Origin: Rubrivirga sp. SAORIC476
Lineage (GTDB): Bacteria > Bacteroidota > Rhodothermia > Rhodothermales > Rubricoccaceae
NCBI RefSeq assembly: GCF_002283555.1
Contig: NZ_MVOI01000003.1
Location: 1,538,798-1,602,797 of the forward strand
DNA: 64,000 nt
Direction of reading: 5' to 3'
Shown here: one piece after another, positions 1 through 64,000 of the stretch
Position numbering within the stretch: the stretch's first letter is position 1
How the letters are laid out: each line of letters opens with the position of its first letter
Notes under the pieces: model-generated
Told to the model about the DNA's origin: nothing
The model's input: only the letters and a program-made list of their open reading frames with translations
Database searches by the model: none
Translations under genes and position numbers: made by a program

Positions 1-122
1 CGAATGGGGGCGCGGTTGGCGACGAGGACGAGCGACACGAGGCAGTGGGCGGACCCGGGGGGAGACACTGGACCTACGCACCGTGCCGGATGCTGTTCAG
101 CGTTTTTGCGTGATCCCCGGTC

Positions 123-152
123 TTTCCCGGCGTCCGCGCGCCCGTAGCTTGG
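123..152 (+). promoter_or_regulatory. Putative Bacteroidota-type promoter of tRNA-Leu
   Basis: A TAGCTTGG element at 145-152 resembles the Bacteroidota -7 box TAnnTTTG. It ends six bases before the first base of the tRNA, so transcription would start at the mature 5' end. TTTC at 123-126 sits at the -33 position with an 18-bp spacer. The positions fit but the -33 match is imperfect. This is inference from consensus only. Confidence 0.45.
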
Positions 153-158
153 CGCCGC

Positions 159-242
159 GCCCGGATGGCGGAATTGGTAGACGCGGCGGTCTCAAACACC
201 GCTGGCCGCAAGGCCTTGTGGGTTCGAGTCCCACTCCGGGCA
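159..242 (+). tRNA. tRNA-Leu (anticodon CAA)
   Basis: Full cloverleaf with a class II long variable arm. The acceptor stem GCCCGGA pairs with TCCGGGC (235-241), followed by discriminator A242. The anticodon stem GCGGT/ACCGC encloses the seven-base loop CTCAAAC, giving anticodon CAA (reads UUG). The T-arm carries GGTTCGAGTCC. CCA is not encoded. No integrase or direct repeat was seen at its 3' end. Confidence 0.97.
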
Positions 243-431
243 CCCCGCCTCGGTCGGGCGATGGGGACACGCCCTGCAGGGGCCGGCGCCGCATGAGAGA
301 GCAGCGCAACGTCCATGTGGCTCCAAGTGCCGAGTCGAGCCGTCTCCCCGGGCGACCGGTGGGCACCTTCCACGCAGCCTGCCGCGGTGATGAGACGGGC
401 CGGGGCGAACGGCCACGCGCTAGGTTCCGGC

Positions 432-1757
432 ATGGACCGAGACGCCCTGGCCCTGGACGCCCGACGCATCTTCGACGCCGCCGTCCGCGCGGTGCAGGCG
501 CCTGCGCTACTCCATCAGGTCGACCTCGGCGATCTGCTCGGCCGCCCCGCGGACACCTTCGACCGCGTGCTCGTGGTCGGAGCGGGCAAGGCGTCGGTCC
601 CGTTCGCAGGGGCGCTGGAGGCGTGCCTCGGGGAGGTCGTCCCGGTGGAGGGCGCCGTCGCCGTCCCGGCCGGGGTGCCCGACACCGTACCGGACGGCAT
701 GCCCCGCCCGACGCGCATCCGCGTGCTCGAAGGCGGCCACCCGGTCCCGACAGCGGCGGGTACGCAGGCAGCGACCGACGCGCTCGCGCTCGCCCGGTCG
801 GCCGGGCCCGACGACCTCGTCGTCGCCTTGATCTCCGGCGGCGGCTCGGCCCTGTGGACGCTCCCCCCCGACGGTGTCTCCCTCGACGACCTCCGCGCCA
901 CGACGCACCTCCTGCTGGCATCGGGCGTCCCCATCGAAGGCGTCAACACGGTCCGCAAGCACCTCTCCCGGCTCTCCGGCGGACGCTTGGCGCTGGCCGC
1001 CGCGCCCGCGACGCTGCTGGCGCTCGTCCTGTCCGATGTGGTCGGCGACGACCCGGCCGTGATCGCCTCCGGCCCAACCGTCCCCGACCCGACCTCGTTC
1101 GCCGACGCCACCGCCGTGCTCAATGCGGCGGGCCTCACGGACCATGTCCCGCCGAGCGTCCGCGCGTACCTGTCGGCCGGGTCTGCGGGCGCGATCCCCG
1201 AGACGCCGGGCCCCGACCACCCGGCCTTCTGGACCGTGACGACCGCCGTCATCGGAACGAACGGGACGGCGCTGTCGGCGGCGGCGGCCGAGGCGGTCCG
1301 CCTCGGGTACGCCGTCGAAGGCGTCGAGGCAGGCGTCGAGGGAGAGGCGCGCGACCTGGGCCGTCGGGTCGCGGAGGCGATGGCAGGCCCCACGACCGGC
1401 GGGTCCGTGTGCCGTCTCTGGGGCGGCGAGACCACGGTCACGGTCACGGGCGGCGGGCGCGGCGGGCGCAACCAGGAGGTCGCCCTCGCGGCGGCCCTCG
1501 CGCTCGACACCGCCGAGGCGGACGTGGTCGTCCTCAGCGGCGGCACCGACGGCATCGACGGGCCGACGGACGCGGCGGGCGGCTCTATCTCCCCGGCGAC
1601 GGCCGCCCGCATCCGGGACGCCGGACTGGACCCCGCTGCGCGCCTCGCCGACAATGACGCCTACCCCGCGCTCGCCGCCGCCGACGCCCTCGTCCGCACC
1701 GGTCCCACGCACACGAACGTCGCCGACGTGGTGGTCGGCCTTCGCGTCGGATCCTGA
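432..1757 (+). CDS. Glycerate 2-kinase (MOFRL/DUF4147 family)
   Basis: Predicted 441-aa cytoplasmic glycerate kinase of the GckA/TtuD type, which phosphorylates D-glycerate to 2-phosphoglycerate. The N-terminal DUF4147 region has a glycine-rich VVGAGKAS segment and an ALISGGGSAL nucleotide-loop signature. The C-terminus is a MOFRL domain with GGRGGRNQE and the LSGGTDGIDGPTDAAG motif, ending in GPTHTNVADVVV. The length fits the family. I chose the ATG at 432 because the 39 upstream in-frame codons (from 315) have no family resemblance. The gene stands alone after tRNA-Leu, and 53 bp separate it from the BLUF genes. The family call is firm; the physiological pathway (glyoxylate, serine or sugar-acid breakdown) cannot be decided here. 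Confidence 0.9.
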   Translation: MDRDALALDARRIFDAAVRAVQAPALLHQVDLGDLLGRPADTFDRVLVVGAGKASVPFAGALEACLGEVVPVEGAVAVPAGVPDTVPDGMPRPTRIRVLEGGHPVPTAAGTQAATDALALARSAGPDDLVVALISGGGSALWTLPPDGVSLDDLRATTHLLLASGVPIEGVNTVRKHLSRLSGGRLALAAAPATLLALVLSDVVGDDPAVIASGPTVPDPTSFADATAVLNAAGLTDHVPPSVRAYLSAGSAGAIPETPGPDHPAFWTVTTAVIGTNGTALSAAAAEAVRLGYAVEGVEAGVEGEARDLGRRVAEAMAGPTTGGSVCRLWGGETTVTVTGGGRGGRNQEVALAAALALDTAEADVVVLSGGTDGIDGPTDAAGGSISPATAARIRDAGLDPAARLADNDAYPALAAADALVRTGPTHTNVADVVVGLRVGS

Positions 1758-1810
1758 CCACGCGGTCGCGGGTCCGTACCCCTCCACATGAGCCGAACCG
1801 CCCGCGTCCC

Positions 1811-2209
1811 ATGACCGACCCCGTCGAGATCCTCGGCCACGAGCCCGATCCGCTGCACGCCCTCGCCTACCTCTCGACGCCCACCGTGCCGTTTTCCGAC
1901 GACGCCGTGAACGACCTGCTGCTTGCCTCGCGCACCTGGAACGCGATGCACGCGATTACGGGCAAGCTCATCGTGCTCGAAGACGACGGCGAGGTGGTGC
2001 GCTTCGCGCAGTGGATCGAGGGGCCGCGGAGCGAACTCGACGCCTGCATCCGCCGCATCGTGGCCGACGACCGCCACGCCAGCATCGACGTGAGGCGGCG
2101 CGGGCCGGTGGAGGCACGGCGCTTCCCCGACTGGGACATGGCCTTCTCGCACGCCGACGCGGTCTCGTTCGAGGGCCAGTCCGGAGAACTCACGGGAACG
2201 CCCCGGTAG
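1811..2209 (+). CDS. Stand-alone BLUF blue-light photoreceptor, copy 1
   Basis: A 132-aa protein that is essentially one BLUF (FAD-binding blue-light sensor) domain. The flavin-contacting residues are present: Tyr20 in ALAYLST, Asn44 in RTWNAMHAITG, and Gln67 in RFAQWIEGP. The DWDM segment near residue 107 occupies the place of the semiconserved Trp/Met of the family. There is no output domain, so signalling would go through a partner protein, as in PixD/Slr1694-type short BLUFs. A second, similar BLUF gene follows after 46 bp on the same strand, so this looks like a tandem duplication. The partner is not evident among the neighbours, a nucleotidyltransferase and a rhodanese. Confidence 0.9.
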   Translation: MTDPVEILGHEPDPLHALAYLSTPTVPFSDDAVNDLLLASRTWNAMHAITGKLIVLEDDGEVVRFAQWIEGPRSELDACIRRIVADDRHASIDVRRRGPVEARRFPDWDMAFSHADAVSFEGQSGELTGTPR

Positions 2210-2255
2210 ACGGCCGGGCGACGAGGTGCTACCCTTCTGCGTCTCCCACGTGCAT

Positions 2256-2645
2256 GTGAGCTTCCTCGACCCCATCGGCCTCGAGCCGCCTCCGCTCCGA
2301 ACGTTTGGTTACGTCTCGACGCCGACCGTGCCGTTCTCGGACCGCGACTTGAGTGACCTCCTCCGGGCGGCACGGGCCACCAACGCACGGCACGATGTCA
2401 CCGGCAAGCTGGTCGTGCTGGAGGACGAGGACGGGGTCGTCCGCTTCGCGCAGGTGATCGAAGGGCCGGAGGATGCTCTCGCAGTCGTCGTCGAGCGCAT
2501 CCGGGCGGACCCTCGGCACGACCAGATCCGCGTCGTGGTGGACGACGCGATGCAGGCGGGGCGTCGGTTCGCGGGGTGGGACATGGCCATCGAGCGGGTG
2601 CCCCCTCCGGTCTTCGCGTCGGCCTCGGAGGCCCTGTTCGGGTAG
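2256..2645 (+). CDS. Stand-alone BLUF blue-light photoreceptor, copy 2
   Basis: A 129-aa BLUF protein if started at GTG 2256. This start aligns its N-terminus with copy 1 (DPIGLEPPPLRTFGYVST against DPVEILGHEPDPLHALAYLST). An earlier GTG at 2226 adds ten unaligned residues. The key residues are retained: Tyr in FGYVST, Asn in RATNARHDVTGK, and Gln in RFAQVIEGP, with W-D-M in FAGWDMAI. It differs from copy 1 mainly in the region after Gln and at the C-terminus. Both copies share the unusual STPTVPFSD loop after the flavin tyrosine, which supports duplication from a common ancestor. The stop lies 65 bp before the nucleotidyltransferase gene, so co-transcription is possible. Confidence 0.88.
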   Translation: MSFLDPIGLEPPPLRTFGYVSTPTVPFSDRDLSDLLRAARATNARHDVTGKLVVLEDEDGVVRFAQVIEGPEDALAVVVERIRADPRHDQIRVVVDDAMQAGRRFAGWDMAIERVPPPVFASASEALFG

Positions 2646-2710
2646 ACCCCGCGGAGGGGACCGCGCACCGGGCCGCCGCGTACCGTCGCCTCTCCACACC
2701 GCCTCGCTCC

Positions 2711-3478
2711 ATGGACGCCATGATCCTCGCGGCCGGGCTCGGCACCCGGCTCCGCCCGCTGACGCTCCGCACACCGAAGGCGCTCGTCGAGGTCGACGGG
2801 GTGCCGATGCTGGAGCGCGTCGCCCGGCGGCTGATCGCGGCGGGCGCGGACCGGATCCTCGTCAACGTCTCGTACCTCGCCGCGCCGGTCCAGGCCTACG
2901 TCGACGGCGCCGACTGGCGGACGGCCGACGGCGCCCCGGTCGAGGTCGTGATCTCCGACGAGCCGGACGGCCCGCTGGAGACGGGCGGCGGCATCAAGAA
3001 GGCGGCCGCGTTCTTCCGCCGCGACGCGCCGTTCCTCGTCCACAACGCCGACATCCTGACCGACGTGGACCTCGCGGCCCTCTGGCACACCCAGCGCGAT
3101 GCTTCCGACGGGCGCCTCGCGACGCTCGCGGTCGCCGAGGCCCGCACCGACCGCGCGCTCCTGTTCGACGACGGCGGGCTCGCAGGCTACACGCTCGACG
3201 GCGGCGAGCCGAAGCCCATGCGCGACCCCGACGGCCCCCGCCGCGTGGTCGACTTCTGCGGCGTCCAGGCCTGCGCGCCGTCCCTGCTGGACACCATCGA
3301 GGCACGCGACGAGGCCACGTTCTCCATCATGGACGTGTACCTCGGGCTCGCCCGCGACGGCACCCGCGTCGCGGCCTTCGACGGCACCGGCGCCCGGCCC
3401 AACCGCTTTCTCGACGTCGGCACGCTGGAGCGCCTGGAGGAGGCGAACGAGGCCGTCTCGACCGGCGACTTCGCATAG
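2711..3478 (+). CDS. Nucleotidyltransferase (sugar-1-phosphate NTP transferase, MurU/mannose-1-P guanylyltransferase-like)
   Basis: A 255-aa NTP_transferase family enzyme that would join a nucleoside triphosphate to a sugar 1-phosphate. The N-terminus MDAMILAAGLGTRLRPLT is the nucleotide-binding signature, followed by PKALVEVDG. The FLVHNADILTD segment supplies the metal-binding aspartate, and PLETGGGIKKA is typical of this enzyme group. The length (255 aa, no left-handed beta-helix) resembles MurU and short mannose-1-phosphate guanylyltransferases more than GlmU. The ATG at 2711 is chosen because the catalytic signature begins there; an upstream in-frame start (2576) would overlap the BLUF gene. 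The substrate sugar is not determined. A rhodanese gene follows 58 bp downstream. Confidence 0.85.
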   Translation: MDAMILAAGLGTRLRPLTLRTPKALVEVDGVPMLERVARRLIAAGADRILVNVSYLAAPVQAYVDGADWRTADGAPVEVVISDEPDGPLETGGGIKKAAAFFRRDAPFLVHNADILTDVDLAALWHTQRDASDGRLATLAVAEARTDRALLFDDGGLAGYTLDGGEPKPMRDPDGPRRVVDFCGVQACAPSLLDTIEARDEATFSIMDVYLGLARDGTRVAAFDGTGARPNRFLDVGTLERLEEANEAVSTGDFA

Positions 3479-3536
3479 ACGAACAGAACGAAACGACGGA
3501 CTCCACGCCTCTGCCGCCACGCCACACCCCACCCCC

Positions 3537-3911
3537 GTGACCCACAGCCCCCGCTTCCTCGCCCTCGTCGACGCCGCCCGGCGCGACATCACCGAGACCG
3601 ACGCCGAGACGGTCCGCCAGCGGATCGCGGCGGGCGACGCCTTCACCCTGGTCGATGTCCGCGAGGCCGACGAGTGGGCGCGCGGCCACCTGCCGGGCGC
3701 CGTCCTCATGCCCCGCGGCGTCCTCGAACGCGACGCCGAGGCGGCCTTCCCCGACCCGGACACGCCGCTGGTGCTGTACTGCGGCGGCGGCTACCGCTCG
3801 GCGCTGGCGGCCCAGTCGCTCGGGCAGATGGGCTACACGACCGTCGCGTCGATGGACGGCGGCTGGCGGGCGTGGACGGAGGCGGACTACGAAACGGAGG
3901 GCGGCGCCTGA
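3537..3911 (+). CDS. Single-domain rhodanese-like sulfurtransferase
   Basis: A 124-aa single rhodanese domain starting at GTG 3537. It has the entry motif FTLVDVREADEW (about 36-47), GHLPGAVLMPRG, and the active-site loop YCGGGYRS with catalytic Cys82, ending with GGWRAW. The six-residue loop CGGGYR matches sulfurtransferases of the GlpE/PspE type rather than Cdc25-like phosphatases. There is no signal peptide, so it is probably cytoplasmic. It would transfer sulfane sulfur to cyanide or a protein thiol acceptor. It is convergent with the DUF2461 gene, 28 bp away. Confidence 0.88.
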   Translation: MTHSPRFLALVDAARRDITETDAETVRQRIAAGDAFTLVDVREADEWARGHLPGAVLMPRGVLERDAEAAFPDPDTPLVLYCGGGYRSALAAQSLGQMGYTTVASMDGGWRAWTEADYETEGGA

Positions 3912-3939
3912 CCGCGTCCGCCTCGGGTCCGCGGTGGGC

Positions 3940-4632
3940 TCACGCGCCGTGCGCGGCGTCGAGGTAGGTCACCAGCGGGCGGGCACCGCGCGCGGTCGCC
4001 ACGATCTGGTCGACGAGGCCGGGCGACTGCACGTCGGCGTCGGTCAGGGACTGCTGGGCGACGACGGTCTCCCAGCGCAGATAGTCGGCGGCGGGGCCGT
4101 CGCGGTGGGCGGCGAACCCGCGCGGCATGGTCGTCAGTTCGTGGCCGAGCGAGCCGATCTCCAGCTCAGCGGCTCGCACCTCGGCGAGCATCGCCTCGAA
4201 GGCCTCGGGCCGCTCCGCGATCCGCGTCCGCACCGGCCGGAGGTAGGCCACCGGCGGCCGGTACACGCCCGACGCCACGAACGACGCCCCCGGCTCGACG
4301 TGGACGTAGACGAACACCGGGTCCTCCCCGCCGCCGGGCCGGTCGAACGACGCGCCGACGTGGGTCTGGTACGGACGCTTGTCCTTCGAGAACCGCACGT
4401 CCCGGTAGATCCGCATGGCCCGTCCGCTCGTGAACGCCGAGCCGTCGGCCGCGAGGGCTCGGCTGGCGCTCTCGACCAGAAGGTCGAGGGTCGCCTTCAG
4501 GTGGTCGTCGTAGGTCGCCTTGCGGGGCTTGAACCAGTCGCGCTCGTTGTGGTCGCGGAGCGCGCTCAGAAAGGCGAGCCCCTCGTCGGAGAAGCCGGGG
4601 AACGGGGGCGGGAGGAGGTCGTCGAGGCGCAT
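3940..4632 (-). CDS. DUF2461 family protein
   Basis: A 230-aa protein of the DUF2461 (TIGR02453) family, of unknown function. Recognised by the N-terminal block FSDEGLAFLSALRDHNERDWFKP, then RIYRDVRFSKDKRPYQTHVGA, and VYVHVEPGASFVASGVYRP further on. Length and start (ATG at the 4632 end) match the family. It is cytoplasmic, without transmembrane segments. Its promoter would lie in the 118-bp gap shared with the divergent DUF2237 gene. Confidence 0.88.
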   Translation of the reverse strand: MRLDDLLPPPFPGFSDEGLAFLSALRDHNERDWFKPRKATYDDHLKATLDLLVESASRALAADGSAFTSGRAMRIYRDVRFSKDKRPYQTHVGASFDRPGGGEDPVFVYVHVEPGASFVASGVYRPPVAYLRPVRTRIAERPEAFEAMLAEVRAAELEIGSLGHELTTMPRGFAAHRDGPAADYLRWETVVAQQSLTDADVQSPGLVDQIVATARGARPLVTYLDAAHGA

Positions 4633-4750
4633 GGAGGTACCGAGGGGCCCGGGTCTACCGGCGAGGGGCCGCGGCGTTCACCCCGACACCGAGGCGGGCG
4701 GACCCGGCGCACGGGACGGCTCGTTGACGCGAGGCCTCTCCCCCACGCCC

Positions 4751-5128
4751 ATGCAGTTCGTCCCCTCGAAGAACGTCCTCGGCGGCGACCTCCAGGACTG
4801 TGGCCGCGACCCGGTGACGGGCTTCTACCGCGACGGCTGCTGCGAGACCGGCCCCGACGACCACGGCACGCACGTCGTCTGCGCCGTGATGACGGCCGAA
4901 TTTCTGGCCTTCACCGCCTCGCGCGGCAACGACCTCTCGACGCCCGTTCCGGCGTACCGCTTCCCCGGCCTGTCGCCGGGCGACCGGTGGTGCCTGTGCG
5001 TGAGTCGCTGGAAGGAGGCACTGGAGGCGGGCGTCGCGCCGCCGGTCGTGCTGGCGGCGACGCACGAGAAGGCGTTGCGGACGGTATCTCTGGCCGACCT
5101 CCAGGCGCACGCCGTCGGTCTTCGGTAG
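4751..5128 (+). CDS. DUF2237 family protein
   Basis: A 125-aa protein of the DUF2237 family, with the conserved opening KNVLGGDLQDCGRDPVTGFYRDGCC and the later GNDLSTPVPAYRFPGLSPGDRWCLC and WKEAL segments. Several conserved cysteines (CG, CC, VVCAV, WCLC) suggest metal or redox chemistry, but no function is established. The ATG at 4751 is the first start in frame at the conserved N-terminus. The gene ends convergently against the GntP gene, with only a perfect palindrome between them. Confidence 0.9.
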   Translation: MQFVPSKNVLGGDLQDCGRDPVTGFYRDGCCETGPDDHGTHVVCAVMTAEFLAFTASRGNDLSTPVPAYRFPGLSPGDRWCLCVSRWKEALEAGVAPPVVLAATHEKALRTVSLADLQAHAVGLR

Positions 5129-5136
5129 CGTCTCCT

Positions 5137-5158
5137 CCCGCCTCGGCGCCGAGGCGGG
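5137..5158. terminator. GCCTCGG-type palindrome between convergent genes
   Basis: A perfect 10-bp inverted repeat (arm CCCGCCTCGG) with a two-base centre fills the 30-bp gap between the DUF2237 and gntP stop codons. It has no T-run. The same core recurs at five other sites in the window, mostly beside gene ends, so a bidirectional terminator role is likely. Confidence 0.6.
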
Positions 5159-6505
5159 CTACACCAGAGGCACCACGAGCGCGAGAAGGACCGTCGTCGC
5201 AAACGCCACGACACCGACGGCGGCCAGCAGCGGCGTCCACGTCTTGAGCGTCTCGACCTCGCTCAGGCCGCCCATCTTGGCGAAGATCCAGAAGCCCGAG
5301 TCGTTCATCCACGAGCCGACGAGCGAGCCGCTCGCGATGGCCGTCGCGAGGTAGACCGCGTGGAACGGCAGGTCGACGCCCGCGACCGCGCCCGAGATCA
5401 GGCCGACCGTCGTGATCATGGCGACCGTGCTCGACCCCTGGGCGATCTTGAGCAGGCTGGCCGTCCCGAACGCCAGCCCGAGCAGCGCGAACCCGCCTGC
5501 GCCGTCGCCCATGAGCGCCGCCAGCACGTCGCCGACGCCGCTCGCGCGCAGCATCGCGCCGAAGGCGCCGCCCGCGGCCGTGATCAGGATGATGACGCCC
5601 GCCGACATGAGCGCCTCTTCCACCGAGGCGGCCACCTCGGCCCGGCTGGGGCGTCGCTGCCGGACGTAGACGATCAGCGCCGCCACCGTCGCGAGCCCGA
5701 GCGCGAGGTTCGGGTTGCCCAGCGCCGCGAGCCACCCGACCTCCTGGCCCAACGCGGTCGCCACCGTCGACGCGGTGATCAGGACCACGGGCACGACGAT
5801 CGGCGCCAGCGACGCCATCAGGCCGGGCAGCACGGCCGGCGGGGCCTCGGCCTCGGGGATGCCGGCCGCCTCGGGGTCGTCGGCGTCGGGGAGCGGGAGC
5901 GGCATCCGGCGGTCGGCCCACGCGGCGAAGGCGAGCACGGTCACCGTGCACGGGATCGCGATCACGAGGCCGACGCCCATCATCGTCCCCAGGTCGACGC
6001 CCAGTTCGGCGGCGGTGACCAGCGGGCCGGGCGTCGGCGGGACGAGGGCGTGGGTCACGACGGCGCCGCCCGCGACGGCCAGCAAGAACTTCAGGTAGTG
6101 CTTCTGAGACGCCCGCGCGGCCGACCGCGCCAGCGGCACCAGCAGGTAGAACACGGTGTCGAAGAAGACCGGGATCGAGAGCACGGCGCCGCTGCCCGCC
6201 AGCGCTGGCGCCGCGCGCCGGTCGCCGCCCGCACCCGTGAACGAGCGCACGATCCGGTCGGCCGCGCCGCTGTCGGTCATCGCCTTGCCGATCACGGCTG
6301 CGAACGCGATCACGATGCCGATGCCCGCCGCCGTCGCCCCGAACGCCTCGGCGACCGCGGCCACGGCTTCGCCGGTCGGCCCCATGGCCAGCAGGCTCAC
6401 GACCAGCGCCGCCGCCAGCAGCGCCAGGAATGCGTGCACGCGCCCGACGACGATCAGCCCGAGAACGGTCGCCATTCCGAGGGCGAGGATGAGGAGAGGG
6501 TGCAT
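5159..6505 (-). CDS. GntP-family gluconate:H+ symporter
   Basis: A 448-aa polytopic inner-membrane protein of the GntP/GntT family, which imports gluconate or related sugar acids with protons. The sequence is a series of hydrophobic helices. Family signatures include FFDTVFYLLVPLARSAARASQKHYLKFLLAVAGGA, HALVPPTPGP, KIAQGSSTVAMITT and SWMNDSGFWIFAKMGGLSEVETLKTWT. It is transcribed downstream of the gluconolactonase-like lipoprotein (141-nt gap), so the pair could hydrolyse an aldonolactone outside the cytoplasm and import the acid. No gluconate kinase lies next to it. The exact substrate is inferred from family and context. Confidence 0.92.
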   Translation of the reverse strand: MHPLLILALGMATVLGLIVVGRVHAFLALLAAALVVSLLAMGPTGEAVAAVAEAFGATAAGIGIVIAFAAVIGKAMTDSGAADRIVRSFTGAGGDRRAAPALAGSGAVLSIPVFFDTVFYLLVPLARSAARASQKHYLKFLLAVAGGAVVTHALVPPTPGPLVTAAELGVDLGTMMGVGLVIAIPCTVTVLAFAAWADRRMPLPLPDADDPEAAGIPEAEAPPAVLPGLMASLAPIVVPVVLITASTVATALGQEVGWLAALGNPNLALGLATVAALIVYVRQRRPSRAEVAASVEEALMSAGVIILITAAGGAFGAMLRASGVGDVLAALMGDGAGGFALLGLAFGTASLLKIAQGSSTVAMITTVGLISGAVAGVDLPFHAVYLATAIASGSLVGSWMNDSGFWIFAKMGGLSEVETLKTWTPLLAAVGVVAFATTVLLALVVPLV

Positions 6506-6646
6506 GGTCTCAGAAAGGTCAGGGATCGGCCGTCAGCGGGCGACGCGGAGAGGAAGGCTTCCTTCGAGCGCCCGCAAGGGCACGGCGTGCCGTGTCCATC
6601 TGGAGGACACCGGGGAGACGGCCTGCGGGTGCCTCATCCCTCGCCT

Positions 6647-7636
6647 CTACCACCCCAGCCCGCGCGCCGCGACGGGTACGCGCAGGAGCCGGTCCGAGGA
6701 GGTCAGGAAGAGCGTCCGCCCGTCCGGACCGCCGAAGGTCACGTTGGCCGTGGCCTTCTCGGTCTCGAGGGTGCCCAGGTAGGCGCCCCCGGCCGAGAAC
6801 ACGAGCACACCGCCCGGACCGGTCGCGAACACGTTGCCCTCGGTGTCGACCGCCATGCCGTCGGGCAGGCCGGGGCGCCCCTCGCGCACCCACGCGGTCG
6901 CGTCGAACAGCAGGGTCCCCTCCCCCACCGAGCCGTCGGCGCGGACCGGGTAAGTCATCCAGACGGCCCGCTCGGGGTCCGAGTTGGCGACGACGAGCGT
7001 CCGCCCGTCGGGCGAGAGGACGACCCCGTTGGGCCGCGTCAGGTCGTCGACGAGGAGCGTGACGGTGCCATCCGGGTCGATGCGGTAGACGCCGTTGTGG
7101 GGCTGCTCCTTCTCAGGTGAGTCGTCGTGGCCGGCGAGGCCGTACGGCGGATCGGTGACGTAGAGCGCGCCCGACGCCGCGAGGACGAGGTCGTTGGGAC
7201 TGTTGAAGCGGCGCCCGTCGAAGCGGTCGGCCAGCACGTCCTGGACGAACGAGCCGGGGTCGAGGCGGGTGACGGCGCGCGAGCCGTGCCCGGCGAGGAG
7301 GAGCCGCCCCTCGGCGTCCAGGATGAGGCCGTTGCTGCCGGTCTCACCGGGCGTCTCGGAGCCGAACGCGCGGCTGGCCGGCCGGAGGTAAACACTCAGC
7401 CCGTCGCCCTCGGCCCACCGGTAGACCGTGTTCCGGGGCACGTCTGAGAACAGGAGGTCGCCCTCGTCTGGACGCCAAACCGGCCCTTCGGACCACCAGA
7501 AGCCGTCGGCCAGCACCTCGGCTTCAGCGCCGTCGGGGACGAGGGCGCGGAAGGCCGCCGGGTCGCCCGCGGTCGGCTGGGCGGTCACGCAGGCCGACAG
7601 GGTGAGAGCGGCAGCGAGGACGAGGCAGCGGAGCAC
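6647..7636 (-). CDS. SMP-30/gluconolactonase-like lipoprotein
   Basis: A 329-aa six-bladed beta-propeller of the SMP-30/gluconolactonase/LRE family, hydrolysing sugar lactones with a divalent metal. GTG start. Residues 1-16 are a lipoprotein signal (TLSAC, Cys16), so it is anchored on the periplasmic side or exported. Propeller signatures include GFWWSEGPVWRPDEGDLLFSD, SNGLILDAEGRLLL, FNSPNDLVLAASGALYVTDPPYG, LTRPNGVVLSPDG and GLPDGMAVDTEGNVF. The Glu (EGP), Asn (SPND) and Asp (PDG) metal-ligand positions are present. It is probably in one unit with the GntP gene downstream. A 239-bp divergent gap upstream separates it from the AAA+ ATPase gene. Confidence 0.9.
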   Translation of the reverse strand: MLRCLVLAAALTLSACVTAQPTAGDPAAFRALVPDGAEAEVLADGFWWSEGPVWRPDEGDLLFSDVPRNTVYRWAEGDGLSVYLRPASRAFGSETPGETGSNGLILDAEGRLLLAGHGSRAVTRLDPGSFVQDVLADRFDGRRFNSPNDLVLAASGALYVTDPPYGLAGHDDSPEKEQPHNGVYRIDPDGTVTLLVDDLTRPNGVVLSPDGRTLVVANSDPERAVWMTYPVRADGSVGEGTLLFDATAWVREGRPGLPDGMAVDTEGNVFATGPGGVLVFSAGGAYLGTLETEKATANVTFGGPDGRTLFLTSSDRLLRVPVAARGLGW

Positions 7637-7875
7637 AGCGACACGGGCGAGGGATCTGCCGAGGATACGGCGGGACCGCTTCCACAGCCCCGCGGGTGTG
7701 CCGAGGCGGGGCCACTCGGGCTCCGCAGGTGCCTCCCACCTGGCGACGCGTGCGCGCTCAGCCCGGCCTCATCCCACGCGGCCGACCGCCGCGCGCCGTC
7801 ACTCCCTGAAGCCTCGGTGAGGGGGCGAACCTGTCACGCGGGGGCTCGTGGAACCGGTCGACCCTCCCGACCGAC

Positions 7876-10191
7876 ATGGCTGAAGTCCCGACCTCCACTG
7901 ACACCGTCCGCCTGCAGGTGGCGGGCGCCCAGAACCCCGACGTGGGCAAGGGCGTCGCGCGCATGAGCCAGGAGGCGCTGGCCCAACTCGGCATTGTGCC
8001 GGGCGCCATCGTCGAGCTGCGCGGGCCGAAGAACGCGACGGCCGCCATCGCGCTGCCGCCGTACTCCGCCGACGCCGGGCTCGGCATCGTCCGCCTGGAC
8101 GGCCTGCTGCGTGCCAACGCGGGCGTCGGGATGGGCGACCACGTCGAGATCGCGCCCGCTCGGGTCGCGCCCGCGACCAAGGTGACGCTGGCGCCCGCGC
8201 AGCCGGGCGTCCGCCTTCAGGGCCGCGGCCAGGCGCTGCTCCGCACGTTGCTCGGCCGCCCGCTCACCTCGGGCGACACCGTCTCGACGAGCGTCTACCG
8301 AAGCCAGCCCGGCCCGCAGGACGGCATCCCGGGCCTGCCGCCCGAGGTGGCCCAGCGGCTGTTCGGCCAGCAGCGCGCGTTCGGCCTCCAGGAGATCCGG
8401 CTCATCGTGACCGGCACGGCGCCGCGCGGCATCGTGCAAGTGACGGAGCAGACCGAGATCGAGCTGCTGCCCGAATACCAGGAGCCCAAGAGCGGCGAGA
8501 CGCCGGTCGGCATCACCTACGACGACATCGGCGGCCTCGGCGACACCGTGGACCAGGTCCGCGAGATGATCGAGCTGCCGCTCAAGCACCCCGAGCTGTT
8601 CGCGCGGCTCGGCATCGACCCGCCGAAGGGCGTGCTGCTGTACGGGCCGCCCGGCACAGGCAAGACGCTGCTGGCGCGGGCAGTCGCCAACGAGACCAAC
8701 GCCCACTTCGCCGTCATCAACGGGCCCGAAATCATGGGCCGCTACTACGGCGAGAGCGAGGGCCGCCTGCGCGAGGTGTTCGAGGAGGCCGCCGAGAACG
8801 CACCCGCGATCATCTTCATCGACGAGATCGACTCGATCGCACCTGCCCGCGACGAGTCTGGGGAGGCCGAGCGCCGCGTCGTCGCCCAGCTCCTCACGCT
8901 GCTCGACGGACTCGAAGGCCGCGGCAACGTGGTCGTGATCGGGGCTACCAACCGGCCCGACGCCATCGACGAGGCGCTCCGGCGGCCGGGCCGCTTCGAC
9001 CGCGAGATCGTGATCGGCGTGCCGGACACCCAGGGCCGCCGCGACATCCTCAACATCCACACGCGCGGCATGCCGCTGGCCGAGGGCGTCGACCTGGAGG
9101 AGCTGGCGCGGACGACCTACGGGTTCGTCGGCGCGGACCTCGGCGCGCTCGCCCGCGAGGCGGCCATCTCGGCCCTCCGCCGCGTGCTGCCGGACATGGA
9201 CCTCGACCAGGACGAGATCCCGGCCGAGGTGCTCGACGAACTGATCGTCAAGGACGGCGACTTCGCCGACGCGCTCCGCCGCGTCCAGCCGAGCGCGCTC
9301 CGCGAGATCCAGATCCAGGTGCCCAACGTCCGCTGGGACGACATCGGGGGCCTGCAGGAGACCAAGGAGCAGTTGCGGGAGGGCATCGAACTGCCGCTCA
9401 AGCACCCCGAGGCATTCGAGCGGCTGGGCATCCGCCAGGCGAGAGGCTTCCTGCTGTTCGGGCCTCCGGGAAACGGCAAGACGCTGCTCGCCAAGGCCGT
9501 CGCCCGGGAAGCCGAGGCCAACTTCATCGCCACCAAGTCGAGCGACCTGCTGAGCAAGTGGGTGGGGGAGTCGGAGAAGCAGGTCTCGAAGCTGTTCAAG
9601 CGCGCCCGCCAGGTCTCGCCGACGGTCATCTTCATCGACGAGATCGACGCGCTGGCGCCGTCGCGCGGCGGTGGCATGGGGGATTCGAACGTGACCGAGC
9701 GCGTCGTCAACACGCTCCTCGCGGAGATGGACGGGCTCGAAGAGCTGCAGGGCGTCGTCGTGATCGGCGCGACCAACCGGCCGACGCTGCTCGACCCGGC
9801 GCTCCTGCGCCCCGGCCGCTTCGACGAGATCGTCTACGTGCCCGTGCCGGACGCTGAGGGCCGCCGCCGCATCCTGGAGATCCAGACCGGCCCCATGCCC
9901 CTCGCCGACGACGTGGACCTCGGCGCGCTCGCCGAGAAGACCGAGCGATTCTCGGGCGCCGATCTCGAGAACCTGGTCCGCAAGGCGGGCCTGCTCGCCC
10001 TCCGCGCCGACCTCGCCACGGAGACCGTCACCGCCGACGACTTCGCGCGGGCGCTGGAGGACACGCGCCCCAGCGTGACGGTCGAGGTGGAGAAGGAGTA
10101 CGAGCGGATGCGCAAGCAGCTCAAGCAGGAGGACCCGCGCGGCGGTCGTCCCATCGGCTTCCAGATCGCGTCCGCGGACGACGCGGCCTGA
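7876..10191 (+). CDS. Cdc48/VAT-type double AAA+ ATPase
   Basis: A 771-aa homologue of Cdc48/p97/VAT, an ATP-driven unfoldase hexamer normally typical of archaea and eukaryotes. Residues 1-105 form a Cdc48 N-domain (double-psi barrel, LQVAGAQNPDVGKGVARM) and about 105-200 the second N subdomain. D1 has Walker A GPPGTGKT near residue 257 and Walker B IIFIDEIDSIAP. D2 has Walker A GPPGNGKT near 529 and Walker B VIFIDEIDALAP. Both domains keep RRPGRFD-type arginine-finger regions. The C-terminus ends in ADDAA, with no clear HbYX proteasome-docking motif. The gene is monocistronic: divergent from the gluconolactonase gene and followed by a strong palindrome. No proteasome genes are nearby, so a partner protease cannot be named. 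Confidence 0.93.
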   Translation: MAEVPTSTDTVRLQVAGAQNPDVGKGVARMSQEALAQLGIVPGAIVELRGPKNATAAIALPPYSADAGLGIVRLDGLLRANAGVGMGDHVEIAPARVAPATKVTLAPAQPGVRLQGRGQALLRTLLGRPLTSGDTVSTSVYRSQPGPQDGIPGLPPEVAQRLFGQQRAFGLQEIRLIVTGTAPRGIVQVTEQTEIELLPEYQEPKSGETPVGITYDDIGGLGDTVDQVREMIELPLKHPELFARLGIDPPKGVLLYGPPGTGKTLLARAVANETNAHFAVINGPEIMGRYYGESEGRLREVFEEAAENAPAIIFIDEIDSIAPARDESGEAERRVVAQLLTLLDGLEGRGNVVVIGATNRPDAIDEALRRPGRFDREIVIGVPDTQGRRDILNIHTRGMPLAEGVDLEELARTTYGFVGADLGALAREAAISALRRVLPDMDLDQDEIPAEVLDELIVKDGDFADALRRVQPSALREIQIQVPNVRWDDIGGLQETKEQLREGIELPLKHPEAFERLGIRQARGFLLFGPPGNGKTLLAKAVAREAEANFIATKSSDLLSKWVGESEKQVSKLFKRARQVSPTVIFIDEIDALAPSRGGGMGDSNVTERVVNTLLAEMDGLEELQGVVVIGATNRPTLLDPALLRPGRFDEIVYVPVPDAEGRRRILEIQTGPMPLADDVDLGALAEKTERFSGADLENLVRKAGLLALRADLATETVTADDFARALEDTRPSVTVEVEKEYERMRKQLKQEDPRGGRPIGFQIASADDAA

Positions 10192-10197
10192 CCCATG

Positions 10198-10235
10198 CCG
10201 CCTCGGTGGCGCCGTCGAGCGAGCCACCGAGGCGG
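10198..10235. terminator. GCCTCGG-type hairpin after the AAA+ ATPase gene
   Basis: A 13-bp perfect inverted repeat (arm CCGCCTCGGTGGC) with a 12-nt loop starts 7 nt after the stop codon. There is no T-tract. It belongs to the same GCCTCGG palindrome family as the sites at 5137 and 30688. Confidence 0.6.
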
Positions 10236-10345
10236 AGCGCGTCGGACACCCTTCCAGATGGAAGCCCCGGCCAGCCCGTTCCTCTGGAAGCACGCGTCAG
10301 AACGACCGTGGGCACCGACGGGCCGTGTCGTACGTTGGAACCGTC

Positions 10346-10714
10346 ATGCACCTCGCTGCCCTCCTCGTCGAAGCCCCCCTGCGGGGGCTTGCCTTGATGG
10401 CCGTCCTCCTCTTCGGGGTCGGCACAGGCATCGTGCACGAGGCGCACCACGCGCTCGAGTGGGCCGACGCCCAGACCTCGCATGAGGCGGACCATCACCG
10501 GGAGGGCGGAGAGCGAGCCGAGGCGCCGTGTGTCGACGGGGACGCGCACGTCATCGACTGCGCCGTGTGCTCGGGCCTGAGTGCGTTCGCGCTCGGACCG
10601 GAAGGCGACGTCGACATCGTGACGTCGGACACCCAGCAGATGGCGGCGCGTGAGGCGTACGCCGACATGCGCCGCGCTGTCAGTCCGGCCCGAGGGCCTC
10701 CTGCTGTCGCCTAG
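10346..10714 (+). CDS. Small His/Cys-rich membrane-anchored protein preceding a TonB receptor
   Basis: A 122-aa hypothetical protein, ATG 10346 (GTG 10325 would add seven residues). One hydrophobic segment spans roughly residues 12-30. It is followed by a His cluster (HEAHHALEW, then HEADHH) and a Cys-x9-CAVC motif. This pattern resembles small DUF2946-like proteins found beside metal-related TonB receptors. It does not prove membership. The TonB receptor gene starts 82 bp downstream, so a metal-binding or sensing accessory role in that uptake locus is inferred. A TACGTTGG promoter-like element lies at 10331-10338, which favours the ATG only if translation is nearly leaderless. Confidence 0.65.
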   Translation: MHLAALLVEAPLRGLALMAVLLFGVGTGIVHEAHHALEWADAQTSHEADHHREGGERAEAPCVDGDAHVIDCAVCSGLSAFALGPEGDVDIVTSDTQQMAAREAYADMRRAVSPARGPPAVA

Positions 10715-10735
10715 CCTCGCCGCATCGCGGTGAGG
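10715..10735. terminator. Weak hairpin between small protein and TonB receptor
   Basis: CCTCGCCGC and GCGGTGAGG form a 9-bp stem with one G-T pair and a three-base ATC loop right after the stop codon at 10714. There is no T-run. It could be an attenuator or mRNA 3'-end stabiliser inside the locus rather than a full terminator. Confidence 0.35.
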
Positions 10736-10796
10736 GATCCCCCGGCCTCGGCCGGTCCTGGCCCGCCGCACGTCTGTGGCGTTTCCGACAGCTCCC

Positions 10797-13121
10797 ATGA
10801 TGGTCTTCCGCCTTTCGGTGGTCGCACTCGCCCTGCTGGCGAGTACGGCCTCCGCCCAATCTCTCGTCGGCCGCGTGGTCGACGCCGACACCGGCTCCCC
10901 GCTTCCGGGCGCCGCCATCCGCGTGCTCGACCGCGGCGCCGCGGCCGATGCCGACGGTCACTTCGCGCTCGCCGGTCTCCCTCCAGACACGGCGACGGTC
11001 ACGGTCACGTTCGTGGGGTACGCCCCCTGGCGCGAGGTCGTGGACCTGCGCCGGTCCGCCCCGCTCGACGTCCGACTGGCGCCGATGGCCGACGTGCTCG
11101 GCGAGGTCACCGTCGCTGCCGACGCGGCGCAGGAGGCGCTCGGCCGGGACACGCGCCCTGTGGGCGTCCTCGAAGGCCGGGCGCTCGACGACGCACGCGG
11201 CCAGACCCTCGCCGAGACGCTGGAGGGGCTCAACGGCGTCACGTCTCTCTCGACCGGGCCCACGATCGCCAAGCCGGTCGTCCGCGGCCTGCACTCCGAC
11301 CGCGTGCTGATCCTGGAGGACGGCGTCCGGCAGGAGGGGCAGCAATGGGGCGGCGAGCACGCGCCCGAGATCGACCCCTTCTCGGCCGGGCGGATCGAGG
11401 TCGTGAAGGGGGCGGCGGGCGTCGAGTACGGCGCCGGCGCCATCGGCGGGGTGGTCCGCCTGGAGGCGGCCGACCTGCCCGACCGGGTCGGCCTGGGAGG
11501 GCGGCTCTCGCTGCAGGCGTTCTCGAACAGCGGGCAGGGCGCCGGGTCGCTGACGCTGGAGAGCGCCTCGGCGACCGTGCCAGGCCTCGCGTGGCGGTTC
11601 CAGGGCTCGGCCCGACGCGCGGGCGACGCGCGGACACCGGACGTGGTCATCCGCAACTCGGCCTTCGCCGAGGCCGCGGCCCATGCGACGCTGGGCTACC
11701 AGCGCGGTCCGCTGGAAGTGGACGCGCACCTCCGGCGCTACACCACCGAACTGGGCATCTACCGGGGCTCGCACTTCGGCAACGCGCGCAACCTGGAGGC
11801 CATCATCGAGCGCGGCGGGCCGGACCCGGACTGGAACTACGCGTTCTCCTACGACATCGACGCGCCGAAGCAGGTGGTGACGCACGACGTGGCGAGCATC
11901 CACGGACACACGACCATCGGCGACGGCCACCACGTCGACGCGCAGTATGCCGTCCAGCGGAACCGGCGGCAGGAGTTCGACGCGCACCGGCCCTACAGCG
12001 ACTCGCTGGCGGCGCTCGGGGCCACGCCGTCGTTCGACCTGTCGCTCCTGACGCAGTCGGTGGATGTCTCGATCGAGCCGGCACTCGCCGACCGCCTCCG
12101 GCTCAAGATCGGCGTGCAGGGACGGACGCAGCTCAACGAGAACGGGGCTTCGGGATTCCTCGTCCCCAACTTCCGGGCGTACGACGGGGGCCTGTTCGCG
12201 CACGGCGCCTTCGCTGCGTCGGGCGCGCTGACGCTGGAGGCGGGCGCACGCCTGGACGCCCGCACGCAGCGGGCCTTCCCCTACGACGCCGCCACGCGGT
12301 CCTTCGACGACGTCCAGCGGACGTTCCTGGGCGGCGCGGCCGTGGTCGGCGCGATGTACGGAATCGGAGACGCGTGGAGTCTCACAGCGAACGTGGGCAG
12401 CGCGTGGCGTCCCCCCAACGTGAGCGAACTGTACTCCTTCGGCGTCCACCACGGGACGGCACAGTTCGAGATCGGTGACCCCGACCTCGGCGTGGAGCGG
12501 AGCCTGGACGTGAACGCAACGGTCCGGCACGAGAGCGACCTCGTGAGCGCCGAGGTCTCGGGCTACGTCAACCACATCTTCGACTACATCTACTCGCTGG
12601 AGCAGCCCGAGCCGACGGTCACCATCCGCGGCACCTTCCCCACGTACACGACCACGCATACCGACGCCCGCCTCGTCGGGGTCGACGCGACCGTGGACGT
12701 GCGGCCGGCCGACTGGCTCGAACTGGGCGCCCAGACCTCGGTGCTCCGAGCCGACAACCTGGACCTCGACGGGCCGCTCTACGGGGTGCCCTCGAACCGT
12801 GTCGGCGCGCACGCGCGCGTGACGGCCGAGCGGCTGGCCCGCGTGTCGGGGGCCTTCGCGGAGGTCGAGGTACGGCACGTGGCTCGGCAGGACCGGGTCC
12901 AGCCAGGCGCCTACCTCGCCGCCCCCTACCCGCCCGCCTACACGCTGACGGCGATCACCGTCGGCGGCGAGGTGTTGTGGGGACAGACGCCGCTCCGCGT
13001 CCAGCTCGGCATCCAGAACCTGTTCGACGTCCGATACCGCGACGCGCTGAGCCGCTTCCGCTACTTCGTCGACGAGCCCGGCCGCAACGCAACGCTGCGC
13101 GTCTCGATCCCGCTCGGCTAG
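10797..13121 (+). CDS. TonB-dependent outer-membrane receptor (probable metal uptake)
   Basis: A 774-aa receptor. Signal peptide residues 1-22 (ASTASAQ), carboxypeptidase-regulatory-like beta-sandwich about 25-105 (GRVVDADTGSPLPGAAI), plug about 120-235, then a 22-stranded-type barrel to the C-terminus. The plug has RGLHSDRVLILEDGVRQE and DPFSAGRIEVVKGAAGVEYG. The C-terminus has NLFDVRYRDALSRFRYF and ends on an aromatic-poor strand. ATG 10797 is chosen; GTG 10776 and ATG 10800 are alternatives. Its neighbours are a His/Cys-rich small protein upstream and a lipoprotein of the family annotated 'type 1 periplasmic binding fold' downstream. That combination occurs in Bacteroidota metal-acquisition loci, so zinc or copper is the leading guess. 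The substrate is not proven. Confidence 0.9.
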   Translation: MMVFRLSVVALALLASTASAQSLVGRVVDADTGSPLPGAAIRVLDRGAAADADGHFALAGLPPDTATVTVTFVGYAPWREVVDLRRSAPLDVRLAPMADVLGEVTVAADAAQEALGRDTRPVGVLEGRALDDARGQTLAETLEGLNGVTSLSTGPTIAKPVVRGLHSDRVLILEDGVRQEGQQWGGEHAPEIDPFSAGRIEVVKGAAGVEYGAGAIGGVVRLEAADLPDRVGLGGRLSLQAFSNSGQGAGSLTLESASATVPGLAWRFQGSARRAGDARTPDVVIRNSAFAEAAAHATLGYQRGPLEVDAHLRRYTTELGIYRGSHFGNARNLEAIIERGGPDPDWNYAFSYDIDAPKQVVTHDVASIHGHTTIGDGHHVDAQYAVQRNRRQEFDAHRPYSDSLAALGATPSFDLSLLTQSVDVSIEPALADRLRLKIGVQGRTQLNENGASGFLVPNFRAYDGGLFAHGAFAASGALTLEAGARLDARTQRAFPYDAATRSFDDVQRTFLGGAAVVGAMYGIGDAWSLTANVGSAWRPPNVSELYSFGVHHGTAQFEIGDPDLGVERSLDVNATVRHESDLVSAEVSGYVNHIFDYIYSLEQPEPTVTIRGTFPTYTTTHTDARLVGVDATVDVRPADWLELGAQTSVLRADNLDLDGPLYGVPSNRVGAHARVTAERLARVSGAFAEVEVRHVARQDRVQPGAYLAAPYPPAYTLTAITVGGEVLWGQTPLRVQLGIQNLFDVRYRDALSRFRYFVDEPGRNATLRVSIPLG

Positions 13122-13130
13122 GCCACCGCT

Positions 13131-13155
13131 TTGGCGGGGGACTCGCTCCCGCCAA
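13131..13155 (+). terminator. Hairpin after TonB receptor gene
   Basis: An 8-bp stem TTGGCGGG/CCCGCCAA with a 9-nt loop, starting 9 nt after the receptor stop codon. No T-run follows, so it may act as a partial terminator before the lipoprotein gene. Confidence 0.45.
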
Positions 13156-13222
13156 TCCCGGTCGCCGGCCGACAGGCGCGTGTCCTCGGGACGGCGACCT
13201 CGTGTTTCATTCCCCCCCTCTC

Positions 13223-13831
13223 ATGCTTACTCCACACATTCTCACGCGCGGCTCCCTCGCGCTGGCCCTCCTGGGGGGCCTCACGCTCAGCGCCTGCGAC
13301 TCCGGCGAGCCGGATGGTCCTCCCAACGAGGAGGAGCTCATCACGCAGGTGAGCCTCACGCTGACCCCGGTCGGCGGCGGCTCAGCGATCACGATCGTGG
13401 CGTCCGACCCCGACGGGGACGGCGCCGGGATCACGTTCTCGCCCTCGGCGCTCGCCCTCTCGCCGGGAACGACCTACAACGGCACGATCGAGCTCCGCGA
13501 CACGATCAACGCCGAGGACATCACCGAGGAGGTGGAGGAGGAGGCCGAGGAGCACCTCTTCCGCTACACGCTCGCGCCCGCCTCGGCCGGGACGGTGACG
13601 ATCACCGACACCGAGAGCGACTACTCGTCGGAGGACGAGAACGGCGGCGACTTCGCGGTCGGCCTCACGTTCCAGGTCGCGGTCGCCGCAGGCGCGTCGG
13701 GCATCGGCACGCTGGACGCCATCCTCTACCACTTCGACGACGCCCCGAAGCCAGGCTCGGCCGCGACGAGCGACGAGATCGACGTGGACATCGCGTTCCC
13801 GGTCGCGTTCGGCAGCGCCGCACGACGGTAG
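13223..13831 (+). CDS. Lipoprotein of the 'type 1 periplasmic binding fold' Bacteroidota family
   Basis: A 202-aa lipoprotein with signal peptide and lipobox LSAC (Cys25). The mature part matches a Bacteroidota family that I recognise by the ordered blocks VSLTLTPVGGGSAI, DPDGDGAGITF, GTTYNGTIELRDTINAEDITEEVEEEAEEHLFRYT, and a late FQVAVAAGASGIGTLDAILYHF. The family is usually annotated as 'type 1 periplasmic binding fold superfamily' and sits next to TonB receptors. The acidic stretch EEVEEEAEEH could bind cations. The ATG at 13223 is followed directly by the hydrophobic signal. It lies 101 bp downstream of the TonB receptor. Function is inferred as surface or periplasmic capture for that receptor. 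Confidence 0.8.
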   Translation: MLTPHILTRGSLALALLGGLTLSACDSGEPDGPPNEEELITQVSLTLTPVGGGSAITIVASDPDGDGAGITFSPSALALSPGTTYNGTIELRDTINAEDITEEVEEEAEEHLFRYTLAPASAGTVTITDTESDYSSEDENGGDFAVGLTFQVAVAAGASGIGTLDAILYHFDDAPKPGSAATSDEIDVDIAFPVAFGSAARR

Positions 13832-13837
13832 CCGCCG

Positions 13838-13871
13838 CCGCCCGCCTCGGCGTCCTCCCCGAGGCGGGCGG
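13838..13871 (+). terminator. GCCTCGG-type terminator hairpin
   Basis: A 13-bp perfect stem (arm CCGCCCGCCTCGG) with an 8-nt loop, 6 nt after the lipoprotein stop, followed by GTCTCAGTTT. It separates the metal-uptake locus from tRNA-Lys. Confidence 0.65.
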
Positions 13872-13894
13872 TCTCAGTTTCATAACGCCTCCGC

Positions 13895-13924
13895 TTGATC
13901 CCGGCGGGAGGCTCGGTACCTTGC
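13895..13924 (+). promoter_or_regulatory. Putative promoter of tRNA-Lys
   Basis: TACCTTGC at 13917-13924 resembles the TAnnTTTG -7 box, and TTG at 13895-13897 sits 19 bp upstream. The -7 box ends only four bases before the tRNA, slightly close. It is the same arrangement as in front of tRNA-Leu. Confidence 0.4.
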
Positions 13925-13928
13925 GAGT

Positions 13929-14002
13929 GCCCCTATAGCTCAGTTGGTTAGAGCAGCGGACTCTTAATCCGCGTGTCCCAGGTTCGAGTCCTGGTGGGGG
14001 CA
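13929..14002 (+). tRNA. tRNA-Lys (anticodon CUU)
   Basis: A 74-nt cloverleaf. Acceptor GCCCCTA pairs with TGGGGGC (one T-G pair), discriminator A14002. The D-arm contains AGCTCAGTTGGTTAGAGC. Anticodon stem GCGGA/TCCGC with loop CTCTTAA gives CTT (CUU, lysine AAG). T-arm GGTTCGAGTCC. CCA is not encoded. Confidence 0.97.
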
Positions 14003-14003
14003 C

Positions 14004-14045
14004 AAACAAAACGGCCCGTGCATCGCGCACGGGCCGTTTTTGTTT
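14004..14045. terminator. Bidirectional intrinsic terminator after tRNA-Lys
   Basis: An 11-bp GC-rich stem (ACGGCCCGTGC/GCACGGGCCGT) with a 5-nt loop is flanked by A-rich sequence on the left and TTTTTGTTT on the right. It can terminate the tRNA rightwards. Leftwards it faces the M1 peptidase gene, whose stop is 132 bp away. It is one of the few hairpins here with a real T-tract. Confidence 0.85.
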
Positions 14046-14176
14046 GAGAGGAGGCTCGAAGGGCCCTCGGCCCTCGCGCCGAGGCAGATCGGAGCGTCCC
14101 GCGGGACGCCCCATCCGGCGCGGATTCCGGTGGGGCACGCTGGCAGACTGCCCCACCGGTCGGTCGGTGGCGAGCG

Positions 14177-16483
14177 CTACTCGGACGGCGTGGCCGTGTC
14201 ATTCTCACGGTCCACGTCCGGCAGCAGGCCGTCCGGGTCGAGGCGCGCGGACGTGACCGTGCGGCCCCCCGACGCCAGGATGACCGACACCTCGGCGTCG
14301 CGCGCGAAGCCTTCCACCGGCACCCCGACGCGGTCCGTCGAGCCGTCGGCGAAGGTGACTTCGATCTCGGTCGGGAACACGAGCCCGCGCTCCTGGCCCA
14401 CCGTCAGCACGATCACGTCGCCGTCCCGGACGACCGAGCGGAGCGCAGCGTCGTACATGTGGCGCGTGTCGAACCAGCCGCGCCAGAACCAGTCGAGGTC
14501 CTCGCCCGAGGCGTCCTCCATGGAGCGGAAGAAGTCGGCCGGCTGAGGATGCTTGAAGGCCCAGCGGCGGGTGTACTCCCGGAAGGCGGCGTCGAAGCGC
14601 TCCTGTCCGAGAACGGCCTGCCGCAAGAGCTGGAGGCCATAGCCCGGCTTGCGGTAGCTGTTCCAGCCTCGCTCGGTGTTGTTGAGGTGGTCAGCGTAGG
14701 TCAGGATCTCGTCGTCGACCGAGATCTCGTTGGCGAGGAACGTCCGCGCGATGGTTTCGGCGCTCGTGAGCGCGCCTTCGCCGTAGCCCGGCAGCGTCGG
14801 GTCGTCGCCCTCGTTGTAGAAGGTGACCCCCGAGGGCCCGTTGATGAACGTGTTGAAGCCCTCGTCCATCCAGGCGTGGCGGCGCTCGTCGGAGCCCACG
14901 ATCATCGGGTACCAGTTGTGGCCCAGCTCGTGGTCCACGACCCCGAACAGCCCCTTGTGACGGCTGCGGACGGACGAAAAGTGGATCATCGGGTACTCCA
15001 TCCCGCCGATGTGGCTCGCGACCGAGATCGCGACCGGGTACGGGTAGGGGTACCAGTAGGAGTTGTTGAGGATGGAGGCGCGGCCGTAGCGCGTGGCCTC
15101 CTCCCAACCCGGGTTCTCGGCCGTCCCGATGCCCTCCACCGGGTAGGCGCTCAGGATCATCACGTCATTGATGGACCCGTCCTCCTGCGGGACGCGGGCC
15201 ACGGCGCCGTCCACGAGGAAGGCCTTGGACGAGCCCCATGCCACGTCGCGGACGTTCTCGGCGCGGAAGCGCCACGTCTTGGTGCCCGTCATGGAGGCCG
15301 CCGCGTCGCGGTCCGCCTCGGTGACGATGGGGAGCGCGTCGTCGCTGCGGCTGGCGGCGGCCCAGCGGTCGCGCTGCGCGCGCGAGTACACGTCGTCGGC
15401 GTTGCGAAGCTCGCCCGTCGCGACCACGGTGTGGCTGGCCGGGACCGTCAGCGTGAGGTCGTAGTCGCCGAAGTTGAGGTAGAACTCGCCCGCGCCGAGG
15501 TAGGGCTGGTGGTTCCAGCCGTTCACGTCGTCGAACACGGCGACGCGGGGGAACCACTGGGCGAGGCTGTAGACCGTGCCGTACTCAGTGTCGAGGCGGC
15601 CCATGCGGGGCGTGCCCGGCGAGCCCGGGATGACGAACGAGTACGGGATCACCACCTCGACGCGGTCGCCGCCGCCCTCCAGCGGCTCGGGGAGGTCGAG
15701 GCGCATCCGCGTGTCGGTGACCCACGGCGTCACGGCGCGGCCGTCGACGGTGACGGTGCCGAGGCGGTAGCCGTGTTCATCGGCGAGCGACGAGGCTGCG
15801 CGCCCGGTGACCGGCCCGCCGCGGCTGTCGGTCTCGAACAGGTTCTGCTCCAGGTGGAACCAGAGGTAGTCCAGCGTCTCGGGGCTGTTGTTGGTGTACG
15901 TCAGCCGGACGGTGCCGGTGATGGTGTGCGTGGTCTCGTCGAGGCTGGCCGTCAGGTCGTAGTCGGCGCGCTGCTGCCAGTAGTCGGGGCCCGGGCGCCC
16001 GCTGCCGGTGCGGATGGTGTTGGCGGCGGGCAGGTCGAAGGGCTCGAACATCTCGACCGGCTCGGGCGCGTTGGCGATGCGGAGCGCCTCCTGCTCGGCC
16101 TCGTAGGCCGCGAACGCGTCGTCGTCGCGCGTCGCGCGGATGCCGAGGCTGCGCCCGACGAGGGTGAACGTGCCCTCGAAGGCGTCCGCGCCGTCGAAGG
16201 TGGCGACGAGCGTGAACGGCGCCCCTCCGACGGCCGCGACGGAGCCTGCAGCCTCAAAGGTGGCGCCGTCCGCCGAGACGGTGACGGCGGAGAGCGGCGA
16301 GTCGATTCCGTTGTTCGTGAGCACGAGCCGTCCGTCGCCGCCGCTGGCGGGGAGCGAAATCAGACCCGTTTCGAACGGGGCTCCGTCGTTGGTGAGGGCG
16401 TAGCTCCAGGTGCCGACCGGGCTCTGGGCGAACGCCAGCGGGGTGAGCAGGAGCAGGAGAAGCGGGAGAAGCCGTCGAGTCAT
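14177..16483 (-). CDS. Secreted M1-family metallopeptidase
   Basis: A 768-aa exported aminopeptidase-like zinc peptidase. Signal peptide at residues 1-20 (LLLLLLTPLAFAQ). An N-terminal beta domain of about 140 residues has no recognised function. The M1 part has an exopeptidase-like GGMEYP motif and the zinc site HELGH near residue 517, with the third ligand Glu in WMDEGFNTF 18 residues on. The C-terminus is a short beta domain (VLTVGQERGLVFPTEIEVTF). I chose the ATG at 16483 because the signal peptide starts there; a longer in-frame extension to 16669 runs towards pyrG and is not protein-like. The gene is monocistronic and divergent from pyrG. It probably supplies amino acids from external peptides, in line with the hut genes further right. 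Confidence 0.9.
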   Translation of the reverse strand: MTRRLLPLLLLLLTPLAFAQSPVGTWSYALTNDGAPFETGLISLPASGGDGRLVLTNNGIDSPLSAVTVSADGATFEAAGSVAAVGGAPFTLVATFDGADAFEGTFTLVGRSLGIRATRDDDAFAAYEAEQEALRIANAPEPVEMFEPFDLPAANTIRTGSGRPGPDYWQQRADYDLTASLDETTHTITGTVRLTYTNNSPETLDYLWFHLEQNLFETDSRGGPVTGRAASSLADEHGYRLGTVTVDGRAVTPWVTDTRMRLDLPEPLEGGGDRVEVVIPYSFVIPGSPGTPRMGRLDTEYGTVYSLAQWFPRVAVFDDVNGWNHQPYLGAGEFYLNFGDYDLTLTVPASHTVVATGELRNADDVYSRAQRDRWAAASRSDDALPIVTEADRDAAASMTGTKTWRFRAENVRDVAWGSSKAFLVDGAVARVPQEDGSINDVMILSAYPVEGIGTAENPGWEEATRYGRASILNNSYWYPYPYPVAISVASHIGGMEYPMIHFSSVRSRHKGLFGVVDHELGHNWYPMIVGSDERRHAWMDEGFNTFINGPSGVTFYNEGDDPTLPGYGEGALTSAETIARTFLANEISVDDEILTYADHLNNTERGWNSYRKPGYGLQLLRQAVLGQERFDAAFREYTRRWAFKHPQPADFFRSMEDASGEDLDWFWRGWFDTRHMYDAALRSVVRDGDVIVLTVGQERGLVFPTEIEVTFADGSTDRVGVPVEGFARDAEVSVILASGGRTVTSARLDPDGLLPDVDRENDTATPSE

Positions 16484-16646
16484 CGAGAGAGGTGGGGAGG
16501 GGGGGACGCAAGCCGGAGCCATGAGCCTCGGGTCAACGGACCGTCTCTCCTGGTGTTGCAGAAGCCGCAGTCCCGCGCCCCGACCGAGGCGGGCCGTGCG
16601 GCCCGTGAAACCTCGTCCGGCTCCCGCTGCCGGGCCCGTGGGCCCG

Positions 16647-16654
16647 TAGCTTTC
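16647..16654 (+). promoter_or_regulatory. Possible -7 element of pyrG
   Basis: TAGCTTTC matches six of eight positions of TAnnTTTG apart from its last base and lies 26 bp before the pyrG ATG, predicting a leader of about 20 nt. No clear -33 element was found. Confidence 0.3.
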
Positions 16655-16680
16655 TGGGCGAGCGTCCACACCCCCTGCCG

Positions 16681-18441
16681 ATGCCCGCAGACTCCGCCGG
16701 AACCCCTTGTAAGTTCCTTTTCGTGACCGGCGGCGTGACGTCGTCGCTGGGCAAGGGAATCGTCTCCGCCAGCCTCGGGCGGCTGCTGGAAGCCCGCGGG
16801 TTGCGGGTCACGATCCAGAAGTTCGACCCCTACATCAACGTCGACGCGGGGACCATGAACCCGTTCGAGCACGGCGAGGTGTACGTCACCGACGACGGCG
16901 CCGAGACCGACCTCGACCTGGGCCACTACGAGCGCTACCTCGGCGTGCCCATGTCGCAGGCCAACAACGTGACCACGGGCCGCGTGTACTCGGGCGTGAT
17001 CGCGAAGGAGCGCGCGGGCGCCTACCTCGGCAAGACCGTCCAGGTGGTGCCCCACGTGATCGACGAGATCAAGGGCTGGATGCGGCGCCTCGCCGAGACC
17101 GGCGACTACGACGTCATCATCACCGAGGTGGGCGGCACCGCGGGCGACATCGAGAGCCTGCCCTACCTGGAGGCCATCCGCCAGCTGTCGCTGGAGGAGG
17201 GCAAGGAGAACACGGCGCTCGTCCACCTGACGCTGGTGCCCTTCCTCGCCGCGGCGGGCGAACTCAAGACCAAGCCTACCCAGCACTCCGTCAAGACGCT
17301 CCAGAGCTACGGCCTCCAGCCGGACGTGCTGGTGGCGCGCACCGAGCACCCGCTGCCGGAGGACGTGCGCCGCAAGATCGGCCTGTTCTGCAACGTCGGC
17401 CCCGAGGCGGTGATCGAGGCGCTCGACGCCGAGTCGATCTACGAGGTCCCGCTGCTGCTGCGCGAGCAGAAGCTCGACGAGGTGGTCCTCAAGCGCCTCC
17501 GCCTCGACGCGCCGCTGGACGTGGACCCGACGCCCGACCTGGAGGACTGGGTCGACTTCCTGCGCCGCCTCAAGAACCCCGAGGGGCAGGTCACGATCGC
17601 GCTCGTCGGCAAGTACGTCGAGCACCAGGACGCCTACAAGTCGATCTCGGAGAGCCTGCTGCTGGCCGCGGCCAAGAACGGCGTCCAGGTCGAAGTCCGC
17701 AGCGTCCTCTCGGACGACGTGACGGCGGCCAACGTGGCGGACAAGCTGGCGGGCGTCGCGGGCGTGCTGGTGGCGCCGGGCTTCGGCGACCGCGGCATCG
17801 ACGGCAAGATCGAGGCGGTCCGCTGGGCGCGCGAGGCGGGCGTCCCGTTCCTCGGCATCTGCCTCGGGATGCAGGTCGCCACGATCGAGTTCGCGCGCCA
17901 CGTCGCCGGGCTGCCCGAGGCGCACTCGACCGAGTTCGACCCCGACAACCCGTCGCCGGTCATCTCGATGATGGCCGAGCAGAAGACGGTCACCGACAAG
18001 GGCGGCACCATGCGCCTCGGCGCCTACACGTGCGCCCTCGGCGAGGGCACGCTGGCGCAGGAGATCTACGCCGGGGCGGCCACCGTCCAGGAGCGCCACC
18101 GCCACCGCTACGAGGTCAACAACGACCTCCGCTATCGGCTCCGCGAGGCAGGCCTCGTGTTCTCGGGCATGAACCCGGACCGTGACCTCGTCGAGATCAT
18201 CGAGCTGCCGCAGCCTGACGGTGACGGGGCGCCGGAGCTGGCGCACCCGTGGTTCGTCGGGGTTCAGTTCCACCCCGAGTACCGGAGCCGCGTCCGCGAG
18301 CCCCATCCCCTGTTCGTCCATTTCATCGGCGCGGCCGTGGCGCACGCCCAGGCGGGCGGCACCTACGACGAGCCGACGAAGCCCAGCCGCACCCGCCGCG
18401 TCCGCCGGGCGACGGCGCGGGTGCTGACGGAGGACGGCTAG
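16681..18441 (+). CDS. pyrG: CTP synthase
   Basis: A 586-aa CTP synthase that aminates UTP to CTP with glutamine and ATP. The N-terminal amidoligase domain (1-270) opens with [20 protein letters not shown] and has [40 protein letters not shown]. The class I glutamine amidotransferase domain (about 295-560) has the nucleophile in FLGICLGMQ and the HPEY triad histidine. The roughly 35-residue C-terminal tail is Arg/Thr-rich ([12 protein letters not shown]), making the protein longer than the usual 535-550 aa. A Nudix gene follows at 88 bp. Confidence 0.98.
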
Positions 18442-18529
18442 AGGGTGGAGAGTCGAGGATGGAAGGGGCACGCGGATGCTCTGGCGTCCGTAGACCTCCC
18501 TCGCCCCTCCATTCTCCTCCTCAACAACG

Positions 18530-19039
18530 GTGCCCTCCCCCTCGTCCATCCCCGACCGCCTCGCCGGGCACGTCCGCGTGCGCGTGGGCGCGCTGCTGTT
18601 CGACGACGCCGAGGCGCCGACGGCCGTCCTGCTGGCGGAGCACTCCGGGATCTGGGAGGAGCGGCCGTTCTGGACGCCGCCGGGCGGGGGCGTCGAGTTC
18701 GGCGAGTCGCTGGCGGAGGCGCTGCGCCGCGAGGTCCGCGAGGAGACCGGCCTCGACGCCGAGGTGGGCGCGGTGCGGTACGTGCTCGACTTCGTCCGCC
18801 CGCCGCTGCACGCGGTCTCGTTCTACGTCGAGTGCCGCGCGCCCGGCCTCGACACGGCCCGCCTCGGAAGCGACCCCGAGCTGCCCGCCGACGCCCAGCT
18901 ACTGCGTCAGCTCCGCCTGATCCCGTTCGACGAGCTGGACGCGCTCACGCTCTACCCCGAGCCCTTCGCCGGGCGCCTCGCCGCCGACGCCCGCGCGGGC
19001 TTCCCCGAGGGCACGGTCTACCTGGGCACGTACCGATGA
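18530..19039 (+). CDS. NUDIX hydrolase
   Basis: A 169-aa Nudix hydrolase starting at GTG 18530. The Nudix box GGGVEFGESLAEALRREVREETGLDAE fits Gx5Ex7REUxEExGU, with the metal-binding REVREE glutamates in place. The preceding PPGGG and the VRVGALLFDD strand match the fold. It would hydrolyse a nucleoside-diphosphate-linked substrate, not identifiable here. The stop codon overlaps the next gene's start (ATGA), so it is translationally coupled to the 409-aa membrane protein. Confidence 0.9.
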   Translation: MPSPSSIPDRLAGHVRVRVGALLFDDAEAPTAVLLAEHSGIWEERPFWTPPGGGVEFGESLAEALRREVREETGLDAEVGAVRYVLDFVRPPLHAVSFYVECRAPGLDTARLGSDPELPADAQLLRQLRLIPFDELDALTLYPEPFAGRLAADARAGFPEGTVYLGTYR

Positions 19040-20265
19040 GCACCCTGCTCCCCGGCTCCCTCGGTCCGGCGAGCCGGCGGCTACGCGTCGTGGCGTGGCT
19101 CGCCGGTGCCGCCGTGCTGGTCGCGCTCGGCGCCTCGGCGGCGGACGGTGCCGACCCGGTCGCGCGGGCCCACCTCATCCGCTACATCGGCATCCTGGTG
19201 TCGGCCGCGATGGGCGTGGGGGTGCTGCACGTGCTCTACCCGGCGGCGGTGGCGGCGCGACTCCAGCTCTCGAACCCCGGGCCGGAGCGGCTGCTGCGAT
19301 ACCAGCTCGGCCGGTGGCTGCCGCTCGTGGCGCTGGCCGCGGCGCCGGCCGCCGGGATCGCGGGCGCAGACACGCTGCAGATGGCCGAGGGCGTGCTGTC
19401 GGTGTTCGCCATCGGGCTGTACGCCTTCGCGCGGACGGCCGCGCTGGGGCCGACCGCGCGCGTGTGGGAGCGCGAAGAAGCCGGTCGGTGGTACCGCGCG
19501 GGCTACCAGAAAGCGATCGAGCAGAAGACGCCCTATTTCCGCTTCCAGGTGCCCGATGCGATGGTGCCGGGCCTTCTCCGCACGGGCGAGGTGTTCGTCG
19601 TCGGTGCCGTCCTCTCGATCGTGGGCGAGGCGATCGGGAGCGGTCTGGCGACGCTCGTCGCGCCCGTCGCTCTGCTGCTGCTCGCCGCGGCCTTCACGGT
19701 CCGCCTCGGGCCGACGTTCGACCGCGCGTTCTGGACCTCCCACGGCGTCTGGGCGGACGCCTTCCGGCAGGTCGAGCAGGTCGACGGCCGCGAGCCGATC
19801 CGCGTGGATGCGGTGTACTGGGCGCCGCCGTCGGTCCGTCCGGCGGTGTGGGCGGGGCTGGTGTCGCTGGACCGGCGCCTGCCGCTCGGGCGCCTCGCCG
19901 CGCTCGGGCTGGGGCTCGGTGCGCTCGTCTACCTGACCGGCGCGCACGCCGCCGCCGCCGCCGCGCTCGCGCTCACGGTCCTCGGACTCAACGGCGCCAT
20001 CGCCCTGACCGCCGACGACCACATGCTCCCGGCCGAGGCCACGCGCCGATTCGGAGGGACCGTCCGGTGGACCGTCGCCCGCTTCCTCATGAACGTCCGC
20101 TGGCTGCCGCCGCTGGTGGCGGTGCTGCTGCTGCTCGTCTGGCTGGCCGACCTCGGCTGGGCCGCCGTCGGCCTGTGGACGGCCGCCTACCTCCTTGCCG
20201 CCGCCGCCAGCGCGGTCGCCGTGACCTCGTTCGCTCGCTTCCGCCTCCGCCGTGCCGTCGCCTGA
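19036..20265 (+). CDS. Multipass membrane protein, probable ABC transporter permease subunit
   Basis: A 409-aa polytopic membrane protein of no family I recognise. About ten to twelve hydrophobic segments alternate with short loops, in two halves separated by a soluble stretch (about residues 225-275, AFWTSHGVWADAFRQVEQVDGREP). Start and stop both overlap neighbours: ATGA with the Nudix gene, and 14 nt with the ABC ATPase. That tight coupling to an ATPase without its own membrane domain suggests this is the permease. The transported substrate is unknown. The low similarity to standard permeases makes it a candidate lineage-specific exporter component. Confidence 0.7.
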   Translation: MSTLLPGSLGPASRRLRVVAWLAGAAVLVALGASAADGADPVARAHLIRYIGILVSAAMGVGVLHVLYPAAVAARLQLSNPGPERLLRYQLGRWLPLVALAAAPAAGIAGADTLQMAEGVLSVFAIGLYAFARTAALGPTARVWEREEAGRWYRAGYQKAIEQKTPYFRFQVPDAMVPGLLRTGEVFVVGAVLSIVGEAIGSGLATLVAPVALLLLAAAFTVRLGPTFDRAFWTSHGVWADAFRQVEQVDGREPIRVDAVYWAPPSVRPAVWAGLVSLDRRLPLGRLAALGLGLGALVYLTGAHAAAAAALALTVLGLNGAIALTADDHMLPAEATRRFGGTVRWTVARFLMNVRWLPPLVAVLLLLVWLADLGWAAVGLWTAAYLLAAAASAVAVTSFARFRLRRAVA

Positions 20266-20932
20266 CCTCGCCTCGCTTCTGACCGTCGCCCCGGACCGGC
20301 AGCGGTCCCTCGTCGTGGAGGGCGTCACGAAACGGTACCTGTTCGGCCCGATCGTGCTGCGCGACCTCTCGCACGCGTTCGCGCCCGGCACCGCGACCGC
20401 CCTCGTCGGGCCGAATGGCTCGGGCAAGTCGACGCTGCTCCGCGTGCTGTCCGCGCTGAGCGCGCCGACGACCGGCACGGTCCGCTACGCCGAGGGGGAC
20501 GTGCACGACCGACCGCATGCGTTCCTGTCGAGCGTCGGCGTGGTCCACGACCGGCCCGATCTGCCGGGTTACCTGACGGGCGTGGAGACGCTGGAGTGGA
20601 TCGCGCGCGAGCGCGGCACCTGGGACGCGGACGCGCCCGCACGCCACGCGGCGCTGCTCGACGCGGTCCGCCTCGACGAGCGCCGCGACGCCCTCACGCG
20701 GACGTACTCGGCCGGGATGACGCGCAAGACGCAGGTCGCCGCGGCGCTCTGCGGCGCGCCGGCGGTGCTGCTGCTCGACGAGCCGTTTCGCGCCCTCGAC
20801 ACCGAGGCCACCGAGGCGGTCGTGGACCTGCTGGCGGCCTTCCGCGACGGCGGCGGGCTGGTGGTTCTCTCCAGCCACCGCTCCGACCTCTTGGACCGGC
20901 TCTGCGACGAGAGGCTGGACCTGGGGAGATAG
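20252..20932 (+). CDS. ABC transporter ATP-binding protein
   Basis: A 226-aa ABC ATPase starting at GTG 20252. Walker A GPNGSGKST at 53-61, signature TYSAGMTRKTQVAAAL (YSAGM in place of the usual LSGGQ), Walker B AVLLLDEPFRALD and switch-loop SSHR. The SAGM signature is typical of the CcmA/YbhF-like exporter subfamily. It overlaps the membrane-protein gene by 14 nt, so the two very likely assemble into one transporter. Function (export or membrane remodelling) is not resolved. Confidence 0.92.
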   Translation: MPSPDLASLLTVAPDRQRSLVVEGVTKRYLFGPIVLRDLSHAFAPGTATALVGPNGSGKSTLLRVLSALSAPTTGTVRYAEGDVHDRPHAFLSSVGVVHDRPDLPGYLTGVETLEWIARERGTWDADAPARHAALLDAVRLDERRDALTRTYSAGMTRKTQVAAALCGAPAVLLLDEPFRALDTEATEAVVDLLAAFRDGGGLVVLSSHRSDLLDRLCDERLDLGR

Positions 20933-20989
20933 GGGTCGGGTGGTGCATCTGTACCAGACCAGCAGCCTCGCTCGCCCGTAGGGTGCCAC

Positions 20990-21703
20990 ATGACCCGCCT
21001 GCTCCGCCCGCTCGTCCTGCTCCTCCCTCTCCTCGCGCTGACCGCGTGCGCGAGCGTCCGCCCGGCCGACGCCGCGCCGCGCGAGTTGGTGGTGCTGGTC
21101 CACGGCATGGGCCGCTCGGCGCTGTCGATGGCGCCGATGGCCATCTCGCTGCGGCGCGCGGGCTACCGCGTCCTGAACGTCGGCTACAACAGCCAGGGCC
21201 CGAGCGTGGCCGAGATCGGCGCCCAGGTGGACGCCGAGGTAGACGCCGCGCTGGCCGACGAGCCCGCTTCCCGCGTCCACTTCGTGGGCCACAGCCTCGG
21301 GACGGTCGTGATCCGCTGGCTGCTCGTCCACGACCCGCCCGAGGCGGCGGGGCGCGCGGTGCTGCTGGCGCCTCCGAACCAGGGCGCCCACTCCGCCGAC
21401 CGCTGGGCGCGCTGGGTTGGCTGGGCGCTGCCCCCCATCCGCGAGCTGCGGACGACCGGCGGGACGGCCGCTGACCTCGGGCCGCCGCCGGGCGTCGAGG
21501 TGGCCGTGATCGCAGGCGAGCGCGACGGCAAGGTGGCCGTCGAGGAGACGTGTCTGGAGGGTGCCGCACACGCCGTCGTGGCCTCGGGCCACACCGTCCT
21601 CATGATGCGCCCTTCCGTGATGGAGCGCGTGAAGGGCTTCCTCGCCACGGGCGAGCTGGCGGGCGCCTCGGACGCAGCCTGCGCCGAGGCGCTGGCAGGA
21701 TGA
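20990..21703 (+). CDS. Alpha/beta-hydrolase lipoprotein (lipase-like)
   Basis: A 237-aa lipoprotein with signal LALTAC (Cys20). The mature protein is an alpha/beta hydrolase: oxyanion-side motif VVLVHGMGRSA, nucleophile elbow GHSLGT with Ser102, acid in GERDGKV and a histidine in SGHTVL. It resembles periplasmic triacylglycerol lipase/PGAP1-like esterases. The substrate is unknown. A stop-overlapping hairpin follows, and the next gene is convergent. Confidence 0.85.
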   Translation: MTRLLRPLVLLLPLLALTACASVRPADAAPRELVVLVHGMGRSALSMAPMAISLRRAGYRVLNVGYNSQGPSVAEIGAQVDAEVDAALADEPASRVHFVGHSLGTVVIRWLLVHDPPEAAGRAVLLAPPNQGAHSADRWARWVGWALPPIRELRTTGGTAADLGPPPGVEVAVIAGERDGKVAVEETCLEGAAHAVVASGHTVLMMRPSVMERVKGFLATGELAGASDAACAEALAG

Positions 21704-21736
21704 GGCGATAAGGCCTGCAGCGGGGCCTCTCGCCTC
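21702..21736. terminator. Hairpin between convergent genes
   Basis: GAGGCGA-n-AGGCC pairs with GGCCT-n-TCGCCTC around an 8-nt loop, with one bulge. It begins inside the hydrolase stop codon and lies 16 bp before the convergent STAND ATPase stop. It probably serves both genes. Confidence 0.5.
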
Positions 21737-21752
21737 CTCGCGCGCCCCGTCT

Positions 21753-23789
21753 CTACCCGCCCACCTCGGCGCGCCAGAGGACAGACACGACGTGGTCGAT
21801 GCCGCGCCCGAGGTGGCGCCGGAAGGTGGAGAAGGGCAGGTCGAGCGCCTCGGCGGCGTCGGCCTGGGTCGGCTCCGGGTGGAGATAGGTCCGGTCGAGC
21901 GCACGGAAGTAGCGCTGCTCGCGACCGCCGCGCGCCAGTTCGGCGGCCGCCTCGTCGATGAGGGCGCGGAGGGCCTCCACCGGGTCGCCGCCTCGCTCGC
22001 GCACGAGGCGGGCTCGCAGGAGCGGGCTCGCGGCGAGCTGGTGCGGCTGGGCGTACGCCCGGAGGGCGTCTCGGACGGCCTCCGTGAAGGCCTCCTCGGA
22101 GAGCACCACCACGGCCTCGCGGGCGGGCGGGGGCGGAGGCTCGGACGGGGCCCGGGACGCCAGGGCATCCAGCCACGCGTGTGGCGGCGTCGCCCGCCAG
22201 TCCTTGCCGAAGGCGGCCGGGCCGTCGGGCGCCTCGGCGTCCGGCCAGCGCGACAGCCCGGCGAGACCGAGCACCGCTCCCCAGAGGTCGGCCTCGGTCG
22301 TGAGGAGGACCGACGCCGCCAGCCCCGACTCGGTGAGGTAGCGCTCGACGGTGCGCGCGAACACGAGTGCCTGCACGGCCGAGACGCCCTGCCCCGCCTC
22401 GGCATCCACCCAGCAGCGGAACAGGAGGGCGGTCTCACCCTCGCGCAGCCGGGAGGACACCGCCTCCCACACGGCTGCCGTGACCGCGTCTGCGGACCGC
22501 GCACCGGGGTCGAGATCTTCCAGCGGGAGCGTGAGCAGGAAACCGGCCACCCCGCCGCTACGCGTGTGGTACACCTCCGCAGCCTCCGGCCGTCGGTCCA
22601 GCCAACCCGCGACCCGGTCCGCCTCGGCGTCGCCGAGGTGGGTGGCCGCGAGCGCGCGGAGGGTGGGGACCTCACCCTCGGCGAGCGGGACGGCCGCGTC
22701 GATCTCGGCATCCGCCCAGGCCGAGCGGAGGCGAGCCAGGAGCGGCCCCGCCACCGGGTGGTGTCGGTACAGGTGGAGGAAGTCGGCGAGGACGAGGTGC
22801 CGGGCGCCGGGCGTGGGCGCCGCCTGGAGAGCGTCGGCGAAGAACTGCCGGGCGCGGGCCTGCAGACGCGCGTGGCGCGCGCCATCCCGCCAGCCGAGGT
22901 CCGCCTCGACCGTCTCCCGGACGACGTCGTGGAGGGAGACCCCGTCCGCGTCGGAGGTCACGAAGGCGAGGTCGCGGAGCCACGCGAAGAGGGCGTCGGG
23001 GTCTGGCCCCGGGTCGGTCGCCTCCAGGAGGGCCGCCAGCAGCGGCACGGTCAGCGAGCGGACGACGGAGGCGGCTTCCAGGGCGGCCCGGTGGGCAGGT
23101 GATGGAACGGCCTCCACGAAGCGCGCCAGGAGGTCGGCCAGGAGGTCGGGCGCGTGGGAGGGGTCGAAGGCGGCCGCGCCGGGCTGGCGCGCGTGCTCGG
23201 CGGCGAGCGCGAGCGCGAGCGGGTGGCCGTGGGTGAAGGCGAGGACGGGCCCGCACGCCTCGGGCGCGAGGCCGCGCGCCTCCAGGAACGCCTCGGCGTC
23301 CGCCCGGACGAAGTTGCGGAGCGGCAGCAGCAGGACGGCGTCGGCGTAGTCGGCCCGCCACTCCGCGGCGGGCCGGACGCGGCCCGCGACGACGATCAGG
23401 TCGGTGGCGCGGAGGGACGGCACGAAGCGGCGACGCAGCCACCCGTCGAGGGCCTGGATCGGCTCGAAGGTGTCGACGAGGAGGACGCGCGGACCGTCCC
23501 CGAGGGCGTCCAGCGCGGCATGGGCGGCGGCGGCGAACGACGCCGGAGCGGGCTCCACGTCGCGCCCGTCGATCCGAGCGACGCCCCGGCCCGCGGCCAC
23601 CGCGAGGCGGGCAGCCTCGTCCAGCAGCGCGCTCTTGCCGATGCCCCCCGGCCCGTACACGTGGACCACCGCGACGGGTGAGTCGGCATCGGCGAACGCC
23701 GTCGTCAGGCGGCTCCGCTCAGCGGCGCGGCCGACAAACCGGCGGTGACGACGCTGGTCCAGCCGGTCACCTAGCGTTGAGGGAGGCAT
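21753..23789 (-). CDS. STAND-type ATPase with C-terminal helix-turn-helix
   Basis: A 678-aa predicted signal-transduction ATPase. An N-terminal FVGRAAERSRL entry motif precedes a NACHT/AAA-like NTPase with Walker A GPGGIGKSALL (46-56), Walker B RVLLVDTFE and a sensor-like VVAGRVRPA. About 330 residues of helical, Ala-rich sequence follow without clear repeats. The C-terminal 50 residues (TQADAAEALDLPFSTFRRHLGRGIDHVV) look like a sigma-region-4-like helix-turn-helix. I used the ATG at 23789 because the first 27 residues of a longer version lie in the AT-rich promoter region. It is divergent from the DUF4331 gene and is a plausible regulator of that run. What it senses is unknown. Confidence 0.75.
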   Translation of the reverse strand: MPPSTLGDRLDQRRHRRFVGRAAERSRLTTAFADADSPVAVVHVYGPGGIGKSALLDEAARLAVAAGRGVARIDGRDVEPAPASFAAAAHAALDALGDGPRVLLVDTFEPIQALDGWLRRRFVPSLRATDLIVVAGRVRPAAEWRADYADAVLLLPLRNFVRADAEAFLEARGLAPEACGPVLAFTHGHPLALALAAEHARQPGAAAFDPSHAPDLLADLLARFVEAVPSPAHRAALEAASVVRSLTVPLLAALLEATDPGPDPDALFAWLRDLAFVTSDADGVSLHDVVRETVEADLGWRDGARHARLQARARQFFADALQAAPTPGARHLVLADFLHLYRHHPVAGPLLARLRSAWADAEIDAAVPLAEGEVPTLRALAATHLGDAEADRVAGWLDRRPEAAEVYHTRSGGVAGFLLTLPLEDLDPGARSADAVTAAVWEAVSSRLREGETALLFRCWVDAEAGQGVSAVQALVFARTVERYLTESGLAASVLLTTEADLWGAVLGLAGLSRWPDAEAPDGPAAFGKDWRATPPHAWLDALASRAPSEPPPPPAREAVVVLSEEAFTEAVRDALRAYAQPHQLAASPLLRARLVRERGGDPVEALRALIDEAAAELARGGREQRYFRALDRTYLHPEPTQADAAEALDLPFSTFRRHLGRGIDHVVSVLWRAEVGG

Positions 23790-23927
23790 GCAAATACAGA
23801 GAGGCAAATCAGGAGAACCATGACGGAGAGGTGCAGAATACAGGTATCCGACGCGAGAGTCAGGATTCATCCTACGGAAGTGAGCAAGGAATGAACAACC
23901 TATGGGCTTCCGCTCCCGGCGATCACC

Positions 23928-23941
23928 CCCCTACTTAGGGG
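23928..23941. promoter_or_regulatory. Palindrome in the STAND ATPase-DUF4331 divergent promoter region
   Basis: CCCCTA-CT-TAGGGG is a perfect 6-bp inverted repeat, 32 bp before the DUF4331 ATG. It lies in a 184-bp intergenic stretch that is visibly more AT-rich than the genes around it. It is a candidate operator; the binding protein is unknown. Confidence 0.35.
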
Positions 23942-23973
23942 TCTCGCTTTCCTTTCTCCCTCCTCCCTCTTCC

Positions 23974-26241
23974 ATGAGTCCTTTGCGCACCCTCCTCACG
24001 GGGGCCGCGACGGCCGGTCTGATTCTGACTGCCGGCCTGCTCGCCCCCCCGTTCTCTGACGCCTCCAGTCACCGCGAGGCGCCGCTGATCGCCGACGACC
24101 CGCTGGCCGACAACACGGACGTCTACGCCTTCCGCGACCCGACCGACGACGGCAGCGTCATCCTCGTCGCCAACTACATCCCACTGTCGCTCCCCGAGGG
24201 CGGCCCGAACTACGCCCACTTCGGCGAAAACATCCGGTACGAGATCCACGTCAAGAACCAGACCTCGGCCGGCGCGCTGGGCTCGGCGACCGACGACGTG
24301 ACCTACCGCTTCACGTTCGAGCAGAACAACGGCGACCCGTCGACCTTCTTCAACATCCGCCTCGGCGCGGAGAACCTCAACACGAGCTACACGCTCGAGA
24401 AGAGCACCAACGGCGGCCAGTCGTTCACCACGATCGTGACCGACGGCCCGACGCCGCCGGCGAACATCGGGCCCCGCTCCATCGAGTCGGGCGCAGGCCT
24501 CGGCACGACCTACGAGCAGCTCACGCAGTCGGCCGTCGTCCAGGCGTCCACGGGTGAGACCGTCTTCGCCGGTCCTCGCGACGACCCGTTCTTCGTCGAC
24601 CTCGGCGGCATCTTCGACCTGGGCGGCGTCCGCTCCCAGTTCGGCAGCGACGCCTCCAACCCCGACAACGCGCGCGACGCCGTGGCGGGCTTCAACACGC
24701 ACTCGCTCGTCATCAAGGTGCCGATCGAGAACCTGCAGAAGGACGGCCAGACGGTCGACCAGGCCGAGTCGATCCTCGACCCGAACTACGTGATCGGCGT
24801 CTGGGCCTCGGCCTCGCGCCGCCGCGTCCGGACGCTCTCCGCGGACCCGGCCAACCCGAAGCCCATCGAGACGGGCCCGTTCGTGCAGGTCTCCCGCCTC
24901 GGGATGCCGCTGACCAACGAGGCCATCATCCCGATCGGCCAGAAGGACTACTGGAACTACACGTCGCCCTACTCGCAGGCCGAGCAGGACTTCATCCAGT
25001 ACTTCGCCAACCCGGAGCTGGGCCTCTACATGGGCAACGGCCAGTTCGGAGCCGCGGTGCCGGGCCTGAGCGACCCGCTCAAGATCCAGGCGAACTCGCT
25101 CGCGGGCGTCTTCGGCGACCTCGACGGCGACGGCTCGGCGGGCTTCAACTTCAACACCAACTTCGTCGACGGCTCGACCGACTTCGACGGCGTCTACGAC
25201 ATCGTCGAGGCCATCGTGGCCGGCGACGTGCCGGCGGAGTTCGTGGCCGGGACCGCCTTCGACGACAGCATCGCGCCGCTCCGCCCGCTGGGTGACGGCA
25301 GCGTGACCGCGCTCGCCGGTGACAACCAGCCGCGCCTCGTGGACGTGTTCCCGATCTTCTACTTCGGCGTCCCGAACCTGGCCCCGTACCAGCTCGTGAC
25401 CGGGAAGACGGGCGGCAACCCCCTCACGCAGGGCAAGCCGTTCATCCACAACTTCCTGCCCGTCACCAGCGTGCCGGGCGACGGCCTCTACGGCGGCGAC
25501 ATGCTCCGCCTGAACATGGCCACGCCGACGACCGACCGGTCCTCGGAGGAGTTCACGAACTGGGCCCGCCTCGGGCTCATCCGCGCGGCGGCCATCGGCC
25601 TCACCGTGCCGGACTTCGCCAACACGAACGTCGAGTTCATGCCTCACATGGACGGCTTCCCGAACGGGCGCCGCCTGGAGGATGACGTGACCGGCATCGC
25701 GCTCCAGGCCGTCGGCGGGCTGGTGCTCACCGCGGTCGGCGTCCTCGAGGACGACTTCACCGGCAGCGACTACGCCGACGGTGGCCTGATCACGCCGCGC
25801 ACGCTCACCGAGCTGGCCTTCCTGGCGGGTCCGACGCAGAACGACCTCCCGATCCGGAGCGACTTCCCGTTCCTCGCCAACCCGCACAACGGCTACGACT
25901 ACGTGAAGCAGCTGACGGCCTCGGCGCCGGCCGCCAACTTCCCGACGTCGAGCGGCATCGGTGTGGGTGCCCCCTCGGGCCTGATCCTCGATCAGAGCTT
26001 CCCGAACCCGGCCGCCGCCACCTCGACGGTCCGGTTCCAGCTGCCGCGCTCGGGCACGGTCCGCGTGGACGTGTACGACGTCCAGGGCCGCCGCGTCCAG
26101 ACGCTGGCCGACCGCCAGTTCCAGCCGGGTACCCACGACCTGCCGTGGAACACGACCTCGCTGGCCGCGGGCACCTACCTCTACCGCCTGATGGTGGACG
26201 GGGAGCTGGTGGCCACGAAGCGAGCGACCGTCGTCCGCTAG
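23974..26241 (+). CDS. DUF4331 protein with T9SS type A C-terminal sorting domain
   Basis: A 755-aa secreted protein. Signal peptide to about residue 30, then the DUF4331 hallmark SSHREAPLIADDPLADNTDVYAFR. A long DUF4331 body follows with ARDAVAGFNTHSLVIKVPI, VIGVWASASRRRVRTL and QVSRLGMPLTNEAIIP. The last 85 residues are a type IX secretion sorting domain: LDQSFPNPAAATSTVRFQLP, VRVDVYDVQGRRVQTL and LAAGTYLYRLMVDG. It should therefore be exported across the outer membrane and held at the surface or released. DUF4331 function is unknown. It is followed by a TPR protein, a small membrane protein and a TonB receptor on the same strand. Confidence 0.93.
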   Translation: MSPLRTLLTGAATAGLILTAGLLAPPFSDASSHREAPLIADDPLADNTDVYAFRDPTDDGSVILVANYIPLSLPEGGPNYAHFGENIRYEIHVKNQTSAGALGSATDDVTYRFTFEQNNGDPSTFFNIRLGAENLNTSYTLEKSTNGGQSFTTIVTDGPTPPANIGPRSIESGAGLGTTYEQLTQSAVVQASTGETVFAGPRDDPFFVDLGGIFDLGGVRSQFGSDASNPDNARDAVAGFNTHSLVIKVPIENLQKDGQTVDQAESILDPNYVIGVWASASRRRVRTLSADPANPKPIETGPFVQVSRLGMPLTNEAIIPIGQKDYWNYTSPYSQAEQDFIQYFANPELGLYMGNGQFGAAVPGLSDPLKIQANSLAGVFGDLDGDGSAGFNFNTNFVDGSTDFDGVYDIVEAIVAGDVPAEFVAGTAFDDSIAPLRPLGDGSVTALAGDNQPRLVDVFPIFYFGVPNLAPYQLVTGKTGGNPLTQGKPFIHNFLPVTSVPGDGLYGGDMLRLNMATPTTDRSSEEFTNWARLGLIRAAAIGLTVPDFANTNVEFMPHMDGFPNGRRLEDDVTGIALQAVGGLVLTAVGVLEDDFTGSDYADGGLITPRTLTELAFLAGPTQNDLPIRSDFPFLANPHNGYDYVKQLTASAPAANFPTSSGIGVGAPSGLILDQSFPNPAAATSTVRFQLPRSGTVRVDVYDVQGRRVQTLADRQFQPGTHDLPWNTTSLAAGTYLYRLMVDGELVATKRATVVR

Positions 26242-26258
26242 CGGACCCGTAGGACTCC

Positions 26259-26325
26259 GCCGACGACTCCCGGTCGTCGGCAACTCCAGGGGGGGCGGGG
26301 TGTAACGCTCCGCCCCCCTTCTTTC
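26259..26325 (+). terminator. Double hairpin with T-rich tail after the DUF4331 gene
   Basis: First stem GCCGACGAC/GTCGTCGGC with a 5-nt loop (26259-26281). Second stem GGGGGGCGG/CCGCCCCCC (26290-26318), followed by TTCTTTC. The second is a convincing intrinsic terminator, so the TPR gene 38 bp beyond may have its own promoter or depend on read-through. Confidence 0.75.
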
Positions 26326-26355
26326 GACCGTCTCGTCTCCCTGGCTCCTCTCTTT

Positions 26356-27708
26356 ATGTCTTCCACTACCGCCCGTCTCCTGGCCCTTGGCCTCGTGGTC
26401 GCCGCCGTCGCCGTGGTGGCGTTCGTGTGGCTCTCCCGCGAGCCTGCCCCGCTACCGCCGGACCGTGCCCAGATCGCCCCCGGCGACACCTTCGACGACG
26501 CCGAGGCGGCGGTCGACTACTACCGCGCGGTACTCCGCCGCGAGCCCGAGGCCGTCGAGCCGCGGGTCCGCCTCGCGCACGCGCTGCTCCAGCTCGGCAC
26601 GGAGCGCGGCACGCAGGGCGAGACCATCCCCGAGGCGCGCGAGCTGCTGGCAGAGGCCATCGAGCGCGAGCCCGACCACTACTACGCGCGGACCCTCCAG
26701 GCGTCGCTCCTCAACGTGCTCCACCAGTTTGAGGCCGCCCGCGACCTGTCGCGCGACCTGCTGGAGGACTACCCGTACCACGCCTACACACACGGCACGC
26801 TCATCGACGCGCTGGTCGAGCTGGGCGAGTATGACGAGGCCGTCGAGGTCTCGGACCGCCTCCAGGGCCTGAAGCCCGGCCTGCCGGCCTACTCGCGCGC
26901 CAGCTACATCCGCGAGCTGTACGGCGACACGCCGGGCGCCATCGACGCGATGCGCCTCGCGGCGGACGCCGGGGCCTCGGGCCGCCCCGAGCGCGCCTGG
27001 GCGCTCTACCAGCTCGGCTCTCTCTACCTCGGCGACGCCAAGCCCGACACGGCGGCCTTCATCTACCAGGGCATCCTCGAAGAGCGGCCTGGCTTCGCCC
27101 CCGCCCTCGCCGGGCTGGGCCACGTCGCCCTCGTCCGCGGCGACGCCGCCGAGGCGGTCCGCCAGCTCGAAGAGGCGCGGGCGCTCCAGCCGCTGGAGAT
27201 GATCGACGAGTTGCTCGTGGAGGCCTACACGGCCACCGGAGACACTCGCAAGGCCGACGCCGCCACCGAGCGCGTCCACCAGGCCCTGCTGGCGGCCCGC
27301 GAGATGGGCGAGGTGGTGGACATGGAGGAGGCGGACTTCCTGGCCGACCAGGACCGCGACCTCGACCGCGTCCTGACGATGGCGCGCGAGCAGCAGGCCC
27401 GCCGCCCCGGCCACCTCCACGCCAACGAGACGTACGCCTGGGCGCTCATGAAGACGGGCGACGCCGAGGCGGCCATCCCCTACATCGAGCGCGCGATGCG
27501 CCTCGGCACGGGCGACGCGATGGTCCACTACCGCGCCGCGCGCATCTACGAGGCTGCCGGGCAGACCGCCGAGGCGGCCCGCCACCTGCAGCTCGCGCTG
27601 GACGGCCACCTGGAGGTCGAGAGCCCGAGCACGGCCGCCGAGGCGCAGACGCTGCTGGCGTCGCTCGGCACCGGTGCGACGGTCCGCGCGACCAGCGCCG
27701 CGCGCTAG
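26356..27708 (+). CDS. Membrane-anchored tetratricopeptide-repeat protein
   Basis: A 450-aa protein with an N-terminal transmembrane anchor (about residues 7-26). Periplasmic TPR-like repeats follow to the C-terminus: AEAAVDYYRAVLRREPEAVEPRVRLA, ARELLAEAIEREPDHYYARTLQASLL, AAFIYQGILEERPGFAPALAGLGHVAL and AAIPYIERAMRLGTGDAMVHYRAARIYEAAGQTAEAARHLQLAL. TPRs mediate protein contacts, and no enzyme domain is visible. The stop is two bases before the next gene, so those two are co-translated. Its position between a T9SS-secreted DUF4331 protein and a TonB receptor suggests a scaffold in the same envelope system. Confidence 0.85.
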   Translation: MSSTTARLLALGLVVAAVAVVAFVWLSREPAPLPPDRAQIAPGDTFDDAEAAVDYYRAVLRREPEAVEPRVRLAHALLQLGTERGTQGETIPEARELLAEAIEREPDHYYARTLQASLLNVLHQFEAARDLSRDLLEDYPYHAYTHGTLIDALVELGEYDEAVEVSDRLQGLKPGLPAYSRASYIRELYGDTPGAIDAMRLAADAGASGRPERAWALYQLGSLYLGDAKPDTAAFIYQGILEERPGFAPALAGLGHVALVRGDAAEAVRQLEEARALQPLEMIDELLVEAYTATGDTRKADAATERVHQALLAAREMGEVVDMEEADFLADQDRDLDRVLTMAREQQARRPGHLHANETYAWALMKTGDAEAAIPYIERAMRLGTGDAMVHYRAARIYEAAGQTAEAARHLQLALDGHLEVESPSTAAEAQTLLASLGTGATVRATSAAR

Positions 27709-27710
27709 CG

Positions 27711-28235
27711 ATGGCCCGCCGCCCGACACGCCGTCCCCTCACCGCCCGCGCCCTGCGCGTGGGCGCGGTGGCGCTCGTGGTGGCAGGCTACCTGGTGGCC
27801 TTCGGCACCACGCCGACCGGGCAGGGCTGGACGCTCCTCCCCCACCTCGCGCTCGACCCCGGCCTGCCGCTGGCTGCGCCGACGCTCGTCGTCGAGCAGC
27901 CGCAGGAGGGCCCGGCGTTGACGACGTTGCGCCCGGAGGCGACGGACGACCCGGAGGACGCGAGCGAGCACGTCCGCGCGACGCTGCCCGTGATCCACGC
28001 GGGCCTGCGGGGAGCCGACGGACGCCGTGCTCACGAGGGCGTGCTGCACGCTCACGACGCGCCGGCGCCGGAGCCGTCCGTGCCCCCGACGCTGTCGCTC
28101 GACAAGCACCGGGTGCCGGCGCCGACGGCGGTGCCCGCTCCCCCCGCCTCGGTCGCCGCCGTCGACGAGCCGCCCGAGGCCGGAGCGTCCGTCGACCGCA
28201 CCGTAGAGACACCCCCACCGATCGGGCGGAGCTGA
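27711..28235 (+). CDS. Small membrane-anchored proline/alanine-rich protein
   Basis: A 174-aa hypothetical protein starting two bases after the TPR gene. One transmembrane segment (about 15-35) follows an Arg-rich start. The rest is a Pro/Ala/Glu-rich, probably disordered extracytoplasmic tail with a short His motif (GVLHAHD, about residue 112). No family recognised. Its codon use matches the neighbours and spacing supports a real gene. Like the small protein at 10346, it directly precedes a TonB receptor, so an accessory role is plausible. Confidence 0.6.
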   Translation: MARRPTRRPLTARALRVGAVALVVAGYLVAFGTTPTGQGWTLLPHLALDPGLPLAAPTLVVEQPQEGPALTTLRPEATDDPEDASEHVRATLPVIHAGLRGADGRRAHEGVLHAHDAPAPEPSVPPTLSLDKHRVPAPTAVPAPPASVAAVDEPPEAGASVDRTVETPPPIGRS

Positions 28236-28373
28236 GCCCGTCCACCGGTGAGTGGATGGGACTCGATGGCCGGAGCGAGGTGCTTCGGCCCGATGCCGGG
28301 CGACGTGCCCGGCCAAACGATCTGTGCCCGGACGCCCGGGCGCGACGCCCCTCCCTACCCGATCTCTCGACCG

Positions 28374-30674
28374 ATGCCTCTCTCTCTCCGCCGCCTCACG
28401 CGGCTCCTCTCCCTCTCCCTCCTACTCTCCGGGAGCGCCCTCGCCCAGGCCACCGGCACCCTCGCCGGCGTGGTTCTCGACGCCGACACTGGCGCCCCGC
28501 TGGCCGCCGCCAACGTCTCCCTGCCAGACCTCAACCGCGGGGCCGTCACCGACGCTGAGGGCCGGTTCTTCCTCGATGCCGTGCCCATCGGCACGCACGT
28601 TCTCCGCGCCTCGACCGTCGGCTACGAGGAGGCCCGGCATACCGCCGACGTGGGGGCGGACGCGACGACGCGCGCCGTGCTCCGACTCGCCGCCATCGAC
28701 ATTCGAATCGGCGAGGTGGTCGTGGAGGGGCGCGCCGTCAACCTGGTCGGCACCGCCGGGAGCGCGTCCGAGGGGCTCGTCGGGCAGACACAGCTGGCGC
28801 AGCGGCCGCTGCTGCGCGTCGGCGAGGTGCTGGAGACGATCCCGGGCGCCATCGTGACGCAGCACAGCGGGTCGGGCAAGGCGAATCAGTTCTTCCTGCG
28901 CGGCTTCAACCTGGACCACGGCACCGACTTCGCGGCGTCCGTCGAGGGCGTCCCGCTCAACCTGCCGACGCACGCGCACGGCCAGGGCTACCTCGACCTC
29001 AACTTCCTGATCCCCGAACTGGTCGAGGAGGTCGCGTTCGCGAAGGGGCCGCAGGGTGCCTCCGGCGGCAACTTCTCGACGGCGGGCCGGGCCGACATCC
29101 GCCTGGTGCGCCGCCTCGACGCGCCGCTCGTGCAGGCCGAGGCGGGCTCGGACGAGACGGCCGCCGCGCTCGTGGCCGGGTCCGCCTCGGTCGGCGACGG
29201 CACCATCCTGGGGGCCGTCCGCGGGCAGGTCACCGACGGCCCGTGGGTCAACCCGGAGAACGGGACGCTGCTGAGCGGCATGGCCCGCTACACGACGGGC
29301 ACCGCGCGCGACGGCGTGTCGCTGACGGCCCTGGCCTACCACAACGACTGGGACGCGACCGACCAGATCGCCAGCCGCGCCGTGCCCGGCCTCTACGACC
29401 GCTTGGGCACCGTCGACCCGACGGTCGGCGGCACCACGAGCCGCGCCACGTTGGTCGGCCGCTGGACGCGGACCTCCGACACGGGCGACGCGACGCGGGC
29501 GACCGCCTACGCGGCGTTCTACAGTCTCAACCTGTTTTCCAACTTCACCTACTTCCTCGACGACCCCGACCGCGGCGACCAGTTCGAGCAGGAGGACCGC
29601 CGCGTCTATGGCGGCGCCGACCTCGCGCGCGACTGGCGGATTGCGGGGCTCGGGCGGAGCAGCCGCGTCACGCTGGGCGCGGGCGTCCGCCACGACCAGA
29701 TCCTGGGCGTCGGGCTCTACCGGACGCAGGCCCGCGAGCGGATCGGGACTGTCCGCGACGACGCCGTCACGGAGACGAACGCGGGCGTGTACGGCGAGGT
29801 CGAGACGCGGTGGACCGAGGCCATCCGGACCACACTCGGACTGCGCGGCGACGCCTTCCGGTTCGACGTGGCGAGCGACCAGGCGGCCAACTCGGGCACG
29901 CGGACGGCGGCCCTCGCGAGCCCGAAGGCGGGACTCGTGCTCGGGCCGTGGGCGGATACCGAAGTCTACCTGAACGCCGGGCTGGGCTACCACAGCAACG
30001 ACGCCCGCGGCACCGTCATCACGGTCGATCCCGCCTCGGGCGCGGCCGTGGACCCGGTCGACCCGCTGGTGCGGACGCGCGCCGCCGAGGTGGGCGTCCG
30101 CACGGCCGCCGTGGCCGGGCTGCAGTCGACGGTCTCGCTGTGGGCCATCGGGCTCGACTCGGAGCTGGTGTTCGTCGGCGACGCGGGCGGGACCGAGGCC
30201 AGCGACGCCAGCCGCCACGTCGGCGTGGAGTGGGCCAACTACCTCGTCGCCACGGACTGGCTCCAGCTCGCCCTCGACGTGGCGCTGACGCGCTCGCGCT
30301 TCCTCGACGTGCCCGAGGGCGAGGACCGGATCGAGAACTCGCTCGGCCGTGTGGTCACGGGCGGCGTGTACCTCGGCCGCCCCGACGGCTGGATGGCGAG
30401 CCTGCAGGTCCGCCACCTCGGCCCCCGCCCGCTCACGGCCGACGGCGCGGTGACGGCCGCGGCCTCCACGCTGCTCGGCGCGAAGGTGGGCACCCGCGTC
30501 GGGCGCGTCGCGCTCTCGGCCGACGTGCTGAACCTGCTCGACTCCGACGCCGCCGACGTGAGCTACTTCTACGCCTCGCGCCTGCCCGGCGAGCCCGCCG
30601 CGGGCGTGGACGACCTCCACATCCACCCCGTCCCGCCGCGGAGCGTCCGCCTGACGGCGTCGGTGCGGCTGTAG
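28374..30674 (+). CDS. TonB-dependent receptor (THAHGQGY-type)
   Basis: A 766-aa outer-membrane receptor. Signal peptide about 1-22 (LLLSGSALAQ), carboxypeptidase-regulatory-like domain about 25-105 (LAGVVLDADTGAPLAAANVSLPDL), plug about 125-235, then barrel. The plug carries FFLRGFNLDHGTDFAASVEG followed by THAHGQGYLDLNFLIPELVEEV and KGPQGASGGNFSTAGRADI, the signature of a distinct receptor subfamily of unknown ligand. The barrel ends with SVRLTASVRL. The ATG at 28374 is chosen; GTG 28248 would add a 42-residue extension before the signal peptide. It is the last gene of the DUF4331-TPR-small protein run and ends at a GCCTCGG palindrome. Confidence 0.9.
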   Translation: MPLSLRRLTRLLSLSLLLSGSALAQATGTLAGVVLDADTGAPLAAANVSLPDLNRGAVTDAEGRFFLDAVPIGTHVLRASTVGYEEARHTADVGADATTRAVLRLAAIDIRIGEVVVEGRAVNLVGTAGSASEGLVGQTQLAQRPLLRVGEVLETIPGAIVTQHSGSGKANQFFLRGFNLDHGTDFAASVEGVPLNLPTHAHGQGYLDLNFLIPELVEEVAFAKGPQGASGGNFSTAGRADIRLVRRLDAPLVQAEAGSDETAAALVAGSASVGDGTILGAVRGQVTDGPWVNPENGTLLSGMARYTTGTARDGVSLTALAYHNDWDATDQIASRAVPGLYDRLGTVDPTVGGTTSRATLVGRWTRTSDTGDATRATAYAAFYSLNLFSNFTYFLDDPDRGDQFEQEDRRVYGGADLARDWRIAGLGRSSRVTLGAGVRHDQILGVGLYRTQARERIGTVRDDAVTETNAGVYGEVETRWTEAIRTTLGLRGDAFRFDVASDQAANSGTRTAALASPKAGLVLGPWADTEVYLNAGLGYHSNDARGTVITVDPASGAAVDPVDPLVRTRAAEVGVRTAAVAGLQSTVSLWAIGLDSELVFVGDAGGTEASDASRHVGVEWANYLVATDWLQLALDVALTRSRFLDVPEGEDRIENSLGRVVTGGVYLGRPDGWMASLQVRHLGPRPLTADGAVTAAASTLLGAKVGTRVGRVALSADVLNLLDSDAADVSYFYASRLPGEPAAGVDDLHIHPVPPRSVRLTASVRL

Positions 30675-30687
30675 CCCCTCAGAGCAT

Positions 30688-30707
30688 CCGCCTCGGCACC
30701 GAGGCGG
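30688..30707. terminator. GCCTCGG-type palindrome between convergent genes
   Basis: A perfect 9-bp inverted repeat with a CA centre lies in the 36-bp gap between the TonB receptor stop and the DciA stop. No T-run. Same core as 5137-5158. Confidence 0.6.
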
Positions 30708-30710
30708 GCG

Positions 30711-31004
30711 CTACCGGAACAGCACCTCGTCCACGACCTCGCGGCCGAGGTGCTCGTTCATCCGCACGCGCCATGCGTCGCGCTGGAACTGGAGCTGCTG
30801 GCGCCACGGCGCCGAGCGGACCTTGACGTAGAGCGTCCCGTGCCGCATCCAGACCTGCTCGGTGACGCCCGCGATGGCCTCGCCCGCGAGGATCGGCCAC
30901 GCCTCGACCGCCCGCGCGGCGTCGAACCGCTCGCGGTAGCCGTAGCGGTCCACGAGGTCCGACAGGACGGCGCCGAGCGGCTGGGGCTGATTCTTGGAGG
31001 CCAT
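30711..31004 (-). CDS. DUF721/DciA-like protein
   Basis: A 97-aa protein of the DUF721 family, to which the replicative-helicase loader DciA belongs. Diagnostic order: LGAVLSDLVDRYGYRERFDAARAVEAWPILAGEAIA, then VWMRHGTLYVKVRSAPWRQQLQFQRDAWRVRMNEHLGREVVDEVLFR. The W-P-I-L-A-G and S-x-W-x-Q-QL motifs are the conserved core. It would help load DnaB on DNA in bacteria lacking DnaC/DnaI. The gene is followed by the convergent TonB receptor. The 57-nt gap to the upstream membrane-protein gene allows co-transcription. Confidence 0.85.
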   Translation of the reverse strand: MASKNQPQPLGAVLSDLVDRYGYRERFDAARAVEAWPILAGEAIAGVTEQVWMRHGTLYVKVRSAPWRQQLQFQRDAWRVRMNEHLGREVVDEVLFR

Positions 31005-31061
31005 CGGGGGATGGAGGATCGGGCAGGGGGGCCGAAGGGTACCGCTTCTCGGACGCCCCGC

Positions 31062-32849
31062 CTACCCGCGCGTCGCGAGGTGCCACAGGAAGCCGACCTC
31101 GTCGCTCGACGTGACGCCCAGCGCGATCAGCCCCACGACGGCCAGCAGGAACGGGAGCCCGAACCCGAGCAATACGGCGCGGGCGGGCGGCGCGTAGGTC
31201 ACCGCCTGGAGATCCCACATCATCTTGTAGCCCGCCACGACCTCGATCAGCAGGCCGACCCCCAGGACCGTCGGCGCCAGGACGGTGGCGAGGCCCGCGT
31301 CGATGCTGCCGAGCAGGAGCGACACCACCATCAGCGGGAGCCAGCCCCAGCGGCACCACACGGCCAGCGAGAGCGCCTGCGCCGGGCGCAGCCGCCGCCG
31401 TCCCGTCACGACGTTCAGCCAGATGATCGTGAGCAGCAGCCACGCGCCGTACGCAAGCGCGAGGACGGCTACCAGCGTCAGCGGCTGGCCGAGCAGACCC
31501 GTCAGCCGCGCCTGCCCGTCGAGCGACCACGACGCCGTGGCCGCGACCAGCGCGTCGGTCCGCGCCAGCGCCCGCAGCGCGGACGTACCGACGACGCCGG
31601 CCGACAGGGCCAGCGCGACGGCGAGGCCGGAGGTCTCGAAGGCCGACAGGTCGAACCCGCGCTGGACGGCTTCGCGGTACAGGTCGCGGCGGCCGAAGTA
31701 GCGCGGCGCCATCGAACTGAGGCGCGGCGCACCGGCGTAGAACAGCCCGAGGCCGAGCACGAGCCCCCACCCGATCAGCAGGAGCGGCGACGCGCGGCGC
31801 TCCTGCCGCGCCTCAGAGCCCGCGTCGAACGCGAACACGCGCTGGGCGCCCGTCCAGAAGCCGCTCGCCACGCGGAGCGCGGGACGCGGCTCGTCGCCCT
31901 CCCCCAGCAGGCCGAAGCGCGTGCCGGTGACCTCGGAGCGCTGGTCGCGCTCGATGCGGTCGGCGTCGGCGTCGCGCCAGCGGTAGACGAACGCAGCAGC
32001 GGGCGGGTCGGAGAGGCCGAGGAGGTCCCCGAAGACGTTCTCGAGCGTGCGCGCCTGGGCGGCCTCCGTGCCGAGCGTGCGCCAGCCCCCCGGCTGCCCG
32101 GGCCGGACGCCCACGCCGAACGAGGCCAGCCCGACCGGCGTGTCGCGGCGGGCGCGCCACCGGCGAAGCGTCTCCACGGGCGCGCTCTCCCGGGCGTCCA
32201 CCAGCACGAGGTCCACGGTCTGTGCCGCGCGGTCGTCCTCGACGAACCGGCTCACGTAGTACGTCCTCGTGCCCGGCGCCCCGCGGTCGTGCGCCAGGGC
32301 CGTCAGCGCCTCGAAGTAGGGGCGGACGCGCGGGTCGCTCGTGTCGGACGACTGCGCGAGGCCGAAGTGACGGGCCGCCGGGTAGGGACGGGCGCGGTCC
32401 AGCGCCTCCGTCAGCAGGCGCGTGGCGTCACGGGTGCGGCGCAGGAGGAAGGCCGCGGGGAGTCCCTCCACCGGCAGGTCCTGCCAGAGGGCGATCCCGA
32501 GCCGGCTGGCGGCGTCCAGCACGGCCGTCTCCGCGATCAACTCCGTCCGCACGGCACGGACGCCCACCTGGTGCATGGCCTCCAGGTCGGCGATGGCCGC
32601 CTCGGCGTCGCTGGGGGCACTCCAGACGACGCCCGCCAGCGTGGGGTCGAGCGGCGGAAACGGGCCCCGAGGCACCGCGACCGAGGCAGGCACGGCGGTC
32701 GAGTCCGCGACGGCGACCGAGTCGGCCGACGGTGCGCCCGAGGCCGGCTGCGCGGATCGGGGCGCCTGAGCCGCCAGCGGCGCCACGGCGAGCACGGCCG
32801 CGAGGGCGAGGACGGAGAGCCGGAGAGTCGTCAGGATCGGCACGGACAT
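31062..32849 (-). CDS. Two-part envelope protein: glycosidase-like N-terminal region and multipass membrane region
   Basis: A 595-aa protein of no family I can name. Signal peptide about 1-27 (AVLAVAPLAAQA) is followed by a low-complexity Ser/Ala/Pro linker. Residues 60-340 contain LEAMHQVGVRAVRTELIAETAVLDAASRLGIALWQDLPVEGLPAAF, which resembles the (beta/alpha)8 start of GH2-type glycosidases (the 'new circumstance, act, low-status place' strand order), but I see no catalytic glutamates. From about 345 on there are seven or more membrane segments, including a Yip1/DUF-like C-terminal half. Whether it binds a glycan or senses the envelope is unknown. It sits just past the ftsZ terminator on the same strand. 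Confidence 0.6.
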   Translation of the reverse strand: MSVPILTTLRLSVLALAAVLAVAPLAAQAPRSAQPASGAPSADSVAVADSTAVPASVAVPRGPFPPLDPTLAGVVWSAPSDAEAAIADLEAMHQVGVRAVRTELIAETAVLDAASRLGIALWQDLPVEGLPAAFLLRRTRDATRLLTEALDRARPYPAARHFGLAQSSDTSDPRVRPYFEALTALAHDRGAPGTRTYYVSRFVEDDRAAQTVDLVLVDARESAPVETLRRWRARRDTPVGLASFGVGVRPGQPGGWRTLGTEAAQARTLENVFGDLLGLSDPPAAAFVYRWRDADADRIERDQRSEVTGTRFGLLGEGDEPRPALRVASGFWTGAQRVFAFDAGSEARQERRASPLLLIGWGLVLGLGLFYAGAPRLSSMAPRYFGRRDLYREAVQRGFDLSAFETSGLAVALALSAGVVGTSALRALARTDALVAATASWSLDGQARLTGLLGQPLTLVAVLALAYGAWLLLTIIWLNVVTGRRRLRPAQALSLAVWCRWGWLPLMVVSLLLGSIDAGLATVLAPTVLGVGLLIEVVAGYKMMWDLQAVTYAPPARAVLLGFGLPFLLAVVGLIALGVTSSDEVGFLWHLATRG

Positions 32850-32911
32850 GGGGAGGTCGGCCGAGAGTACGCACGGCCCGCCCTCGCGTTCGCCATGCCG
32901 GCCAGACAGAA

Positions 32912-32945
32912 GAGGCCCCGCCGGGCGGAGAACCGGCGGGGCCTC
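32912..32945 (-). terminator. Terminator of the dcw cluster
   Basis: A 13-bp perfect stem (arm GAGGCCCCGCCGG) with an 8-nt loop lies 130 bp beyond the ftsZ stop. In the minus direction it is followed by TTCTGTCTG, a weak T-rich tail. Confidence 0.65.
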
Positions 32946-33074
32946 AGGACAACCCTGGCGAAGTTGTCCGGGGGGATCGGTGCCGCCCCGGCCCAGAGGA
33001 TCGGGACGGCGGGTGTCAGGGGTCCGTCACACCGAGCGACGCCACGAGAACGTCGGCGGCGGGCGGCTCGTGCC

Positions 33075-34352
33075 CTAGTCCATCATGCGACGGAGGAAGG
33101 CGGGCACGTCGGTGTCGTCCTTGTTGATGCGCTCGCGGCGCGGCGTGCCAGGCGGCGTCGGGAGCGGGCGGATGTTGCCGGGCCGCGGGGCCTCGCCAGT
33201 GCGCCCTGAGACCTCCTCGTCCTCGCGCGACCGATGCGGCTGCGGCGAGCGGCGCTCGTAGGCGGGCACGTCGAGCGTGCGCAGGTTGTCCTCGCCCTTG
33301 TAGGGCGGGGCGCCGTCGCCGGTGCCGAGCACCACACGCGGGCGCGCCTCCGGGACCTCGTCTTCCGCGCCCCGCGCGGCCTGGTCGAAGCCCGTCGCGA
33401 TGACCGTCACGCGGAGGGCGTCGCCCAACGTCTCGTCGATGACCGTGCCGAAGATGACCTCCGCCTCGTCGCCCGCCTCCATCTGGATGACGGAGGTGGC
33501 CTGGGTCGCCTCGCGGACGCCGAGGTCGATGCCCGCCGTGATGTTGACGAGCACGTTGCGGGCGCCCGAGATCGAGATACCGTCCAAGAGCGGGCTGGAG
33601 ATGGCCTCCTTGGCCGCGCGCCCGGCCCGGTTGTCGCCACTCGCGATGGCGCTCGACATGAGCGCCGTGCCACCGTCGAGCATCGTCGTGCGGATGTCGG
33701 CGAAGTCGAGGTTGATCAGGCCGTGGACCGTGATCAGCTCCGAGATGCCACGCGTGGCGTTGTAGAGCACGTCGTCGGCCATCTCGAAGGCCTCCACGAG
33801 CGTCGTGTCGTCGTCGGCGACGTCGAGCAGGCGCTCGTTCGGGATCACGATGAGCGTGTCCACGACCTCGCGGAGCGCCTCGATGCCCTGCTCGGCCATC
33901 CGGGAGCGCTTGCGCCCCTCGGCGGTGAACGGCTTGGTCACGACGGCCACCGTCAGGATGCCCATCTTCTTGGCCATCGCGGCCACGACGGGCGCCGCGC
34001 CGGTGCCGGTGCCGCCGCCCATGCCGGCGGCCACGAACACCATGTCGCAGCCGTCGAGGGCCTCCTGGATCTCGCGCTCGCTCTCCTGCGCCGCGCTCGC
34101 GCCGACGCTGGGCCGCGCGCCCGCGCCGAGGCCCTTGGTCAGCCCGCGGCCGACCTGGATCTTGCTGGGCGCCTGGTTGGCCTGGAGCGCCTGGGCGTCC
34201 GTGTTGATGGCGACAAACTCGACGCCGTGGATGCCCTTCGTGAGCATGTTGTTGACGGCGTTGCCGCCACCGCCACCGACGCCGACGACCCGAATGAGGG
34301 CCGTGTCTTGCGCGTCGTCGTCAAACGTGAATCGGGTGCTGAAATCGTCCAT
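33075..34352 (-). CDS. ftsZ: Cell-division GTPase FtsZ
   Basis: A 425-aa tubulin homologue that forms the Z-ring. GTP-binding motifs are visible: [15 protein letters not shown] (T1), the tubulin signature [13 protein letters not shown], and the T7 region [25 protein letters not shown]. The variable linker (about 330-405) is charged. The extreme C-terminus [11 protein letters not shown] is the conserved peptide that binds FtsA. The start at 34352 has GGAGGGAA seven bases upstream, an unusually good Shine-Dalgarno sequence for this genome, consistent with high expression. Last gene of the dcw cluster. A structured 112-nt gap with a DnaA box separates it from ftsA. Confidence 0.98.
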
Positions 34353-34396
34353 GAGTTCCCTCCGGGATGGGGTGTCTTGCCAGGGTTGGGTGGGAT

Positions 34397-34444
34397 CGTC
34401 GGCAGGACAACCGGTAAGGTACCGGCTCCGCAGCCCTGCCGACG
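34397..34444 (-). other. Nested inverted repeats in the ftsA-ftsZ gap
   Basis: An outer perfect 10-bp repeat CGTCGGCAGG/CCTGCCGACG encloses an inner 6-bp repeat CCGGTA-AGG-TACCGG. It could fold into a stem in the mRNA or a cruciform in DNA, between the ftsA stop and the ftsZ start. There is no T-run after it. On the minus strand the inner repeat contains TACCTTAC, a weak -7-like match. Confidence 0.55.
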
Positions 34445-34449
34445 AGAGG

Positions 34450-34458
34450 TGTGGATAA
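34450..34458 (-). promoter_or_regulatory. Perfect DnaA box upstream of ftsZ
   Basis: TTATCCACA on the minus strand (TGTGGATAA on the plus) matches the DnaA box consensus at all nine positions. It sits directly between the ftsA stop and the nested repeat, about 100 bp before ftsZ. A second perfect box lies at 49161. Whether DnaA binds is untested. Confidence 0.5.
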
Positions 34459-34464
34459 AGGAGG

Positions 34465-35808
34465 CTAGAGTTCGTCGAACCAGCTCCGCATGCGACTGGC
34501 GATCTTGTTGACGAGCCCGTCGGGGTCCGAGTCGTAGCCGTCCCCATGTGCCTCTGCGGGCAGGCCAGGGGCGTCGGCAGCCATCGCCAGCGGGGTGGCC
34601 GGCTCGGGGTCGGCGGCGAGGAGCGAGGCGCCGCGACCGGCGCCGGTGCGCAGCCCGTGCAGCACGAGGCCGACGCCCGTCGCGTACTTCGGGTCGTCGA
34701 CTTCCTCGACCAGCCCGCCGGCCAGGCCGAGCGGGCGGCCGACGCGGGCCTCCAGGCCGAGGATCTCGGCAGCCAGTTCGGCGGTGCCGGGGATCAGCGC
34801 GCCGCCGCCGGTGAGCACCACGCCCGCCGAGAGGTGGCGGCCGTAGCCGGAGCGCTTGATCTCGATGGCGACGAACTCCAGGATCTCCTCCAGCCGCGGC
34901 TGGATGATCTGCGCCAGCGTCGACTGACCGATCGACTTGTCGGGCCGACCGCCGATGCCAGGGATCTGGATCTCGCGGTCCTCGGCCACCATGTCGACCA
35001 GCGCCACGCCGAACTCGTGCTTGAGGCGCTCCGCCTGGTCGTGCAGGATGCCGAGGCCCTTGCGGAGGTCGTCGGTGACCTTGTTGCCGGCCACGGCCAC
35101 CACGGCCGTGTGGCGGATCGTCTTGTCCTCGAAGATGGCGATGTCGGTCGTGCCGCCGCCGATGTCGACGAGCACGACGCCGACCTCCTTCTCGTCGTCG
35201 TGGAGGACGGCGTGGCTGGACGCCAGCGGCTCCAGCACGATGTCGTCGACGGCGAAGCCCGCCTTCTCGATGCAGCGGTACACGTTCTTCGCCGCGCTCA
35301 CGAGCCCGGTGATGATGTGCACGTTCGCCTCCAGCCGGACGCCGCTCATGCCGATCGGGTCGGCGACGCCGTCCTGGCCGTCCACGATGAACTCCTGCGG
35401 CAGCACGTGCAGGATCTCGCGGTCGGCGGGCATCGCGACGTGCTTGGTGTCCTCCAGCAGGCGGAGCACGTCGTTGCGGTCGATCTCGCCGCCCGAGACC
35501 GTGATCACGCCCCGGCTCTGGAAGCTCTGGATGTGGTCGCCCGCGATGCCGACGACGACGGACTGGACCTCGACGCCGGAGGCGTGCTCGGCCTCGGCGA
35601 TGGCCTTCTTGACGGCCTCGACGGTCTTGTCGATGTTGACGACGACGCCGCGGTTGAGGCCTTCGGACTCGGCCACGCCGACGCCGCGGACGTGGATGCG
35701 GTCGAGGTCGTCGGCCGACGCCACGACGGCGCAGATCTTGGTGGTGCCGATGTCGACGCCGACGACGACGCGGTCGCCGGTGGAGGGGGTGCGGTCCGGG
35801 TGGGGCAT
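34465..35808 (-). CDS. ftsA: Cell-division protein FtsA
   Basis: A 447-aa actin-like protein that tethers FtsZ to the membrane. The phosphate-1 motif is [18 protein letters not shown]. Then come the FtsA-specific SHS2 1C region ([27 protein letters not shown]), phosphate-2 [17 protein letters not shown] and the adenosine motif [13 protein letters not shown]. The C-terminus [14 protein letters not shown] is an amphipathic helix fit for membrane binding. The start is 20 nt after ftsQ, with no Shine-Dalgarno. Confidence 0.98.
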
Positions 35809-35828
35809 GGTGTTGGGGGAAGCGTGAG

Positions 35829-36680
35829 TTAAGCGGAGGGCGTCGCGGACGCCGCCGGGGCCTCAGCCGAGGCGGGCGGGGTCGCGGTCGAGTCGGGGGG
35901 GACGGTCGGGGCGTCGGGGTCGGCTTCGCGCGTCACGACCTGCCCGCGGAAGCGGAGGTCGACGGTCTCGAAGCGGACCTCGGGACGAGGAAGGATGGCC
36001 TGGTCCCAGAAGGCACGCAGGCGTCGGAGCTGGTCGGCCGTGTCGCCGGTGGGATCGAGGCGGACGGGGAGGCTGCCGTGCTCGGCGACGGGCGTCGTCC
36101 AGAGCGTCGCGCGGCGGCCCCACTGGACCTCCGACACGAGCGCCTGGGTGGCCTCGTCGGCGCGGTCCAGGGCGGCGAGGAACGACCGGAGGTGGTCGCT
36201 CGCGACGGGCTGCGCGGGGTGGTACGGCGGCGCACCGGTGAGCACCGGCACGTCGAACAGCGCGGGCGAGGCCGCGGCGACGGGCATCGCGAAGCCCTCC
36301 GCGTCGAGGAAGTGGCTCGGCCGGCCGGTCCCGTCGAGCACGAGCACGACCGGCACGCGTTCCTCGACCGCGATCCGCAGCGTCCCCGTCGGCAGGCGGC
36401 GGACCGTGGCGGACTCGACCCACGGATGCCGCTGTGCGCGGTCGGCGATGAGGGCGGGCGAGAGCGAGAACAGCGCCACCGAGTCCGGGACGGCATGCGT
36501 GAGCGCGACCACCTCGGCGGTGGGCGCGTGGACGGCCCCGGCCACCTCGACCCGCTCCAGCGGGAGGGTCCGCTGCCAGATCCAGGCGGCACCGAGCACG
36601 AGCACGAGCAGCGTCCCCCCCACGATCCGGAGGAGCTTGCGCCGCCGTGCGATCCGCTGCTCTTTGGTCCGCGTGGCCAT
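35829..36680 (-). CDS. ftsQ: Cell-division protein FtsQ
   Basis: A 283-aa bitopic protein of the FtsQ/DivIB family. Arg/Lys-rich cytoplasmic start, one transmembrane helix about 17-36, then a POTRA domain (LERVEVAGAVHAPTAEVVAL) and the FtsQ beta domain (HPWVESATVRRLPTGTLRIAVEERVPV). The C-terminus is a Pro/Ala/Thr-rich tail of about 30 residues with no counterpart in model FtsQ. The ATG overlaps the murC stop as ATGA. It links FtsW/FtsI to the divisome. Confidence 0.93.
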   Translation of the reverse strand: MATRTKEQRIARRRKLLRIVGGTLLVLVLGAAWIWQRTLPLERVEVAGAVHAPTAEVVALTHAVPDSVALFSLSPALIADRAQRHPWVESATVRRLPTGTLRIAVEERVPVVLVLDGTGRPSHFLDAEGFAMPVAAASPALFDVPVLTGAPPYHPAQPVASDHLRSFLAALDRADEATQALVSEVQWGRRATLWTTPVAEHGSLPVRLDPTGDTADQLRRLRAFWDQAILPRPEVRFETVDLRFRGQVVTREADPDAPTVPPDSTATPPASAEAPAASATPSA

Positions 36681-38125
36681 CAGGAGACCTCGGGGGTGGT
36701 GGTGTGGACGGCCTCCAGGAAGGCCTCGCCAAAGCGCCACACGTCGCCCGCGCCCATCGTGACGACGAGGTCGCCGGGGCGGACGAGGCTCTGAAGGTGC
36801 GCCGGGAGCGCGCCCTTCTGCGACACGTAGTGGACGTCGCGGTGGCCGAACTGGCGCGCGAGGTCGGCGACCATCTGGCCCGAGATGCCCTCGATGGGCT
36901 CCTCGCGGGCCGGGAAGATGTCCGTCACGACCAGCACGTCGGCGTCGTAGAAGGCGTTGGCGAACTCGGCGGCGAGGTCGCGGGTGCGGCTGTAGAGGTG
37001 GGGCTGGAAGACGGCCACGATGCGGCGATCGGCCCAGCCCTTGGCGGCGGCGGCCAGCGTGGCCTCGATCTCGGTCGGGTGGTGGGCGTAGTCGTCCACC
37101 AGGAGCACGGTGCCCGTCTCGCCGTCCTGCGTCAGCGGCGCCTCGCCCTTGACCTGGAAGCGGCGGTCGACGCCCGCGTACTGGGAGAGCCCCTCGGCGA
37201 TGGTCTTGAACGGCACGCCCAGCTCCAGCCCGACGGCCACGGCCGCGAGCGCGTTGCGGACGTTGTGCAGGCCCGGCGCGTGCAGCGTGATGCCGCCCAG
37301 CCGGTCGGTGCCCTCGAACACGTCGAACTGCGTCGTGGCTGCCACCTGCTCGATGTTCTCGGCGCGCAGCGACGCCTGGCGGCTCGTGCCGTAGGTGCGG
37401 ACGGGCCGGTGGATCCGCCCGAGCACGCTCCGCACGTTCTCGTCGTCGAGGCACAGGATGGCGGCGCCGAAGAACGGGACCGAGTTGGCGAACTGGACGA
37501 AGGCGTCCTTGATGTCCTCCAGGTCCTCGTAGATGTCGAGGTGGTCCGCCTCAATGTTGGTCACGACCGCCACGATGGGCGCCAGCCGGAGGAAGGTCCG
37601 GTCGTACTCGTCTGCCTCGACCACGATGATCTCGCCGCCGCCGGAGACCGCGTTCGAGCCGAACACGGCCACCTTGCCGCCGACGATGATGGTAGGGTCC
37701 AGCCCGGCGTGCTGCGCCATCAGGCCGACCATCGTGGTGGTGGTCGTCTTGCCGTGCGTGCCCGCGATGCCGACGCCGCGCTTGGCGCGCATCAGCTCGC
37801 CGAGCATCTCGGAGCGCTTGATGATGGGGATGAGCCGCCGCATCGCCTCGGCCGTCTCCGGGTTCTCCTCCGGGTGCTTCACCGCCGACGAGTACACGAC
37901 CACGTCGGCGTCGGCGACGTGCTCGGCGGCGTGGCCCTCGTGCACGACGGCGCCGAGCGACTCCAGGCGCGCGGTCACGTCGCTCTTCTTGAGGTCGGAG
38001 CCGGAGAGCAGGAAGCCCCGGTTGATGAGCACCTCCGCGATGGACGACATCCCGATGCCGCCGATCCCCACCATGTGGATCCGGCGGACGGTGCCCATCT
38101 CTCCCAGTTTGCGGATCTCGGTCAT
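36680..38125 (-). CDS. murC: UDP-N-acetylmuramate-L-alanine ligase
   Basis: A 481-aa Mur ligase adding L-Ala to UDP-MurNAc. N-terminal Rossmann motif HMVGIGGIGMSSIAEVL, ATP loop GIAGTHGKTTTTTM, VVEADEYDRTFLRL and C-terminal LVDDYAHHPTEIEATLAAA with FQPHLYSRTRDL. The start at 38125 forms an ATGA overlap with murG, and the longer in-frame extension is only murG read out of frame. Its stop overlaps ftsQ. Confidence 0.97.
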   Translation of the reverse strand: MTEIRKLGEMGTVRRIHMVGIGGIGMSSIAEVLINRGFLLSGSDLKKSDVTARLESLGAVVHEGHAAEHVADADVVVYSSAVKHPEENPETAEAMRRLIPIIKRSEMLGELMRAKRGVGIAGTHGKTTTTTMVGLMAQHAGLDPTIIVGGKVAVFGSNAVSGGGEIIVVEADEYDRTFLRLAPIVAVVTNIEADHLDIYEDLEDIKDAFVQFANSVPFFGAAILCLDDENVRSVLGRIHRPVRTYGTSRQASLRAENIEQVAATTQFDVFEGTDRLGGITLHAPGLHNVRNALAAVAVGLELGVPFKTIAEGLSQYAGVDRRFQVKGEAPLTQDGETGTVLLVDDYAHHPTEIEATLAAAAKGWADRRIVAVFQPHLYSRTRDLAAEFANAFYDADVLVVTDIFPAREEPIEGISGQMVADLARQFGHRDVHYVSQKGALPAHLQSLVRPGDLVVTMGAGDVWRFGEAFLEAVHTTTPEVS

Positions 38126-39288
38126 CGGGTCGGGGCGGCGTCCGCCAGGGCCACGACGGCCTCGGCGATGGTGGTGGCGGCCTCGGGCCGCGCGATGGCG
38201 AGGGCGGCCTCGGTCATGGACTGGCGCGCGGCGGGGTCGTGGAGGAGCGGGACGACGACGGCCTCGAACTGGCTGGCGAGGTCGGGCTCGGGCAGGAGCA
38301 CGGCCGCGCCGGCCTCGGAGAGCGCGAGCGCGTTCTTGGTCTGGTGGTCGGCGGTCACGTTGGGGCTCGGCACGAGGACCGACGGCGTGCCGGTGACGGC
38401 CAGCTCCGAGCAGGTGATGGCGCCCGAGCGGCACAGCGCGAGGTCGGCCGCGGCGTAGGCGAGGTCCATCCGGTCGAGGTAGGGGACGAGCCGGAGGCGC
38501 GGGTGGTCGGGGACGGCCGCCCGCAGCGTGTCGTAGTAGCGCTTGCCCGCGGCCCAGATCACGACCGTCCGCTCGTCGGCGAGGAGGGCGTCGAGGTGGA
38601 GCTTCAGGGCGCCGTTGAGCGGGCCGGCGCCGAGCGACCCGCCCATGGCGAGCAGCACACGGGCGTCGGCCGGGAGGTCGAAGTGCGCGCGCGCCTCGGC
38701 GGCGTCCACGTCGAGCAGGTCCTGGCGGACCGGGTTGCCGGAGATGGCCGTCTCGGCGCCGTCGAAGTACGGGACGGCGGCCTCGAAGGCGAGGAACACC
38801 TTGTCGGCGCGGCCCGAGAGCAGCTTGTTGGTCGCGCCCGCGTAGGCGTTCTGCTCCTGCAGCACGAGCGGCCGCCCGCGCAGCGACGCCGCCAGCCCGA
38901 CCGGCCCGCTCGCGTAGCCACCCGTGCCCACGACCACGTCGGGGTCGAAGGAGCCCACCAGCCGCCAGCTCTCCCAGAGGCCCTTGACGAGCTTGAACGG
39001 GAAGGTCAGGTTGCGTGCGATCGCGCTCGCCGAGAGGCCGCGCTGGAAACCGCTCACGGTGATCGCGCGGATCGGGTAGCCCGCCTTCGGGACCGCCTCC
39101 CACTCCATCCGGTCGCGCGTGCCTGCGAACGCCACCGCGGCGTCCGGCCGGAGGCGGCGGACGGCGTCGGCGATGGCGATGGCGGGGTACACGTGCCCGC
39201 CCGTCCCGCCACAGGCGAACAGCACGCGTGGCGTCCCGGCGGGCAGGCCGGTCGGCGTGGCAGTCGAGGCGGAGGGAGTGGGGGTCAC
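38122..39288 (-). CDS. murG: UDP-GlcNAc:lipid I GlcNAc transferase
   Basis: A 388-aa GT28 glycosyltransferase that makes lipid II on the cytoplasmic face of the membrane. GTG start. Donor/acceptor loops: LFACGGTGGHVYPAIAIADA, GTGGYASGPVGLAA, QEQNAYAGATNKLLS, LLAMGGSLGAGPLN and CRSGAITCSELAVTGTPSVLVPSPNVTADHQTKNAL. Overlaps murC by 4 nt and is preceded by ftsW with a 52-nt gap. Confidence 0.97.
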   Translation of the reverse strand: MTPTPSASTATPTGLPAGTPRVLFACGGTGGHVYPAIAIADAVRRLRPDAAVAFAGTRDRMEWEAVPKAGYPIRAITVSGFQRGLSASAIARNLTFPFKLVKGLWESWRLVGSFDPDVVVGTGGYASGPVGLAASLRGRPLVLQEQNAYAGATNKLLSGRADKVFLAFEAAVPYFDGAETAISGNPVRQDLLDVDAAEARAHFDLPADARVLLAMGGSLGAGPLNGALKLHLDALLADERTVVIWAAGKRYYDTLRAAVPDHPRLRLVPYLDRMDLAYAAADLALCRSGAITCSELAVTGTPSVLVPSPNVTADHQTKNALALSEAGAAVLLPEPDLASQFEAVVVPLLHDPAARQSMTEAALAIARPEAATTIAEAVVALADAAPTR

Positions 39289-39340
39289 GAAGAGGCGAGG
39301 TCGGTCCGGGCGTATTGCAATGCGCCCGCACGAGGGAGGG

Positions 39341-40486
39341 TCACGAGGAGGGCTTGGCGTGGCGCGACACGTTGAGCAGGATGCCGACCATCGCGCCGGT
39401 CGCCAGCATCGAGGTGCCGCCGTAGCTGACGAACGGCATGGCCAGCCCGGTCACGGGCAGCAGCCCGCACGTCACCATGGCGTTGACGAAGCCGCCCAGC
39501 ACCACAGCCGTCGTCAGCCCGGTCGCGAGGAACAGGCCGAGCGGGTCGGGCGCGCCACGGGCGACGCGCAGAAAGCCGCGGCCGAGGATCCAGACGAACA
39601 CGAACAGCACCACGAAGGCGCCCACCAGCCCGTACTCCTCGGCGATGATGGCCAGGATGAAGTCGTTGTAGGGCGCCGGCAGGAAGTCGCGCTGGACGCT
39701 CTTGCCCGGCCCGACGCCCGTCAGGCCGCCCATGGCGATGGCGATGCGCGCCTGGTCGGCCTGGTAGTTCTCGTCGTCGCTCGAGATCTCGACGGCGTCG
39801 TCGTTGGAGGCGAACAGCTCCAGGCCGGTCCACGCCTCCAGCCGCGCGGCCCGCTGCGGGCTCGACGCCAGGAAGCCGACCGCCAGCACCGCGCCGATGA
39901 GCCCGACCGAGACCATGTGAAGCAGCCGCACGCGACCCACGAACAGCATCACGCCCATCGTCATCGACAGCACGGCCGCCGTCGACAGGTCCTCCATGCC
40001 GATGAGCAGCACCGTCGGCGCGATCCAGACCAGCAGCGGTACGAAGCCGCGCACGAAGTCGCCGATGTAGTCCTGCTTCTTCGACAGCAGCACGGCCACG
40101 TGCAGGACGAGCGCCACCTTCGCCACGTCGGACGGCTGGAACGAGATCGGGCCCAGCTCCAGCCAGCGCTGCGCGCCGTTGGTCACCGCGCCCAGCACCT
40201 GCACCAGCACCAGCAATCCCAGCGAGCCGATCATGGCGCCCTTCGACAGCTTCGCCAGCCAGCGGTAGTTGACGAGCGACAGCGCGCCCGCGACGCCCAG
40301 CGCCAGCGCCACGCGCACGAGGTGCCGGAACAGGAACGCCTCGGTGTCGCCGCCAGACTTGGTCTCGGCCAGGAACGACACCGCCGAGTACACCGCCAGC
40401 ACGCCCATCGCGCAGAGCGCGAGGACGGCCCAGATCACGGCCCGGTCGGCCGGACGGCGCGGGAGAGCAGCGGTAGCGGTGGACAT
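39341..40486 (-). CDS. ftsW: Septal peptidoglycan glycosyltransferase FtsW
   Basis: A 381-aa SEDS-family polytopic membrane protein that polymerises lipid II with FtsI. Signatures: FQPSDVAKVALVLHVAVLLS (with the catalytic Asp of the SEDS family in the later periplasmic loop), PDL-like MGGLTGVGPGKSVQRDFLPAPYNDFILAIIAEEYGLVGA, and the C-terminal GLLPVTGLAMPFVSYGGTSMLATGAMVGILLNVSR. The cluster context with ftsI and murG favours FtsW over RodA. Confidence 0.95.
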   Translation of the reverse strand: MSTATAALPRRPADRAVIWAVLALCAMGVLAVYSAVSFLAETKSGGDTEAFLFRHLVRVALALGVAGALSLVNYRWLAKLSKGAMIGSLGLLVLVQVLGAVTNGAQRWLELGPISFQPSDVAKVALVLHVAVLLSKKQDYIGDFVRGFVPLLVWIAPTVLLIGMEDLSTAAVLSMTMGVMLFVGRVRLLHMVSVGLIGAVLAVGFLASSPQRAARLEAWTGLELFASNDDAVEISSDDENYQADQARIAIAMGGLTGVGPGKSVQRDFLPAPYNDFILAIIAEEYGLVGAFVVLFVFVWILGRGFLRVARGAPDPLGLFLATGLTTAVVLGGFVNAMVTCGLLPVTGLAMPFVSYGGTSMLATGAMVGILLNVSRHAKPSS

Positions 40487-40501
40487 GAAGCGAGGAGGGC
40501 T

Positions 40502-40517
40502 GCCTCGGTACCGAGGC
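40502..40517. repeat. GCCTCGG-type palindrome inside the dcw cluster
   Basis: GCCTCGG-TA-CCGAGGC, a perfect 7-bp inverted repeat, lies in the 39-nt gap between murD and ftsW. Its position inside a polycistronic unit suggests attenuation or mRNA processing, not full termination. Confidence 0.5.
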
Positions 40518-40525
40518 GGGAGGAG

Positions 40526-41998
40526 TCAGAGCGCGTGGACGAGGCGCTTGAAGGTGTCGCCGCGGTCCTCGTAGTTCTCGAACATGTCGAACGAGGCGCA
40601 GGCGGGGCTGAGGAGGACCGTGTCGCCCGCCTCGGCCATGAGCTGGGCGTACTGGATGGCCTCCTGCATGGAGTCGGCGCGGGCGACGCGGGCGGTGTGC
40701 GGCCCGAGGTCCTGCTCGACGGCCTCGGCGCCCTCCCCGATGGCGACGATGCCCTTGACCTTCTCCGCCACTAGGCGCTGGAGCGGCTCGTAGTCGTTGC
40801 CCTTGTCGCGCCCGCCCGCGATCAGCACCACGCTGGGGCCGTCGGTGGACGGGAAGCTCTCCAGCGCGTACCAGACCGCGTTCACGTTGGTCGCCTTCGA
40901 GTCGTTGACGAACGCGACGCCGCCGACCGTGCGGACGGTCTCCAGGCGGTGCGGCACGCCCTCGAAGGACGTGAGGCTCTCCCGGACGACGTCGCTCCGG
41001 ATCTCGACCGCGCGGGCCACGATGGCCGAGGCGAGGGAGTTGTAGAGGTTGTGGCGCCCGCGGAGCGCGAGGTCAGACGTGGGCATAAAGTCCTCGGAAC
41101 GGATCATGGGGGGGGACGCACCGGGAGGGGTGCCGATAGCGGGAAGGTCCAGGACGAGATGGCCGTCGCGTACGAACGCACCGGGCGCGGGCTCGTCGGT
41201 CACCGAGAAGGCGACGGGGACGAGCCCGCGCTCGGCGGACAGATGCTGGACGTGCTCGCGGACGAGCGGGTCGTCCTGGTTGTAGACCAGCCAGTCGCCC
41301 GGCTGGGAGTTGGCGAAGAGGCGAAACTTGGCCGCCGCGTACCGCGACAGGTCGTGGTCGTAGCGGTCGAGGTGGTCGGGTGTGATGTTGAGCAGGACCG
41401 CCACGTGCGGACGGAACGTGACGATGTGGTCGAGCTGGAAGCTGGACACCTCCAGCACCACGACCGTGTCCTCGTCGAGATCGTCGACGAAGTCGGAGAA
41501 GGCGGTGCCGATGTTGCCGGCGACGACGTGCGCGCGGCCGTCGGTGGCGCAGACGTGGGCGATCAGCGACGTGGTGGTCGTCTTGCCGTTGGAGCCGGTG
41601 ACCGCCACGATGGGGCCGGGGCAGAACCAGCTCGCGACCTCGATCTCGGCATACACCGGCCGCTTCTGCTGCAGCGCGCTCTGGACGAGAGGGCTCGTGG
41701 TCGGCACGCCGGGGCTGAGCACCACCCAGTCGCAGTCGAGCGCCCGCGCGGTGTGGCCGCCGAACTCGCTCTCCACGCCGTCGCGGGCCAGCGCGTCGGC
41801 CACGCCCGCTTCGGCCGCGCCGTGGTCGGTCAGGAAGACGTGCGCGCCGTGGCGGGCCAGCAGGCGGGCGACGGACAGGCCGGACCGTGCGCCTCCGACG
41901 ACGGTCACCCGCGCACCGGGCACGGCCGCGCGCAGCGCCTCCGCCGAGGCGGGCGCCTCGGGCAGAACCGGCGGGAGACGGAGCTCGGCGGCGCTCAT
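40526..41998 (-). CDS. murD: UDP-N-acetylmuramoylalanine-D-glutamate ligase
   Basis: A 490-aa Mur ligase adding D-Glu. N-terminal Rossmann VTVVGGARSGLSVARLLARHGAHVFLTD, VVLSPGVPTTSPLV, ATP loop AVTGSNGKTTTTSLIAHV, VLEVSSFQLDHI and the C-terminal VNDSKATNVNAVWYALESF and VVLIAGGRDKGNDY. ATGA overlap with mraY at the 5' end. It is somewhat longer than the usual 440-450 aa owing to a Pro-rich N-terminus and an insertion near residue 285 (IGTPPGASPP). Confidence 0.97.
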   Translation of the reverse strand: MSAAELRLPPVLPEAPASAEALRAAVPGARVTVVGGARSGLSVARLLARHGAHVFLTDHGAAEAGVADALARDGVESEFGGHTARALDCDWVVLSPGVPTTSPLVQSALQQKRPVYAEIEVASWFCPGPIVAVTGSNGKTTTTSLIAHVCATDGRAHVVAGNIGTAFSDFVDDLDEDTVVVLEVSSFQLDHIVTFRPHVAVLLNITPDHLDRYDHDLSRYAAAKFRLFANSQPGDWLVYNQDDPLVREHVQHLSAERGLVPVAFSVTDEPAPGAFVRDGHLVLDLPAIGTPPGASPPMIRSEDFMPTSDLALRGRHNLYNSLASAIVARAVEIRSDVVRESLTSFEGVPHRLETVRTVGGVAFVNDSKATNVNAVWYALESFPSTDGPSVVLIAGGRDKGNDYEPLQRLVAEKVKGIVAIGEGAEAVEQDLGPHTARVARADSMQEAIQYAQLMAEAGDTVLLSPACASFDMFENYEDRGDTFKRLVHAL

Positions 41999-43152
41999 CG
42001 GATGCGGAACAGGAAGAGGGCCAGGATGGACAGCAGCGCGGTCACGATCCAGAACCGGATCACGATCTTCGACTCGTGGACGCCCAGCGCCTCGTAGTGG
42101 TGGTGCAGCGGCGCCATCCGGAAGACCCGGCGCCCCTCGCCGTACTTCTTCCGGGTGTACTTGAAGTAGCCCGTCTGGATGATCACCGACAGCGTCTCGG
42201 CGAAGAAGATGGCGCCCACGATGGGCAGGTAGAGCTCCTTCTTGATCAGGATCGCCAGCGTCCCGATCGCCGCGCCGAGGGCGAGGCTCCCGGTGTCGCC
42301 CATGAAGACCTGCGCCGGGTGGCCGTTGTACCACAGGAACCCGAAGCACGCCGCCGACAGCGCCGCGCCGAAGATGACCAGCTCGCTCGTGCCCGGCAGG
42401 TAGACGTCGTTCACGAAGTCGGCCAGGTTGACGTTGCCCGTCACGTAGGCCATCGCCACGATGGCGAGCGTCGCGAAGGCGCCCGTGCCCGCCGTGAGCC
42501 CGTCCAGCCCGTCGGTCAGGTTGACCGCGTTCGACACGCCGGTCAGGATGAACGTGATGACGGGGATGTAGATCAGCCAGCCCACCTCGACGCCCACGAG
42601 CGGCGAGAGGAAGTCGTAGTCGATGCCGCCGTCCGGCACGAGCGGGAGCGACGTGAACGTGTCCGAGTAGCCATCCGCGGGGAGCACGAACACGATCAGG
42701 AGCGCCACCAGGGCCCCCAGCGAGAGCTGACCCGCGAGCTTGACCTTGGGCGCGATGCCGTCCTTGTCCTTCTTGACCACCTTGATGTAGTCGTCGGCGA
42801 AGCCGAACGCACCCATCCAGAGGGTCGCGCCGAGCGCGATCCAGACGTAGGCGTTGCGGAGGTCGGCCCAGAGGAGGACGCCCGACGCCAGCGCGAGCAG
42901 CAGGATGACGCCGCCCATCGTGGGCGTGCCCTTCTTGTGCGCGTGGCTGACGACGCCCGCGTTCTCGCCCTCGCGGACCGTCTCGCCGATCTGCTTGGTG
43001 CGCAGGTAGCGGATGATCTTCTTGCCCGCGAACAGCGCCACCAGCAGCGCCGTGCCCGCCGCCAAGCCGGCGCGGACGGTCGAGAACTGGAAGACCTGGA
43101 AGCCGGGCGGAGCGAAGGTCCGCTCGATCCATTCGAAGAGGAGGTAGAGCAT
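41995..43152 (-). CDS. mraY: Phospho-N-acetylmuramoyl-pentapeptide transferase
   Basis: A 385-aa ten-helix membrane enzyme that makes lipid I. Family motifs: KKGTPTMGGVILL (HKKGTPTMGG), FGFADDYIKVVKKDKDGIAPKVKL with the DD pair, VNLTDGLDGLTAGTGA, FMGDTGSLALGAAIGTLAILIKKELYLP and MAPLHHHYEALGVHESKIVIRFWI. Start overlaps the murE stop by one base (TAATG), stop overlaps murD. Confidence 0.98.
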   Translation of the reverse strand: MLYLLFEWIERTFAPPGFQVFQFSTVRAGLAAGTALLVALFAGKKIIRYLRTKQIGETVREGENAGVVSHAHKKGTPTMGGVILLLALASGVLLWADLRNAYVWIALGATLWMGAFGFADDYIKVVKKDKDGIAPKVKLAGQLSLGALVALLIVFVLPADGYSDTFTSLPLVPDGGIDYDFLSPLVGVEVGWLIYIPVITFILTGVSNAVNLTDGLDGLTAGTGAFATLAIVAMAYVTGNVNLADFVNDVYLPGTSELVIFGAALSAACFGFLWYNGHPAQVFMGDTGSLALGAAIGTLAILIKKELYLPIVGAIFFAETLSVIIQTGYFKYTRKKYGEGRRVFRMAPLHHHYEALGVHESKIVIRFWIVTALLSILALFLFRIR

Positions 43153-44714
43153 TATGCGGCGACGCGGGAGGTGAGGGCGTCGCGGAGGACGGCACGGTCG
43201 TCGAAGTCGCGGCGCTCGGTGCCGACGATCTGGTAGGTCTCGTGGCCCTTGCCGGCCACCACGATCACGTCGCCCGAGGCAGCGTGTGCGGCGGCGAAGG
43301 CGATGGCCTCGGCGCGGTCTGCGATCCGGTCCGCGGCGGCGGCATCCGCCAGGCCGACGGCGACGTCGTCGAGGATGGCGTCCGGGTCTTCGGTGCGCGG
43401 GTTGTCGGAGGTGATCACCACGCGGTCGGCGCGGGCCTCGGCGATGGCCGCCATCTGGGGGCGCTTGCCCGCGTCGCGGTCGCCCCCGCAGCCGAAGACG
43501 GCCCAGAGCTGGTTGCCCGCGGGCACGATCTCGCGGGCGGTGGCGAGCACGTTGTCGAGCGCGTCCGGCGTGTGGGCGTAGTCGACCACCCCGAGCACGC
43601 CGCCCTCGCGGACCGTCTCGAAGCGGCCAGGGACGCCGGGCGCTGCCGCGAGCGCGTCCAGCACGTCGGCCTCGGGGAAGCCGAGAGCGACGCCCGCCGC
43701 GTAGGCTGCGGCCAGGTTGAGTGCGTTGAAGCGGCCCGCCATCTGGTAGCGGCGCTCGGTGCCCCCGAGGCGGAGGGTCAGGCCGTCGACGGCGTTCTCG
43801 ACCACCTCCACGCGCACGTCGGCGTCGGGGCTCGTGCCGTAGGTGACCACGCGCGCGGCCGTGTCGGCCGTCATCCGCGCGGACACCGGGTCGTCGGCGT
43901 TGACGATGGCGACCGCGCCTTCGGAGAGGCCGTCGAAGAGGCGCTTCTTGGCGCCCTCGTACTCGGCGAACGTCCGGTGGTAGTCGAGGTGGTCCTGGGT
44001 CAGGTTGGTGAACACGGCCACGTCGAAGGCCAGCCCGCCGACGCGGTCGAGCGCGAGCCCGTGGCTGGACACCTCCATGGCCGCATGCGAGCAGCCGCCC
44101 TCGACCATTGCGCGGAGGAGCCGCTGCAGCGCGGGCGCCTCGGGCGTCGTGAACTGGGTCGCGTAGCGCTCCGTGCCGATCCGGTTCTCGACCGTGCCGA
44201 CGAGCCCGGCGGTCTGGCCGAGCGCGGTCAGCAGGTGGTGGAGCAGGAAGACGGTCGTCGTCTTGCCGTTCGTGCCGGTCACGCCGAGGAGAGCGAGCGC
44301 GTCGCCGGGGCGTCCGTAGACGTGCCCCGCAACCTCCGCCAGCGCGGCTCTCGGATCCGTCGTCGGAACGAAAGCCGCGCCGGGGAGGCGCTCACCCTTC
44401 CCCAAGGGTTCCGGTGCCGACGAGTGCGCGGCCAGCCAGCTCTCGGAGACGAGAGCGGCCGAGGCGCCGCGCGCGAGCGCGTCGTCGACGAAGTCGTGGC
44501 CGTCGCGGCCAGTGTGGGTATCGGGCCGAACGGCGGCGAACACCACGCCCTCTGCAGCCTCGCGGCTGTCGAGGGTCACGCCGCTGATCAGCATGTCGGT
44601 CGGGCCGACGGCGTCATCCGCGAGCAGACCGCTTACTCGCAGCCCGTCCACGAGGTCCGCGAGGGGTCTCGGGGCGACGTGGACCGTCGGGAGCAGGGGG
44701 TGGAGTGCGCTCAT
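43152..44714 (-). CDS. murE: UDP-N-acetylmuramoyl-tripeptide synthetase (meso-DAP type)
   Basis: A 520-aa Mur ligase adding the third residue. Motifs: DSREAAEGVVFAAV, ATP loop GVTGTNGKTTTVFLLHH, HAAMEVSSHGLALDRV, VDYAHTPDALDNVL, VFGCGGDRDAGKRPQM and SDNPRTEDPDAILDDV. The DNPR motif indicates meso-diaminopimelate as substrate. ATGA overlap with ftsI. No murF follows, which is the usual Bacteroidota arrangement. Confidence 0.97.
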   Translation of the reverse strand: MSALHPLLPTVHVAPRPLADLVDGLRVSGLLADDAVGPTDMLISGVTLDSREAAEGVVFAAVRPDTHTGRDGHDFVDDALARGASAALVSESWLAAHSSAPEPLGKGERLPGAAFVPTTDPRAALAEVAGHVYGRPGDALALLGVTGTNGKTTTVFLLHHLLTALGQTAGLVGTVENRIGTERYATQFTTPEAPALQRLLRAMVEGGCSHAAMEVSSHGLALDRVGGLAFDVAVFTNLTQDHLDYHRTFAEYEGAKKRLFDGLSEGAVAIVNADDPVSARMTADTAARVVTYGTSPDADVRVEVVENAVDGLTLRLGGTERRYQMAGRFNALNLAAAYAAGVALGFPEADVLDALAAAPGVPGRFETVREGGVLGVVDYAHTPDALDNVLATAREIVPAGNQLWAVFGCGGDRDAGKRPQMAAIAEARADRVVITSDNPRTEDPDAILDDVAVGLADAAAADRIADRAEAIAFAAAHAASGDVIVVAGKGHETYQIVGTERRDFDDRAVLRDALTSRVAA

Positions 44715-46861
44715 CGGGCCCGGGCGGTGAGCGACACGGAGGTGGGCAGCGGGCGCCCGGCGGCTACCGACTGCACGCGGACGGTGCCGTGCCCCTGCAC
44801 GCGCGTGTCGACGCCGAGCATCCGCAGCCACGCGACCGCCTGCCGGACGCTCCGGCCCCGCAGGTCGGGCATCCGCGCCGCCGCGTCCTCGGCCTCGTCG
44901 AGGCGGAGGGTGTCGTGCAGGTCCAGCGAGTCCCGGTCGTCGTGCATCGAGACGGGCTGCCACGGCAGGTCGTCGTCGTAGCGGACGCGGAAGCCCTCGG
45001 CGCGGACGAGCTGCGCCGCCAGCGTGCCCGGCATCCCGTCCACGCGCGGCACGCGGCCGACGGTCCGCGCGGCGATGGTACCGGAGGGCGCCACGCGCTC
45101 GGCGATGGTCGGGAACGTGCCGATCCAGCGCCGCGCCGTCGCGCCGAAGATGGGCGCGGCGACGGTGCCGCCACCGTAGCCGTTGGTCGGGTTGTCCAGC
45201 ACGATGGCGAGCACGACCTCCGGGTTCTCGACGGGGAACATGCCGACGAACGAGGAGCGGTACGTCCGCGAGTAGCCGCCGCCGACGGCGCGCTGGGCGG
45301 TGCCCGTCTTGCCCGCCACGCGCAGCCCGGCGACGCGCGCCAGCGGCGCCGTGCCCTCGGGGCTGACCACGTCCTCGAAGAAGGGCATCAGGCGCCGAGC
45401 CGTGTCCTCGCGGAAGGCGCGGCGGACCGAGTCCGGCTGGACCGCCCAGAGCACGCGCCCGGTCGTCGGGTCGCGCCGCTGGTCGACGACGTAGGGGCGG
45501 ACGAGCAGGCCGCCGTTGGCGAGGGCGCTGTAGGCGACGGCGAGTTGAAGCGGGGTCACCTCGACGCCGTAGCCGCGGCTCATGGAGGTCAGCGTGGCGC
45601 CGCTCCAGTCCTCGGGCTTGCGGAGCGACCCGGCGACCTCGCCCGGCATGTCCACGAAGGTTGGCTGGCCGAAGCCGAGGTCGCGGGCGGCCTGGTAGAG
45701 CGGCCCCGCCCCGATCCGCTCGGCCGCCTCGGCCATCGCGATGTTGGACGACTTGGCGATGGCCTGCGCGAACGTGATCCGGCCGTAGCCGTGGGCGTCC
45801 TGCACCGTCCGCCCGTGGAAGACGCGCCAGCCCTCGCCGGTGTCGAACACGTCGTCCGGCGCGACGGCGCCGCTCTCCAGCGCCGCGATGGCGGTGACGA
45901 GCTTGAACGTCGAGCCGGGCTCGATGCGGTCCACGACGGCGTGGTTGCGGCGGGCGGCGTCCGAGTACGCGCCTGCGCGGTTGGGATCGTAGGTGGGCAC
46001 GTTGGCCATCGCGAGGATGGCGCCCGAGTGGGGGTCGAGGGCGACGGCCGTGCCCCACGCAGCGCCCGCCTCGGCGACGCCGCGGGCCAGTTCCTCCTCC
46101 AGGATGGCCTGCCGCACGAGGTCGATGGTCAGCACCACGTTGTCGCCGTGCTGCGGCTCCACGCGCGTCCCGCCGACCACGGCGCGGACGACGCCACGGC
46201 GGTCGCGCTGGACGGCCTGGCGGCCGGGCGTGCCCTGGAGGGCGTCGTCCAGCGTCATCTCCAGCCCGGCGACGCCGTCGAGGTCACGGGTGACGTGGCC
46301 GAGCACGTGCGCCGCGCGCGTCCCGTAGTTGTAGCGCCGCCGGTACGAACCGCTCACGATCAGCCCGCGGAAGTCGCCCGCATCGAGGGCCTCCTTGGCC
46401 GCCTCGTCGAGGTCGCGCACCAGCACCACGTACTGCCGGCTGGACCGGTCGGCGACGCGCGTCCGGTAGTACTCGGCGCTCGTGCCCGTCAGCCGCCCGA
46501 GGAGCGTGTACAGCTCGCTCGCCCGCGCCTCGAAGCCCGCCACCGTGGGGTCGGCCGCGACCTCGTACCGCGCCGTGTTGACGACGAGCGCCCGCCCGCG
46601 CCGGTCGAGGATGGCGCCCCGCTGCGCGGCCAGCTCGATCACGCTCTCCGACTGGCGCTCGCCCTGCGCACGCAGCTCCTCGCCCTCGCTCATGTGGATC
46701 TGCACCAGCTTCCCGACCACGAGGATCGGGAGAGCCAGGAGCACCACGAAGACGACGTAGAGCCGGGTGAGAATGGAGTCGCGAGCGGCGATGACCGGGC
46801 GGGTAAAAAGGTGGAGGGTGAGCAGTGAGGGATCGAGAGTGGGGAGGGCGAGCCCCCTCAC
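44711..46861 (-). CDS. ftsI: Septal transpeptidase FtsI/PBP3 with C-terminal PASTA domain
   Basis: A 716-aa class B penicillin-binding protein cross-linking septal peptidoglycan. GTG start directly after the ftsL stop; no better in-frame start exists before the transmembrane helix (about 31-52). The N-terminal dimerisation domain has AAQRGAILDRRGRALV. The transpeptidase has SxxK in PGSTFKLVTA (Ser near 317), SxN in AKSSNIAMAE, and KTG in AGKTGTAQR (near 516). The last 55 residues (MPDLRGRSVRQAVAWLRMLG) are a PASTA domain. ATGA overlap with murE. Confidence 0.96.
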   Translation of the reverse strand: MRGLALPTLDPSLLTLHLFTRPVIAARDSILTRLYVVFVVLLALPILVVGKLVQIHMSEGEELRAQGERQSESVIELAAQRGAILDRRGRALVVNTARYEVAADPTVAGFEARASELYTLLGRLTGTSAEYYRTRVADRSSRQYVVLVRDLDEAAKEALDAGDFRGLIVSGSYRRRYNYGTRAAHVLGHVTRDLDGVAGLEMTLDDALQGTPGRQAVQRDRRGVVRAVVGGTRVEPQHGDNVVLTIDLVRQAILEEELARGVAEAGAAWGTAVALDPHSGAILAMANVPTYDPNRAGAYSDAARRNHAVVDRIEPGSTFKLVTAIAALESGAVAPDDVFDTGEGWRVFHGRTVQDAHGYGRITFAQAIAKSSNIAMAEAAERIGAGPLYQAARDLGFGQPTFVDMPGEVAGSLRKPEDWSGATLTSMSRGYGVEVTPLQLAVAYSALANGGLLVRPYVVDQRRDPTTGRVLWAVQPDSVRRAFREDTARRLMPFFEDVVSPEGTAPLARVAGLRVAGKTGTAQRAVGGGYSRTYRSSFVGMFPVENPEVVLAIVLDNPTNGYGGGTVAAPIFGATARRWIGTFPTIAERVAPSGTIAARTVGRVPRVDGMPGTLAAQLVRAEGFRVRYDDDLPWQPVSMHDDRDSLDLHDTLRLDEAEDAAARMPDLRGRSVRQAVAWLRMLGVDTRVQGHGTVRVQSVAAGRPLPTSVSLTARAR

Positions 46862-47353
46862 TCATTCACCCAGTCGGATGGTGGGGCCGTAGGCGACGCC
46901 TTCTTCCAGGCCGAGGCTGGCGGCCCGGCCGAGGACGGCGCGAGGGCCCGTCATCCGGTCGACGTCGCCCTGGAGGCGCTGGTGGGTCAGGCGGAGACGC
47001 TCGTTGTCGCGCCGGGCGTCCTGGAGGGCGTCCAGCGTGGCGCGCGTGGCGTAGGCGTGGCCGAGGAAGAGCGTGATCACGAGGCAGACGAGCAGCGTCG
47101 TGATTCCGAAGCGGAGGCTGGGGACGGCGTCGAGGGGCCGGGCGCGGCGGACCTTCTTGGCGGCCTCGGTGCTGGCCTTCTTGGCACCAGCCCGGGCCCG
47201 CTTCGTCCCGCCCGCCAGCTTCGACGGCGGCGAGGCCGGGAGGTCGGTCCAGCCGGGCAGCGTCGTTCCCGTCCGTGCCTTCGCCGCCGCCTGACGCTTG
47301 GTGGGCGTCCGGCGCGTGCTCGTCGTGGACGGCTTCGTCTTGGTCGAGGGCAT
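46862..47353 (-). CDS. ftsL: FtsL-like division protein with a long basic N-terminal tail
   Basis: A 163-aa bitopic protein placed where ftsL belongs, between rsmH and ftsI. Residues 1-75 are Lys/Arg/Thr/Ala-rich (STRRTPTKRQAAAKARTG, GTKRARAGAKKASTEAAKKVRR) and probably disordered. One helix spans about 81-102 (FGITTLLVCLVITLFLGHAY), then a coiled-coil segment LDALQDARRDNERLRLTHQRLQGDVDRM and a short LGLEEG tail. FtsL sequences are poorly conserved, so the call rests on topology and synteny. The basic tail is unusually long. Confidence 0.85.
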   Translation of the reverse strand: MPSTKTKPSTTSTRRTPTKRQAAAKARTGTTLPGWTDLPASPPSKLAGGTKRARAGAKKASTEAAKKVRRARPLDAVPSLRFGITTLLVCLVITLFLGHAYATRATLDALQDARRDNERLRLTHQRLQGDVDRMTGPRAVLGRAASLGLEEGVAYGPTIRLGE

Positions 47354-47433
47354 CGTGGTGGGAGGCGAAGGAGGGCGAGGCCCGGGGGCGGGGGCGGCGT
47401 GACCGGCGGCTCGAAAACCGCCGCGCGAGCCGC

Positions 47434-48531
47434 TCACGCTCCTGGGTGTCGCTCGGGGGGCTCGGTGAGGGAGTGCTTTGCGGCGACGCGGAGGCGAGCG
47501 CTCCGGGCGCGAGGGTTGGCAGCCGTCTCCGCGTCCGTCGCCACGACGGGACGGCGGGTGACGGCCCGCCACGGGGTGAGCGGGTTGCCGAAGGAGTCCT
47601 TCTCGACCTGCGCCGTGAAGCGGCCGGTGCGGAGGAACTGCTTGGCGCGGCGGTCCTCCAGGCTGTGGTAGGCGATGACGGCCAGGCGGCCGCCCTCGGC
47701 GAGCACGTCGAGAGCGGCGGGCAGCGCGCGCTCCAGCACCTCCATCTCGCCGTTGACGGCGATGCGGAGGGCCTGGAAGACGCGGGCGAGCGTCTTCAGC
47801 TCGTCGCGCGTGGGGACGGACTGGCGGACCACGTCGGCGAGCGCGGCGGTGGTCGTGGGAGCGGCGGCCTTGATGGCGCGGGCAATGGCGCGCGAGCGGC
47901 GCTCCTCGCCGTACTGATAGATCACGTCCGCCAGGTCGTCGGCGCGGAGGCGGGCGATGAGGGCGGCGGCGGTCTCCCCCTTGTCGCCCATCCGCATGTC
48001 CAGCGGACCGTCCTGTCCGTAGGCGAAGCCGCGCGCGCCCTCGTCGAGCTGGTGGCTGCTGACGCCGAGGTCGAGCAACACACCCGCTGCGGGGCGGCCG
48101 TGCGCGGGGCCGTAGCCGGACCGCGCGAGCAGGCTGTCGAGGTCGCCGAAGTTTCCCTTCAGTGCGACGAACCGGCCGGCGGCCTCGGCGTCGGCCAGGC
48201 GCTCGCGGGCGGTGGCGAGCGCCTCGGGGTCCTGGTCGACGCCGATCACCAGCGCATCCGGCCCGAGCACGTCGAGCAACGCGGCCGAGTGCCCACCGCC
48301 ACCGAGCGTCCCGTCGACGTAGAGTCCGTCCGGGTCGGTGACCAGCAGGTCGAGCGTCTCGGTGGCGAGCACCGGCGCGTGGTACGGCGTCGCGTAGCGG
48401 AGCGCGTCGCTCCCGGTCCGGGCATCCACCCCGCCGTCCCCTGTCGCGCCGCCGGCGCCCACGTCGGAGCCGACCCCGACGTTCGAGACGTCGGGGCGAT
48501 CGGCGCGGCGTGGGCGGCGAGAGCGGGTCAT
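47434..48531 (-). CDS. rsmH: 16S rRNA (cytosine1402-N4)-methyltransferase
   Basis: A SAM-dependent methyltransferase (RsmH/MraW) acting on the 30S decoding centre. Motifs: YHAPVLATETLDLL, VDGTLGGGGHSAALLD, VIGVDQDPEAL, VLLDLGVSSHQLDEGARGFAYGQDGPLDMRMG and VIAYHSLEDRRAKQFL. Start uncertain: 48531 gives 365 aa. ATG 48552, ATG 48594 and GTG 48600 are also in frame, and the last two would overlap mraZ. All versions carry a non-conserved Gly/Asp-rich leader before the conserved YHAPVL. Ends 80 nt before ftsL. Confidence 0.95.
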   Translation of the reverse strand: MTRSRRPRRADRPDVSNVGVGSDVGAGGATGDGGVDARTGSDALRYATPYHAPVLATETLDLLVTDPDGLYVDGTLGGGGHSAALLDVLGPDALVIGVDQDPEALATARERLADAEAAGRFVALKGNFGDLDSLLARSGYGPAHGRPAAGVLLDLGVSSHQLDEGARGFAYGQDGPLDMRMGDKGETAAALIARLRADDLADVIYQYGEERRSRAIARAIKAAAPTTTAALADVVRQSVPTRDELKTLARVFQALRIAVNGEMEVLERALPAALDVLAEGGRLAVIAYHSLEDRRAKQFLRTGRFTAQVEKDSFGNPLTPWRAVTRRPVVATDAETAANPRARSARLRVAAKHSLTEPPERHPGA

Positions 48532-48583
48532 GGAGGGGAGTGCGGCGGGCATGGACAGGGGGGCGAGCGGGATCTCCGGGGGG

Positions 48584-49042
48584 TCAGATCCCATCCTCAC
48601 CCATCACTCGCTCGGCGAGCGATTCGTAGGACTCTTCCTGGTCGTCTTCGTGGGCGTCGAGCGTCTCCGTGTTCCAGACCTCCAGGCGGTCCATGATGCC
48701 GAGGACGCTGACCTTCTGGCCCGGCTCGAGCCCGGCGAACTTGAGCAGCGGCTTCGGCAGCGCGATGCGGCCCTGGGCGTCGAGCGTGAGTTCGTCGGCC
48801 CAGCGGAGGAGCGTGCGGACGAAGCCACGGTTGGCGGTCACGAACTGGTTCTTCTCCCGGATGCGCTCCTCGATGACCTCCCACTCGTCGAGCGGGTAGA
48901 GGAGGATGCACTGCTCGACGCCTCGCGTAGCGACAAAGGTGGACTTGGCGTCGGGGGTGAGCTCCCGCCGCATCTTCGCCGGGACGGGCAGTCGGCCCTT
49001 CCCGTCGATGGTGTTCTCCGCTTGTCCTTTGAAGCCGGCCAT
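48584..49042 (-). CDS. mraZ: Transcriptional regulator MraZ
   Basis: A 152-aa MraZ, a ring-forming AbrB-like DNA-binding protein that represses its own dcw operon. Both SpoVT-AbrB repeats carry the DxxxR core: NTIDGKGRLPVPAKMRREL and LTLDAQGRIALPKPLLKFAGL. The ATG at 49042 lies within CCGGC-CATG-GCCGG, a 5-bp stem exposing the start codon in its loop. GTGGG repeats 50-75 bp upstream fit the known MraZ operator. The acidic tail (AHEDDQEESYESL) is normal for the family. Confidence 0.96.
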   Translation of the reverse strand: MAGFKGQAENTIDGKGRLPVPAKMRRELTPDAKSTFVATRGVEQCILLYPLDEWEVIEERIREKNQFVTANRGFVRTLLRWADELTLDAQGRIALPKPLLKFAGLEPGQKVSVLGIMDRLEVWNTETLDAHEDDQEESYESLAERVMGEDGI

Positions 49043-49090
49043 GGCCGGGAGTTGGGTTGCGCAGAAGGGGCCGCCAGGCTGCGGGGGCGA

Positions 49091-49118
49091 TTCCCCACTT
49101 TTCCCCACTGCTCCCCCA
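49091..49118 (-). promoter_or_regulatory. Probable MraZ operator (GTGGG direct repeats)
   Basis: On the minus strand GTGGGGAAAA and GTGGGGAATC are consecutive 10-bp units, preceded at 11 bp by a third, degenerate TTGGGGG. MraZ of E. coli and relatives binds TGGGN repeats spaced by 5 nt upstream of mraZ, so this is the expected autoregulatory site. It overlaps the predicted transcription start. Confidence 0.7.
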
Positions 49119-49123
49119 AAGTA
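49116..49123 (-). promoter_or_regulatory. Putative mraZ -7 promoter element
   Basis: TACTTTGG on the minus strand matches the TAnnTT(T/G)G form seen at the tRNA genes. It predicts a start near 49110 and a leader of about 68 nt. No good -33 element at the expected spacing. Confidence 0.4.
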
Positions 49124-49133
49124 CCCCTGCCCC

Positions 49134-49162
49134 TCAAAAAGGGCCGAATTGGCCCGTTTTTG
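49134..49162. terminator. Terminator-like hairpin between divergent mraZ and lexA promoters
   Basis: CAAAAAGGGCC and GGCCCGTTTTTG form a GC stem flanked by A5 and T5 with a 5-nt GAATT loop and one bulge. It lies between two divergent promoters, so it could insulate them from antisense transcription. Confidence 0.45.
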
Positions 49163-49169
49163 TGGATAA
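49161..49169 (-). promoter_or_regulatory. Perfect DnaA box in the lexA-mraZ intergenic region
   Basis: TTATCCACA on the minus strand matches the DnaA box consensus exactly. It is about 40 bp upstream of the mraZ -7 element and about 140 bp from the lexA ATG. The other perfect copy in the window is before ftsZ (34450). One box does not make an origin; a regulatory site is more likely. Confidence 0.5.
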
Positions 49170-49222
49170 GTCCCCCTTTACCCACGCCCTCCAGTCGGAC
49201 ATCCACCGACTTTGAGCCCAAA

Positions 49223-49238
49223 GTGAAAATGGTTTCAC
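49223..49238. promoter_or_regulatory. Probable LexA operator, distal copy
   Basis: GTGAAA-ATGG-TTTCAC, a 6-bp inverted repeat around a 4-bp centre. Its centre is 32 bp (about three helical turns) from the second copy, so two dimers would bind the same DNA face. It is neither the E. coli (CTGT-N8-ACAG) nor the B. subtilis (GAAC-N4-GTTC) SOS box. Confidence 0.65.
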
Positions 49239-49253
49239 CCCCTTTGCCCCCCA

Positions 49254-49271
49254 GGTGAAAATGATTTCACC
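49254..49271. promoter_or_regulatory. Probable LexA operator, proximal copy
   Basis: GGTGAAA-ATGA-TTTCACC, a 7-bp perfect inverted repeat abutting the lexA -7 element TACCTTGT. Binding here would block RNA polymerase, as expected for autorepression by the downstream lexA product. Confidence 0.7.
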
Positions 49272-49279
49272 TACCTTGT
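49272..49279 (+). promoter_or_regulatory. Putative lexA -7 promoter element
   Basis: TACCTTGT resembles TAnnTTTG and lies immediately downstream of the proximal operator, predicting a start near 49286 and a leader of about 22 nt to the lexA ATG. Confidence 0.45.
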
Positions 49280-49307
49280 TCCTCCCCCCCTCCCCCGGCT
49301 TTCCCCC

Positions 49308-49979
49308 ATGCGCGAGCGTCTCACCGAACGCCAGAACCAAGTCTACGAGTTCCTGCGGACGTACGTCCGCCGAAACGGGAAGCCGCCGACCCTCAAGGAG
49401 ATCGGGGCGCACCTCGACATCCGCTCCACCAACGGGGTCTTCAAGATGCTCTCGGTGCTGGAGGCGAAGGGCTACATCGTGCGGACGAAGCACGAGGCGC
49501 GCGGCATCGAGATCGTCGACGAGGTGGCGCTCGCCGACGACGAGCCGCCGGGCGTGATGATGCTGAAGCTGAAGGAGGGCGTCGGGAAGCGCGCTCGGGT
49601 GATGACGTCCGAGACGGCCGACCACCCGCTGCCGCGCTCGCGCAAGCCGCTGCTCCTCGACCCGAAGCTGCTGCCCGACGACGCCGACCTGGACGACTGC
49701 CTGGGGGTGACCGCGAGCGACGACGGGATGAACGGCGCGGGCGTCCGCAAGGGCGACACGGTGGTGGTCGAGGAGATGAGCTGGAAGGACATCCCCAATG
49801 GCGCGATGGCGGCGGTGTTCTTCTACGACCGCGTCGTGATCCGGCGCTTCGAGTACGCGGACAAGCGGCTCCACTTCCGCGCGGCCGACCGGACGTACGC
49901 CGACGAGTCGGCCCGGCCGGACGACCCGGAGTTCTTCGTCATCGGCCGGGCGCTGGTGCTCCTGCGGACGCTCGGGTGA
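49308..49979 (+). CDS. lexA: LexA-family repressor lacking the self-cleavage machinery
   Basis: A 223-aa LexA homologue. The N-terminal winged helix (1-70) is canonical: LTERQNQVYEFLRTYVRRNGKPPTLKEIGAHLDIRSTNGVFKML, ending in ARGIEIV as in LexA's RGIRLL. The C-terminal S24-like fold is recognisable (VRKGDTVVVEE, FFVIGRALVLLR). However, the catalytic Ser position reads D-G140-M instead of G-S-M, and the Lys position is Arg179 (VVIRRF for VTVKRL). No Ala-Gly bond is present in the cleavage region (85-120). It should bind DNA and dimerise but not autocleave, so classical RecA-driven SOS derepression is unlikely. Two palindromic operators lie at its promoter. Confidence 0.9.
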   Translation: MRERLTERQNQVYEFLRTYVRRNGKPPTLKEIGAHLDIRSTNGVFKMLSVLEAKGYIVRTKHEARGIEIVDEVALADDEPPGVMMLKLKEGVGKRARVMTSETADHPLPRSRKPLLLDPKLLPDDADLDDCLGVTASDDGMNGAGVRKGDTVVVEEMSWKDIPNGAMAAVFFYDRVVIRRFEYADKRLHFRAADRTYADESARPDDPEFFVIGRALVLLRTLG

Positions 49980-50012
49980 CGTGCGACGTGGACCGGCCCA
50001 CGTCGCGCGCGG

Positions 50013-51239
50013 TCATCCGCCCAGCGCTCCGAGCATCCAGGCGCAGCCGAGGGCGGCGTAGATGCCGAGCACGTACCCGGCGACGGCCATCAGCAGGCCG
50101 ACCGGCGCCATCGCGGGGTGGTAGACGCTCGCCACGATGGGCGCCGAGGCGGCGCCGCCGACGTTGGCCATCGAGCCGGTCGCGACGAAGAACAGCGGGG
50201 CCTTGAGGAGCTTGGCGGCGAGGAACAGCAGCCCGATGTGGACGGCCAGCCAGACGACGCCGGTGAGCAGGAGCAGCGGGGCTTCCTGGACGGCGCCGAG
50301 GTCGCCCTGGGCACCGATGGAGGTCAGCAGGAGGTAGAGCGCGACGTAGCCGATGCGGCTGGCGCCGTCGGCCTCGAGGTTGCGCATCCGGGTGAAGGAG
50401 AGCGCGAGCCCGGCGGTGACGGCGATCAGGACGGCCCAGGTGCCGCCGGAGATGATGGTGGGGTCGCCCAGGCTGGGCATGGCGCCGCCGAGGGTGCGCG
50501 CCAGCACGGCCGCGCCGATGCCCAGGCCGATGATGATGGCGCCGGTGTCAATGGCGATCGGCCGACGGGTGGTGTCGATCTCCTGGAGGGTCGCGTTGAC
50601 GCGGTCCATCGCCGAGGTGTCGGCGCCGACCCAGGCGTTGAACCGGTCCTGGTAGTTGGACAGGAAGAGGAGGATGGCCATCCAGCCGTAGCCGACGACG
50701 GTGTCGACGACGATGACGGGGCCGAGGTCGCGCAGGCCGACGCTCTCCTGGATCGCGACCATGTTGGCCGTCCCGCCGATCCAGCTCCCGCTCAGGGCGG
50801 CGAGCTGCTGCCACGTCTCGGGCTCGCCGATCAGCCGCCCGACGAGCAGGAACGCGATGGGCGCTCCGATGACGATGCCGAGCGTGCCGACGACCAGCAT
50901 GATGAGCGCCAGCCGCCCCATGCTCAGGATCGCGCGCAGGTCGATGGTGAGCATGAGCAGGAACAGCGCCATCGGGAGGAGGACGGTCCCGAAGGTGGTG
51001 TAGGCCGGGTTGATGTACTCGGCCGAGGTGGCGGTCTCGGGCACGTAGGCCTGGGTCACGCCGAGCGTGGTGAGCACCATCGGCACGAAGTAGGCCCAGA
51101 TCACCGGCGGGATGATGTCGAACACGCGCTTCAGCGCGGGCACGCGGGCGAGCGCGAAGACGGCGGCCAGCACCGACGCCAGCAGGGCGGCCGTCTGGAG
51201 CGGGTCGGTGATGAGGGCGGCGGGGCCGGTGGTGTCCAT
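50013..51239 (-). CDS. DUF819 family membrane protein
   Basis: A 408-aa polytopic inner-membrane protein of the DUF819 (YjcL-like) family, of unknown transport role. About ten to eleven helices. Recognisable blocks: PPVIWAYFVPMVLTTLGV, MLTIDLRAILSMGRLALIML, LSGSWIGGTANMVAIQES, VVDTVVGYGWMAILLFLSN and ATGSMANVGGAASAPIVASVYHPAMAPVGLLMAVAGYVLGIYAALGCAWML. It is convergent with lexA, 33 bp apart. Upstream lies the repeat-bearing non-coding stretch. Confidence 0.9.
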   Translation of the reverse strand: MDTTGPAALITDPLQTAALLASVLAAVFALARVPALKRVFDIIPPVIWAYFVPMVLTTLGVTQAYVPETATSAEYINPAYTTFGTVLLPMALFLLMLTIDLRAILSMGRLALIMLVVGTLGIVIGAPIAFLLVGRLIGEPETWQQLAALSGSWIGGTANMVAIQESVGLRDLGPVIVVDTVVGYGWMAILLFLSNYQDRFNAWVGADTSAMDRVNATLQEIDTTRRPIAIDTGAIIIGLGIGAAVLARTLGGAMPSLGDPTIISGGTWAVLIAVTAGLALSFTRMRNLEADGASRIGYVALYLLLTSIGAQGDLGAVQEAPLLLLTGVVWLAVHIGLLFLAAKLLKAPLFFVATGSMANVGGAASAPIVASVYHPAMAPVGLLMAVAGYVLGIYAALGCAWMLGALGG

Positions 51240-51326
51240 GCGGGCGCGGGAGGGGAGCCGCGAAGATAGCCGGGCCCGCCTCGGGGGCTCGGGGGAAGCC
51301 CGGAGGGGGCACGCGCGCGCTCCGGC

Positions 51327-51407
51327 GTGAGACAGCCGCTCTAGACCGTGAGACAGCCGCTCTAGACCGTGAGACGGCCGCTCTAGACCGTGAGACGGCC
51401 GCTACGG
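51327..51407. repeat. 21-bp tandem repeat, about 3.7 copies
   Basis: Units start at 51327, 51348, 51369 and 51390 and begin GTGAGACRGCCGCTCTAGA. Units 1 and 2 are identical; unit 3 has one change (A to G); unit 4 diverges after 14 bases. Further right, GTGCAAGACGGCTCT and GTGGAACGACCGCT look like older decayed units. No spacers, so not CRISPR. Function unknown. Confidence 0.85.
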
Positions 51408-51607
51408 GGTGCAAGACGGCTCTTTCAGACCGTGGAACGACCGCTGCATCTCGTCAGATGGACACTACGAGTGGTACGACGGCGGCTCTACCTCGTAGAG
51501 TGGCCGGAACGAACTGCTGGATGGTCGCAAGAGGGCGTCGGGTGGCGTCTACGGGCGGTAGGAGCGGGTCTCACGGGTGGCGGCTCGCGACGCGGGTCTG
51601 GCTGGGT

Positions 51608-51627
51608 CCGCCTCGGGCCCGAGGCGG
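51608..51627. repeat. GCCTCGG-type palindrome in the non-coding stretch
   Basis: CCGCCTCGG and CCGAGGCGG around a GC centre, perfect over 9 bp per arm. About 180 bp beyond the hutG stop (51807, minus strand), so it could end hut transcription. Confidence 0.5.
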
Positions 51628-51806
51628 GGTGTCCGGTGGCGGCCGTCAGGAAAGCACCGGAGCGACAGGAAGCCACGCTCGTGGACCGAGTCGGCTCGCA
51701 CGCGCTCGGCGAAGTGCGGACGGGTCCCACTGTAGGAGTCGGGACGATGGAGGGCTGGGGCGAGCGTCTCTGCCGGGTCCATCCCACGCCTAGCCCTCCC
51801 TGCGCA

Positions 51807-52682
51807 TCATCCCGTCTCTCGGCGGGCGACCCCGCGCAGGATGTGCCAGACGGTGAGGGCCGCCAGGACAGCGCTGCGTCCGTCGAGGTCGAGGAGCGGG
51901 TTCAGTTCCACCACGTCGACGGAGCGGACGTGCGGGGAGCGCCCGCAGGCCTCGGCGGCGCGCAGCCAGACCGCCACGGGCAGGCCGCCCACGCCGGGCG
52001 CACTGACGCCGGGGGCCGCGTCGACGGCGTCGAGGTCGAAGGTGGCGAGGGTGGGGCCGTCGAGGGAGGCCACGAGCCGGTCGGCGCGGTCGGCGGTGAG
52101 GTCCTCGGCCCAGACCCCCTCGGTGGGGACGCGGGCGTGGTCGGCGGCGACGCGCCACGGGAGGAGCCCGGCGACGGTGTAGCCGGTGCACAGCCCCGAC
52201 GGGTGGTCGAGCATCTGCCGAAACGGCGAGCCGGAGTGGGCCTGCCCATTCTTGAGCGGCCGCACGTCGGCGTGGGCATCCCAGTTGAGGGCGTGGACGG
52301 GCTTCCCCTGGCCGACGTACCCGAGGAAGTGGCCATAGGCCGTCTCGTGCCCGCCGCCCAGGAGGATGGGGACGACTCCGCGCGCCAGCAGGTCGGCCAC
52401 GGTCTCGCCGAGGCGCTGCTGGTCCGCCTCCAGGTCGCCAGTGACCTCCACGTCGCCGAGGTCGGCGGTGTGGTTCAGCACCTCGACGAACGGCGCGGGG
52501 TGGCGGGCGTCGGGCGTCATCGTGAACAGCGCCTCGCGGATCGCCGCGGGCCCACCTGCAGCGCCGGGGCGCCCCCCGTTGCGCCGCACGCCTTCGTCGG
52601 ACGGGAAGCCGAGGAGAGCGACGCGGGTGGCGTCGGTGAGGGGCGCGTGGGTCAGCCAGTCGCGGAGGCGGCGGTCCGTCAT
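51807..52682 (-). CDS. hutG: Formimidoylglutamase (arginase/agmatinase superfamily)
   Basis: A 291-aa ureohydrolase-family enzyme that hydrolyses N-formimidoyl-L-glutamate to glutamate and formamide, the last step of histidine degradation. Mn-binding motifs: GGGHETAYG, LNWDAHADVRP and TFDLDAVDAAPGVSAPG. Its start overlaps the hutI stop (ATGA), and the hut context selects this function over arginase or agmatinase. Last gene of the operon. Confidence 0.92.
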   Translation of the reverse strand: MTDRRLRDWLTHAPLTDATRVALLGFPSDEGVRRNGGRPGAAGGPAAIREALFTMTPDARHPAPFVEVLNHTADLGDVEVTGDLEADQQRLGETVADLLARGVVPILLGGGHETAYGHFLGYVGQGKPVHALNWDAHADVRPLKNGQAHSGSPFRQMLDHPSGLCTGYTVAGLLPWRVAADHARVPTEGVWAEDLTADRADRLVASLDGPTLATFDLDAVDAAPGVSAPGVGGLPVAVWLRAAEACGRSPHVRSVDVVELNPLLDLDGRSAVLAALTVWHILRGVARRETG

Positions 52683-53917
52683 CCCTCCGTCCCGCTGCCG
52701 TCCCTCCGCTCCCACACCGTCTCGCCGGCGATCACGGTGCGACGGACGGGCTCCGCGCGCCAGGTGGAGAGCCACGCGTCCAGAGAGGGGGCGTCGACGA
52801 GGGCAACGTCGGCCGGGCTGCCGGGGGTGAGGGAGCCGGTGCCGTCGGCGAGGCGGAGGGAATGGGCGGCCTCGGCGGTGGCGCCGCGCAAGGCCTCCTC
52901 GGGGGTCATCCGCTGGCGCGTGCAGGCGAGCCACAGCGCAAGGCCCAGGCTGGCGGACGGCGCGGAGCCGGGGTTGAGGTCGGTGGCGACGGCCACGCGG
53001 ACGCCCGCGTCCAGCAGCGCGCGGGCGGGCAGCGGCTCTTGGCCGAGCACGAGGGTCGCGATGGGCAGGCTGACCGCCACCACGCCCGCCTCGGCGAGCG
53101 CCCGGATGCCGTCGGGCGAGACGCACTCGAGGTGGTCGGCGGAGGCGGCGCCGACTTCGGCGGCGAGCGCGGCGCCGTCGCCGTCGCTGAGCTGGTCGGC
53201 GTGGAGCTTGGCGCCCAGGCCGTAGGCGTGCGCGGCGGCGAAGATCGTCCACGCCTCGAAGGCGGTGAAGGCCGTCTCCTCGACGAACACGTCTACGAAG
53301 TCGGCCAGCCCCTCGTTGGCGACGGCGGGCAGCATCTCGTCCACGATCAGGCGGACGTAGGCGGCGCGGTCGTCGGCGTACTCCGGAGGGACGATGTGGG
53401 CGGCGAGCAGCGTGGCGACGATGCGCTGGGGTCCCTCCTCCCCCAGGCGCCGGTAGAGGCGCAAGACGCGGAGTTCGTCGGCGAAGGTGAGGCCGTAGCC
53501 GGTCTTGGCCTCGACCGTCGTGACGCCCTGCCGGGCCATCGCGGCGAGCCGCTCGCGGGCGGCCGCCTCCAGGTCGGCGTCGGAGGCGGCGCGAGTGGCC
53601 CGGACGGTCTTCTGAATGCCGCCGCCCCGGCGCGCGACCTCCAGATAGGGCGTGCCCTTGATGCGCTCGACGAACTCGTCGGCGCGGTCGCCCGCAAAGG
53701 CGAGGTGCGTGTGGCAGTCGACGAGGCCCGGAATCACGAGGCGCCCGTCGGCCGACTGACGGTCGGCGTCGGCGAACGTGTCGGGGAGGTCGGCCTCGGG
53801 GCCGGCCCAGACGATGCGGCCCGCGTCCCAGACGAGCGCGGCGTCGGGGATGAGCCCGGCGTCAGGGGCGTCGGGCGGGCAGGTGGCCAGCTGGCCGATG
53901 TCGGTGAGGACGGTCAT
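52679..53917 (-). CDS. hutI: Imidazolonepropionase
   Basis: A 412-aa amidohydrolase opening the imidazolone ring to formiminoglutamate. Motifs: VIPGLVDCHTHLAFAGDRADEFVERIKGTPYLEVARRGGGI (metal His pair HTH), TTVEAKTGYGLT, KLHADQLSDG, DHLECVSPDGI and VAVATDLNPGSAPSASLGLALWLACTRQRMTPEEAL. ATG at 53917, with the hydrophobic strand starting at once. Overlaps hutG. Confidence 0.97.
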   Translation of the reverse strand: MTVLTDIGQLATCPPDAPDAGLIPDAALVWDAGRIVWAGPEADLPDTFADADRQSADGRLVIPGLVDCHTHLAFAGDRADEFVERIKGTPYLEVARRGGGIQKTVRATRAASDADLEAAARERLAAMARQGVTTVEAKTGYGLTFADELRVLRLYRRLGEEGPQRIVATLLAAHIVPPEYADDRAAYVRLIVDEMLPAVANEGLADFVDVFVEETAFTAFEAWTIFAAAHAYGLGAKLHADQLSDGDGAALAAEVGAASADHLECVSPDGIRALAEAGVVAVSLPIATLVLGQEPLPARALLDAGVRVAVATDLNPGSAPSASLGLALWLACTRQRMTPEEALRGATAEAAHSLRLADGTGSLTPGSPADVALVDAPSLDAWLSTWRAEPVRRTVIAGETVWERRDGSGTEG

Positions 53918-53997
53918 GGGCGAGGTCTGCGGAGCGGATGTCGTGCCGTCCCGTAGGGGCGGATCGCGATGGCCCCCTACCAAGTGGTGCCGTGCGC

Positions 53998-54108
53998 TCA
54001 GCGGCAGGCAGGCGGGGTGTCGAGGTCGCGGCCGAGGTAGACCATGTCGCGCGTCTCGGTGACGGTCAGCTGGTGCTCGTAGTCGCCGAGGTGGCCGAAC
54101 TCAGTGCC
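53998..54108 (-). other. In-frame coding remnant beyond the lipoprotein's amber codon
   Basis: Reading on past the TAG at 54109-54111 gives 36 more sense codons to a TGA at 53998: GTEFGHLGDYEHQLTV, then TETRDMVYLGRDLDTPPACR. Thirty-four of the 36 codons end in G or C, as in real genes here. It looks like the original C-terminus, separated by one substitution (CAG to TAG would suffice). Confidence 0.65.
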
Positions 54109-54651
54109 CTAGGCGAGGTCGCCGACGACGGTCGCCTCGACGAACAGGCGCAGACCGCGGCCGCCGTCGGGCGCTTCGGCCTGGCGGATCGCGGCGAAAC
54201 GGTCGGCGAAGGCCTCGTCCTGCACGAGCCACCAGACCACGTCGGGCTGGTCGCAGGGGCGGAAGGCGGACCGCTCGAAACCGGCCTCGTAGACGCCGCG
54301 CACCGTCCGGCTGGCCGGGTTGGCCCGCTCGACCACGCGGAGGTAGTGGGTCGCCTCCAGGCACGGCGTCACGACGCCCTCGGCGGAGCGCTCGCCCTGC
54401 ACCTCGACCCGGTCGCCGACGGCGATCTCGCCCAGCACCCCGAGGCCCTGGGCCTGGCACAGGTTGGTCCGCGCCGGGACGGCCACCCGGACGGTCTCGC
54501 CCGCCGCGGTGCGGACGTCGACGGTCGCGTTGCCGTCGTAGGCCATCGGCGAGAGGTCGACCGCGGTCACCTCACCGGCGACGGTCGGGCCGGCGCTCTG
54601 GACGGAGCCGGTGCAGCTGCCGAGGATCAGGGACAGGAGGAGGAGTCGCAT
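54109..54651 (-). CDS. Lipoprotein of unknown function in the hut operon, probably truncated by an amber codon
   Basis: A 180-aa lipoprotein with a short signal ending LGSC (Cys13). The mature part is beta-rich (GPTVAGEVTAVDLSPMAYDGNATVDVRTAAGETVRVAVPA), with two cysteines (LCQAQG, TPCLEA) and FRPCDQPDVVWWLV. No family recognised. It lies between hutH (48 nt) and hutI, so it is probably transcribed with histidine degradation genes, but no hut role is known for such a protein. The TAG stop falls inside a frame that keeps coding character for 36 more codons, with a plausible C-terminus ending PPACR. Confidence 0.65.
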   Translation of the reverse strand: MRLLLLSLILGSCTGSVQSAGPTVAGEVTAVDLSPMAYDGNATVDVRTAAGETVRVAVPARTNLCQAQGLGVLGEIAVGDRVEVQGERSAEGVVTPCLEATHYLRVVERANPASRTVRGVYEAGFERSAFRPCDQPDVVWWLVQDEAFADRFAAIRQAEAPDGGRGLRLFVEATVVGDLA

Positions 54652-54699
54652 GGGGAGGGTGGAGGATGATCGAGTCGAACGCGCGGGACCGACGCCGGG

Positions 54700-56232
54700 T
54701 TACTGCAACGCGCCCACTTCGGCCTCGGCGGCCTCCACCAGCGTGCCGAGACGAACGAGGTCGGCGGCGGCGGCGAGGTCGGGCTCGAAGACCGTGTCGT
54801 CGGTGCGAAACGGGACGACGGCGCGGATCGCACGGTGGGCCGCCTCGACGCCGTGCCCGGACCGCAGCGGACGCCGGAAGTCGAGCGCCTGGGCGGCGCA
54901 CAGCGCCTCGACCGCCAGCACGCGCTCGGCGTTCTCGACGACGCGGAGCGCCTTCCGCGCGCCCCACGCGCCCATCGAGACATGGTCCTCCTGCCCGCGC
55001 GAGGACGGGATCGAGTCGACCGAGGCGGGGTGGGCCAGGGTCTTGTTCTCGCTCACGAGCGCCGCGGCTTGGTACTGCGGGATCATGAAGCCGGACTGGA
55101 GGCCCGAGCGCTCGACCAGGAACGGCGGCAGGCCGTCGCCGCCGTCGACCAGCAGGTAGGTGCGGCGCTCGGAGATCGAGGCCCACTCGGCGACGGCGAT
55201 GGACACGGTGTCGAGGGCGAGCGCCAGCGGCTGCCCGTGGAAGTTGCCGGCCGAGACGATGTCCGGCAGGCCGTCGGCGTCGAAGACGAGCGGGTTGTCG
55301 GTGACGGCGTTTAACTCGCGCTCGACGGTCGCGGCGGCGTAGGCGAGCGCGTCGCGGCTGGCGCCGTGGACCTGGGGCACGCAGCGGACCGAGTACGGGT
55401 CCTGCACGCGGTCGCACCCGGCGTGGCTCGGCCCGATCTCCGAGCCCTCCAGCAGGCGGCGGACGACCTCGGCGCTCTGTGCGTGGCCGGGGTGCTGGCG
55501 GATCGCGGCGACGCGGGCGTCGAACGGACGGGCCGAGCCGAGGCGGGCCTCCAGCGTCATCGCGGCGATGAGGTCGGCCGTCGTCGCCAGGCGGGCGGCG
55601 CGCTGCACCACCTCGACGGCGTGGGCCAGCATGAACTGGGTCCCGTTGATGAGAGCGAGGCCGTCCTTGGCGCCGAGCGCGATGGGTGCCAGCCCCGCCT
55701 CGGCGAGCGCGTCGGCCGCCGGGACGGGTCCGTGCGCGCCCCAGACGCTCCCCTCCCCGATCAGGACGAGGGCGAGGTGCGACAGCGGCGCGAGGTCACC
55801 CGAGGCGCCGAGGCTGCCCTGCGACGGGACGACCGGGATCACGTCGGCGTCGAGCAGGTCCAGCAGGCCGCGGACGACGGCGGACGACGCGCCCGAAACC
55901 CCCAGCCCGAGGGCGTGGGCCTTGAGCGCCACCATCCGCCGGGTGATCGCGCGGTCGGTCGGCTCGCCGACCCCGCAGGCATGCGACCGCAACAGGTTGA
56001 CCTGCAACTGCTCCACGTCGGCCGGGCCGATGCGCTCGGACTTGAGCGCGCCGAAGCCGGTGTTGAGGCCGTAGTGGGCGTGCCCGTCGGCGAGGGCGGC
56101 GTCGACGAGGGCGCGGCTGCGGGCGACGCGGCCGTCGGGATCGGCGAGGTCGGCGCGGAGGGCGGCCAGCGACGCGCCGAGGTCGGCGTCGAGCGTGGCG
56201 AGGCGGAGGGCGGGGAGGGCGTCGACGGTCAT
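54700..56232 (-). CDS. hutH: Histidine ammonia-lyase
   Basis: A 510-aa lyase deaminating L-histidine to urocanate. The MIO prosthetic group forms from Ala143-Ser144-Gly145 in [23 protein letters not shown]. Other blocks: [59 protein letters not shown] and [12 protein letters not shown]. The start overlaps hutU's stop (ATGA), tying the first two pathway steps. Confidence 0.98.
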
Positions 56233-57893
56233 CGGTCCAGCGACGGCAGGTCGACGCCGCGCTCCATCGCCGTGTCGATGGCGAGGTCGTAGCCGGCGTC
56301 CGCGTGGCGCATGACGCCCGTGCCGGGGTCGGCGGTCAGGACGCGCTCCAGGCGCCGCCCGCCCGCCTCCGTCCCGTCCGCGACGCACACCATGCCCGAG
56401 TGCATCGAGTAGCCGATGCCGACGCCGCCGCCGTGGTGCAGGCTCACCCACGACGCCCCGCAGGCCGTGTTGAGCATGGCGTTCAAGAGGGGCCAGTCGC
56501 CGATGGCGTCCGACCCGTCGAGCATCCCCTCGGTCTCGCGGTTGGGGGACGCCACCGAGCCGGTGTCGAGGTGGTCGCGGCCGATCACGAGCGGGGCCGA
56601 CACCTCGCCGTTCGCCACCATCTCGTTGAACCGCGCGCCCGCCTTGGCCCGCTCGCCGTACTCGAGCCAGCAGATCCGCGCGGGCAGGCCCTGGAACGAG
56701 ACCTTGTCCTGCGCCAGTTCGATCCACCGCCGCAGGTGGGCGTTGTCGGGGAAGAGTTCCAGCAGCGCCGCGTCCGTCGCCGCGATGTCGGCCGGGTCGC
56801 CCGAGAGTGCGGCCCAGCGGAACGGGCCGGAGCCCTTGCAGAAGAGTGGGCGGATGTACTCGGGCACGAAGCCCGGGATCTCGAAGGCGTCGGCCCGGCC
56901 GCGTCGGTCGGCGACCTGCCCGCGCAGGTTGTTGCCGTAGTCGAACGCGACCGTGCCGCGCCGCTGGAGCGCCAGCAGCGCGGTGACGTGGGCCTCCATG
57001 CTGTCGAGCACCGCGTGCTCGTACGCCGCCGGGTCAGACGTGCGGAACGCCTCGCCGTCCGCCATCCCATACCCCGCCGGGAGGTAGCCGACGCGCAGGT
57101 CGTGGGCGCTCGTCTGGTCCGTCACCACGTCCACCTCGGTGCCGCGGCGGACCAGTTCGGGCAGCACCTCGGCGGCGTTGCCGACGAGCCCGACCGACAG
57201 CGCTTCGCCCGCCGCCTTCGCCGCCTCGACCCAGCCCAGCGCCTCGTCGAGGTCGTGGGAGATGCGGTCGCAGTAGCCCGTCTCGACGCGTCGCCGGATG
57301 CGCGTCTCGTCCACGTCGACGCCCAGGAAGGCCGCGCCGTTCATCGTCGCCGCGAGCGGCTGCGCGCCGCCCATTCCGCCCAGCCCGGCCGTGACCACGA
57401 GCCGCCCGCTCAGGTCGCCGCCGAAGTGCGTCCGCGCGCACGCCGCGAACGTCTCGTACGTGCCCTGCAGGATGCCCTGCGTGCCGATGTAGATCCACGA
57501 GCCCGCCGTCATCTGGCCGTACATCGTCAGCCCGGCGGACTCCAGTTCGCGGAACGTCTCCCACGTCGCCCACCGGGGCACGAGCCACGAGTTGGCGAGC
57601 AGCACGCGCGGCGCCTCGGCGTGCGTCCGGAAGACGCCGACGGGCTTGCCGCTCTGGATCAACAGCGTTTCGTCGTCCTCCAGTCGCTGCAACGTCTCGA
57701 CGATGCGGTGGAACGACGGCCAGTCGCGGGCCGCCTTGCCGGAGCCGCCGTAGACGACCAGGTCCTCGGGCCGCTCGGCCACGTCCGGGTCGAGGTTATT
57801 CATCAGCATCCGCAGCGCGGCCTCCTGGTGCCAGCCCTTGCAGGTGAGCGTGGTGCCGCGGGGCGCGCGAATCGTGGGAACGTCGACGGTCAT
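56229..57893 (-). CDS. hutU: Urocanate hydratase
   Basis: A 554-aa NAD-dependent urocanase converting urocanate to imidazolonepropionate. Motifs: [86 protein letters not shown] and [23 protein letters not shown], with the conserved Cys region [11 protein letters not shown]. First gene of the operon. Its promoter lies in the 214-bp gap shared with an Lrp-type gene. TACCCTGT (minus, about 57917-57924) is a weak -7 candidate. Confidence 0.98.
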
Positions 57894-57963
57894 GGGCTCG
57901 CGTGGGGAGTGCGCTCACAGGGTAGCGGACGAGCCCCCGGGCTCCGAAGACACGATCCACGGT

Positions 57964-57985
57964 TTTCGACCTCTCTCGCTTTCGA
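57964..57985. promoter_or_regulatory. Direct repeat in the hutU-lrp divergent promoter region
   Basis: TTTCGA occurs at 57964 and again at 57980, 16 bp apart, in the most AT-rich part of the gap. It is a candidate operator for the Lrp-type protein encoded next door; nothing more supports it. Confidence 0.3.
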
Positions 57986-58107
57986 TTGGCCAGAGATTGC
58001 GGCTCGCCTCTTTCTCTCCCGCCCGCCGTCCTGAGCGGACGCAGAGGATCTGACCTCTCAGCTGCCCGCTTCGGCACCGGGGTCGCCCTCCCTCTCCCCC
58101 CTCCCCC

Positions 58108-58554
58108 ATGGACGCCCTCGACCACCGCCTGCTCCGCGAGGTCCAGCAGGACGCGCGCCTGACGTACGCCGAGTTGGGCCGCCGCGTGGGCCTGTCGCCG
58201 CCCGCCGTCTCCGAGCGCCTCGCGCGACTGGAAGCCGACGGCGTCATCACGGGCTACCACGCCGCCGTCGACCCCGCCCGCCTCGGCCGTCCCGTGCAGG
58301 CGGTGCTGCACCTCCAGGTGGACCGCGCGCGCTACGGCCGCAGCCTGGAGCGGATCCTGGAGCTGGACGAGGTCCTGGTCTGCCACCGGACGACGGGCAG
58401 TTCGTCGCTGCTGATGATCGTGGCGGTCGCGTCGATGGAGGCTCTGGAGGCGCTCATCGACCGGCTGCTTCCGCTGGGGGAGCCGGTCACCCAGATGATC
58501 CTCTCGACGCCGGTCCCGAGGCGGGCCGTGGCGCCTCCGGAGGAGAATCGCTAG
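58108..58554 (+). CDS. Lrp/AsnC-family regulator
   Basis: A 148-aa feast/famine regulator. N-terminal helix-turn-helix: MDALDHRLLREVQQDARLTYAELGRRVGLSPPAVSERLARLEADGVITGYHA. C-terminal RAM (ligand-binding) domain with LERILELDEVLVCHRTTGSSSLLMIVAVASMEALEALIDRLLPLG. It is divergent from the hut operon, so amino-acid-dependent control of histidine degradation is the obvious inference, in place of the usual HutC repressor. Confidence 0.92.
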   Translation: MDALDHRLLREVQQDARLTYAELGRRVGLSPPAVSERLARLEADGVITGYHAAVDPARLGRPVQAVLHLQVDRARYGRSLERILELDEVLVCHRTTGSSSLLMIVAVASMEALEALIDRLLPLGEPVTQMILSTPVPRRAVAPPEENR

Positions 58555-58632
58555 ATCCCTCCTGCGGGGGAGATCAATCGGTCCGCCGGCCTCCTACTTT
58601 GCAGCCTCCACTCTCCGCCCTGTGGGGCTCCG

Positions 58633-59049
58633 ATGCCTCTCCACATCACGGTTCTCCCCGAGAGCCGGGTCGTCCTCATCGCCGGGGCCGAGTTCGTGTC
58701 GGGCACGGACCTGGCCCGCGCGTGCCTCGACATGGGACACCACCCGGACTGGCGAGGCGGATTCGATGAGGTCTGGGACCTCTCCGGCGCGTCCGAGATC
58801 GACATCACACCGGACGAGTTGGACGAGATCGTCGAGGTCACCCACCGGTACGGCCACCTGGTCGGCGGCAACCGGGTCGTGTTCGTGTCCCCGCGGGACA
58901 TCATCGCGGCGCTGGCTCGCCTGTTCGAGTTGCGCACCGCCGACCTCGGCCGGACGTACCACGTCGCCCGGACGCGGAGGGAGGCAGCGGACTGGCTGGG
59001 CCTCGCGCCGGGCACGCTGGGGCATGCCCGACGCCTCCGGCCTCGGTGA
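58633..59049 (+). CDS. STAS/SpoIIAA-like hypothetical protein
   Basis: A 138-aa protein. Strand-rich start (HITVLPESRVVLIAGAEFVSG), then EVWDLSGASEIDITPDELDEIVEVTHRYGHLVGGNRVVFVSPRDIIAALARLFELR. The alternation and FDEVWDLSGA segment resemble SpoIIAA-like/STAS-superfamily proteins seen in Bacteroidota, but no serine phosphorylation site can be assigned. Cytoplasmic. It lies 78 bp after the Lrp gene and is convergent with PEP carboxylase. Confidence 0.65.
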   Translation: MPLHITVLPESRVVLIAGAEFVSGTDLARACLDMGHHPDWRGGFDEVWDLSGASEIDITPDELDEIVEVTHRYGHLVGGNRVVFVSPRDIIAALARLFELRTADLGRTYHVARTRREAADWLGLAPGTLGHARRLRPR

Positions 59050-59118
59050 CCGGGCAGAAGGGGCACACGGAGGCCGGCGACACCGAGAGACGCAGCATCC
59101 CCCCTCACGCACTCCCAC

Positions 59119-61953
59119 TCACCCTGTCGACTGCATCGCCGCGGCGATGGCGTTGACGGAGAGCAGGAGCGCCTGCCGGAGGTCGTCGGACGGCGCATCG
59201 GTGGCCCGCCAGCGGCGCATCAGGTCCAGTTGGACGAGGTTGAGCACGTCGGTGGCCGGGTTGCGGTAGCGAATGGTGGCCGCGATGGCACGGGTCGGGT
59301 CGAGGAGCGTATCGCGCCGGGCGACGCGCAGGAGCGCCGTCTCGGCCTTCGAGAACTCGGCCTCGACCGACTGGAAGGGAGCCGCGCTGGCGCCGGCGTG
59401 CTCGGCGAGCGCGCTGTAGCGGCGCCCGACGACCATCCGCGCGCGGGCCATCTCGCGGAGCGCGTTGCCCGTGATGGCCTGGAAGAAGGGCCACTCGTCC
59501 TGGAGCTCCCGCAGCAGCGCCAGGTCGTCGCCCGTGATCGCGTCCGCCAGCGCCGTGCCGACGCCGTACCAGCCGGGTGCGGTGTAGCGCGGCTGCGTCC
59601 ACGAGAACACCCACGGGATGGCGCGCAGGCCCGCGAAGTCCAGCTCGCCGACGCCCTTGCGCGAGATCGGCCGGGAGGCGATGGACAGCCCGGCGATGTG
59701 AGCGATGGGCGTGGCCGCGGCGTACCACGGCCAGAACAGCTCGTCGTCGATGAGGTCGCGGTAGGCGACCATCGAGCGGTCGGCGAGGCGTTCCATGAGC
59801 GCGTGCGCCCCATCGGAGGGCGCCGCCGCCGTGTCGGGCCGTCGCTGGGCGTCGGCGAGGGCGCCGAGCTGGGCGTGGACGATCTGCTCCAGGTGGCGCC
59901 GCGCGATGCCGGGCAGCGCGTAGCGGAACGAGATGACCTCGCCCTGCTCCGTGAACCGGATGCGCCCGGTCTGGGCGACCGGCGGCATGGCGCGGATGGC
60001 CTGCCCCGCGCGCCCGCCGCCGCGGCCGACCGTCCCGCCGCGGCCGTGGAAGAAGCGCAGGTCCACGTCGTGGGCGCGGCACGTCTCTGCGATGGCGCCC
60101 TGGGCCTTGTGGAGCGACCAGTTGGCCTGCCAGTAGCCGCCGTCCTTGTTGGAGTCGGAGTAGCCGAGCATGACCTCCTGCATCCCGCCGCGCGCGGCGA
60201 GGTGGGCGGCGTAGACCTCGTTCTGGAACAGCGCGGTGAGCAGCGCCGGGCCCGCCTCCAGATCGGCGATGGTCTCCAGCAGCGGCGCCACGTCGATCGG
60301 GCTGACGACCGTCCCGTCGGCCAGCCGCCGCCACAGGCCGACCTCCTTGCACAGCAGCAGCACCTCCAGCACGTCGCTGACGGCGTCCGTCATTGAGATG
60401 ATGTAGTTGCCGATGGAGGCGGGCTCGGCCTCGATGGCCGCTTTCGCCACGCGGAGCGCCGAGAGCACGCGGTCGGTGGTCTCGCCCACCTCGCCGCCGA
60501 GGCGGATGAACGGGCGCGGGTTGGCCAGCTCGCGGGTGAGGAGCGCCATGCGAGCGTCCTCGTCGAGCGCCGCGTAGTCCGCCTCGACCTCGGCGCGGGC
60601 CAGGAGGTCGGCCACGGCGGCCTCGTGGAGGGCGCTGTGCTGGCGGAGGTCGAGCGCGGCGAGGTGGAAGCCGAACGTGGCGGCGCGCGCGCGGGCGTCG
60701 GCCAGGGCGCCGGACTCGGCGAGGGGCGCCAGCCCGGCCTCGGTCAGGCTGTCGGCGATCAGGTCGAGGTCCGCGGTGAAGGCCGCGGCGTCGTAGGCCG
60801 GTGCGTCGCCGGCCGCCCGCGGCTGGCTGGCGCCGACCTGCGGTTGGCCCGAGTCGCCATCCGGCAGCGTTTCGATGAGGCGGTCCAGCTTGGTGGCCAT
60901 CTGCATGACCTTGAGCCGGATCGGCTCGTTGACGTTCTGGCGCCAGCGGCGCTCGGGCAGTGGCGCCGCCTCGCGGTCGGCGTGGACCGAGTTCCAGAGC
61001 GCGTCCGGGAACGTGACCTGGTGGTCGCTGACGGACAGGTCGAGGCGGAGCTGGTTCAGGCCGCGGCGGTGCAGGCGGAGGGCGTCCTCGCGGTGCGCGC
61101 GGAGCGTCCAGGCGGTCACCTCGGCGGTCACGTTGGGGTTGCCGTCGCGGTCCCCACCGATCCAGGAGCGGTAGCGGAGGAAGGGCGGTAGCGTGGCGGG
61201 CGCGTCCTCGCCGTAGCTCTGGCGGAGCGCCCTGCGGAGATCGGCGTGGATGCGCGGGACCACGTCCCAGATGGTGGTGGCGACGAAGTAGAGCCCGTGG
61301 CGGACCTCGTCGCGCACGGTCACGGCGGCGGGGCGGACCTCGTCGGTGGCGAGCAGCAAGCGGAGCCGGTCGAGTGCCTCGTCCTCGGCGGCGTCCAGCT
61401 CGGCGGGCGTGAACGTGCCCTCGGGGGCGGTCAGGCGGTCCAGCGCGGCGGCGGCCTCCTGCTGGTGCAGCAGGACCGTCCGGCGGCGGGCCTCGGTAGG
61501 GTGCGCCGTGAGCGTCGGCTGGATGTCGAGCGTCTGGATCAGCGCCAGCGCCTCGGCGCGCGTCCGCCCGTTGGCCTTCAGGTCGGCGACGGCCTCTTGA
61601 ATGGACTCGCCGCGCGGCGCCTCGGCGGAGGCCGCCATCTCGCGCTCCCGGTTGATGCGCACGATCTCGATCTGCTCGGCCTTGTTGACGAGGTGGAAGT
61701 ACGCCGTCAGCGTCCGGAGCACCGCCTTCAGCGTGTCCACGTCATGGCCCTCGATGTCGGCGGCGACGGCGTCGAACACGGCCGGTCCGTCGGCGCGGAC
61801 ACGGTCCAGCCAGCCCTCGGCGAGGTCCGCTGGAGCGTCGCCGTAGCGCTCGCGCGCCACCTGCAGCACGAGCCGCTCCACGAGGGCGACACGGCGGGCG
61901 TGGACGTCGGTGAGCCCGGCGGAACGGGCGGCGGCGAGGGCGGAGTCGGACAC
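59119..61953 (-). CDS. ppc: Phosphoenolpyruvate carboxylase
   Basis: A 944-aa PEPC forming oxaloacetate from PEP and bicarbonate, replenishing the TCA cycle. The catalytic His lies in PTLTAHPTEARRRTVL (near residue 155). Later blocks: YRSWIGGDRDGNPNVT, MLGYSDSNKDGGYWQANW, LRFFHGRGGTVGRGGG and QGEVISFRYALPGIARRHLEQ. GTG at 61953 is the likely start; in-frame codons continue further out but look like non-coding sequence. Monocistronic. Allosteric inputs cannot be read from the sequence. Confidence 0.96.
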   Translation of the reverse strand: MSDSALAAARSAGLTDVHARRVALVERLVLQVARERYGDAPADLAEGWLDRVRADGPAVFDAVAADIEGHDVDTLKAVLRTLTAYFHLVNKAEQIEIVRINREREMAASAEAPRGESIQEAVADLKANGRTRAEALALIQTLDIQPTLTAHPTEARRRTVLLHQQEAAAALDRLTAPEGTFTPAELDAAEDEALDRLRLLLATDEVRPAAVTVRDEVRHGLYFVATTIWDVVPRIHADLRRALRQSYGEDAPATLPPFLRYRSWIGGDRDGNPNVTAEVTAWTLRAHREDALRLHRRGLNQLRLDLSVSDHQVTFPDALWNSVHADREAAPLPERRWRQNVNEPIRLKVMQMATKLDRLIETLPDGDSGQPQVGASQPRAAGDAPAYDAAAFTADLDLIADSLTEAGLAPLAESGALADARARAATFGFHLAALDLRQHSALHEAAVADLLARAEVEADYAALDEDARMALLTRELANPRPFIRLGGEVGETTDRVLSALRVAKAAIEAEPASIGNYIISMTDAVSDVLEVLLLCKEVGLWRRLADGTVVSPIDVAPLLETIADLEAGPALLTALFQNEVYAAHLAARGGMQEVMLGYSDSNKDGGYWQANWSLHKAQGAIAETCRAHDVDLRFFHGRGGTVGRGGGRAGQAIRAMPPVAQTGRIRFTEQGEVISFRYALPGIARRHLEQIVHAQLGALADAQRRPDTAAAPSDGAHALMERLADRSMVAYRDLIDDELFWPWYAAATPIAHIAGLSIASRPISRKGVGELDFAGLRAIPWVFSWTQPRYTAPGWYGVGTALADAITGDDLALLRELQDEWPFFQAITGNALREMARARMVVGRRYSALAEHAGASAAPFQSVEAEFSKAETALLRVARRDTLLDPTRAIAATIRYRNPATDVLNLVQLDLMRRWRATDAPSDDLRQALLLSVNAIAAAMQSTG

Positions 61954-62109
61954 GGGAGCAGCGGAGGGGGGCAGCCAACTTACCCGGCCGTCCCGGCGAC
62001 GGTCCGCGAAGTCGCCGGAAGCGCTTCGGCTGTGAGCACCGTGCCCCGCGAACTGCCTGACCGTGACCGCCTGGCCTCGATACACTGTCCCTCCCGATTC
62101 CTGCCCGCG

Positions 62110-62652
62110 ATGCGCCTCGCCTTCCTCTGCGCCGTTCTGCTCGCCGCGCCCACCAGAGCGCAACCCGCCATCGACGTGTCGGGCGCGCTCGGAGGCGCTG
62201 TGACCGCGATGTTCGGCTCCGGCGTCATCGAGGGCACCACGGGGCTCGGGACGGTGTCGGTCGCGGCGTCGCCCGACCTGCCACGAGGCGTCCGGCTGGC
62301 TGCCTCGGTGACCTACGGCCCCGGCGACGACCGCGGCGTGGACCGCACCCTCGCGCTCGGCCTCGGTGCCGAAGCCCCGCTCAGCGGCGGGCGCAACGGC
62401 GTCTACCTCGCCCTCGGCGGCGCGTGGCTCGACTTCGACGGCCGTGACTCGTCGGGCTGCACACCGGAGGTCGGGTGCATGGACGAGAGCGGCGCGCTCG
62501 GGCCCTCGACAGGCCTGGCCGCGACGGTCGGGCTCGGCGCACGAGTCCCGGCGGTGCGGCGGCTGTGGGTGGAGCCGACGGTCGGCGCGATCATCGGGGG
62601 GAGCGGACCGCTACCGACGGCCCGGCTCGGCGTCGGCTGGCGCCTCCGCTGA
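62110..62652 (+). CDS. Small outer-membrane beta-barrel protein
   Basis: A 180-aa exported protein with a signal peptide of about 18 residues (LLAAPTRAQ). The mature part alternates polar and apolar residues in short strands (GLGTVSVAASPDLPRGVRLAASVTYG, GVYLALGGAWLDFDG, AATVGLGARVPAVRRLWVEPTVGAII) and ends in TARLGVGWRLR, as in small OmpA/OmpX-like barrels. One disulfide is possible (SGCTPEVGCMD). No specific family. Divergent from ppc (156 bp). Confidence 0.7.
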   Translation: MRLAFLCAVLLAAPTRAQPAIDVSGALGGAVTAMFGSGVIEGTTGLGTVSVAASPDLPRGVRLAASVTYGPGDDRGVDRTLALGLGAEAPLSGGRNGVYLALGGAWLDFDGRDSSGCTPEVGCMDESGALGPSTGLAATVGLGARVPAVRRLWVEPTVGAIIGGSGPLPTARLGVGWRLR

Positions 62653-62728
62653 GGCGACCTCGACCCATCCGGCATCCCGGACAGGGAGATGTGCATCGGC
62701 CTCGGTGAGGGCATGGAGCCTGCAGGCC

Positions 62729-63646
62729 TCACCCTCCGACCGCGGCCTCCAGAGCGGCGACCGTCTCCTCTACCCGGCCCAGGTCGGCGGGACGCGACAG
62801 GTCCGCCACCCGGACCGACGCCACGAGCCGTGCCACCGGCGCCACCAGCGAACCGCTGACGGCCGCCCGGAGGAAGCGGGGCGCGTAGACATGGGCGAAG
62901 ACGGCCGAGAACGCCGCCGACGCGGTGAGCGGCGTCACCTCGATGGCGTCGCCCCAGCCGAGCGAGCAGACGAGCGCCACCGGGGCCTTCGCCTCGGCTG
63001 GAGGCGCGCCGTGCCAGACGCCTTTCGCGAACCCGTCGACGATCGGCTCGACCGCGTCCGACAGTCCGAGCACCTCCGAGGAGGCGGGCCACAGCTTGAC
63101 TTGCGTCGGCCCCGGCCGGACGCACGCGCCCTCCTCGTCCAGGTCGAGCACCACCAGGTCGTCGGTCAGGAGCCGGTGGCCGCGCGCGACGAGTGCCGCA
63201 GCGGCCGTCGACTTGCCCGCCCGTTTGGGGCCGAGCAGCACGACGGCGCGCCCGTCGACCTCGACCGCGCTCCCGTGGAGCGTCAGGAGCCCACGACGAT
63301 GCGCGAGAATGCCCAGACCCGGACCGGAGACGCACTGGCGAGCGAACGCCTCTTCCGAGGTGTCCACCGTGATCGCGTCGGCCTGGATCCGGAGGCGCGT
63401 GCCTCGCTTCCAGGCGATGACGTCCCCGTCGCGGCCGGGCCAGCCGGAAAACCCGCCCGGCGCGAGGGCGCCGGGCGCCACGACGGCCCCCCGCTCGATC
63501 ACGACATCCGGGTCGCCGGCACTCGAGACCGGGCGGAGACCCGTCAGGTCCAGCGACGACCGAAGGCGAAACCCGAAGGCCTCGTAGGTCTGGGTCTGGT
63601 CCTCCTGCGCAGCGGCCGAGCCGGCTCCGTAGAAGGACGAGGTCAC
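62729..63646 (-). CDS. HPr-kinase-like protein, probable lasso-peptide tailoring kinase
   Basis: A 305-aa protein related to the C-terminal domain of HPr kinase/phosphorylase. The P-loop is GPKRAGKS at 139-146, preceded by LTLHGSAVEV with the conserved His124 and followed by HRLLTDDLVVLD (metal-binding acidic pair near 158-163). It lacks the N-terminal HPrK domain typical of carbon-catabolite control. GTG start overlapping the stop of a lasso-type precursor gene. Such kinases (PadeK/ThcoK type) phosphorylate the C-terminal Ser of lasso precursors, and the precursor here ends in Ser. The function is inferred from family and linkage. Confidence 0.8.
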   Translation of the reverse strand: MTSSFYGAGSAAAQEDQTQTYEAFGFRLRSSLDLTGLRPVSSAGDPDVVIERGAVVAPGALAPGGFSGWPGRDGDVIAWKRGTRLRIQADAITVDTSEEAFARQCVSGPGLGILAHRRGLLTLHGSAVEVDGRAVVLLGPKRAGKSTAAAALVARGHRLLTDDLVVLDLDEEGACVRPGPTQVKLWPASSEVLGLSDAVEPIVDGFAKGVWHGAPPAEAKAPVALVCSLGWGDAIEVTPLTASAAFSAVFAHVYAPRFLRAAVSGSLVAPVARLVASVRVADLSRPADLGRVEETVAALEAAVGG

Positions 63647-63828
63647 GAGACCCCTCCTCCCCCGATCGACTCCCCGAGCGCATCCAGAGGCACAGGCCCC
63701 CCGCCTTCCGTCAGCGTGTGGAGCGTGCCCAGGTCCATCACGGCGGGCGCGACGAAGGGCCGGCGTGCGTCGGGCGCGGAGGCGGCGTCGGAGGCGAGAG
63801 GGTCGACGGTCGAAAGGGAGGGCTGCAC
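63643..63828 (-). CDS. Putative lasso-peptide precursor
   Basis: A 61-aa peptide if started at GTG 63828 (an upstream GTG at 63924 would give 93 aa and overlap the preceding gene). The leader (1-41) carries PFVAPAVMDLGTLHTLTEG, fitting the lasso leader pattern Y-x2-P-x-L-x2-L-G-x5-T-x-G, with Phe25 for Tyr and Val30 for Leu. Thr40 is at -2 of the predicted cut, the hallmark for the leader peptidase. The core would be residues 42-61: Gly42 and Asp49 could close an eight-residue ring, and the tail ends GGGGVS with Ser61. The GTGA overlap couples it to the kinase gene. Confidence 0.75.
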   Translation of the reverse strand: MQPSLSTVDPLASDAASAPDARRPFVAPAVMDLGTLHTLTEGGGPVPLDALGESIGGGGVS

Positions 63829-63869
63829 GAAGTCGGGGGGAGGGAGTCTGGAGAGCGAGGAGAAAGTGG

Positions 63870-64000
63870 TCAGGCAGACGGCTGGGAGCCGCTCCGAGCC
63901 TGCGCGGCCCAGCGAGCCAGGCACACAGCCCGCAAGAACGAGGGCGCGATCGGCTCTCGCAGGTGAGGGGTGCGCATCGCCTCGCGGTAGGTGGCCTGGA
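63870..64000 (-). CDS. C-terminal end of an upstream gene (partial)
   Basis: The last 42 codons of a minus-strand gene whose start lies beyond the window. Readable end: QATYREAMRTPHLREPIAPSF, then LRAVCLARWAAQARSGSQPSA. Third positions are GC-rich and the frame is open to the edge. The stop is 41 bp before the GTG of the lasso precursor. A helical LxAVCLARWA ending would fit the C-terminus of an asparagine-synthetase-like lasso cyclase, but 42 residues cannot decide this. Confidence 0.5.
   Translation of the reverse strand, partial: QATYREAMRTPHLREPIAPSFLRAVCLARWAAQARSGSQPSA

Follow-up and report, generated by a model that had tools for sequence, protein, structure and literature searches.

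The window, 64,000 nucleotides of the Rubrivirga sp. SAORIC476 genome (G000:C3:1538798-1602797), lies on a 2.16-Mb contig that runs on for ~560 kb beyond it, and ends part-way through a lasso-peptide locus. In what follows, A is the precursor, B1 the PqqD-like RRE protein, B2 the transglutaminase-like protein, C the cyclase and K the kinase. G000 is the source genome, G002 and G003 are congeners, and G029 is a more distant member of the same order. The features of the locus within the window are:

62729..63646, minus strand: HprK-like lasso kinase K, 305 aa, with His124, P-loop Gly-Lys145-Ser and Asp162-Asp163
63643..63646, minus strand: GTGA, in which the precursor stop and the kinase start overlap, read from the sequence
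63643..63828, minus strand: lasso precursor A, leader MQPSLSTVDPLASDAASAPDARRPFVAPAVMDLGTLHTLTE (from a predicted GTG start), core GGGPVPLDALGESIGGGGVS
63870..64000, minus strand: 3' end of the gene for lasso cyclase C, of the asparagine-synthetase type, which extends beyond the window

On the minus strand the precursor gene closes with ...DARRPFVAPAVMDLGTLHTLTE, then the core GGGPVPLDALGESIGGGGVS, then the stop codon, TGA at 63643-63645. The marks of a lasso precursor—leader motif, Thr(-2), a small first core residue, and Asp or Glu at core positions 7–9—are all present, in the form F-x2-P-x-V-x2-L-G, Thr(-2), Gly1 and Asp8, together with a C-terminal Ser, Ser20 of the core. Phe stands in place of the Tyr or Trp of the [Y/W]xxPx leader motif in this precursor and in those of G029. 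Most likely the gene begins at GTG 63828, ~40 nt past the cyclase stop (63870), which would give a product of 61 aa with a 41-residue leader; the start given in the ORF list, GTG 63924, falls within the cyclase gene. A sequence-only reading had described this short ORF, with its leader pattern, Thr(-2), Gly1, Asp8 and C-terminal Ser, and its GTGA overlap with an HPr-kinase-like gene; all of this is found in the minus-strand translation, the kinase ORF (62729-63646) overlapping the precursor stop with its GTG, an arrangement suggesting that translation of the two might be coupled. The ring of this precursor contains neither Ser nor Thr. Its tail (ALGESIGGGGVS) lacks a bulky aromatic residue to serve as a plug, where the tails of its relatives carry Phe, and because of this the product could possibly be branched-cyclic, or easily unthreaded.

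The neighbor proves to be an HprK-like lasso kinase with an intact catalytic motif, much as had been proposed. It matches Pfam Hpr_kinase_C (5.6e-9) and, with a score under the family cut-off, NCBIfam HprK_rel_A; its predicted structure (pLDDT 89.8) matches those of PEPCK and HPr kinase. H124, GKS (K145) and D162-D163 are invariant in alignments of 17 and of 28 homologues, and correspond, as we read them, to the His-Lys-Asp-Asp motif that PMC9266682 and PMC10368454 describe in lasso kinases. Where lasso kinases have been characterized, they phosphorylate the linear precursor at its C-terminal Ser (PMC9266682, PMC8498205) or, in Bradymonas, at Ser3, in the ring (PMC10368454). Here the predicted site is the C-terminal Ser20, because the ring of the G000 precursor has no Ser or Thr and because the C-terminal Ser, singled out by the earlier reading, is the only Ser conserved throughout the family (5/5 intact precursors). 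Ring-Ser phosphorylation of the Bradymonas type was set aside for the first of these reasons.

The cyclase gene lies directly upstream of the precursor, so that the order is C-A-K, all on one strand. It reaches ~65618 in window numbering (L006:1871-3619) and encodes ~582 residues that match Asn_synthase (2.3e-48) and GATase_7 in Pfam, with the PP-loop SGGLDSS retained; against NCBIfam lass_lactam_cya the match is strong (6.4e-95), yet under the curated cut-off. Upstream of C come a 100-residue ORF without a known family and then an NYN-domain gene. The ORF (L006:3751-4053) has a twin-arginine-like N-terminus, and matches neither a family nor anything in the compared loci. B1 and B2, which a lasso cluster normally contains, were found neither in the 16 kb upstream of the window nor in the 20 kb that begin at window position 62000. 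The expectation that B1, B2 and C would all lie upstream, past 64000, thus holds for the cyclase, which is immediately there, and fails for the B genes.

Where, then, are the B genes? Family searches of the whole genome return a single PqqD (B1) match and a single Transglut_core3 (B2) match, and the two genes adjoin each other at C6:479902-480740, on another contig and in a different lasso cluster. That cluster is complete: B1 shares a strand with genes for a kinase, a sulfotransferase, a cyclase and a precursor (...RQPWTAPALTTLDLTGETE followed by TGTQDFSSESSFPNDQRYAS, ending DQRYAS), and B2 lies on the opposite one. Since both B genes belong to it, the C6 cluster is self-sufficient and the C-A-K locus is not. 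The two precursors of the genome differ in their leader motifs, WxxP in that of C6 versus FxxP in that of C-A-K. The congener G003 has a cluster orthologous to the C6 one, with a precursor ending ...SESYAS, and lacks the C-A-K locus.

The C6-type clusters have features of their own. In both (L007:6074-10777 in G000:C6, and L061:2060-10182 in G003) the kinase and sulfotransferase genes stand side by side, and kinase and sulfotransferase are also found in L115 (Sediminibacterium), L118 (Acidobacteria), L137 (Opitutaceae) and L145 (G030). For lasso clusters of Firmicutes, PMC8498205 mentions a putative sulfotransferase. The cores of the two C6-type precursors begin with Thr or Ala and share a conserved Glu as their ninth residue. 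The antepenultimate Tyr, in DQRYAS and SESYAS, may be a sulfation site.

The split between a C-A-K locus and distant B genes is not peculiar to this genome. In G002, the cyclase has 48% and the kinase 54% identity to its counterpart in the window, and they form a C-K-A locus at C1:862-866 kb, with a convergent precursor gene (...YRAPELTTLGSIEVLTA followed by GPDSGNLDQIFGGTGGFQDSTS) and no B genes beside the pair; the sole B1/B2 of that genome, at C1:88.7-89.4 kb, are ~770 kb off, inside a complete cluster. G029, too, has a C-K pair without B genes (C5:283 kb), and a motif search found no precursor next to it. Its two intact precursors, at C5:563 kb (...SFEPPTLEQLGVLHEVTG followed by GPGLGTEDAVIFAPGGDPTDDPS) and C20:420 kb (...PFAPPSLERLGALASVTR followed by GPGMTGTQDAVIFQMGGDPSDDPS), are both far from any lasso enzyme, and were found with a profile built from the precursors of G000, G002 and G027, those of G029 being excluded. 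A third copy, L173 (G029:C1:81513), is frameshifted. The only B2 of G029 lies in a complete cluster on C30; of its two PqqD genes, one lies in that cluster and the other beside a kinase on C29. At the latter place (L175:5939-7362) the PqqD-like gene adjoins the HprK-like kinase gene, with no cyclase and no B2 nearby. G027 has a precursor and a B1 and no B2, in an assembly that is 83% complete.

The cyclases of G000, G002, G029 and G027 form one clade (support 0.98). When 114 genomes of the order were surveyed, the precursor family appeared in these same four; the five-row profile contains those four genomes, and the informative part of the result is the absence elsewhere. All five intact precursors keep the RRE leader motif, Thr(-2), Gly1 and the C-terminal Ser, and the ring Asp is at position 8 or, in one, at 9, so that the Thr(-2), Gly1 and Asp8 on which the earlier reading staked its case are conserved apart from that one shift. 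Judged by sequence comparison, the precursor pattern exceeds chance, because the family recurs next to homologous cyclase-kinase pairs, or elsewhere in genomes that have them, and is confined to the genomes of the cyclase clade. Very short orphan peptides, such as RRPFEPPRLEYQGCLTEQTTGVFVFS and RRPFEPPRLEYQGRLTEQTGGGFRFS, were encountered in G050, G056 and G071 (L168, L169 and L171, near position 1500 in each). They combine a lasso-like leader with hardly any core, and are possibly precursors of linear phosphorylated peptides, or relics.

Further afield, a scan of genome contigs with the cyclase alignment brought up relatives at no more than ~35% identity, of use for comparison and not for the closest clade. 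Of the 64 comparison loci that have both C and K, with 4 kb or more on either side, three are missing both B genes: those of G002 and G029 and one gammaproteobacterial locus. The last (L125, contig OY282378.1) is a cyclase-kinase pair with no B1/B2 within 6 kb, and falls outside the four-genome clade.

Between G000 and G002, identity at codon positions 1, 2 and 3 is 0.68, 0.73 and 0.42 for K, and 0.62, 0.65 and 0.51 for C. Third positions are the most diverged, and so both genes are under constraint. The locus does not occupy a conserved genomic place: near ppc, the alignment with G003 stops at about window position 62650, just downstream of K, and the G002 copy is ~270 kb from ppc. A comparison by way of the NYN gene found that gene not to be conserved in the genus.

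How does such a locus obtain a processed leader? B1 proteins grip leaders through the [Y/W]xxP motif and present them to B2; in the paeninodin system B2 does not cut without B1, and in the Bsf system B1 is likewise required (PMC5067487, PMC10368454). In leaders, the RRE motif and Thr(-2) are known to act in binding by B1 and in processing (PMC13381572, PMC10368454). Because both are kept in every intact precursor of the family, B1 and B2 presumably still act on the C-A-K leader; and because the locus itself encodes neither, the simplest account is that the C6 cluster supplies them. The B genes, then, are not upstream of the window, as had been supposed, but apparently shared from the second cluster. 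We consider it probable that the locus specifies a paeninodin-like phosphorylated lasso peptide from a dispersed set of genes, its leader bound and cut in trans by the B1 and B2 of C6. K would phosphorylate Ser20 on the linear precursor; B1 from C6 would bind the leader, with its FxxPxV motif and Thr(-2), B2 would then cut it, and the local C would close an eight-residue ring between Gly1 and Asp8, leaving a Gly-rich tail. One B1/B2 pair would in this way serve two precursors, two dedicated cyclases and two kinases. Gene content, conserved motifs, the lack of further B1/B2 in the assembly and the recurrence in two relatives are seen directly, and membership of the lasso family is well supported; recognition and cleavage in trans, the site of phosphorylation and threading are what we infer from there.

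The single B1/B2 pair of G000, and the repetition of the B-less split in G002 and G029, count in favor of sharing. The difference between FxxP and WxxP leaders counts against it, for the choice of Tyr or Trp at this position reportedly decides RRE specificity in Bacillota (PMC13381572). So do the gaps in the draft assemblies, where a second B pair might hide, provided that the same were true of G002 and G029. Such a loss from the G000 draft (97.5% complete, 19 contigs) would make this an ordinary lasso system whose dedicated B genes lie far off, and this we regard as very unlikely: the locus sits well inside its contig, the 16 kb upstream hold no B gene, and the same absence is seen in the drafts of G002 (93% complete) and G029 (97%).

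Perhaps the locus works with no B proteins at all, K modifying the precursor, a host protease removing the leader and C cyclizing the free core. The title of Zyubko et al. (2019), as cited in PMC9266682 and PMC10368454, has it that pseudomycoidin, likewise a kinase-type product, can arise in vivo with neither leader nor leader peptidase, and the cyclases of G000 and G002 do have a shortened N-terminal domain. But an RRE motif and Thr(-2) would then be needless, and they are conserved in all five intact precursors; moreover, a B1/B2 pair is encoded elsewhere in G000, G002 and G029. We think this unlikely, and are about equally doubtful that the locus is the decaying remnant of a complete cluster which lost B1/B2 and makes no product. 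Remnants might well be missing from a congener such as G003, lie at a synteny break beside ppc, and be accompanied, as in G029, by a frameshifted precursor copy. They would not be expected to retain C, A and K intact in two species whose cyclases have drifted so far apart, to show constraint on the first two codon positions, or to keep the precursor motifs in four genomes.

The system has close relations among known ones, and departs from each. It resembles the paeninodin type (PadeK, ThcoK, SyanK; PMC9266682) in its HprK-like kinase with H-K-D-D, its lasso cyclase, and a precursor with C-terminal Ser, Thr(-2) and a ring-closing acid; it differs in lacking adjoining B1/B2, in its FxxP leader, in its C-A-K order and in its Rhodothermales host. 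Pseudomycoidin (PsmK/PsmN), as summarized in PMC9266682, shares a kinase for the C-terminal Ser, the site predicted here, but its cluster includes a nucleotidyltransferase that adds a hexose, and none was recognized beside C-A-K. The Bsf cluster of Bradymonas also has an HprK-like kinase with the same motif, of a lineage separate from the Firmicutes kinases; however, BsfK targets ring Ser3 of a precursor that ends in Asp, whereas the C-A-K family keeps its C-terminal Ser, and B1 and B2 lie within the Bsf cluster (PMC10368454), whereas the C-A-K locus has neither. The peptidylarginine deiminase of citrulassin is a precedent for a lasso pathway enzyme encoded elsewhere in the genome (PMC12971885), with the difference that what is remote there is a tailoring enzyme, and here the proteins at the heart of the pathway, for recognizing and cleaving the leader.

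Genome-mining tools search for A, B and C as a group, and loci like C-A-K can go unseen or pass as broken. In the literature searched we found nothing on lasso peptides with Rubrivirga, and the papers it lists for Rhodothermus or Salinibacter do not mention lasso peptides; phosphorylated lasso peptides, if our reading is true, would be extended to the Rhodothermales. Sharing of B1 and B2 would be a natural case of pathway sharing where the insulation of leader recognition has been stressed (PMC13381572), and would offer a ready test of one RRE serving two leaders. For the lineage as a whole the chances seem to us about even that a single B1/B2 pair is the hub to which unlinked precursors, cyclases and kinases all turn, in which case two lasso peptides would share leader recognition, with no insulation between them, and precursors could, as in G029, lie hundreds of kilobases away from every lasso enzyme.
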